A stretch of DNA of 25,703 nucleotides from the IMG/VR virus record IMGVR_UViG_3300027857_000468, positions 1 to 25,703 of that record, one strand, 5' to 3'. This DNA comes from a virus. The position numbers were made by a program, and so were the translations under genes. The notes under the pieces are model-generated. The model ran no database searches. It saw only the letters and a program-made list of their open reading frames with translations, and was not told the DNA's origin. Positions 1 to 25,703 of this stretch are shown piece by piece. How positions within the stretch are numbered: position 1 is the stretch's first letter; each line of letters begins with the position of its first letter.

Positions 1-144
1 AAGACACGAGGGACTAAGGCCATTTTATATAGTAATTATTATATAATATTACTAATATATAAATAGATTTCTTTAAATCACAATGTCCCATTTGCCGTTA
101 CAGGCGTTCCTTTGCGTCTATATAAACTCGGGAATAACCTTCCG

Positions 145-328
145 TGTTACCATTCCCAATTTTAAGGCCTAGCAGCTTGATAGTAAAAACTTTAGCGGAG
201 GTGTTACCATAGGCCGGCCAATTTTGGAGCTTTTTAGATAGCGCGTTTGTTTTCATTCATTTGTAAATGGTAACATGGTAACAGTTGGCTAATGTTACCA
301 CTTTCCCTGAGCTGTTACCATGGTAACA
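145..328. promoter_or_regulatory. Array of seven TGTTACCA half-sites (operator or iteron array)
   Basis: The 9-mer TGTTACCAT or its reverse complement ATGGTAACA occurs at 145-153, 202-210, 267-275 (reverse), 275-283 (reverse), 313-321 and 320-328 (reverse). A one-base variant lies at 293-301. The last two copies form a perfect 20-bp palindrome at 311-330, GCTGTTACCATGGTAACAGC. Seven copies within 185 bp of gene-free DNA cannot plausibly be chance. Such arrays bind repressors or replication initiators; nothing in the window identifies the protein. Confidence 0.7.
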
Positions 329-401
329 GCCCATTTTTGTCATTTTACAAGATCTCGTCGCTAAGTTGTTGAAATATATAGAATAACTTTTGTGCAGAAC
401 G

Positions 402-453
402 ATGAAGACTTGGTGGAGTCTTCATTGGCGAAGACTTGGTGGAGTCTTCATTG
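402..453. repeat. Two tandem hairpin repeats, 26-bp period
   Basis: The inverted repeat GAAGACT-TGGTGG-AGTCTTC occurs at 404-423 and again, identically, at 430-449, each copy followed by ATTG. The period is 26 bp. The first stem extends to 9 bp (402-425). No run of T follows either hairpin, so these are not standard intrinsic terminators. Protein binding sites or a recent tandem duplication are both possible. Confidence 0.7.
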
Positions 454-589
454 AAAAACCTTGAAGCGTTTTTAGAGAATTTAGAGAGAAACCTTAGCGC
501 TTGATTTGTAAATAACGGTGTAAACAACGCTCCGAAAAAATTCCGAAAAAGGCCTATTTACATAAAGTATTCAAAAGTGCCGGCAACTG

Positions 590-610
590 AATGATTTAGA
601 ATAAATCATT
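590..610. promoter_or_regulatory. 9-bp perfect inverted repeat upstream of first gene
   Basis: AATGATTTA-GAA-TAAATCATT is a perfect 9-bp inverted repeat with a 3-nt centre, ending 22 bp before the ATG at 633. Its place and symmetry suit an operator or a 5' leader hairpin. No T-tract follows, so a terminator is unlikely. Confidence 0.5.
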
Positions 611-632
611 TACTGCCTAGGATTTTGGTACT

Positions 633-995
633 ATGATAGTCAATGTGCGGTGGCTCAAGGCTCATGGCTTGATCGTCTACTCTCTCCTTTTCTACGTTTT
701 AGCTGTGTCCTTCGACATTTTTTCGAGTCGTCACATTCCGCAAGGCTGTTTTGAGACGAACCCGTTCCTGCGCGACTCAGCGTATCAGTTCATTCCGATC
801 CACGCGGTGGTGCAATACTCCTTTCAATTTCTTTCCTATCTCCTCGTCATCGCGCCGGCGTACCTAAGCCTGCGTAGATATAGCGAGCTCGTAGCCCAAT
901 GGACCTTCGCCGGGGTGTTGATTTACTTCGGCATGGGCTCGTATTTCGCGGCGGTGCAAAACGTTCTACTTCGCTTTGGCTGGTATGTGCCCTGA
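633..995 (+). CDS. Polytopic membrane protein, unknown function
   Basis: This 120-aa protein has three likely membrane segments at about residues 11-31, 60-80 and 89-112. A polar loop (32-50) contains the motif GCFETNPFLRD. The pattern of an acidic residue at the end of helix 1 followed by a glycine and E-x-NP loosely recalls small bacterial membrane proteins of the DUF5658 type, but I cannot confirm that. It is the first gene after the AT-rich leader. Only a weak AGGA (619-622) precedes the ATG. Its stop overlaps the next start (TGATG at 993-997). A role in lysis or membrane remodelling is inferred from the endolysin nearby. Confidence 0.7.
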   Translation: MIVNVRWLKAHGLIVYSLLFYVLAVSFDIFSSRHIPQGCFETNPFLRDSAYQFIPIHAVVQYSFQFLSYLLVIAPAYLSLRRYSELVAQWTFAGVLIYFGMGSYFAAVQNVLLRFGWYVP

Positions 996-1249
996 TGCCG
1001 TCCTGGAATAAAGCTTGGATCCTCGGTTGGATCGCAATTCTACTGGGACTCGCTTTCTACGAATTTTGGTCAGGGTGGGGAACGGGCAAGCACACGCCGA
1101 TGTTAACGCCGGTTACGGTTCGCTACTCTCCTTGGTGGGTGACGATGCCGTTCCTAACGTGGCTGTGGCTGCATTTTTTTCTGCGCTACGTTATTCCCGC
1201 GTATAAGATTAGTTTGGAACAAGGCACCAAAGTCAAGATGCCGTTATAA
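995..1249 (+). CDS. Two-helix membrane protein, holin candidate
   Basis: This 84-aa protein starts at an ATG sharing one base with the preceding stop; I preferred it to an upstream in-frame start at 899 because the longer version would overlap the previous gene by 97 nt. Two hydrophobic, Trp-rich segments lie at about residues 8-26 and 47-67. The tail is charged and ends KVKMPL. Size and topology fit a small phage holin or holin partner, but no family signature was recognised. It is tightly coupled to the membrane protein before it and lies about 0.5 kb upstream of the GH24 endolysin. Confidence 0.65.
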   Translation: MPSWNKAWILGWIAILLGLAFYEFWSGWGTGKHTPMLTPVTVRYSPWWVTMPFLTWLWLHFFLRYVIPAYKISLEQGTKVKMPL

Positions 1250-1377
1250 AAGTTCTCTCATCGTCCGTAACGGACGAAGTCCTAGTGGGGTTAAAGTCCT
1301 CACATCTAAAATAAGAAGAGAGCGCCCGAACGACGGTGGGTCGGCGTAAAACTACCGTCACTATTTAGGAGGAAGTG
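1250..1377. other. Short intergenic region with a 7-bp hairpin
   Basis: This 128-bp gap contains TCGTCCG-TAA-CGGACGA (1261-1277), a 7-bp stem with a 3-nt loop. A looser pair, GACGGT and ACCGTC, lies further on. No T-run follows the hairpin. A strong Shine-Dalgarno, AGGAGG, ends the gap just before the ATG at 1378. A minus-strand frame crossing this gap (1306-1560) looks like a shadow. Confidence 0.4.
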
Positions 1378-1554
1378 ATGCATTTTATCGAAGGAGCAGT
1401 TACGGGGCTGGTCGTAGGCGCGGGTTTGGCGCTCGCTTTCTATAGTCAAGAAATCGCTCTCGCAAGTCGGGTGAAGGCGGCGATTAAACGCGGCGTAACG
1501 GCGGCCCACGATGAAGTCGACAAAATTATCGCCGAAATTAAGTACGTCCTTTAA
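1378..1554 (+). CDS. Small single-span membrane protein, holin-like
   Basis: This 58-aa frame begins at an ATG 3 nt after a strong AGGAGG. It has one N-terminal membrane segment rich in Gly, Ala and Val (residues 5-22). A charged amphipathic tail follows (RVKAAIKRG, then DEVDKIIAEIK) that could form a helix. The layout resembles small phage class III-like holins or YtxH-like membrane anchors; that is inference from topology. It lies two genes before the GH24 endolysin and overlaps the next frame by 44 nt. The very good ribosome site makes translation likely. Confidence 0.6.
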   Translation: MHFIEGAVTGLVVGAGLALAFYSQEIALASRVKAAIKRGVTAAHDEVDKIIAEIKYVL

Positions 1555-1780
1555 GATCATTCGGACGCTTCCACCGGTTTTTTACCGTACGCGTCTCGAG
1601 GCGATCGCCGAATTTATTCGTGGCCGCGCGCCAGTGGCGGTGATTAATGATGCGGCGATGCGCTTGACTGTCGACGCAACGTGCCAAACGCTGGCGATAA
1701 ACGGTGTGAAAATTTTACGCGTAACTGAAAATGAAGTGCAGCCTGGATTCTTACCGCTCGGTTTGCAGGAGAGATTGTGA
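1511..1780 (+). CDS. Hypothetical protein, 89 aa
   Basis: I do not recognise this protein. The only ATG near the 5' end lies at 1511, inside the previous gene, giving a 44-nt out-of-phase overlap. No later ATG, GTG or TTG suits. The first 20 residues are basic and Ser/Thr-rich; the rest looks like a small alpha/beta domain (FIRGRAPVAVIND, then INGVKILRVTENE). Its stop shares bases with the GTG start of the endolysin (GTGA, 1777-1780), so it belongs to the same translational chain as the lysis genes. Confidence 0.5.
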   Translation: MKSTKLSPKLSTSFKIIRTLPPVFYRTRLEAIAEFIRGRAPVAVINDAAMRLTVDATCQTLAINGVKILRVTENEVQPGFLPLGLQERL

Positions 1781-2202
1781 ATTACAGCAAGCAAGGACTG
1801 CAGCTCACCGAGCAGTCGGAAGGCGTTCGCCTGGGCGCGTACCAAGATCAAGCAGGGCGTTGGACGATCGGCTATGGGCACACTGCGGGAGTTAAGCCGG
1901 GCGATACTTGCACGCAGGGTGAAGCCGAGGCGATGCTCGAGGCCGATATCGCTTGGGCAGTGTCGGTCGTCAATCATTACGTAAACACGCCGCTCACGCA
2001 GGGGCAGTTCGATGCGCTCGTAGATTTTACGTTTAATCTCGGCAGTGGCAGCTTGCAACACTCGACGTTACTCGCTCTCGTTAATGCCCGAAGGTTTGAG
2101 GCGGCAGCCGAAGAGTTTGAGAGGTGGAGTCACGCAGGCGGTAACGTTGTGGCTGGTTTACTACGCCGTCGTCAAGCGGAGGAAGCGGAGTTTAAGTCGT
2201 GA
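1777..2202 (+). CDS. Endolysin, GH24 phage lysozyme (muramidase)
   Basis: This 141-aa protein is a T4/P21-type lysozyme of glycoside hydrolase family 24. It cuts the beta-1,4 bond between N-acetylmuramic acid and N-acetylglucosamine in peptidoglycan at the end of infection. The family's E-x8-D-x5-T catalytic triad is visible as Glu15, Asp24 and Thr30 within SEGVRLGAYQDQAGRWTIGY, followed by GYGHT. The typical ALVDFTFNLGSG block and the C-terminal GLLRRRQAEE are present. It starts at GTG overlapping the previous stop (GTGA). There is no signal peptide or SAR helix, so export would depend on a holin, for which the small membrane proteins upstream are candidates. Length is normal for the family. 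Confidence 0.95.
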   Translation: MNYSKQGLQLTEQSEGVRLGAYQDQAGRWTIGYGHTAGVKPGDTCTQGEAEAMLEADIAWAVSVVNHYVNTPLTQGQFDALVDFTFNLGSGSLQHSTLLALVNARRFEAAAEEFERWSHAGGNVVAGLLRRRQAEEAEFKS

Positions 2203-2525
2203 TTAGCATCTTTATCCTCCGCCATAAGCAAACGGGCGTTAAGTACGGCGGTACCTCCAGCAATCCAGAGAAATATTGGAAAGCGCTTTGTGGGCGTAAA
2301 GGCCGGATAGCCGGGATTAACCGCGAAATCGTTGACCCTGAGAATAATTTCGAGATGGAGATAGCGGCGCAGGTTCAGGAGTGGGACGCCGAGCCTGTCT
2401 TGAGATTTTATAAACGGCTGCATCATCTTCGCCCGTTGAAGGTCTGGGCGAAGAAATCAGCTGAAACTCGAGCGAAGATCGGTCGAGGTGTTATTGAGTC
2501 CCGGCAGTTGAGGCTAGGACTATGA
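2199..2525 (+). CDS. Hypothetical protein with a GIY-YIG-like N-terminus
   Basis: This 108-aa protein starts at a GTG inside the endolysin stop (GTGA). The first 23 residues (ISIFILRHKQTGVKYGGTSS) loosely resemble the opening strand-turn-strand of GIY-YIG nucleases, with Tyr-Gly-Gly-Thr where YxG-T is expected. Near the end, KSAETRAKIGRG resembles the NUMOD3 DNA-binding motif often found after GIY-YIG domains. The catalytic Arg/Glu arrangement cannot be verified, so this may be a reduced or unrelated protein. It ends in an ATGA overlap with the next gene. Confidence 0.6.
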   Translation: MISIFILRHKQTGVKYGGTSSNPEKYWKALCGRKGRIAGINREIVDPENNFEMEIAAQVQEWDAEPVLRFYKRLHHLRPLKVWAKKSAETRAKIGRGVIESRQLRLGL

Positions 2526-2677
2526 AGAGTATTATCAATATCGGCGGCAAAAGATTCCTCGTCGTTCCGTTAGCAACGTTTTCACGAGGCAAGAAAAGTT
2601 TGCGATTCATTCCTATGCCGCCGAAGTTGGATAAGACAGAAGAAAAGAAATCGGAAGATGCAACACCGAGAGTATGA
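2522..2677 (+). CDS. Small hypothetical protein, 51 aa
   Basis: The ATG overlaps the stop of the previous gene (ATGA, 2522-2525). The product starts MKSIINIGGKRFLVVPL, a short beta-rich basic region, and ends in a highly charged tail (KLDKTEEKKSEDATPRV). No family is recognised. The stop-start overlap and the lack of other genes on this stretch favour it being real. The next gene starts inside it (20-nt overlap). Confidence 0.5.
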   Translation: MKSIINIGGKRFLVVPLATFSRGKKSLRFIPMPPKLDKTEEKKSEDATPRV

Positions 2678-3098
2678 AAAGGCGCTCCTCGTCGCCGCGG
2701 CGTTTCAATTATCAAAGGCTGATGATTTGCGCGAGTTATGCGCTATCGTCTGTGTTATTCGCAATTGGGTCGTTCCTCGGCTTGGAGAGGCTGCGTCGTA
2801 TCGGAGTTACACCGAGGCGATCGCAAACTTCCTCGACGCCTACCCAAAGCGGCAGCTTCCTAGCATCAACACGCCGTCGCTCATCGATCCACGTGAAGGA
2901 CTCCTCGCTCAGGTCGATGGATTTTATAACAACTCTGCCGCGGACGTCACGAGCTCACACCTATTCCCTCGCGGCGCGCGGTACTTCGCTCGGCCACAGG
3001 ACGTAAAGAACGGAGATTGGATTAAGGCTCAGGTGCTAGATCGCCAAGATGAGCACCCGTTAATCGGAGTTTTTGGAAGTCAGTCCTTTTTCGCATGA
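2658..3098 (+). CDS. Divergent SleB-like cell-wall hydrolase (putative)
   Basis: This 146-aa protein may be a second peptidoglycan-active enzyme. The N-terminal helix LCAIVCVIRNWVV resembles the AxVVxNR block of SleB/CwlJ hydrolases. The C-terminal half has AADVTSSHLFPRGARYF and then PLIGVFGSQSFF, resembling the family's DPTGGAxxF and IGxHxFY blocks. The usual catalytic Glu near the N-terminus cannot be assigned with certainty (E45 is one candidate). The match is by eye only. Its place close to the GH24 endolysin supports a lysis or wall-degrading role. It ends in an ATGA overlap. Confidence 0.55.
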   Translation: MQHREYEKALLVAAAFQLSKADDLRELCAIVCVIRNWVVPRLGEAASYRSYTEAIANFLDAYPKRQLPSINTPSLIDPREGLLAQVDGFYNNSAADVTSSHLFPRGARYFARPQDVKNGDWIKAQVLDRQDEHPLIGVFGSQSFFA

Positions 3099-3415
3099 AG
3101 AATCACGAGCTCATGGATAAAATTTGGAAGCGAATTGAGAAGAGTGATGAGCTTCCTGAAGGTCATCCGAATAAGATGACTCCGGAGCAGATCGATAGGC
3201 AGCTTAGTAATCTTGTGGCGTTGCAACGTATGAAAGGACGGACGAATAGGTTTGCCGCCGGCAAGCATCCCGGCCCAAGATCGAAAGAGGATAAGGCCGT
3301 CGAACGTCGCATCGAATCTCAACGCGACCCGCGGGCGAAGAAATTTATCGAACGTTTCGCTAAGAGGAAAGATGAAGAGCCAGAGCATGAAGCAAGAGAC
3401 GCGGCAGGGGCGTGA
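3095..3415 (+). CDS. Hypothetical charged protein, 106 aa
   Basis: I do not recognise this protein. It is strongly charged and mostly helical in appearance. The N-terminus is MKNHELMDKIWKRIEKSDEL, followed by EGHPNKMTPEQIDRQLSNLVALQRMKGRTNRF. The last 45 residues are a Lys/Arg/Glu-rich tail. It starts with an ATGA overlap on the previous gene, and a further small frame starts inside its 3' end. Confidence 0.6.
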   Translation: MKNHELMDKIWKRIEKSDELPEGHPNKMTPEQIDRQLSNLVALQRMKGRTNRFAAGKHPGPRSKEDKAVERRIESQRDPRAKKFIERFAKRKDEEPEHEARDAAGA

Positions 3416-3527
3416 CGAGAATGTCGCGGATAAAAAGAGTTTTAGGAGTACGAATGATCGCGCTAAGGCAGGATTTTTTAATAGCGCCCGGCGGAGTGAG
3501 AATCGCAATAAACAGGAATCAAAATGA
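3372..3527 (+). CDS. Small basic hypothetical protein, 51 aa
   Basis: This is a short, hydrophilic, Lys/Arg/Asn-rich product (MKSQSMKQETRQGRDE...). I placed the start at the ATG at 3372, just after AAGAGGAAAG; a second in-frame ATG at 3387 is possible. It overlaps the previous gene by 44 nt in another frame and ends in an ATGA overlap with the next. No domain is visible and it is likely disordered. The coupling pattern supports translation. Confidence 0.45.
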   Translation: MKSQSMKQETRQGRDENVADKKSFRSTNDRAKAGFFNSARRSENRNKQESK

Positions 3528-3736
3528 GAGCGTTAAGTGGAGCTACCGAGCCGTCGGGTCACGGTGTTAAGAAATTTGATGGTGGTCGCGAAAGCAATCG
3601 AGGTACGAAGCATGCGTTCAGGCTGCGGTCGCAGGACGCCAGCGATAATGACGCTGGGCACGTAAGTCCTGAGGTGAAACCGTCGGCTCGCGGTACGAGA
3701 AAAGGCGGAGATCGTCAGCCTCGCCCCCACGCATGA
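3524..3736 (+). CDS. Small hypothetical protein, 70 aa, likely disordered
   Basis: The ATG overlaps the previous stop (ATGA). The product is rich in Gly, Ser, Arg and Asp with almost no hydrophobic residues, so it is probably disordered. It contains SGHGVKKFDGGRESNRG and ends GGDRQPRPHA. No family is recognised. Seven nucleotides separate it from the next start, which has its own GAGGA site. Confidence 0.5.
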   Translation: MRALSGATEPSGHGVKKFDGGRESNRGTKHAFRLRSQDASDNDAGHVSPEVKPSARGTRKGGDRQPRPHA

Positions 3737-3743
3737 GGACTAT

Positions 3744-4331
3744 ATGGCGCTAACGGTAAAAGCAAAGGCCACAGGTAACGACGCCCGCAAGGTTGCGCGG
3801 GCGTTCCACGAGGTACACGAAAATACGCCCAGGATCGTCACCCAAACGGCGAAGAAATCAGGCAAGGCGCAAGCGGAGAAGCAACGAGTCGCCATCGCCT
3901 TGAGCAAGGCACGGCAAGCCGGCGCGAGCATTCCTGATAAGTCGGGGAGTAACTTCGTTAGTAACAACGATCTGCATACCCCCGCTGGCGTCACGGGTCA
4001 AGGCACGACGAGCCTGCGCCGCGGCGGTGAGCGTGTGAAACCGTCGGGGCAAGAGACCTCGTTTAAAAATGCGAGTGACTCGCACAATTACGTCGGTCAT
4101 GATGCATACGTTGGCGATCGTTTCCCTGTGTTGCGAATGGGCGAGGCGCAGGTGACGGGCGAGTTGGACGATATGCACGTTAAGCCTGTCGCTCGCACGA
4201 TGAACCCCGTCGAGGCGCTGCGCAAGAAGAATAACGCGACGCGCGACGCGCGCACGAATCTTGGTCGCGGTAAGGCCGGTGTCGTCGTGTCGAACGAAGA
4301 GGCGGCGGCCGACAGCGCTGGGCGTTGGTGA
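3744..4331 (+). CDS. Hypothetical protein, 195 aa, with a DUF6496-like N-terminus
   Basis: Residues 14-66 resemble the short DUF6496-type motif often seen in small phage proteins: a basic helix followed by KQRVAIALSKARQAGASIP. The rest is Gly/Asn/Arg-rich without an obvious domain, with NYVGHDAYVGDRFPVLRMGE the most structured-looking part. It may be a virion-associated DNA-binding or internal protein, but this is not shown. Start is an ATG with GAGGA 6 nt upstream. Its TGA overlaps a GTG (GTGA) that opens the next frame. Confidence 0.65.
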   Translation: MALTVKAKATGNDARKVARAFHEVHENTPRIVTQTAKKSGKAQAEKQRVAIALSKARQAGASIPDKSGSNFVSNNDLHTPAGVTGQGTTSLRRGGERVKPSGQETSFKNASDSHNYVGHDAYVGDRFPVLRMGEAQVTGELDDMHVKPVARTMNPVEALRKKNNATRDARTNLGRGKAGVVVSNEEAAADSAGRW

Positions 4332-4582
4332 GTTACGTCTATCCGCACCAGGTCCCGGCCGAGTTCACAGAGACGACGTCGCGCGGTAAAGCGCCGCGTG
4401 AAGCGTTTAGAACCACGACCGAAGAGGTGAGCGATGCAGCTCTCAATGAATCAAGAGCGACGCCCGCGAGTAAGTTGGGTGAGTCAGGATTATCACCGAA
4501 CCCCGTGGGTGCGGGTGAAGTACGGGGAGAAAATTTTACCACCGAACGAGCAGCTATCGAACTCTCGATTGACGGACGCTGA
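4328..4582 (+). CDS. Hypothetical protein, 84 aa, overlapping the next frame
   Basis: This frame starts at GTG in a GTGA overlap, the arrangement used by many genes here. The first 35 codons have the high third-position G+C of the neighbouring genes. The rest, which overlaps the next frame by 149 nt, is less G+C-rich at the third position. No domain is seen. Either this is a genuine overlapping gene, or the true protein switches into the frame starting at 4434 by frameshift or because of a sequence error. Confidence 0.45.
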   Translation: MSYVYPHQVPAEFTETTSRGKAPREAFRTTTEEVSDAALNESRATPASKLGESGLSPNPVGAGEVRGENFTTERAAIELSIDGR

Positions 4583-4682
4583 CGCGCTTCGTCGTCGTGA
4601 TGAAGCGATTTACTTCAGCGACGCGCGCCCGATCTCTGGCGGTGATGGCGGAAATAAAGAGATGCTCGGCGGCACAATTTGA
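4434..4682 (+). CDS. Hypothetical protein, 82 aa
   Basis: The ATG at 4434 is preceded by GAGGTGA at good spacing. The product (MQLSMNQERRPRVSWVSQDY...) is charged, contains RLTDADALRRRDEAIYFSDAR, and ends shortly before the AT-rich island. Third-position G+C is as in neighbouring genes, so it looks more like a real gene than the frame it overlaps. No family is recognised. It is the last gene before a gap of over 600 bp. Confidence 0.55.
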   Translation: MQLSMNQERRPRVSWVSQDYHRTPWVRVKYGEKILPPNEQLSNSRLTDADALRRRDEAIYFSDARPISGGDGGNKEMLGGTI

Positions 4683-4802
4683 AAAATGACTGTCGGTCGC
4701 GTATCGGAGACGCCATCGTGAAGATTTTTAGCTCAAACTATGTGGCCTCAAGACAAAGTGTATCTTTTTGATACGATTTTGGCTCAAAACACAAAAAGTT
4801 GC

Positions 4803-4838
4803 TGTTACGAATCGTAACAATGCAGTAAAAAGTGCATT
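4803..4838. promoter_or_regulatory. Adjacent inverted repeats, possible operator
   Basis: TGTTACG-AAT-CGTAACA is a perfect 7-bp inverted repeat (4803-4819). AATGCA and TGCATT, 8 nt apart, follow at once (4819-4838). The half-site TGTTAC is shared with the seven-copy array at 145-328, so the same regulator might bind both islands. That link is inferred from six bases. Confidence 0.4.
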
Positions 4839-5246
4839 ATTTTCAACAACTTGTGAGAATTTTGGCGTTCTAGTTAACAGAATAACCATTATAGGACACG
4901 GTTCTCATAAGAGTATGAAAACAAACAACATGCTGAGTAGCTCGTCAGTTATTTTTCGTTATCCCAAGGCCCGAATGACAAGGCTGCCCATTAGAGTCTC
5001 TCGTCTAGTGGTTACAAACATCCGCTCGGTTTGCGTGTTTCATATCGGCCGTAAACCATTGCAGTCACGTGTTCTTACGTCGGACTTTGGCACTCGAGTT
5101 TTCGGCCGGTCATTTCCGGCTTGGGGCCCCGCAGGGGGCTGGTAGGCGTGACCCCGGCTTGAATAACTTCTCCAGTTCTCGGGTCAGGGTTACGGGTCTT
5201 AGGTTTTTCAGGAAGGGTCCCGGAAGGGGACCAGATTCTAAGAAAG

Positions 5247-5305
5247 ATGCACGATGAGTTTAGCTGTTCCATCGCAAGGAGGCCAACATGACTAGGACAG
5301 TTTGA
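5247..5305 (+). other. Two mini-frames with ribosome sites (possible leader peptides)
   Basis: A 14-codon frame starts at ATG 5247 (MHDEFSCSIARRPT). Its TGA overlaps the ATG at 5288 of a 5-codon frame (MTRTV), which has AAGGAGG in front. That frame stops at 5305, 13 nt before the next gene. The strong ribosome site and ATGA overlap are suggestive, but the frames are so short that chance cannot be excluded. Confidence 0.25.
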
Positions 5306-5318
5306 GGAGGTCTTAATC

Positions 5319-5492
5319 ATGGCTGGAAACGCGCATCGCGCGCGTCATGGGAATCGGCCTGACTGCATTTTTTGTCAGTATCGACCCAAGGTCGCGCGCA
5401 AGCTCCACGCTTTTCGCAATTCCCGCGGGCATCGTCGCAATCGACACGCGAAACGCCGCGGACGCCGTAATAAACCGCACGTCGTTCGTTGA
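5319..5492 (+). CDS. Small, very basic CxxC protein, 57 aa
   Basis: The ATG at 5319 follows GAGGAGG (5304-5310) at good spacing. The product begins MAGNAHRARHGNRPDCIFCQ and carries a single CxxC at residues 16-19. The rest is extremely rich in Arg, His and Lys, so a nucleic-acid-binding role, perhaps with metal bound by Cys/His, is possible. No family is recognised. It is missing from a simple long-frame view because a different frame is open across it. It ends 10 nt before the collagen-like gene, whose GAGGAG site overlaps its stop. Confidence 0.5.
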   Translation: MAGNAHRARHGNRPDCIFCQYRPKVARKLHAFRNSRGHRRNRHAKRRGRRNKPHVVR

Positions 5493-5502
5493 GGAGAATT
5501 TA

Positions 5503-5871
5503 ATGATTGTCGATCCAATCGCAGTGGGGGCTCTCGTTTTGGGAGGAGCTTCACTCGCAGTTCACTTCCTTCATAAATCTACTCCGGGCCCCCAGGGTCC
5601 AGTCGGTTTGCAGGGGCACCCCGGGGTCGCAGGCCCGGCCGGGGCCACCGGGAGTCCGGGTAAGGATGGCGCGCCTGGAAAAGACGCCGCTCCGGCCAAG
5701 GACGGTAAGGATGGCGCCCCAGGTCGTGATGGGAAAGACGGTGTTGGTTTGAAGGGCGACAAAGGGGACAAAGGAGATCCTGGTGTCGGGATGAAGGGCG
5801 ACAAAGGGGACAAAGGGGACAAAGGGGACAAAGGGGACAAAGGGGACAAAGGGGATCCGGCTGGAAAATGA
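5503..5871 (+). CDS. Membrane-anchored collagen-like protein, 122 aa
   Basis: Start is the ATG at 5503 with GAGGAG 6 nt upstream; an in-frame upstream start at 5347 would overlap the preceding gene. Residues 5-23 are hydrophobic (IAVGALVLGGASLAVHFLH), a likely membrane anchor. From residue 29 the protein is almost all Gly-X-Y triplets, with brief breaks at AAPAKD (61-66) and after VG. It ends in a block of six GDK triplets. Gly-Asp-Lys and Gly-Pro-x triplets favour a trimeric collagen helix. Collagen-like segments are known in phage tail fibres and structural proteins; here the short length and membrane anchor are unusual. It overlaps the next gene (ATGA). Confidence 0.85.
   Translation: MIVDPIAVGALVLGGASLAVHFLHKSTPGPQGPVGLQGHPGVAGPAGATGSPGKDGAPGKDAAPAKDGKDGAPGRDGKDGVGLKGDKGDKGDPGVGMKGDKGDKGDKGDKGDKGDKGDPAGK
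5797..5850 (+). repeat. Six 9-bp tandem repeats coding Gly-Asp-Lys
   Basis: Six tandem 9-bp units, one GGCGACAAA followed by five identical GGGGACAAA, encode (Gly-Asp-Lys)6 in the collagen-like protein. A shorter copy of the same pattern lies at about 5752-5775. Identity at synonymous positions indicates recent slippage expansion, so copy number is likely to vary between isolates. Confidence 0.85.
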
Positions 5872-6191
5872 GTGAAGATTTTATTTCAGTTCGCGCAGCC
5901 GCGCTAGAGTTTGGCTTGCCAGAGAAATCCGCTGGAAAAGCCTTCTTTAAAATTCGCAAAAAGTTTCCTGAACTTTTAAAGAGAACTCGTCGTGGAAACT
6001 CGGGGCATTTATCGTGGTCTATTCCGGTCTCGGAAAATAAAACGATTTTTGAAAAACTTGGGTATGTTGCATTTGGCGGCTCAGTAGTTTCAGTTGAAAA
6101 ACCTCAGACGGAATCACATCGTTGGGAAAATGAATGCGCTTCCGAACTCAAGGCCCAAGGCTTTGAAACTCTAGTCGTTGCCGAAAAATGA
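5868..6191 (+). CDS. N-terminal part of a PD-(D/E)XK nuclease, ended by in-frame UGA
   Basis: This 107-aa product starts in an ATGA overlap with the collagen-like gene. Residues 1-55 (ISVRAAALEFGLPEKSAGKA, then FPELLKRTRRGNSGHLSW) look like a small DNA-binding domain. From about residue 87, WENECASELKAQGFETLVVAEK matches the first helix and strand of a PD-(D/E)XK nuclease fold. Translation then meets TGA at 6189-6191. The same frame stays open for 54 more codons and encodes the PD and E-x-K motifs. So this gene is either a broken nuclease or one completed by UGA readthrough. Its base composition is more AT-rich than the neighbours, suggesting separate acquisition. Confidence 0.7.
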   Translation: MSEDFISVRAAALEFGLPEKSAGKAFFKIRKKFPELLKRTRRGNSGHLSWSIPVSENKTIFEKLGYVAFGGSVVSVEKPQTESHRWENECASELKAQGFETLVVAEK

Positions 6192-6356
6192 ACTCCTGAC
6201 GTCATCGCTTTTCGCCAACGCCCGACCGGCGGTTTTGATTTGATTTTTGTAGAAGCAAAAGGCCCAGGTGATAGCTTGAGTAAGGAGCAATACGAGAAAA
6301 TTGAAAAACTCAAGGCTCTGGGCGTGGATGCTAAGATTCGTTGGTTCGAGGTCTAG
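6192..6356 (+). pseudogene. Downstream in-frame half of the nuclease (catalytic motifs)
   Basis: Directly after the TGA, in the same frame, the sequence encodes TPDVIAFRQRPTGGFDLIFV, then EAKGPGDSLSKEQYEKIEKL and ...VDAKIRWFEV before TAG. PD (residues 2-3 after the stop), FDLIFVEAK and the following Gln-Tyr helix are the catalytic signature of PD-(D/E)XK nucleases. There is no start codon or ribosome site of its own here. The segment is still free of other stops and well conserved in pattern, so the stop is recent, a sequence error, or translated through. Confidence 0.7.
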
Positions 6357-6357
6357 C

Positions 6358-6654
6358 GTGCCCGACCGCATCATAATTCGCGTCGAGCCTAGCTGCGGCG
6401 ACTTCTACGTTCGCGTCGCGGATCGCCGGTTAATCGGCTTTCCGCGCGCGGCCGACGCCGCGTTACTCGCCGAAAATTTGGCTGACGTTTTAAAGCGCCA
6501 CGGCGTCGACTTGACGTTTATTCCCGTGCCTTCGGCGATGCAGGAGCCGGCGATGACGGGCGGGCGCCTTGCGCCTCAAGCCCCAAAGCCTTTGAAGAAT
6601 CCCGGTGGTGGAATCTCGTCGAACTCTCAAGAAGCGGTAAAACACGCCCGATGA
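6358..6654 (+). CDS. Hypothetical protein, 98 aa
   Basis: I chose the GTG at 6358, one base after the TAG ending the nuclease frame; an upstream in-frame ATG at 6301 lies inside the nuclease frame. The first 60 residues form a compact domain with beta strands (DRIIIRVEPSCGDFYVRVAD), then AADAALLAENLADVLKRHGV. The tail is Pro/Gly/Ser-rich. No family is recognised. Its G+C-rich composition contrasts with the nuclease before it. It ends in an ATGA overlap. Confidence 0.6.
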   Translation: MPDRIIIRVEPSCGDFYVRVADRRLIGFPRAADAALLAENLADVLKRHGVDLTFIPVPSAMQEPAMTGGRLAPQAPKPLKNPGGGISSNSQEAVKHAR

Positions 6655-6989
6655 GTCGCCTTACGATAGCCGAGGCAATTGAGTCGCTGAAGAAGCCTGG
6701 CACAACGTACTCCGGGGCCGATTGGAAATTTTCTTGGCCGCACAAGTTTTACATCGGGAACGATCGGATATATAATGAACAGGTACTGAAGGAGTCGCAG
6801 CTCTTGCCTGCCTGGAATGAAGTCAGCCTAAAATTTTTTGGAATTACGTTTGAAATTCGCGAGGAAAAAATTTACTTCCGCTGTCCGTTTCGCGCAGGAC
6901 CCCTCGGGTATCAGCGCGCGGGAGTCGTTGGTGAGGACGGCCGGCCACGGCGGTGCGACACGTGGAGCGTAGACTATGGGGCGAATTAA
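6651..6989 (+). CDS. Hypothetical protein, 112 aa (possible Thoeris/MuF-like fold not assigned)
   Basis: The ATG overlaps the previous stop (ATGA). The N-terminus, MSRLTIAEAIESLKKPGTTY, is a likely helix. Aromatic-rich strands follow (DWKFSWPHKFYIGNDRIY, then SLKFFGITFEIREEKIYF). Two Cys (CPF and CDTW) lie near the end. I can name no family, and no particular fold is supported by sequence alone. The next small gene starts inside its last codons (14-nt overlap). Confidence 0.6.
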   Translation: MSRLTIAEAIESLKKPGTTYSGADWKFSWPHKFYIGNDRIYNEQVLKESQLLPAWNEVSLKFFGITFEIREEKIYFRCPFRAGPLGYQRAGVVGEDGRPRRCDTWSVDYGAN

Positions 6990-7089
6990 AGAGGCGCTTC
7001 GACTCTTGGGCCTGGGGCCTTTGACCCTTTTAGTATCGACTTTATTTTGGATCTTCTTTGCTGCGGCGATTATTTTTTATTCTAAGTAA
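6976..7089 (+). CDS. Single-span membrane mini-protein, 37 aa
   Basis: The ATG at 6976 opens a 37-codon frame: a short basic N-terminus (MGRIKEALRLLG) and then one hydrophobic helix (LTLLVSTLFWIFFAAAIIFY), ending SK. This is a good inner-membrane peptide. Its TAA overlaps the next ATG (TAATG). The tight fit between neighbours supports it as a real gene. Function unknown; a small membrane-active or regulatory peptide is possible. Confidence 0.55.
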   Translation: MGRIKEALRLLGLGPLTLLVSTLFWIFFAAAIIFYSK

Positions 7090-7607
7090 TGAGTGAATTG
7101 GTTAAACTCGAGCGGTGGGCGATAATGTTCGTAGGCGGTAAGGATACGAACGGACAGCCGAAGTCCTGTTTAAATTGCCCCCACCTTTATCAGAAACAAG
7201 AGACGTGTGCGTACATGAACCCGAACGTCATCCTGCGGCAGATCATAGTCGACGAGTCGGAATCGGGCGGCTCAGCTGAGCAGCTTTACACGCCGGTGTG
7301 TGGGTATCAAATTGGCGGGCTCCCGACGTTGACTGATAAGCCGACGTACATGGGCAAGGACCCGGACGAGCTGGGTTTGGAGTGGGCTAAAGGCACAGGC
7401 ACGAATTGCGATGGCTTTGCGGGCGGCGCGCCCTGCGAGCGCTTCACCTCCACCGAAGGGCACGACGGAACGTGCGAGGCGATGGAGGAGGACGATAATA
7501 AGGTCGATTGGGACGATTGTTGCGCGGCGCACAAAGGTGAGTTTATGGAGTGGCCCGAGGCGCAGTTGATGATTGCCGGACGAGAAATTGAAGATGAGCG
7601 AACGTAA
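7089..7607 (+). CDS. Cys-rich acidic protein, 172 aa, probable metal binder
   Basis: The ATG is the last base of TAA plus TG (TAATG). Cysteines are grouped: CLNCPHLYQKQETC (28-41 region), PVCGY, CDGFAGGAPCERF, GTCEAM and DDCCAAH. This looks like one or two zinc- or iron-binding modules. The protein is acidic (EEDDNKVDWDD) with no signal peptide or membrane segment. I know no matching family. The next gene starts within its 3' end (14-nt overlap). Confidence 0.65.
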   Translation: MSELVKLERWAIMFVGGKDTNGQPKSCLNCPHLYQKQETCAYMNPNVILRQIIVDESESGGSAEQLYTPVCGYQIGGLPTLTDKPTYMGKDPDELGLEWAKGTGTNCDGFAGGAPCERFTSTEGHDGTCEAMEEDDNKVDWDDCCAAHKGEFMEWPEAQLMIAGREIEDERT

Positions 7608-8226
7608 AATCTACATTATCGTACCTCATAACTTGAACGTCACTCGTGGCGGAAAGCCCATCAAGCTCAGCGTCACGAGTGGACGTGCGATGAGCTACGT
7701 GGCTCATGCGATGGCGTTGCTAACTGAAAGTTATAAAGTGCCGGGGCTAGTTGATTTAGACATCGTAGTATTAGCGATCGAAAATAACACCGACGTAGCC
7801 ACGGTTAATAATCCGGCGGGAATTTTAATTTTCCCTCGTGATCAATTTTTCTTTACCTACTACGATACGGATAGACTTTTTGACGGAGTGACTCTAGGCG
7901 CGGTTATCGCGGTCGTGCCTAAGGATCTTCGAATTGATTTGCCCGTTTGGAAGTGCGCTTGCAACGACAAGAAGAACTGGGCCGGTACGTCGGTGCTTAT
8001 CTCGCAGTATAATGACTTCGCCGGTACGTCGGCGTTGCGTCCGATTGAGTCGCCCAAAATCAGCGACGTCCCCATCGAGGGCCAACCCAAAATTTTATGC
8101 TCCCGTAGCTCAGCGTCAGAGCGCCTGGTATCTAACCAGGAGGCCGAGGCCGCAAGGCATGAGTCGCCAGACTCTGGTTCAAGTCCCTCCGGGAGCGCCA
8201 GTTTAGGACCGAGGTGCGTGGCGTGA
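7594..8226 (+). CDS. Hypothetical protein whose 3' end runs through a tRNA-like gene
   Basis: The start chosen is ATG 7594, after GAAATTGAAG; an in-frame TTG at 7573 also exists. Residues 1-125 look like a folded alpha/beta domain (KIYIIVPHNLNVTRGGKPI, GRAMSYVAHAMALLTESY, VDLDIVVLAIENNTDVATV, PAGILIFPRDQFFF). An AGTSV/AGTSA repeat follows (13-nt identical repeat at 7980 and 8021). The last 42 codons (from 8099) are simply the translation of a tRNA-like sequence. The frame stops at TGA 8224-8226, overlapping the GTG of the next gene, so the extension may really be translated. No family is recognised. Confidence 0.6.
   Translation: MSERKIYIIVPHNLNVTRGGKPIKLSVTSGRAMSYVAHAMALLTESYKVPGLVDLDIVVLAIENNTDVATVNNPAGILIFPRDQFFFTYYDTDRLFDGVTLGAVIAVVPKDLRIDLPVWKCACNDKKNWAGTSVLISQYNDFAGTSALRPIESPKISDVPIEGQPKILCSRSSASERLVSNQEAEAARHESPDSGSSPSGSASLGPRCVA
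8099..8200 (+). tRNA. Unusual tRNA-like gene, 102 nt, formally tRNA-Arg(TCT)
   Basis: Acceptor stem GCTCCCG (8099-8105) pairs perfectly with CGGGAGC (8190-8196), followed by G and an encoded CCA (8198-8200). D stem is GCTC/GAGC (8108-8111, 8119-8122). Anticodon stem is CCTGG/CCAGG (8124-8128, 8136-8140) with loop TATCTAA, so positions 34-36 read TCT. The T loop TTCAAGT (8178-8184) is followed by CCCTC. The matching 5' T strand, GAG or GAGG, lies at 8146-8149, with an extra 27 nt before the GG or G that completes it. Without those 27 nt the gene is a canonical 75-mer. Oddities are A at position 33 instead of U, and a D loop (AGCGTCA) without the usual GG. It may be degenerate, or require removal of the insert. 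Confidence 0.65.
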
Positions 8227-8342
8227 TTGCCGCTCACACGCAAGGCGTTATTGCCGTTATGGGCCTCTTGACCTTCGCCATCATCGGCCTGGTCGCTCGC
8301 CTGACGTGGCGGAGCGACCGCGGCGAGGGCCACGGTGAATAG
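8223..8342 (+). CDS. Single-span membrane mini-protein, 39 aa
   Basis: A GTG start overlaps the preceding TGA (GTGA). The product has one hydrophobic segment (about residues 9-25, VIAVMGLLTFAIIGLVA) followed by a short polar tail (RLTWRSDRGEGHGE). Its stop lies inside the next gene's start region (8-nt overlap). No family is assigned. It resembles the 37-aa membrane peptide at 6976 in size and topology only. Confidence 0.5.
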   Translation: MIAAHTQGVIAVMGLLTFAIIGLVARLTWRSDRGEGHGE

Positions 8343-8529
8343 CTGGGTCGTCATCGACGTTAATACGGGCGTGGCCTGGGCCATGGGCGCGGTGTTCATC
8401 GATAAAATCACCGCGCAGTCCGAGGCTTTACGACTCGGTTCAAGGCATAAAATTTCGACGTTGCGGGCGGTAAGCTGGGAAGAGTATCATCGCCGAGCCG
8501 GGTATCGGCTCGCGGGAGGCGGAGAATGA
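8335..8529 (+). CDS. Hypothetical protein, 64 aa
   Basis: Start is GTG 8335, within the end of the preceding gene. The sequence begins with a strand-rich region (NSWVVIDVNTGVAWAMGAVF) followed by a helix (ITAQSEALRLGSRH) and WEEYHRRAGYRLAGGGE. It looks like a compact small domain. No family is recognised. It ends in an ATGA overlap with the next gene. Confidence 0.55.
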   Translation: MNSWVVIDVNTGVAWAMGAVFIDKITAQSEALRLGSRHKISTLRAVSWEEYHRRAGYRLAGGGE

Positions 8530-8918
8530 TTCGGACGGGTGACTATCGGGACTTCGGATTTAAGGGACCGCGCGACGCGGAGAACCGCAGCTATATGGAG
8601 TGGTTGATGACGCTCGACAGCCGCGCCGCGTTGCCCGATCCGTTGACGCGCAACGTTCGCCGAACGTTGTTCAGGGCCGAGGTCTGGAACCGCTGGGCGT
8701 GGCGGTCGTTCGTCGATCCGAAGGATAATAAGTTCAAGCAGAATCGTCCGCTCGACGACGCGGGCTTGATTCCGCGCCGGATCCGCCGCGCAATCGCGGC
8801 GAAGCAGTTCAAGAATCTTGAAACTGAGTCCCGTCGGCACGCGGCTCGAATCAAGAGTGACCCTGAAAAGTATCAGCAGTTACTCGACACGCTGGCTGGG
8901 CCGGCTCCGCGGTCGTAA
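8526..8918 (+). CDS. Hypothetical basic protein, 130 aa
   Basis: The ATG overlaps the previous stop (ATGA). The product is basic, helical-looking and rich in Arg and Trp: MIRTGDYRDFGFKGPRDAEN, NVRRTLFRAEVWNRWAWRSF, RRIRRAIAAKQFKNLE and EKYQQLLDTLAG. No known domain is visible. The end (ESRRHAARIKSDPEKYQQLL) suggests a coiled or amphipathic helix. It is followed by a 24-bp gap and then a TTG-started gene. Confidence 0.6.
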   Translation: MIRTGDYRDFGFKGPRDAENRSYMEWLMTLDSRAALPDPLTRNVRRTLFRAEVWNRWAWRSFVDPKDNKFKQNRPLDDAGLIPRRIRRAIAAKQFKNLETESRRHAARIKSDPEKYQQLLDTLAGPAPRS

Positions 8919-8942
8919 GAATTCAACGAACGAGGCAACGCA

Positions 8943-9167
8943 TTGGCAACGGATATTCACGATCTTCACAACCAGGTTCAGGCGAAAAATGGCATCGGCT
9001 ATTCGTCGGTGAAAAACGTTCAGGATAATTCGATACAGGTTTCAAAAAACGGCGGGGTGATTTTTACCCGGGTGTTGCACGAAAAGGCGACCGACCGGGT
9101 TTTTATTCACGATGGTCCGAACGTTGCGGTGGGTAACGCGACGGCGTGGTTGAACAGCTTGAAGTAA
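8943..9167 (+). CDS. Small protein, 74 aa, paralogue of the next gene
   Basis: The start is TTG 8943 with GAGG (8931-8934) upstream; no ATG fits. The middle and end (SIQVSKNGGVIFTRVLHEK, then VFIHDGPNVAVGNATAWLN) resemble the next gene's TVAVTKNGAALFSKVYWN and VTIVDGSGFGAPGSAQAFIN. Both have a short N-terminal helix (IHDLHNQV, IQDFMRDV). They look like diverged tandem duplicates. The role is unknown; the beta-rich repeated pattern suits a small virion decoration or fibre-associated protein. Confidence 0.6.
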   Translation: MATDIHDLHNQVQAKNGIGYSSVKNVQDNSIQVSKNGGVIFTRVLHEKATDRVFIHDGPNVAVGNATAWLNSLK

Positions 9168-9179
9168 GGAAATAGAAAA

Positions 9180-9467
9180 ATGGCGATTAGAAATAACATC
9201 CAGGATTTTATGCGCGACGTTCGCGCTCGGGGCATCAACGGCGGTACGAGTCAGAACCTGTACGGGGCGTCGTTGAACGCCGACAATACGACGGTGGCGG
9301 TGACGAAGAACGGGGCGGCCCTTTTTTCGAAGGTGTATTGGAACATTCAAGGTTCCTCGCCCATAACCGACGCCTCTAGTCCGAACGAGGACACGGTGAC
9401 GATCGTCGACGGTTCGGGTTTCGGGGCTCCAGGCTCGGCTCAGGCGTTTATAAACAACCTGGTCTAA
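9180..9467 (+). CDS. Small protein, 95 aa, paralogue of the previous gene
   Basis: The ATG at 9180 follows AAGGAAATAG. It shares the pattern of the gene before it: N-terminal helix (NNIQDFMRDVRARG), a strand pair around TKNGAALFSKVYWN, and a C-terminal DGSGFGAPGSAQAFINNLV. It is longer by a loop (NIQGSSPITDASSPNEDT). Function unknown. It ends 1 nt before the histidine phosphatase gene. Confidence 0.6.
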   Translation: MAIRNNIQDFMRDVRARGINGGTSQNLYGASLNADNTTVAVTKNGAALFSKVYWNIQGSSPITDASSPNEDTVTIVDGSGFGAPGSAQAFINNLV

Positions 9468-9468
9468 A

Positions 9469-10110
9469 ATGGGATCTCGCTGGGATAACACGCTTTTTTT
9501 CCTGGGTCGGCACGGGCGGACGCACTCTAACGACCTGAATATCTACCGGTCGTGGTCGAACTCGGCTAACGCGCAGCTCGAACCGAAAGGACAAGAGGAG
9601 GTACGGGCGTCGGCTGAGTGGCTCGCGGCGCAACGCGCGCCGATCGAGTTGATTATCAGCGACTCGCTGGACCGGACGCTGGAGACGAGCGAGATCTACG
9701 CCGAGGTGCTGGGCGTCGAACGCATCGTGGCCGTCCGCGGGCTTCACCCGTTGAACATGGGCGATTGGACGGGAAAGAACAAAGAGCGCTATAGCGTCGA
9801 GCCGTTCCTGGTAAATAAGAGCAAACGCATTCCGGGCGGCGAGCGGGTAAAGGACTTTGACCAGCGGCAGTTTGCGATGTTTAAGATTATCATGCCCGTT
9901 GTTGATTCGCTCCCGCCGGGAGCGGTCCTGATCGTGGGGCATGGGTCGACGGTGTCTTTTCTCTGGAACAACGTTTTTAATAAGGACGGGCGGCAAATCG
10001 GCTACGAGGGCCTGGTCGACCCCGCGGGTTTGGTAAACGTAACGAAGGAAGAGATGATTCCGGTATTACGCGCTCGGGAGCGTAAGGGCGCGAAGGTGGA
10101 GGAAAAGTGA
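9469..10110 (+). CDS. Histidine phosphatase (phosphoglycerate mutase-like)
   Basis: This 213-aa protein belongs to the histidine phosphatase superfamily, branch 1, which removes phosphate from small metabolites or proteins through a phosphohistidine intermediate. The RHG signature is at residues 14-16 (FFLGRHGRTHS), with His15 the nucleophile. A second phosphate-binding Arg lies in SDSLDRTLET (Arg69). GDWTG (98-102) is at the place of the general acid, and GHGS (157-160) supplies the second His. All core residues are present and the length is normal, so it should be active. The substrate is unknown. It lies between small genes upstream of the head genes and ends in a GTGA overlap with the next, so it is expressed with them. 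Confidence 0.9.
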   Translation: MGSRWDNTLFFLGRHGRTHSNDLNIYRSWSNSANAQLEPKGQEEVRASAEWLAAQRAPIELIISDSLDRTLETSEIYAEVLGVERIVAVRGLHPLNMGDWTGKNKERYSVEPFLVNKSKRIPGGERVKDFDQRQFAMFKIIMPVVDSLPPGAVLIVGHGSTVSFLWNNVFNKDGRQIGYEGLVDPAGLVNVTKEEMIPVLRARERKGAKVEEK

Positions 10111-10412
10111 ACGAAAACGCGGCGGCGAATACTCAACGGCAATCGACGGTTATCTTGTCGGGTAAGCTTCGGTCGGATGGTTCGGACGTGTTTCAAGAAA
10201 TCGTGGTGAACCACGATACGATGACGAACAACCAGACAATTATTGAATCGGCCCTGGGGTTTTTCAGGCAGTCCCTCGGAATTCGCGTTTACTCCGCTGA
10301 TTACTCGGAGTTGAATTTTTACCCCATCTCAGCGCTCGAGAAGGTTAATCTGGCGATTAAGAAGATCGTTCTCCCAGGAAACAACTTGGAATTGCCGGCG
10401 CATATTCACTAG
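10107..10412 (+). CDS. Hypothetical protein, 101 aa
   Basis: GTG start overlapping the phosphatase stop (GTGA). The sequence (STVILSGKLRSDGSDVFQEI, NHDTMTNNQTIIESALGFF, LGIRVYSADYSELNFYPI, LEKVNLAIKKIVLPG) looks like a small alpha/beta fold with a disordered first 12 residues. No family is recognised. A 41-bp gap separates it from the next gene, longer than usual here. Confidence 0.6.
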   Translation: MNENAAANTQRQSTVILSGKLRSDGSDVFQEIVVNHDTMTNNQTIIESALGFFRQSLGIRVYSADYSELNFYPISALEKVNLAIKKIVLPGNNLELPAHIH

Positions 10413-10453
10413 GCCGGCTTGCGGTTTTTAATTTTGGCAGTGGGTGAATTACC

Positions 10454-10999
10454 TTGGCAAATGCGAATAGTTTTGCGGACGTAATTAACCGTCAAAACGG
10501 TGGTAATCCGATTATCATCCAAGCCCCGACTACGCTCCATCAGAACTTTCTGCTGGGCGGAGCGGCGGCGCTATTGACGGTTCCTAACCCGATGTCCTCG
10601 ATCGACGCTGGAGAATTTTTTCCTAATTTTTCAGCCGATGGACGGCCCTTTATTCTTCGGGCTGGCGGCAAGGTCACGGGCGGTGAGCAGTACGTGGTTG
10701 AGGTTAACCTGGGTGGAACGTTGAACCAGGTGGTCGCGACTACGGGCTTGTCCTCGAATGGGCAGGTGGCGGATAACTGGCTACTCGAAATCGAAGCGAT
10801 GTGGGACTCGACGTCGACCTTCCTTCGGGGAATTTATTACGGGTGGGCCGGGGCGACGCAGGTCAGTCAGGGAACCTTGGCGACGGTGCAGAAGCCGGCG
10901 AATCTGGCGGCTTTGCAATTCGGGTGTGCGGTTCAGATTGCGTCGGCGAACGCGAACGCGTTGTTCTCGTTGACGGAGTTCTCTGGCGAGTTCATCTAA
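10454..10999 (+). CDS. Putative beta-rich virion protein, 181 aa
   Basis: The start is TTG 10454; the ribosome site is poor (GTGGGTGA about 10 nt upstream). The protein is Gly/Ala/Asn-rich and strand-rich, with few charges (GKVTGGEQYVVEVNLGGTL, WLLEIEAMWDSTSTFLRGIY, NALFSLTEFSGEFI). This composition is common among phage decoration or tail-associated proteins, and the likely operon with the head genes agrees. No specific family is recognised. An unusual feature is the low-charge, repeated Ala/Asn ending (IASANANALFSLTEF). Confidence 0.6.
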   Translation: MANANSFADVINRQNGGNPIIIQAPTTLHQNFLLGGAAALLTVPNPMSSIDAGEFFPNFSADGRPFILRAGGKVTGGEQYVVEVNLGGTLNQVVATTGLSSNGQVADNWLLEIEAMWDSTSTFLRGIYYGWAGATQVSQGTLATVQKPANLAALQFGCAVQIASANANALFSLTEFSGEFI

Positions 11000-11014
11000 A
11001 GCCAGGAGGGCTCG

Positions 11015-11329
11015 ATGGCGAATAACTTAAACGTAGTTCCGATTTATATCGACACCGCTTTCGCGAGCTTTAAGGCGGTGGTAGCGGCGACGCTCGGAAC
11101 TCTGTTTACGCTCCGGGTGTACTCGGTACGGTGGGTCGGTCCCGCGGCGTCGGGCGACCAGGTAGTTATCGAGGACCCCCAAGGCGGTGAGCAGTTGCTT
11201 TTGATGCGGAATACTACGGCGAATGGCCCCGATTTGGTTGCGGATTGGTCGGCGGCTCCGAGATTGTGGCGCGACTTTGGGGTAGCGCAGATCTCCAGTG
11301 GGAAGTTGTTCATTGACGCGAGGATGTAA
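11015..11329 (+). CDS. Putative small virion protein, 104 aa
   Basis: The ATG at 11015 follows CAGGAGG at good spacing. The product is strand-rich (NLNVVPIYIDTAFASFKAVV, LFTLRVYSVRWVGPAASGDQ, GEQLLLMRNT, LWRDFGVAQISSGKLFIDAR), suggesting a small beta-sandwich. It abuts the next gene exactly (stop at 11329, ATG at 11330). Position and composition suggest a companion of the 181-aa protein before it. Function unknown. Confidence 0.6.
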   Translation: MANNLNVVPIYIDTAFASFKAVVAATLGTLFTLRVYSVRWVGPAASGDQVVIEDPQGGEQLLLMRNTTANGPDLVADWSAAPRLWRDFGVAQISSGKLFIDARM

Positions 11330-11641
11330 ATGAATTCTAAGATGAAGAGAGACGAAAAGGATCCGATGCCGATGGCGGATAATTCCTTCCGGGTTCCTCC
11401 GGATGGAAACTCCCCGGTAACGGGTGAGAAGCACGGGCAAGGTAAGGCGGAGCGCGTTAAGGGCTCCCAGCGTTTTACCGTTCGGACAGGCGGAGAGAAG
11501 CTGTTGCTCCGCACGAATGGTGACGGTAACACTCCGGTTTCGGGTGAGGACCATAACCAAGGAAAGTCCGAGTACGTCACGGCGTCACAACGCGGCGGGC
11601 AGAACACGAGCGGGAATACCGAAAACTCGCCGGGGAGATAA
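11330..11641 (+). CDS. Hypothetical protein with two 24-residue repeats, 103 aa
   Basis: Residues 25-48 and 65-88 are copies of one another. Both read DGN-[S/T]-PV-[T/S]-GE-x-H-x-QGK-x-E-x-V-x-x-SQR. The rest is hydrophilic and polar, with Gly/Asn/Ser-rich ends. The ATG directly follows the previous stop. The repeats have diverged at the DNA level, so the duplication is old. No family is recognised. Confidence 0.6.
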   Translation: MNSKMKRDEKDPMPMADNSFRVPPDGNSPVTGEKHGQGKAERVKGSQRFTVRTGGEKLLLRTNGDGNTPVSGEDHNQGKSEYVTASQRGGQNTSGNTENSPGR

Positions 11642-11644
11642 GCC

Positions 11645-11926
11645 GTGAAGGAAAAGCTTTCTCCTAAGGACGTTTTGAGCGGCGGGGGCGAAGGCAAGGA
11701 AAAATCCCCGAAGAAGAAAAAGCATAGCTACCGCCGGACGGAGATCGACCATCATGAAAATGGTTCGCATACCGTCCGGCACATCCCACGAAATGAAAAA
11801 ACTGAGGCAGGCTCGGAGTCCCCGAGCGACATGACATACGCCGTTAAGGACACGGACGAGCTGCACGACGGGATCGAAGAGCACCTGGGCGCTCCTAACG
11901 CTGCGGAGGAAAAGGCGGGAGTATGA
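11645..11926 (+). CDS. Hypothetical highly charged protein, 93 aa
   Basis: Start at GTG 11645, 4 nt after the previous stop. It begins with Lys-rich sequence (GEGKEKSPKKKKHSYRRTEI), passes through a His-rich strand pair (DHHENGSHTVRHIPRNE) and ends in an acidic stretch (DTDELHDGIEEHLGAP). The His-rich hairpin resembles short motifs of small phage head-region proteins. No function is assigned. It ends in an ATGA overlap. Confidence 0.55.
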   Translation: MKEKLSPKDVLSGGGEGKEKSPKKKKHSYRRTEIDHHENGSHTVRHIPRNEKTEAGSESPSDMTYAVKDTDELHDGIEEHLGAPNAAEEKAGV

Positions 11927-12162
11927 TGAGGACAAAAGCTGCAGGCATGAGTTCTCCCATTACTCCCGTCGCGGCCCTTAGCGGCGGGGGTTTGGGCAAG
12001 CCTCCGATTATGGCGATGCACGACGGAGGCACGGTTCCTAAAGACGGAACGTACGAGCTGGAAAAGGGCGAGAAGGTCGTCGCGGCTAAAAAGGAAGAGA
12101 AATCAGACGGTCGCAATTCCGAGTATCGAAAGGTGTATCTGGCTCGTAAAAACAAGAAGTGA
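11923..12162 (+). CDS. Small phage protein with GGTVPKDGTYELEKGE motif, 79 aa
   Basis: The ATG overlaps the previous stop (ATGATG at 11923-11928; a start at the second ATG, 11926, is equally possible). The centre (MHDGGTVPKDGTYELEKGEKVV) is a motif recurring in small phage proteins near terminase genes and in tape-measure ends (GGxVPxTGxYxLxxGExV). The tail is Lys-rich. It is coupled by GTGA to the terminase gene. Its function is not established; a terminase-associated or capsid-internal role is a guess. Confidence 0.6.
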   Translation: MMRTKAAGMSSPITPVAALSGGGLGKPPIMAMHDGGTVPKDGTYELEKGEKVVAAKKEEKSDGRNSEYRKVYLARKNKK

Positions 12163-13928
12163 ACATCGATACCTCAAACCTTGATAACCTGAATTTTCGC
12201 TTGAGCCTTCGCGATATTCAACAGTTGTCGAGCTCAGATAGGGATGACCTTCGGCGAGAGTGCCAAACCAACTTACGCTTTTTGGTTAATTGCATCCTGC
12301 GCCCAGCCCGGAAGTTTTCGTCGTTAATCGAACGAGTTCATGGCCCGATTATCGACGGCTTTCTTCGACCGAATCCTGATTTGCTGTACGATCAATGGAG
12401 CCCGATTAAGGAACGCGTCGTCCTAGCCTTTCGTGGTGCGTTGAAGTCGACGATAACGGGTGGATTTTTGGTGCAGGTTCAGCTCTGCGAGCCTGATATC
12501 CGTATCTTAGTTATGTCGGGTAAGTTGGGGCATGCTAAGACGATACTTGCGCTGGGCTGCCGGCCGTTTGCGTCGAACGAAGTTTTACGGGAGCTTTTTC
12601 CAGAGTGGGGCGTCGAGCCGGAGGAGTTGTCGAGCGAGTATTTTATCTCGCCTCGCCGAGACCCAGGCTTGGATTTAAGGGACCCTACGCTGTCGATCGG
12701 TACGTTTGACTCGGTAAAGGCTGGTGGGCACTTCGAGTTGGTACTTCTCGACGATTGCACCAACGAGATAAATTGCGCCACGCCGGAGTTGGTCGAGAAA
12801 AACGAGCAGTCGTACGACGATATTTTCGAGCTCGTCGAGCCAGGCGGGTATCGGCATTTTAACGGAACCCGTTGGGCGCCGGATGATTCAGACCTGCCGG
12901 AGGTAATTCGTCGTCGTGGCGAGGAGATGGCGGCGGATAACAACGGGGAGCAAAGCGTATCGTACGTGTCGGTCCCCGTTTGGAATATCAGAACCGATGG
13001 GACGTACGACGAACAGAAGGCTCGAGCGGAACGGGATCGTCGAAACGGACTTCATCCCGATGATGTTAATTTGACCTGGCCGGAGAAGTTGAGCTCCCGG
13101 TTTTTGTGGCCGAAGTACCGGGCGAATCCGACCAAGTTTTTGCGGCAGTATCTCCTTCGTTACAAGAGCACCATTTCGTCGGAGGCTTTTACTCGAGACC
13201 TTTTGATGCAGAACACCCGGCCGTTCGCGGACGGGATGCCGTTACCACACGACCGGTTTACGGTTTTGAATTGGGACCTAGGCGATGTTTGGAGCGGCCG
13301 AAGGAGTAAGAATTCGTCGGATATGTCGTGTGGAATGGCGGTCACTTTTGAGTTGAGCACTCGGCGGATGTTTATTTACGACGCGATGCTCGAGGTATTT
13401 AGCTCGTCGACCGATATGGCGACGGCCATCGTCGAGTTTTATTGCCGGCAGTTGCACATCGGGCCGGTCGATATTTACGCTATCGAGGATGAGCACGGGG
13501 CTAGGAAGCTCGAGGGGGAGATTAAGGCCATCGCCCGAAAGATGGGCGTTAACTTTGAAATTTTTTGGCGTATCCGCGAGAGGGTGAAGGACGTAAAGAA
13601 TATCGAAATCGCCAAGTTGGCCGGAGCGATGAAACACGGTTTGGTTCAATTCTCGACGGTCATGCCTTTTCGCGACGAGATTTTTAGGATGTTTGAGAAG
13701 TGGTCCCCCCAGAACGTTCGGGTTAAGGATGACGGCCCTGATTGCGCATCGCAAATTTGGAACGAATTTTCAGAGCAGATTTTTCCAGGAACGATTATAA
13801 ACATGAGACCGAGCGATCAGGTCTACGTTCCTGAACCGATGGCGGAGCCGGAGTTTGACCCGCATCAGGATGAACGCGAAAACGCGGATATAAATTTGTT
13901 AGCAGGTATGACGGTGGCGCATAGTTAA
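12159..13928 (+). CDS. terL: Terminase large subunit (DNA packaging ATPase-nuclease)
   Basis: This 589-aa protein is the motor that drives DNA into the prohead and cuts the concatemer. The ATPase domain shows a divergent Walker A, FRGALKST (residues 91-98), and a Walker B, LVLLDDCTN (194-202). The C-terminal nuclease has the first acidic strand NWDLGD (about residue 370) and later acidic residues (AIEDEHG). The length suits the family. It starts at GTG in a GTGA overlap with the small gene before it, and its TAA overlaps the portal ATG (TAATG). No separate small terminase subunit is recognised; one of the charged genes upstream might serve. Confidence 0.92.
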   Translation: MNIDTSNLDNLNFRLSLRDIQQLSSSDRDDLRRECQTNLRFLVNCILRPARKFSSLIERVHGPIIDGFLRPNPDLLYDQWSPIKERVVLAFRGALKSTITGGFLVQVQLCEPDIRILVMSGKLGHAKTILALGCRPFASNEVLRELFPEWGVEPEELSSEYFISPRRDPGLDLRDPTLSIGTFDSVKAGGHFELVLLDDCTNEINCATPELVEKNEQSYDDIFELVEPGGYRHFNGTRWAPDDSDLPEVIRRRGEEMAADNNGEQSVSYVSVPVWNIRTDGTYDEQKARAERDRRNGLHPDDVNLTWPEKLSSRFLWPKYRANPTKFLRQYLLRYKSTISSEAFTRDLLMQNTRPFADGMPLPHDRFTVLNWDLGDVWSGRRSKNSSDMSCGMAVTFELSTRRMFIYDAMLEVFSSSTDMATAIVEFYCRQLHIGPVDIYAIEDEHGARKLEGEIKAIARKMGVNFEIFWRIRERVKDVKNIEIAKLAGAMKHGLVQFSTVMPFRDEIFRMFEKWSPQNVRVKDDGPDCASQIWNEFSEQIFPGTIINMRPSDQVYVPEPMAEPEFDPHQDERENADINLLAGMTVAHS

Positions 13929-16018
13929 TGCTTCTTCCTCAACCTAATAATATTGCCCAGCCCCTGAATCAGAAGACTCAGGATTTTTTCCTGTCCACGG
14001 GTAAGGTTAAGACCGACGATTCAGCTTTAGCTTTGGTCATTCAAGATACACAGCGCGCTGAGAAGTTTGTGATGGCGCGGCTTTGGATTAGCGAGTGGCG
14101 GATCGCGAAGTCAATTTACGAGGCTCCGGTCAAGCAGGAATTTTGGCGTGACACGCTCGTCCCCAGGGCGAGTAACTCGTATCCGCTTTGTGCGCAGCAT
14201 ATTCGGGCGATACTCGATCAGGTTATGCCGGCGTTGTTCCCCGAAAATCCTCCGTTTCAGGTAGAGCCGAACGAAGGTACGCCGCGCCAGGTGGCCCGTG
14301 GTTGGGAGTCGGTACTTAGCTACCAGTTGCGCAAGGCTGGGTTTCGGGGCCAGATTCGCTTAATCGCGAAGGACGGCGAAATTTTTGGGACGGGAATTGG
14401 GAAGTGGGGATGGGAGTGGTTTAACCGAAAGCTTCTCACCTATCGCCGCAGGGTAGCCCCGAAGAAGATTAAAACGGCGACCGGTAAGATCATGGTGTTA
14501 CATACCGCGGAGTCGGACGACCTCGAGGAGGTCGAGGTTTCGATTAAGGTGTCGCAGCCTTTCTTTCATCGTTGCGAGGTGAATCACACGATGGTCGCGC
14601 CTGGCTTGCGAGAGCCTGATATTCGAAAGGCGAAGTTCGTTTCCTATCGTGATTACCTCACCATCCGCGATCTCAACGATCTTCGCGACGCTGAGGGCTA
14701 CGATATTCCGGCTCAGGCAGATCTAATCGCGTTGGCCGCACCGCCGTCGGAGCAGCCCGTTTCTGGCCCGATCGAGAGTGAGGCAACGGCGTTTCCCGCC
14801 CAAGGCCATCGGCCGCTTCCACGTTACATGGATGAGTCGGAGGATCCGCTCGAACACAAGCTTGAGGTTATCGAATATTGGACGAATGAACGGGTAATCG
14901 TCGCGCTCCAACGGAAGAAGATAATTAGGAACGAGAGTAATCCCTTCGGAATAATTCCGTTCGTTAACGCGTTCTGGGACGATATTCCGGGCTCGTTTTA
15001 CGCCTTTGGAATCCCACGTCGGTTGGGCGGAACGCAAACGCACATTCAGGGTCTACGTAACCTTCGTCTTGACGACGTGAATATAAATCTTCAAAACGTA
15101 TGGTTGGAGAAACAAGGCACTAATCTCACGGGTCAGCCGATGAAGCTTTACCCCGGCGCTCGTATCAAGGTTACCGACCCGGATGGGATTAAGCCGCTCA
15201 TGAAACAACCCATTCTGGGCGAGGCCTGGCGCGAGGAGAGCGTGCTGGTGGCCGATGCGGAGAAGACGAGCGGCGCTAACGAGCTCCTTATTCAGGGGGC
15301 GATGCCGCCGCAAGGTCGTAGCTCGATTACGCGGTCGGCGACCGGTGCGGGTTTGATGGGCGGTGCGTCGAGCTCGAGAATTCAATCGTACGTCGACGTC
15401 ATCGTCGATCAGATATTTTTGCCCGTTTTATACGCTTTCCTGCACATGAACCGGATGTGGCTGGAACCGGCTGAGATCCGAAAGATAATCGGTAAGACGC
15501 TCTGGGAGTCTCTCGAGGAAGCCCACGAGGGTGACCTGTTAATTGACATGTGCAATAGTGCCGACCTCGAGCTTACGATGTCAGCCGGAACGAGTATTGC
15601 CGCCCGCAGACAGATGGGCCAGATGCTGCCGCTGGAGATGCAGATGTACATGCAGCCCGCGGTACAGTCGGGCCTGGCTGATTCTCGCAAGAAGGTTAAT
15701 TGGCTAGAATTGTCTCGTCGCGTGGAGCAAGTGTCGGGTTGGAGAAGTCAGGACGATATAATCATCGACTTGACCGATGAGGATATTCAACATCGCATGG
15801 CGATGAATCCTGACGTCATAAAGGCGCAAGCGACTAGTCAGCGTATTGGGCAGTTGCACAAGCAGAACAAGGACCTCTCGGCGCAGGAGCACCAACATAA
15901 GCTCGAGGAGATTGACGCCAAGGGCCTGGCCGGTTCAGGTCAGGAGATTATCACCCGGGCGATCGAACGCGCGGCGCAGCGCGATGAGATTAACGAGATA
16001 GCGGGTACGTTCGCATGA
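13928..16018 (+). CDS. Portal protein, 696 aa
   Basis: The portal forms the dodecameric ring at one capsid vertex through which DNA passes. The block at residues about 310-395 (IEYWTNERVIVALQRKKIIR, GIIPFVNAFWDDIPGSFYAF, GTQTHIQGLRNLRLDDVNIN) is the typical portal region: Tyr-Trp, then the PG-x-FY-G turn, then the Gln-helix. The C-terminal 90 residues are helical and Gln/His-rich (QRIGQLHKQNKDLSAQEHQH), like a portal barrel. Its size (about 700 aa) is typical of podovirus-type portals. It lies directly after terminase and shares an ATGA overlap with the next gene. Confidence 0.9.
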   Translation: MLLPQPNNIAQPLNQKTQDFFLSTGKVKTDDSALALVIQDTQRAEKFVMARLWISEWRIAKSIYEAPVKQEFWRDTLVPRASNSYPLCAQHIRAILDQVMPALFPENPPFQVEPNEGTPRQVARGWESVLSYQLRKAGFRGQIRLIAKDGEIFGTGIGKWGWEWFNRKLLTYRRRVAPKKIKTATGKIMVLHTAESDDLEEVEVSIKVSQPFFHRCEVNHTMVAPGLREPDIRKAKFVSYRDYLTIRDLNDLRDAEGYDIPAQADLIALAAPPSEQPVSGPIESEATAFPAQGHRPLPRYMDESEDPLEHKLEVIEYWTNERVIVALQRKKIIRNESNPFGIIPFVNAFWDDIPGSFYAFGIPRRLGGTQTHIQGLRNLRLDDVNINLQNVWLEKQGTNLTGQPMKLYPGARIKVTDPDGIKPLMKQPILGEAWREESVLVADAEKTSGANELLIQGAMPPQGRSSITRSATGAGLMGGASSSRIQSYVDVIVDQIFLPVLYAFLHMNRMWLEPAEIRKIIGKTLWESLEEAHEGDLLIDMCNSADLELTMSAGTSIAARRQMGQMLPLEMQMYMQPAVQSGLADSRKKVNWLELSRRVEQVSGWRSQDDIIIDLTDEDIQHRMAMNPDVIKAQATSQRIGQLHKQNKDLSAQEHQHKLEEIDAKGLAGSGQEIITRAIERAAQRDEINEIAGTFA

Positions 16019-16548
16019 AAGATGTAATCGAAGAAACGCTTCGTCAGGAAGGCATCGTCGCGTCGCAGCGTAATTTTGACCTATCGACGCCGTTAACGCC
16101 CGAGGAGGAGTTGATGATGGCGGCGGCGTTCGATACGTCGCAAACCCCCGAGGAGCGATCGAACGTCGGTGATCAGGCCTACGCGCTGCGCTCGCTCGAC
16201 GAGGATCCTTTCGCTGAAACCGATTTAGGCGCGGTAGTTACGACGAACAAGGATTACAACGTTCAATACGCGCACTACCTGCGTTGTCAAGCGATCGCCG
16301 CAATCGCGGAGTACGAGGAAGGTTGGTCGGCGATTCGGGAGTTGATTATAAACTCCTACGTTAAGATGCGACGGATCGCTGATGAGAACTACCGAGGGGA
16401 TAATCCCAATAAGGCGTTTTCGTTGCGCTTGAAGCGCTTGATCACCGAAGATTTTGCGAGATTCATAATTTCTCAGGTTGAGGAAGCGGCGAAGGTTCCT
16501 AAACCGACCCTTGCTGCTAAAACCGCATCCGACCGGATTGTCGGATAA
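16015..16548 (+). CDS. Hypothetical head-module protein, 177 aa
   Basis: An ATGA overlap joins it to the portal gene. The sequence is largely helical and acidic at first (LTPEEELMMAAAFDTSQTPE), with a Cys/Ala-rich helix (YAHYLRCQAIAAIAEYEEGW) and a charged C-terminal half (KMRRIADENYRGDNPNKAF). The end (VPKPTLAAKTASDRIVG) is a flexible tail. No family is recognised. Its place between portal and candidate scaffold suggests a head-assembly accessory protein. Confidence 0.65.
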   Translation: MKDVIEETLRQEGIVASQRNFDLSTPLTPEEELMMAAAFDTSQTPEERSNVGDQAYALRSLDEDPFAETDLGAVVTTNKDYNVQYAHYLRCQAIAAIAEYEEGWSAIRELIINSYVKMRRIADENYRGDNPNKAFSLRLKRLITEDFARFIISQVEEAAKVPKPTLAAKTASDRIVG

Positions 16549-16560
16549 GGGAGACGGAGA

Positions 16561-17661
16561 ATGACGAAGGTTAATGAGGTTTTGAAGTTTAAGGATAAGG
16601 GCTTGTCGGTCGAGGATGCCCGAAAGGCGATGATCGCCGCGGGGGAAGCGCCTCCAGGAGTTCCGACGCGGAGAGATTCAGTCGTGGCGGGCGCACCTGA
16701 TATCGAACCGGAATTCGTTGATAACGGCGAAGTAGTTGATGCCGCGAATCCGAACGCCGCGGCTCAGGCCGAAGAGCTCGCCCGTCAAGCGGTGGTCGTC
16801 CCGCCTAAACCTCCGATTCCGGCGAACGCCGCTCCGGTTACGCCAGTTACACCGGCTGAAAAGCCCGAGAGAATCGAAACGGTTCAATTCGTGGCGGAGA
16901 TTCGCCAAGAATCGGGCGGCTTGGTTGCTGAGATTAAGTACAAGAACGGTTCGGGTACCGAAAAGTTTAGTGCGAATTCTAAGAGTGAGCTCATGCTTAA
17001 GCTCCTCGAGGGTAAGGGGCACGCGACGCTTCGGGTGAAGGAAGCTGTTCGTCGGGAAAAGCTCGGCGGGCAAAAGCTTGATCGGGCCTACTCGCTCCCG
17101 AACAACATAACTGCGGAGCAGTTCGCGCAGATGCCCGATTGGCAACAGAATAATTTGATCGAAACGATTGCGACACAGCAGGCCATACTTTTTAGAGAAG
17201 AGTGCCCTGAGTACTACAAGACGGATGCGAACGGCAAAGCCTTGGATGATTATCTCAGGAAAAACGATTTGCCGTACACCGTACGAAATTTGCATTACGC
17301 TTTTGAGGACATGGTTGAGAACGATTTGTTCCCCGATAAACGCCTCGAAGCAACATCGATTTTAACGCAGCCAACTCCGGCGGCGGTCGTTGAGGATTCA
17401 GCGCCCGTTGTGCCTGTGGCCCCTGCTCCGGCAAATCAGCCGGTGCCTGTAGCCCCGGCCGCTCCGGCGGAGACGGTGCGTAAGAGAGGGTTCACTAGTT
17501 TGCCATCGGGTTCGTCGTCAGCTCCTTCGGGCGCTGGCGCCGTACCAGAGGACGAGGCAAACAAGAAGGACCTTTCAGAAGCAGAGCTTCGCAAACTACC
17601 GATGGACGAGCTGAGGCGGATTGCCAATGCCGATCGACGGGCGCGCGCGACGACTCGGTGA
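16561..17661 (+). CDS. Candidate scaffolding protein, 366 aa
   Basis: ATG at 16561 follows GGGAGACGGAGA. The protein has an N-terminal helix (NEVLKFKDKGLSVEDARKA), a long Pro/Ala linker (about residues 75-105), a central folded region (ETVQFVAEIRQESGGLVAEI; SLPNNITAEQFAQMPDWQQN), a second Pro/Ala-rich linker (about 270-305) and a charged C-terminal helix (LSEAELRKLPMDELRRIANA). This layout just before the capsid gene, with a charged helix at the C-terminus, is typical of phage scaffolds, which co-assemble with capsid and then leave. There is no sequence signature for a specific family, so the call rests on position and layout. Confidence 0.7.
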   Translation: MTKVNEVLKFKDKGLSVEDARKAMIAAGEAPPGVPTRRDSVVAGAPDIEPEFVDNGEVVDAANPNAAAQAEELARQAVVVPPKPPIPANAAPVTPVTPAEKPERIETVQFVAEIRQESGGLVAEIKYKNGSGTEKFSANSKSELMLKLLEGKGHATLRVKEAVRREKLGGQKLDRAYSLPNNITAEQFAQMPDWQQNNLIETIATQQAILFREECPEYYKTDANGKALDDYLRKNDLPYTVRNLHYAFEDMVENDLFPDKRLEATSILTQPTPAAVVEDSAPVVPVAPAPANQPVPVAPAAPAETVRKRGFTSLPSGSSSAPSGAGAVPEDEANKKDLSEAELRKLPMDELRRIANADRRARATTR

Positions 17662-17665
17662 TAAA

Positions 17666-17684
17666 GCCGAGGGAAAACCTCGGT
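17666..17684 (+). promoter_or_regulatory. 6-bp stem-loop between scaffold and capsid genes
   Basis: CCGAGG-GAAAA-CCTCGG (17667-17683) is a perfect 6-bp stem with a 5-nt loop, extended by a G-T pair. No T-run follows, so full termination is unlikely. A stem-loop here may adjust the ratio of scaffold to capsid mRNA by processing, stability or partial termination; that is inference. Confidence 0.45.
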
Positions 17685-17711
17685 ACCTAAAAGCTTAATG
17701 GTGACTTTAGA

Positions 17712-18620
17712 ATGCCTAGCAATTCTGCGGCATCCTTTGTCATCGGCTCTTCTCTTCCCTCGACTCAGGCGGTCTATTACGATCGCCTGGCGGTTCGGTC
17801 CTTGTTCGCCCATTTGGGCTTTCAAGGCCTGACGGCGGAACGGCAGATTCCGAAGAACGCTGGTCGTACGACTCAGATTTACACGTACAACCTCGCGCCG
17901 TTTACGGCGAGCGTCTCGGCTGCAGGTTCGGCTGCGGGCGGTAACGTCGTTGATGTTCCGCCTCCGACCGCGACGGAAGGAACCGTGGGCACGCCGATCG
18001 TGCCGACAGAAGCTTCGATTCAAGCGACGCTCGGACAGTACGTCGATTACGTCAATGTTTCGGACTTCGCGTTGGCAGTTGATATCGGTAAGCCTCTCGA
18101 ACAACTCTCAGAAATGTTGGGGTATCGAGGTGCTCTCGTTGTCGACACGTTGATTCAGCAAGGTTATGATGCGGCTGTTTCAACCGACTCGACGGCAAGC
18201 GTTCAGGTTCCCGATGGATCGTTCGTTACCCGTGCCGTTCTTCAGACCGCGGTAGCGACGATTCGGGGCAAGAATGGTCGTCCTTTCCCAGGCGGCCGCC
18301 ATCGTGGTATAATGCATCCGTATATCCTTTCGGATATTGCGAATGATTTGACCGCGAATGGAGTTCTTGACACAGAGAAGTATACGCGTGAAGGACAGAA
18401 GTGGATCGAGGCTGGACTGGCGGAAGATAATGAGATCATTCCAATTGCTGGAATCGATTTTGTGATGTCGACCAACGTCCCCCTCGTAGCGAACTTGCCC
18501 GCTTCCGGTAAGTCGTCTTACGCGACGTATGTATCAGCCGATGAAATGATGTTCTCGATTGCGTTAGGTGGTTTTGAAGATGTTCCTGATGAAAGTAACT
18601 TTATTAATTTGAAGCCTCAT
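17712..18620 (+). CDS. Major capsid protein, exon 1 (N4-gp56-like)
   Basis: This encodes the first 303 residues of the major capsid protein. The opening (AVYYDRLAVRSLFAHLGFQG, then ERQIPKNAGRTTQIYTYN) matches the N-arm of N4-gp56-type HK97-fold capsids, and EASIQATLGQYVDYVNVSD and HPYILSDIANDL follow as expected. The unspliced frame runs on to TGA 18651-18653, adding an unlikely tail (GVEAVMENFL). A group I intron 5' splice site is predicted after the His codon CAT (18618-18620), so exon 1 ends ...NLKPH in phase 0. No strong ribosome site precedes ATG 17712; GGTGA at 17700 may serve. The remaining C-terminus lies in two further exons downstream. Confidence 0.85.
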
Positions 18621-19509
18621 GGTGTTGAAGCCGTGATGGAAAATTTTCTCTGATTGACTCGGACCCTGAGATGGGAACGAGGCGCAAGGAGCGGTTTTTA
18701 AATGACGCACATTAGCATTGGCCAACAGTTTGGAAAATTAACGGCGGTCGAAGAAGCCTCTGGAAATTCTTCTAAGTGTTGTTGCCAATGTGAATGCGGC
18801 GCTATTAAAAAATACAATGTTAAAAATCTATTAAGAGGAAACACAAAAAGTTGTGGATGTTCTCGAAAAACTCCATGGAACTCTCGTGATTTGAGAGGAA
18901 AAAGGTTTGGTCGTCTTACGGTTATTGGAAATTCTTTCCGCGAGGGTGATCATCGCCGTTGGCCTTGTTTATGCGACTGTGGAAATGAGTTGAGTGTTAA
19001 AACCGCTAAACTCATCAACGGGCATACTCAAAGCTGTGGATGCAAACAACGAGATTCGGTAGTAAAGAAAAACCACGAATCTACAAAAAGATCCGATGCG
19101 TACTGGTTTCTTTACGCCGCAAAAAGAAGGGCGATACAAAAAGGGTTAGAGTTTACGTTGTCCGAAAACGATCTCGGAATCGTAATACCTAGCCGTTGTC
19201 CCCTTCTCGACATTCCAATTTTTCGCAGTAAAGGCGGGTTTTCACCTAATAGTCCGTCTCTTGATCGAATAGACTCGGCTAAGGGCTATATTCCCGGTAA
19301 CGTTTGGGTTATAAGCAATCGAGCTAATCTTATCAAGAGGGACGCTACGGCAGAAGAACTTAATCTGCTCGTTACGAATTTTAACCGGCTTCAGCGTGAG
19401 AGACTGAGCGAGAAAACGCCCAGGGTGGGCGATGCAACAGTCCGTTCTTGCGGAAATACAACTGCAAGGGCCAGTAATGGCTTGTCGGAAACGACATCTA
19501 ACAATCAAG
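18621..19509 (+). ncRNA. Group I intron 1 (contains HNH homing endonuclease)
   Basis: P1 can be drawn as exon UCAU|GGU against GCCGUGA, 7 pairs with the expected U.G at the splice point (18620/18621). P3 pairs TTCTC (18646-18650) with GAGAA (19410-19414). P7 pairs GACTG (19402-19406) with CAGTC (19438-19442). P8 is CGCCC-AGGGT-GGGCG (19417-19431). P9 is CTTGC/GCAAG, and a GTCG-GAAA-CGAC hairpin follows. The 3' end is placed after AATCAAG (G19509) by alignment with intron 2; G19479 and G19515 also keep the reading frame. The endonuclease gene sits in the loop before P3'/P7. Confidence 0.8.
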
Positions 19510-19751
19510 AAAGCGAACATCTATCAATTTGCCCCGAACGCGTTCGACCCTTTTCCTCACCGCTAGGGGCCGTAAAACCTTCTCTGATTGACTCGAACGC
19601 TGAGATGCCAACGAGGCGGAAAGCTGAAAGTAGCTGCCGTGAGAGACTGAGCGAGAAGGCGCCTGAAAAGGTGATGCAACAGTCCGATCCCATAGAAAAT
19701 AAACTGTGGGAGCTAGACAGAAATGATCTGGCCTGCTATTTATGGCAGTAA
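18702..19751 (+). CDS. HNH homing endonuclease in group I intron
   Basis: The start is ATG 18702 with AAGGAG upstream, inside intron 1. Two repeats of a short Cys-rich module lie at about residues 6-53 and 68-114 (VIG-x-GR-x-W-x-C-x-CDCG, ending SCGC). They are typical DNA-binding parts of phage HNH enzymes. The HNH nuclease core is at about 165-215 (SRCPLLDIPI, then SLDRIDSAKGYIPGNVWVIS and NRANLIKRDAT). The enzyme would cut intron-less alleles to spread the intron. The recognisable protein ends near residue 230, just where the ribozyme core begins. The frame nevertheless stays open through the core, the micro-exon and most of intron 2 to TAA 19749-19751, so the last 120 residues may be a chance extension. 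Confidence 0.88.
   Translation: MTHISIGQQFGKLTAVEEASGNSSKCCCQCECGAIKKYNVKNLLRGNTKSCGCSRKTPWNSRDLRGKRFGRLTVIGNSFREGDHRRWPCLCDCGNELSVKTAKLINGHTQSCGCKQRDSVVKKNHESTKRSDAYWFLYAAKRRAIQKGLEFTLSENDLGIVIPSRCPLLDIPIFRSKGGFSPNSPSLDRIDSAKGYIPGNVWVISNRANLIKRDATAEELNLLVTNFNRLQRERLSEKTPRVGDATVRSCGNTTARASNGLSETTSNNQESEHLSICPERVRPFSSPLGAVKPSLIDSNAEMPTRRKAESSCRERLSEKAPEKVMQQSDPIENKLWELDRNDLACYLWQ
19510..19551 (+). CDS. Major capsid protein, micro-exon 2
   Basis: These 14 codons (KANIYQFAPNAFDP) continue the capsid frame in phase 0 from exon 1. They are bounded upstream by the intron 1 end (AATCAAG) and downstream by the intron 2 P1, in which exon CCCU can pair with GGGG (the next bases, U and A, pair too). 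A 5' splice site three bases later (after TTT, adding Phe) is possible. The sequence NAFDP suits the segment before the conserved C-terminal block of this capsid family. The exact borders are uncertain by several codons. Confidence 0.6.
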
Positions 19752-19756
19752 CAAAG
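19552..19756 (+). ncRNA. Group I intron 2 (minimal, no endonuclease)
   Basis: About 205 nt. From 19574 to 19620 it matches the 5' part of intron 1 closely (CTCTGATTGACTCG, GCTGAGATG, AACGAGGCGG). P3 pairs TTCTC (19580-19584) with GAGAA (in GCGAGAAGG, 19651-19659). P7 pairs GACTG (19645-19649) with CAGTC (19680-19684). P8 is CGCCT-GAAA-AGGTG. P9 CATAG/CTGTG follows. The last nucleotide is put at G19756 (AACAAAG), matching intron 1; G19759 is possible and would allow exon GGCGG to pair with CCGCT in the guide. It is a small, related ribozyme without a reading frame of its own. Confidence 0.78.
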
Positions 19757-19879
19757 ATGGGCGGAGAAATCGGAGGCGCAGTGTCCTACAACTTTAAGTT
19801 CGTTGTAACTCCTCGCCCCGCTGCCGCTGGTACGTTTTTGCCGTTCCGGCGTATTTTGGCTGAAACTGCGGTTGCATAA
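19757..19879 (+). CDS. Major capsid protein, exon 3 (C-terminus)
   Basis: This 40-codon segment (MGGEIGGAVSYNFKFVVTPR, then PAAAGTFLPFRRILAETAVA and TAA) carries the conserved C-terminal block of N4-gp56-type capsids, where a Gly-rich turn leads into a strand (VSYNFKFVV). It has no ribosome site and follows intron 2, so it is translated only as part of the spliced capsid mRNA. Joined with exons 1 and 2 it gives a protein of about 357 aa, a normal size for the family, whereas exon 1 alone would lack this end. Confidence 0.75.
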   Translation: MGGEIGGAVSYNFKFVVTPRPAAAGTFLPFRRILAETAVA

Positions 19880-19985
19880 CGCAACTCAAGGCTCCAGGCC
19901 CTAATGTCCTGGCAGACTAATCCTCTGTGAGTCGATTAAAAGGCGAAGACGGGAGGTAATCCTCACCTCCCGTCTGAATCCTTCG
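19880..19985 (+). terminator. Two stem-loops after the capsid gene
   Basis: CCAGG/CCTGG (19894-19898 and 19908-19912, 9-nt loop) is followed by AGACGGGAGG-(9 nt)-CCTCCCGTCT at 19947-19975, a perfect 10-bp stem. The second is strong enough for a terminator, but no T-run follows (TGAATCC). It ends 10 nt before the next ATG and contains an SD-like GGGAGG locked in the stem. Partial termination, mRNA processing after the highly expressed capsid gene, or control of the next gene are possible. Confidence 0.5.
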
Positions 19986-20723
19986 ATGGCTTTAGTCGAT
20001 AGTTTCGTAAAACAAGAGTTTGATCCTTCCTTCGAACTAGAAGAAGAGCGCAAAGCTGCTCTTCTTGAGGCGATGGGCCTCGAGGATCGCGACGTAAAGA
20101 AGCTCCAGGATACGATGCTCTCCCACGAGGAGGCCGTCGCGGCGAAGAAGGAGGAGCTTCTTAACATTCGTCACCATCGTGGTTTGAAAACCGATTGGGA
20201 CGAGTTCGTTGATCGCAAACGTCGCATGGGCTACGTCTTGCATCATAGTGAGTTTATTCGCCGCCTTCGCTCGGTAATTCCAAATTTGATGGCCTACCCC
20301 GGGCTACAGCCTAAGAAGATCGGGCTGTACACCGTTAGGAACACGCCTCGGGAGGAGATACTTGACTACCGTGGAAATTGGAAGTACGTCGCTTGTCCCT
20401 TGTACCTCGGCTGGATCGATGAAGGAATAATGCCGGAGTACGAGGTGGACCTTGTAAACGAGGTCGGCGTCGCGGTAGGGCAGTGGCGCGGATACCGTAC
20501 GATTTTGCTACGGTTGATTTGTCGCCGGTGGCGATGTTTGGATTGCCAACACGGTGAAAAGCCGAAGCGGCTTCCTTGCGGTAGTAACGTGAGCTATTGC
20601 GGCTTTCCGACGTCGGTTATAACGGAACGCGACGCGGAGCGGGCGTTTGGTCCTCCGACGAACGGGGCGACGGCGTCGTGGTATCGAAGGACGTTGCATG
20701 AGTTTAGAAACGGTTTGCGGTAG
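19986..20723 (+). CDS. Post-capsid head protein, 245 aa, with Cys-rich insertion
   Basis: The protein starts at ATG 19986, 10 nt after a strong stem-loop and without a clear ribosome site. It is helical and charged at first (FELEEERKAALLEAMGLEDR, HEEAVAAKKEELLNIRHHRG), then has an alpha/beta part (RNTPREEILDYRGNWKYVAC). Its C-terminus (ITERDAERAFGPPTNGATAS, then WYRRTLHEFRNGLR) has the pattern of many small phage virion proteins. Between YRTILLRLI and this block lies a Cys-rich stretch (about residues 179-210: CRRWRCLDCQH...CGSNVSYCGF) that looks like an insertion with possible metal binding. Position after the capsid suggests a head-completion or connector role, but no family is assigned. 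Confidence 0.65.
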   Translation: MALVDSFVKQEFDPSFELEEERKAALLEAMGLEDRDVKKLQDTMLSHEEAVAAKKEELLNIRHHRGLKTDWDEFVDRKRRMGYVLHHSEFIRRLRSVIPNLMAYPGLQPKKIGLYTVRNTPREEILDYRGNWKYVACPLYLGWIDEGIMPEYEVDLVNEVGVAVGQWRGYRTILLRLICRRWRCLDCQHGEKPKRLPCGSNVSYCGFPTSVITERDAERAFGPPTNGATASWYRRTLHEFRNGLR

Positions 20724-20782
20724 GTCCGTTCGCGCGTTACTGAGCCACAAGCTCAAACCAACACGACGGCCAAGGAGAAGCA

Positions 20783-21280
20783 ATGGGAACGAATCACAAC
20801 GATAAGGCAAGGGACATCCTGGAGGATGGGAAGAACCTGCTGCCGAAGTCGAACGAGCCGGCGCCACTGTCGGTAGAGAGCCTGTTGGCGATGTTGGTGG
20901 AGTCGCAGAATCGGCAGGCCGAGGCGTATCAACAGCTCTCCGAAGCGCTCCTCGAGTCGCGTAAACCCTACGTCGACCCGAAGGTTCTTGAGGCTAAGAA
21001 GCAGGAGCTCAAGCAGCGGCAGGAGATGATCGCGATCGAGCAACGTCGTCGCGATACGAACAAGAAGTATTGTCCGCACAAGCGCGAAAACGGCACTTGG
21101 AACATCAAGTGGATGCAACACTCAAACGGCATCGTTCTCGGCGTTTGCGGAACGTGCAACAGCCCGTTTGATTCGCGCGTTCCCGCGGACGCGGCGATCC
21201 TGCGGCAGGACTTGAAGTCGCTGAAGAATATGGGCCGAGCGGGAGAACACGCCCGTCGGACGGAGATAGCGCTCGCGTAA
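20783..21280 (+). CDS. Zinc-ribbon-like virion-region protein, 165 aa
   Basis: ATG 20783 follows AAGGAGAAG at ideal spacing. Residues 25-90 form a likely coiled coil (SVESLLAMLVESQNRQAEAY, LEAKKQELKQRQEMIAIEQR). From about 97 there is a metal-site pattern: KYCPHKRENGTWNIKW and then GVCGTCNSPFDSR, giving C-x-H plus C-x2-C. The end is charged and basic. This suggests a DNA- or protein-binding accessory of the virion. No named family is recognised. Its TAA overlaps the next ATG (TAATG), linking it to the glycosyltransferase cluster. Confidence 0.65.
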   Translation: MGTNHNDKARDILEDGKNLLPKSNEPAPLSVESLLAMLVESQNRQAEAYQQLSEALLESRKPYVDPKVLEAKKQELKQRQEMIAIEQRRRDTNKKYCPHKRENGTWNIKWMQHSNGIVLGVCGTCNSPFDSRVPADAAILRQDLKSLKNMGRAGEHARRTEIALA

Positions 21281-22227
21281 TGCGAAAGGACGTAAACATC
21301 GTTACGTCGCTCGTGGGCAAGGGCCTTGAGAGGGAGTTTCTCCTTCTCAAGGACCTGCTTAACGCACACGACGTTTACGTCAACTCGTATCACTACACCA
21401 ATTACTCGGGGGTGGAGTTTGTTAGAGCGGATATAAACCTTTACCTCGAGGTTTGCATGCCGAACGTCATGAATTTGAGTCGTGAAAATTGGCTGGTGCC
21501 GAACAGTGAGTGGTGGTCACCGATAAACGATCAGTTTTTACCCCGGATGACGAAAATTTTGTGCAAGACTCGCGACTGTGAACGAATTTGGCGGAATAAG
21601 TTGGCGGGTGACCGGCCGGAGCGGGTGGAGTACGTTGGCTTCGAGGCACGAGACCTGTACGACTCGACGGTCGAGCGGGAGAATCGTTTCTTGCACGTCG
21701 CAGGTGAGAGCGAGTTTAAAAACACCGAGGCGGTTATCGACGCTTGGAAGAAGATAAGTTGGTCGTTAAAGCCGCTGCCGTTGACCTTGGTTACCCGGCA
21801 ACCTAAGTACCAGGAGCTGGCGAGTAACGTCGACGGAGTTACGGTGATCGATAAGGCTCCGGATTCGGAGCTCAAGCGCTTGATGAACAGCCACCGGTTT
21901 CACGTTTTACCCTCGGCGTATGAGGGCTTCGGGCACTCGCTTCACGAGGGCGTGGGTTGCGGCGCCTTGGTGATAACGACGGCAGCGCCGCCGATGAACG
22001 AGTTTGAGGGCGTACAGTCCGATTGGACGGTTCGGGTTTCGAACGCGTCGTCGCGGTCGTTAGCGACGATGAGCTCTGTTTCGGCCACCGACGTTGCCAT
22101 CACCTGTTGCAAGGCGATGGCCGCGAATGAGAATGAATTGAACTATCGCGCTGAGGCGGCTCGGGCGAAATTTTTGACCGATCGTGAAGGTTTTAGAAAA
22201 AGGTTCCTGGAGCTCGTCGGTGTATAA
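21280..22227 (+). CDS. GT-B glycosyltransferase, family 4-like
   Basis: This 315-aa protein resembles retaining GT4-type glycosyltransferases, which move a sugar from a nucleotide donor to an acceptor. The C-terminal Rossmann half has the signature HVLPSAYEGFGHSLHEGVGC (about residues 208-227) with Glu at the E-x7-E positions, then GALVITTAAPPMNE. FLHVAGESEFKNTEAVIDAW (about 145-164) is the usual domain-linking start of the donor domain. The N-terminal half lacks a complete acceptor domain signature. It opens a cluster of sugar genes and its start overlaps the previous stop (TAATG). Confidence 0.85.
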   Translation: MRKDVNIVTSLVGKGLEREFLLLKDLLNAHDVYVNSYHYTNYSGVEFVRADINLYLEVCMPNVMNLSRENWLVPNSEWWSPINDQFLPRMTKILCKTRDCERIWRNKLAGDRPERVEYVGFEARDLYDSTVERENRFLHVAGESEFKNTEAVIDAWKKISWSLKPLPLTLVTRQPKYQELASNVDGVTVIDKAPDSELKRLMNSHRFHVLPSAYEGFGHSLHEGVGCGALVITTAAPPMNEFEGVQSDWTVRVSNASSRSLATMSSVSATDVAITCCKAMAANENELNYRAEAARAKFLTDREGFRKRFLELVGV

Positions 22228-23134
22228 CTGCGTGTGGGCCGAAGGAAGTTTGGACGCCGATAACCGGTCGCACTACGGTGTCGCGACGCTCGTAAACAAC
22301 GCCTTGGACAAGGCGGAGTTAGGTTTCGTACACCGCAACGGTTTTGCTCAGCTCCCGGATGATGCGCGAGGCGCGGTGGTCGTCGTTCACGGCGAGCACC
22401 AGGCGCGAGACGCGCAGCGCGTCGTCGACAATATAAATCGTCTGGGCTGGTCGGTAGTAATCGTTATCGCCGATGAGACAGGCGCGTTCCCTACCGATTG
22501 GCTGCGCCGGGATCGGAGTCGAGTTTGGGTACAGATGCCGGTGCCGGGGAGACACGATTGGGTTCATCGTAAGCTAATTTGCTCACATCCACACGATGCG
22601 GAGTCGTTTTTGTGCCACTACCTTGGCGAGATGAAGGCCCGTCCGTATGACTGGAGCTTTTGCGGGCAGGTGAATAATACGAATCGGCGTAATTGCGTTG
22701 CGAAGCTTCGGAATTTTTCTAACGGTTACCTTTACGAGTCGCCTCGATTTTGGGACGGTTTACCGCGGAACGAATACTATCGGATAATGGCCTCATCGAA
22801 GATAGTGATGTGCCCGACGGGGTCGGCGACCCCCGATACGATGCGCGTCGCAGAAGCGCTCGAGGCGGGGTGCGTACCGATCGTGGAGGATAAGTACCCG
22901 CCTTCCTACCCGATTCGGGGCGTTGGAACGGGTTTGGAAGGATATTGGCGGTACGTTCTTGGCGAAACGCCGCCGTTCCCCACGATTACGAGTTGGGATG
23001 AGTTGGACGGAGTTTACGCCCGGGTTATCGAAAATTGGGAAGCTTACGTGAGTTTGATTCAATCCTGGTGGCGGGGTTATAAGAACCGGATGACTAGTTG
23101 GCTCGAGGAGGATGTCCATGCTCTCGCTGGATGA
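22220..23134 (+). CDS. Exostosin-like glycosyltransferase (GT47-type, putative)
   Basis: I placed the start at GTG 22220, which overlaps the previous gene by 8 nt and has GGAG upstream; an in-frame GTG at 22184 would overlap by 44 nt. The C-terminal block SSKIVMCPTGSATPDTMRVA, then EALEAGCVPIVEDKYPPSYP, resembles the exostosin (GT47) C-terminal Rossmann signature: Pro-x-Gly, then Arg, then a Glu-Ala and a Gly-Cys-x-Pro-Ile/Val. FCGQVNNTNRRNC in the middle is typical too. The activity is not certain. It overlaps the next gene by 23 nt. Confidence 0.75.
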   Translation: MYNCVWAEGSLDADNRSHYGVATLVNNALDKAELGFVHRNGFAQLPDDARGAVVVVHGEHQARDAQRVVDNINRLGWSVVIVIADETGAFPTDWLRRDRSRVWVQMPVPGRHDWVHRKLICSHPHDAESFLCHYLGEMKARPYDWSFCGQVNNTNRRNCVAKLRNFSNGYLYESPRFWDGLPRNEYYRIMASSKIVMCPTGSATPDTMRVAEALEAGCVPIVEDKYPPSYPIRGVGTGLEGYWRYVLGETPPFPTITSWDELDGVYARVIENWEAYVSLIQSWWRGYKNRMTSWLEEDVHALAG

Positions 23135-23864
23135 GCACGTAACGATTATCGTTCCGACGTCGCCTATTCCGTCGCACCCCAGTACGGAGTTGATTGACGA
23201 GTGCGTTAAGGCGATCGACGGTTGTCTTCCGGAGGCTAAACTTGTAGTTCTGGCCGACGGAATTCGTGATGAGGTTTCGCAACGGTCGGAGAGTTATCAA
23301 GGTTACTTGAAAAACCTCGAGGACGGAGAGGGCGTAACGGCTCGCCGGATGGACGTTTTTAAGTCCTTCGAAACTCACGAGCACCAAACTCGCATGTTGC
23401 GTTGGGCTCTCACCAACGAGGTTGAAACGCCGTTGGTGTTGTTCGTCGAGCATGATACGATTTTGCGAGCGGATCCTAAGATCGAGTGGGAGCGAATTTT
23501 TGACTTGCTTCTCCACGATAAGGTAGACGTGGTTCGGTTTTACAACTGGGAAAAGGCACCGTGGCACGAGCATGAGTACCTTATGCGCGGCAACTTTATC
23601 TACGAGGACGTTAACTTTTTGAGGACGGTTCAGTTTTCGGGTTGGCCGTTCATTGCATCCTCGGATTACCTTCGGCGGCTCGTCGCGAGCGTTCCGGAGG
23701 AGTCTCGGACGATGCTAGAGCCGGCGGTATATAAGCAGGTTGCGAATGGCCCGTGGGAAGAGAATCGTATCGTGATTTATGCCCCGGAGAACGCCCAAAC
23801 GTTTTATCATCGGGATGGCCGGTTGGATTCAGAGACGGGGAGCAAGGACCCGGGTGGATGGTAA
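23112..23864 (+). CDS. GT-A-like glycosyltransferase, family not assigned
   Basis: ATG 23112 follows GAGGAGG. The N-terminus HVTIIVPTSPIPSHPSTELI is the start of a GT-A (nucleotide-sugar) fold, and ETPLVLFVEHDTILRADP (about residues 105-122) contains Glu-His-Asp at the place of the DxD metal motif. The C-terminal half is rich in aromatic residues (FIYEDVNFLRTVQFSGWPFI, WEENRIVIYAPENAQTFYHR), suiting acceptor binding. The weak DxD makes the exact activity uncertain. It overlaps the next gene by 7 nt. Confidence 0.75.
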   Translation: MSMLSLDEHVTIIVPTSPIPSHPSTELIDECVKAIDGCLPEAKLVVLADGIRDEVSQRSESYQGYLKNLEDGEGVTARRMDVFKSFETHEHQTRMLRWALTNEVETPLVLFVEHDTILRADPKIEWERIFDLLLHDKVDVVRFYNWEKAPWHEHEYLMRGNFIYEDVNFLRTVQFSGWPFIASSDYLRRLVASVPEESRTMLEPAVYKQVANGPWEENRIVIYAPENAQTFYHRDGRLDSETGSKDPGGW

Positions 23865-24712
23865 AGAGGCTCCAAACGTTTTTGAATGAGGACGGTTCGT
23901 ACCGGTACTCGATTATGGCTCCGGACTTCGTCGTCGACCGCGAGGAGCGGCCACACTACGAGAAGGATCGATTCGCTTCGATGGAGGCGAACCTGAAATA
24001 CGGGGATATTTTGTTCGACGTAGGAACGGAGCTCGGGTGGCAATCAGCGATTTATGCGACGTTCGTTGGACCGGGCAATATGTGTTTGTTTGAACATACC
24101 CCGGAGCTTTGGCCGACGGTTAAGGAGACCTGGCACGCAAATTTTTTAACACCGCCTTTTCGAACGTATTGCGGTTTTGTAAGTAATCGAACATTTGGAC
24201 TCCCGACGACCGGAATTTACCTCTGGCCTGATAAGGCCGAAAAAGAAGCCTTGAAAGATTTTTCGACGTGGTCGAAGATTCATGCTGATTCGAGTGGCCC
24301 GGAACTGGCCTTGGATTCGTTATTACTTCAAAACCTTCGTCCGGCGGCGATGACGATCGACGTTGAAGGATCTGAATATCGAGTCTTGCGAGGAGCTCAA
24401 AAAATTCTTCGAGACGTTCGACCGCTCGTATGGCTCAGTATTCATCCGGCTCAGCGCTTGGCGACGTTCAATACGAGCCGCCAAGAAATTATTCAGTTTC
24501 TTACTAGCCTTGGTTATGGCTTTCAGTACCTAGGCGTCGATCACGAGGAGCATTACTTCTTTTATCCTGTCGAGAGATTGGGTTCGGTAGTTTTCGTGGA
24601 GAGTCCGTGGCGGACGAATGGCAAACGTGACGTGTTATTCGAGGAGGCAATTCCTGACTGGAAAGATGTCGATGGGATGCCTTACGCCAAGTCCTGGGGA
24701 AGTGACGAGTGA
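23858..24712 (+). CDS. FkbM-family methyltransferase
   Basis: This 284-aa protein is a class I S-adenosylmethionine methyltransferase of the FkbM type, which usually methylates hydroxyl groups of sugars or polyketides. The SAM-binding loop is YGDILFDVGTELGWQSAIYA (about residues 48-67), with FDVG at motif I. The family's second signature, PAAMTIDVEGSEYRVLRGAQ (162-181), contains the conserved D-V-E-G. I chose ATG 23858, inside the previous gene's end, over an upstream in-frame codon at 23753. With glycosyltransferases on one side and an epimerase on the other, O-methylation of a glycan is the likely role. It ends in a GTGA overlap. Confidence 0.88.
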   Translation: MVKRLQTFLNEDGSYRYSIMAPDFVVDREERPHYEKDRFASMEANLKYGDILFDVGTELGWQSAIYATFVGPGNMCLFEHTPELWPTVKETWHANFLTPPFRTYCGFVSNRTFGLPTTGIYLWPDKAEKEALKDFSTWSKIHADSSGPELALDSLLLQNLRPAAMTIDVEGSEYRVLRGAQKILRDVRPLVWLSIHPAQRLATFNTSRQEIIQFLTSLGYGFQYLGVDHEEHYFFYPVERLGSVVFVESPWRTNGKRDVLFEEAIPDWKDVDGMPYAKSWGSDE

Positions 24713-25608
24713 AGGTCGCGATTACCGGCACGACGGGTTTCGTGGGAGGTAGGATTTTAAAAAATCTTATCTTCAATAACGTTAGGTGCCGATCTATCGA
24801 ACGGAATGCCTCGGGTAATGACGTTATTTGCCACGATTTGATGGCGCCTTTTCCGGAGAGAGCATTTAATAGGCTGGTTGATACGGACGTTTTTATTCAC
24901 GCGGCGGGAAACGTTTCGGGAGCTGCGTCGCTCCGTCACCCAAGAGCGACGGTAACAGATAATTTAATTTCAACGTTTAACGTCCTCGAACTAGCTCGAT
25001 CCCTTCCGAAGTTGAAGAAGTTTATCTATATCTCGACGGGTGAGGCCGTCGGGGCGGTTCCAGAAGGAGTTTCGTACGACGAGACGGCGACGTTACACCC
25101 CTCGAATCCGTATTCGGCGTCGAAGGCCGCCGCGGAGGAGCTGTGCCGAGCGTACCGGTTGAATTTTGGCGTTCCGGTTATCGTGGTACGGTCTATGAAC
25201 CTATTTGGACCAGGGCAAAGTAAATCACGGTACGTTCCAAAGGTGATTAAGGCCTTACTTCGGGGTGATATAATTCCTTGCCACGTGGGAAAGGATGGTC
25301 GTCCGGGGAGTCGCAATTGGCTGCATATAAGCGATTTTATATCGGATCTTCGGTATGTTGCGCATGAAGACAACGCTGACGAAATTTATCATGTGGTGGG
25401 TCCGGAGCGTACTAATCAACAGGTTATCGACGTTTTAGCTAAAGCGTTACGGATCGTTCCGAAGGTTGAGTACGTCGTGGCTCCTGATTCGCACGATATG
25501 CGCTACGCACTTTGCAGTCGGTTTGTTCCGAAGCGCTTCGATACCATTGATGGCGACCTAGCGGCGACGGCTTGGTGGTACGCGAATAATACGGAGGCCT
25601 TGTTGTGA
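24709..25608 (+). CDS. NAD-dependent epimerase/dehydratase (SDR), nucleotide-sugar
   Basis: This 299-aa protein is an extended short-chain dehydrogenase/reductase acting on nucleotide sugars. The NAD-binding Rossmann motif GTTGFVG is at residues 7-13. The catalytic Ser/Thr is in YISTGEAVG (109-110) and Tyr135/Lys139 in NPYSASKA. PGNxxGP-like FGPGQS and NWLHISDF, part of the substrate domain, follow. All core residues are present. Start is GTG in a GTGA overlap; the stop overlaps the next GTG. Substrate and exact reaction (epimerase versus 4,6-dehydratase) cannot be read from the sequence. The gene supplies activated sugar to the transferases in the cluster. Confidence 0.9.
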
Positions 25609-25703
25609 AGGTTTTAATTACGGGGGCCGCGGGGTTCGCGGGGTCGCACATCGCCGAGGAGCTTCGAAGTCAAGGGCACGAAACGGTGGCATTAGATAAC
25701 CTT
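25605..25703 (+). CDS. Second SDR nucleotide-sugar epimerase/dehydratase (partial)
   Basis: The frame opens at GTG 25605 in a GTGA overlap and runs to the end of the window. The visible 33 residues begin [20 protein letters not shown] and end in ETVALDNL. They contain the NAD-binding GAAGFAG at residues 7-13 and the aspartate that binds the adenosine ribose (LDNL). This matches extended SDRs such as UDP-glucose 4-epimerase or dTDP-glucose 4,6-dehydratase. The catalytic part is outside the window. It is a paralogue of the gene before it. Confidence 0.85.

Follow-up and report, generated by a model that had tools for sequence, protein, structure and literature searches.

An in-frame TGA divides a VRR-NUC nuclease gene of a phage and probably marks its recent inactivation

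In one viral metagenome record, a reading frame that leads towards a nuclease is interrupted by a TGA and then carries on, in the same frame, into the catalytic motifs. Is this stop codon part of the way the gene is used, or does it mark the loss of the gene? The window analysed here comprises all 25,703 bases of an IMG/VR virus record, a single metagenome contig that is perhaps a fragment of its virus, and it also encodes a terminase, a portal-like gene ('head-tail adaptor', phrog_332) and a major head gene. The frame at 5868-6356 opens with an ATG at 5868 and reads 107 residues, the TGA at 6189-6191, 54 residues and a TAG at 6354-6356 (Table 1). The TGA is the sole stop inside this frame and is followed by an A, and the PD (6195-6200) and E-A-K (E-x-K; 6252-6260) motifs both lie only 3' of it. 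Our read-out of the frame agrees with the initial annotation on the position of the stop and on the intactness of the rest.

Table 1 Features at and around the interrupted nuclease frame
Feature	Position	Strand	Description
N-terminal half, 107 aa	5868..6188	+	predicted HTH-like part, alpha1 and beta1
In-frame TGA, codon before T-P-D	6189..6191	+	between predicted beta1 and beta2
C-terminal half, 54 aa and TAG	6192..6356	+	VRR_NUC part, PF08774 match
Upstream gene, collagen-like repeats	5503..5871	+	PF01391, E 2.6e-11
Downstream gene, GTG start	6358..6654	+	one base past the nuclease TAG; without Pfam match

The two halves occupy the place of a single gene. Because both sides of the TGA lie in the same frame, a single substitution suffices to produce the interruption, which a single indel does not. 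The ATG of the nuclease frame overlaps the stop of the collagen-like gene (ATGA, 5868-5871), and GTG 6358, directly downstream of the frame, opens the next gene, so that 5868-6356 fills the space of one gene. The collagen-like ORF is listed from 5347, with GAGGAG preceding its ATG at 5503, and a GAGG stands a few bases 5' of GTG 6358, within the last codons of the nuclease frame. The 54 stop-free codons after the TGA have a chance probability of about 0.05 given the local composition, a weak indication when taken alone, and the codon score of this half is reached by just 2 of 2,000 shuffles. A scan for same-frame segments split by one stop, compared by coordinates, returned nine pairs in the window, the other eight being mostly neighbouring listed ORFs with start codons of their own. 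Two further routes to a product from the downstream half were considered and rejected: separate translation would have no in-frame ATG, the first ATG, GTG or TTG being a TTG at 6240, after the PD, and for a frameshift in place of readthrough the -1 frame closes after 3 residues and the +1 frame after 17.

By family, the C-terminal half is a VRR-NUC nuclease domain. It matches VRR_NUC (PF08774) with an E-value of 9.7e-8 and 32.5 bits against a curated cut-off of 23.8, which upholds the earlier identification of a PD-(D/E)XK nuclease and narrows it to the VRR-NUC family; phrog_824 and phrog_93 are matched weakly. A profile search at the DNA level found one VRR_NUC match at 6168-6335 that runs through the TGA (31.8 bits, one stop inside), and since no more than about 7 residues ahead of the stop fall within it, the continuity given by the profile alone is modest. 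When the PD and EAK motifs were aligned with those of four relatives, the P, D, E and K were invariant.

The N-terminal half alone has no family match in Pfam and PHROG searches. AlphaFold2, run on the single sequence of the read-through frame (mean pLDDT 62), models residues 1-65 fairly confidently as winged-helix/HTH-like, with pLDDT of 64-90 in blocks over residues 1-70, and on this model the half is predicted to be an HTH-like DNA-binding part; Foldseek structure searches returned no match at E<=0.001. The rest of the model, at low confidence, has a helix at 82-96, strands at 99-103, 112-117 and 123-128, and a helix at 139-150, which matches the alpha-beta-beta-beta-alpha order described for the VRR-NUC family (PMC9635880). 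The TGA, which takes the place of residue 108, separates the first strand of this predicted core from the second (beta1 from beta2), and neither half alone should therefore be a nuclease. As written, the frame ends after beta1 and does not carry the VRR-NUC core (alpha1-beta1-beta2-beta3-alpha2-beta4) in one polypeptide; the core order appears solely when the frame is modelled as read through, and the C-terminal part of that model has low confidence. The gene thus resembles the VRR-NUC family in a C-terminal half above the cut-off, in its PD and E-x-K, and in the predicted order of elements across the stop, whereas the in-frame TGA before the PD, the extra N-terminal HTH-like part and the remoteness of all its relatives set it apart.

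We consider it likely that an accessory phage gene for an HTH and VRR-NUC protein has been inactivated here by one recent nonsense substitution, a plain account with which all the observations agree. Ribosomes would stop at TGA 6189 and release a fragment of 107 residues comprising the HTH-like part, alpha1 and beta1. The fragment would lack the catalytic D, E and K, which are lost because translation would end with beta1 of the predicted core, ahead of beta2, and no active nuclease would be made; the downstream half would still look intact because the mutation is young. On this reading, the good state of the downstream half reflects how young the mutation is and not that the half is in use, and intact catalytic residues after the stop are also expected under functional readthrough. 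A simple nonsense mutation had been named in the initial annotation as the plain alternative, and it gains support from the lone stop, the intact remainder and a search that found no recoding signals. The searches turned up neither a close homologue nor another copy of the locus, and we infer that the substitution is recent, that the nuclease gene is dispensable and that the substitution is present in the phage population.

The last of these points would fail if the TGA had arisen in sequencing or assembly, or if a minority variant had entered the consensus, with the gene intact in most of the population. An error could be expected to leave just such a picture, one substituted base and an undamaged sequence behind it, and the site is covered by a single IMG/VR record, no second record over the nuclease having been found. 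An error would, however, have to be a substitution rather than an indel in a homopolymer, the usual fault of assemblies, and the other listed genes of the window read cleanly. We regard this explanation as unlikely.

A different possibility is that the stop is passed. Programmed or basal UGA readthrough would yield a little full-length nuclease, gating the dose of a toxic enzyme, with the 107-residue HTH-like fragment as the main product; the frame, the catalytic motifs and the coding signature, all intact past the stop, would agree with this. The initial annotation had further suggested that UGA might be read as Trp. Among nine relatives with a readable motif, the residue at the stop column is Gly in five (L163, L164, L166, L167, L168), Ser in three (L003, L004, L006) and Lys in one (L002), so that neither Trp nor a stop occurs at this column in any of the nine, all of them remote. 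The motif scan took in 11 loci, nine of which entered the column count; L161 was dropped as a chance match and L165 because its motif was not located, and a second, unrelated ORF with a PD in L168 was also excluded. The column lends nothing to the Trp reading and, as far as such remote relatives can tell, counts against readthrough; their remoteness means that it speaks to the column rather than to the gene's own history.

Signals for recoding were sought in the surrounding sequence. TGA ends 19 of 35 other listed ORFs (a comparison list of our own choosing), seven of the 35 as TGAA, the portal gene (13928-16018) among these seven, which argues against readthrough at this tetranucleotide. With TGA a normal stop and no tRNA with a TCA anticodon found in the window or the scanned loci, we reject genome-wide recoding of UGA to Trp, as the initial annotation had done from TGA usage. 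The 100-base stretch starting at the codon before the TGA gave no sign of a structure 3' of the stop (z 0.13; 106 of 200 shuffles fold as well), and an Rfam scan of the window returned no recoding element, the selenocysteine element included. No UGA-reading tRNA was found in the window or in the 18 scanned loci of relatives, ARAGORN found no suppressor tRNA in the window, and the 29 tRNAs of the relative G018 include no TCA, CTA or TTA anticodon. The one tRNA-like gene that Rfam places in the window (8099-8197) was rejected as a UGA reader, its anticodon loop, TATCTAA, being centred on TCT (Arg). Bacterial Trp tRNAs with a 4-bp stem that read UGA have been reported (PMC13092985).

Known cases of stop-codon reading resemble this one in part. 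Phages with alternative codes, in which stop codons are recoded, likewise have an in-frame stop codon within a gene, but the present record uses TGA routinely to end genes, and the searches found no suppressor tRNA. In E. coli K-12, UGA readthrough has been shown for nudL and pheL, where, as here, the UGA is followed by an open frame (PMC5373646), a precedent that favours readthrough. That work has western blots and the weak RF2 of K-12 behind it, whereas the present case is one of sequence with no recoding signal found. Furthermore, its authors tie the leakiness of UGA in E. coli, which the initial annotation had cited, largely to the weak K-12 RF2 variant and describe UGAA as likely to signal rapid termination with the other RF2 (PMC5373646), which counts against readthrough at a TGAA. 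Our literature search found no paper joining a phage nuclease gene with UGA stop codon readthrough.

With no Trp at the column, TGAA serving as an ordinary stop, and neither a stimulatory structure nor a suppressor tRNA found, the readthrough-gated nuclease of the initial annotation loses its footing, and we judge programmed or basal readthrough very improbable. We give still less credence to its fuller form, in which the in-frame UGA would keep a DNA-binding VRR-NUC nuclease off, the enzyme being made by rare readthrough and perhaps repressed, or competed with, by the short DNA-binding fragment. Were readthrough true, the stop would act at translation as a safety catch on the nuclease of a phage. 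On the present evidence, the locus is better read as a phage accessory nuclease seen shortly after it was inactivated, and it illustrates that a frame left open beyond a stop speaks for recoding only when homologues have the stop as well.

The distribution of the gene bears on the nonsense substitution that we favour, since that reading takes the nuclease to be accessory. Viral contigs scanned with the whole frame, with its halves and with a degenerate pattern round the stop yielded one remote record only, found twice, and the nearest homologue found is L002, with 38% identity over 51 residues. Genome contigs and 8 further individual genomes gave no match, and phages and plasmids nothing close. 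There was 1 weak match in the phylum of G020 (396 genomes) and there were 3 in the phylum of G025 (398 genomes); the weak matches L160, L161 and L162 look like chance and were set aside, while L163 has a real VRR motif. A search with the major head protein retrieved 18 related IMG/VR records, and none of the 18, many of them fragments (9-56 kb) that need not reach the region, has a nuclease match at E<=1. G001 carries a homologue (56% identity) of the neighbour at 6651-6989, with the local gene order rearranged, and beside it, in the place of the nuclease, another ORF of 84 residues. The GC content is 0.43 in the N-terminal half (GC3 0.34) and 0.48 in the C-terminal half, against 0.533 for the window. 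The nuclease gene looks foreign and accessory, and is probably a recent acquisition. Its low GC and the lack of a match in the 18 records are circumstantial pointers to a possible free-standing homing endonuclease, which would move into nuclease-free relatives at a defined target site.

Selection might also have settled on the truncated product, the 107-residue protein having been domesticated as an HTH DNA-binding protein that has lost its nuclease. The HTH-like part is the best-predicted region of the model, and phage HTH proteins stand out among the weak Foldseek matches in the viral library, both of which would suit such a role. The fragment nevertheless still carries alpha1 and beta1 as a tail of no apparent use, the nuclease half is undecayed, and the searches found no homologue of the N-terminal half alone. 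We think this quite improbable.

Several other features of the window and its relatives were observed. The tRNA-like gene, with its encoded CCA, spans 8099-8201 (Rfam, 39.6 bits) and was missed by ARAGORN; besides its TCT (Arg) anticodon it has an A at position 33 and a shortened D-loop, and its T-stem looks perfect only when a stretch of 27 bases (8150-8176), which contains a hairpin, is taken as an insert. Its 3' end shares 24 of 25 bases with tRNA-Arg(ACG) genes in two genomes of the G020 phylum. The 29 tRNA genes of G018 form an array (L027, 11881-16176) that is a nearly full set with no stop suppressor.

The major head genes of relatives (L016, L017, L022 and L018-L021) are broken at two places by inserts of about 0.7-1.5 kb, the equivalent sites in the window being at about 17883-17890 and at 18318; in L022 the gene resumes after the first break only at about 18048. 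L018 has an Rfam group I intron at 11550-11759, just past the resumed head gene. Just 3' of the window's own major head gene lies the other clearly low-GC ORF (18702-19751; GC 0.45), which has no Pfam match and is missing at that place in several relatives. Similar segments on both sides of it, 18641-18689 and 19581-19738, both match L007 at about 11005-11170, and the ORF looks like a mobile insert. Towards the end of this phage record, 21280-25608 holds a run of glycosyltransferase, FkbM methyltransferase and NAD-dependent epimerase genes.

Follow-up and report, generated by a model that had tools for sequence, protein, structure and literature searches.

Closest described systems

Tandem group I introns, introns in capsid genes and very short exons are each already known. 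In the Staphylococcus phage Twort, introns 2 and 3 of orf142, a tail gene, flank an exon of only 23 nt (Landthaler & Shub, 1999, as relayed in PMC10136302); that account describes introns of subgroup IA2 and exon skipping. In mycobacteriophage LittleE a single group I-like intron interrupts the HK97-type major capsid gene; its LAGLIDADG ORF is encoded on the opposite strand, and splicing of the intron was demonstrated by RT-PCR and N-terminal sequencing (PMC3706429). The major capsid protein (MCP) genes of uncultured crAss-like Zeta phages lie in five fragments with several group I introns, which were identified by their endonuclease domains; the sections on these genes describe neither an ORF-less subfamily of 200-nt introns nor micro-exons (PMC7886860). 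The many group I introns of Jug phage, averaging about 206 nt, are scattered across numerous genes of these huge gut viruses, and metatranscriptomes support splicing for 37 of the 76 that were checked (PMC12363816). Among the Bastillevirinae there are genes with two or three introns, an unexpected small exon in the phiNIT1 rNDPL gene and exon skipping in SIOphi; most of these introns sit in genes for DNA polymerase, terminase or nucleotide metabolism, and capsids go unmentioned (PMC11878797).

The window analysed here is an IMG/VR virus fragment of 25.7 kb (25,703 nt) with the gene order TerL–portal–capsid. Its major capsid gene very probably comprises three exons and a pair of group I introns, both from a subfamily termed R1, which would be removed by splicing and most likely arrived separately (Table 1). 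As in Twort orf142, two similar group I introns surround a very short exon in a phage virion gene. The window differs in that the gene encodes an N4-type major capsid protein, the exon measures 42 nt, and the cores, as read from the alignment, lack an evident P7.1/P7.2 insertion. The locus shares with LittleE an endonuclease-bearing intron in a major capsid gene, with the Zeta phages several group I introns in MCP genes of uncultured phages, with the Jug phage the abundance and small size of the introns, and with the Bastillevirinae the multiplicity of introns within one gene. In the open-access literature we found no description of a concentration of R1 introns in N4-type capsid genes, or of the micro-exon arrays of this subfamily.

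Table 1. Predicted exons, introns and ribozyme elements of the split capsid gene (window coordinates)
Feature	Position	Strand	Details
Major capsid exon 1	17712–18602	+	297 codons, 891 nt, ends ...DESNF; PHROG 1357, splice-aware model vs L002
Group I intron 1	18603–19509	+	907 nt, after codon 297; AACTTT^ATTAAT...AATCAAG^AAAGCG; site empty in L001–L008
Intron 1 P1	18599–18614	+	CUUU 18599–18602 / IGS GAAG 18611–18614; U18602.G18611 at splice site
Intron 1 P10	UUU 18608–18610 with AAA 19510–19512	+	Adjacent to P1; only 3 A-U pairs
Intron 1 P2 hairpin	18617–18636	+	UCAUGG/CCGUGA; MFE fold
Intron 1 core, 5' part	18646–18685	+	P3 5' strand 18646–18650, P4, P5, P4', P6 5' strand
HNH homing-endonuclease ORF	18702–19751	+	Starts in intron 1 P6 loop; phrog_3322 E 1.8e-34, phrog_374 E 1e-30
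Intron 1 core, 3' part	19395–19445	+	P6 3', P7 5' 19402–19406, P3 3' 19410–19414, P8, P7 3' 19438–19442
Micro-exon	19510–19551	+	42 nt, 14 residues, KANIYQFAPNAFDP; splice-aware model vs L002
Group I intron 2	19552–19759	+	208 nt, no ORF, after codon 311; GACCCT^TTTCCT...AAAGATG^GGCGGA
Intron 2 P1	19548–19569	+	CCCU 19548–19551 / GGGG 19566–19569; U19551.G19566
Intron 2 P10	CCGCU 19560–19564 / GGCGG 19760–19764	+	5 pairs
Intron 2 core	19580–19687	+	P3 19580–19584/19653–19657, P4–P6, P7 19645–19649/19680–19684, P8
Intron 2 3' domain	19688–19759	+	Three hairpins P9, P9.1, P9.2, then GTAACAAAGATG^
Major capsid exon 3	19760–19879	+	39 codons (117 nt) plus stop; splice-aware model vs L002

An interrupted N4-type capsid gene

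The ORF at 17712–18653 matches the major head protein family PHROG 1357 (E 8.5e-13). For L002, an intact homologue, an AF2 model (mean pLDDT 70) has the phage N4 capsid as its top PDB match (E 7.5e-14). Together, the protein family match and the predicted fold point to the N4 gp56-like major capsid family. A search of IMG/VR with exon 1 returned close relatives at 79–93% identity, several of which are intact and read ...DESNF-KANIYQFAPNAFDP-GGEIGGAVSYNF... unbroken; in L001–L008, where the first site is empty, ESNF runs straight into KANI. These uninterrupted relatives fix the junctions at 18602/19510 and 19551/19760, the coordinates coming from a splice model in which U^ and G^ were required; homology offers no better sites. 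In the splice-aware alignment, the joined exons of the window match the intact L002 protein over 350 of 350 residues without a gap, the comparison with an intron-less homologue that the initial annotation had proposed.

That annotation, which proposed two tandem group I introns and a micro-exon, is borne out by this gap-free splice model together with the covariation, the U^/G^ rules and the synonymous-dominated divergence of the small exons set out below. Its early closure of the capsid frame at 18653 and its reading of KANIYQFAPNAFDP in that frame between the introns likewise hold. The C-terminus GGEIGGAVSYNFKFVV does reappear downstream, with exon 3 beginning at 19760 and not at 19757. Exon 1 had been drawn to ...NLKPH, 18 nt too far downstream: homology places its end after TTT at 18602. 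A 5' site after CAT 18620 was rejected, as it would add six residues, INLKPH, that are absent from intact relatives.

Relative to L002, the micro-exon has eight codon differences, eight synonymous and none nonsynonymous, and exon 3 has 29, of which 26 are synonymous and three nonsynonymous. Judged by codon comparison, divergence so dominated by synonymous change is the pattern of translated exons. If the small exons are indeed translated as one protein with exon 1, the inserts must be removed. Across 48 capsid proteins, N296, D310 and P311 are nearly invariant, and the stretch of the micro-exon that holds D310–P311 includes a predicted strand.

Two probable ribozymes of one subfamily

An alignment of 38 cores accommodates the pseudoknotted group I structure, in which P7 crosses P3, with 98.8% of cells paired. 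Double (compensatory) changes occur at 14 of the 26 core pairs, spanning helices P3, P4, P5, P6, P7 and P8, and P7 alternates between G-C and A-U. The covariation score of these cores is 0.372; shuffled alignments give 0.12, and displacing the partners by one to three columns gives no more than 0.079. P4–P8 were recovered independently by RNAalifold. With a covariance model of the R1 subfamily, intron 2 reaches 109.3 bits (E 1e-26), and intron 1, which the HNH ORF divides, reaches 33.7 and 24.4 bits for its two halves. These values are well above chance but are scores of training members, as both window cores are among the 38. The RNA fold of 19541–19775 has a z of -2.95.

Each intron displays a pseudoknotted core, a U.G pair in P1, a terminal G with a P10, and restoration of the frame on excision. 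Both follow the group I splice rules, with U18602 and U19551 ending the 5' exons and G19509 and G19759 ending the introns, and both have a short P1 of about four pairs. The motifs first noticed by eye, TTCTC (18646, 19580), GACTG (19402, 19645) and CAGTC (19438, 19680), are all where they were reported to be. The hairpin at CAT/GG, initially taken for a 7-pair P1, exists with 4+3 pairs and fits P2 better. Splicing of both introns is predicted from their anatomy.

The group I covariance check that the initial annotation proposed has a divided outcome: the R1 model, trained on both introns, matches both, and the Rfam model Intron_gpI (RF00028) finds no match in the window at E up to 5, nor in 18500–19900 at low stringency. 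At its gathering threshold, RF00028 detects the R1 subfamily in none of the R1-bearing loci scanned. Failing this threshold reflects the reach of one model and is not a defining property of group I introns. In a capsid lineage of about 36% identity, RF00028 does reach threshold for an intron at the site homologous to that of intron 1 (L192, 58.4 bits), as it does for one near the C-terminus of another capsid gene at about 36% identity (L182, 61.0 bits); both have a 3' domain like that of the R1 subfamily, CAGAAATG...GTAACA. It also matches a sister intron in a related capsid gene (L012, 7550–7759).

Intron 1 has the makings of a mobile HNH intron, with the ORF of a putative endonuclease inside the intron. 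An AAGGAG at 18686–18691 precedes this ORF, and the HNH similarity stops near residue 233, at about 19400. Searches for relatives of the endonuclease did not reach the same intron elsewhere. Beyond the similarity, about 116 further codons pass through the ribozyme core, the micro-exon and intron 2 before the frame closes. Dinucleotide shuffles, which ignore ribozyme constraint, remain open in 6 of 3000 cases, and the extension may be due to chance.

Considering these features, each ribozyme would fold separately after transcription and dock its own P1 (CUUU/GAAG in intron 1, CCCU/GGGG in intron 2). Guanosine would then attack at the U^ site, the exons would join at the terminal G of the intron, and the intron would be released. 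The resulting mRNA would encode an N4 gp56-like capsid protein of 350 aa, with the 14 residues of the micro-exon included. Intron 1 may be, or may have been, mobile by way of its HNH endonuclease, and the ORF-less intron 2 could be maintained passively or mobilized in trans.

Alternative readings of the locus

One could instead suppose that the capsid gene is truly truncated at ENFL, where the uninterrupted ORF closes at 18653, the downstream pieces being remnants or pseudo-exons. This is extremely improbable: none of the 45 uninterrupted MCP clusters is truncated at that point, several of the best-conserved residues are encoded downstream of it, and the small exons diverge mainly at synonymous positions. 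It is just as hard to credit that the inserts are elements other than ribozymes, namely inteins, free-standing HNH insertions or assembly chimeras, even though Rfam misses both and the exact combination of introns 1 and 2 is seen only in the window, a single metagenomic contig. The covarying core of the 208-nt insert, which has no ORF, is found again in many independent contigs, and the same exon/intron layout occurs in L012–L014, three separately named records; inteins are excluded because the inserts break the reading frame.

Granting two ribozymes, might the 5' site of intron 1 often join the 3' site of intron 2, so that the micro-exon is skipped and a significant 336-aa variant is made? 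The micro-exon is in frame at 42 nt, the strands of P3, P4 and P7 are common to both cores, and paired group I introns do skip exons in Twort orf142 (23 nt), Coxiella 23S rRNA (34 nt) and SIOphi (PMC10136302, PMC11878797). Frequent skipping is unlikely nonetheless, as it would delete D310–P311 and the predicted strand from a protein segment so conserved that it differs from L002 by synonymous change only. Distinct splice-site recognition elements are reported to suppress skipping (PMC10136302). Here each intron has a P1 and P10 of its own, and at one P6 position a C-G pair in one intron faces a G-C pair in the other, differences that should limit skipping of the micro-exon.

Probable separate origins of the two introns

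The initial annotation left the pair between duplication and repeated invasion, and separate acquisition is now favoured. The extended shared sequence that it described is real and consists of two direct repeats, one of 48 nt at 85% identity and one of 26 nt at 92%, as a local duplication within the capsid gene would leave. Yet the blocks shared by introns 1 and 2 are those common to the whole subfamily, and the two cores are only 77.5% identical to each other. The nearest cores to intron 2 are those of L019, L021 and L001 (86–87.5%), and the nearest to intron 1 those of L083 and L078 (84–85%). In a core tree that rests on about 100 nt, with many weakly supported nodes, intron 2 groups with L019 and L001 and intron 1 with L083 and L078. 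Because each core is closer to cores of other phages than to its partner, the introns appear to belong to different subclades; separate acquisitions are the most likely origin, and local duplication is very unlikely.

Recurrent insertion into N4-type capsid genes

Core patterns located about 95 further loci in IMG/VR. When capsid genes were chosen by protein alone, 45 of 60 clusters were uninterrupted and 15 interrupted (including L201, whose gene model is ambiguous), and the insert-free form is therefore the norm. Among close relatives of the window, capsid insertions lie at residues ~12–14, 56–58, ~112, 202, 292, 297, 311 and 321–323. When loci were instead chosen solely by their intron core, dereplication left 72 clusters, of which 42 fell within N4-type capsid genes or at most 1.2 kb away, as did the loci of 15 of the 19 clusters with at least two cores; these counts follow a distance rule, and some of the capsid queries came from the very loci being counted. 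Introns of the R1 subfamily, and group I introns of other kinds, have landed repeatedly in the capsid genes of the window's phage group.

The tandem arrangement, initially called unusual, may be so among annotated phages; within this capsid and intron family it recurs, as arrays of ~200-nt introns parted by micro-exons of 38–78 nt, the splice coordinates outside the window being model predictions. L057 has micro-exons of 42 and 78 nt between introns of 211, 207 and 227 nt, and L062 is a clean array with two micro-exons of 66 nt each. Single micro-exons are found in L030 (38 nt), L061 (54 nt), L190 (67 nt) and L203 (76 nt). The L012 capsid gene holds three inserts at three sites, one an Rfam group I intron and one, at residue 202, with a LAGLIDADG-like frame recognized by eye. 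For L010 and L016, the strict U^/G^ model broke the insertion at residue 56 into two false introns, and these were left out.

LAGLIDADG-like sequences occur in other arrangements as well. In L008, L017 and L018, at ~5280–5995, an R1-subfamily intron near capsid codon 12–14 is followed by a LAGLIDADG-like ORF. The LAGLIDADG-like capsid insertions at L010 3616–4407, L016 5301–6015 and L012 ~6607–7275 have 3' ends without a G if the exon frame is kept.

Portal genes are among the other hosts: in L058 and L040 the core adjoins a frame with a portal protein match (phrog_156). R1-subfamily introns in L066, L070, L071 and L076 likewise stand beside portal-matching or portal-resembling frames. In a blastn search of 50,697 phage records intron 2 found no match; the subfamily consensus had one convincing match among phage records, in Roseobacter phage CRP-118. 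In this cultured phage (L125, OR420741.1), the core lies at 2963–3069 between gp44 and gp45, both annotated as ribonucleotide reductase and probably one split gene. GTDB genomes searched with the core pattern and the capsid protein yielded none.

Several small RNA genes were noted along the way. The minus-strand R1-subfamily intron of L025 (94–283) contains a complete tRNA in its P6 loop (157–227, Rfam 58 bits). A permuted tmRNA match (77 bits) lies at 6253–6496 of L190, on a phage contig with a doubly interrupted capsid gene. The window itself has an odd tRNA-like gene of 99 nt at 8099–8197 (Rfam 39.6 bits), with a long insert near the T arm and the anticodon loop TATCTAA, which ARAGORN does not report.

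Implications

One intron subfamily, missed by Rfam, is concentrated in a single gene family, where it occupies many sites and frequently has two or three copies in a gene; this pattern suggests that split capsids are under-annotated in viral metagenomes. The subfamily offers many natural tandem pairs in which to study what keeps adjacent group I introns from cross-splicing, and its arrays are material for asking how introns reach new sites without an endonuclease. A bolder idea, which we regard as unlikely, is that N4-type capsid genes are a standing habitat of one subfamily of small, mostly ORF-less group I introns that are not neutral parasites, their ordered splicing or skipping acting as late-gene control. 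If that were true, splicing or skipping of the arrayed micro-exons would set the amount or the variant of the capsid protein. Capsid proteins are among the most abundantly made phage proteins, and in the window's phage each copy would depend on two splicings around an exon of 14 codons.
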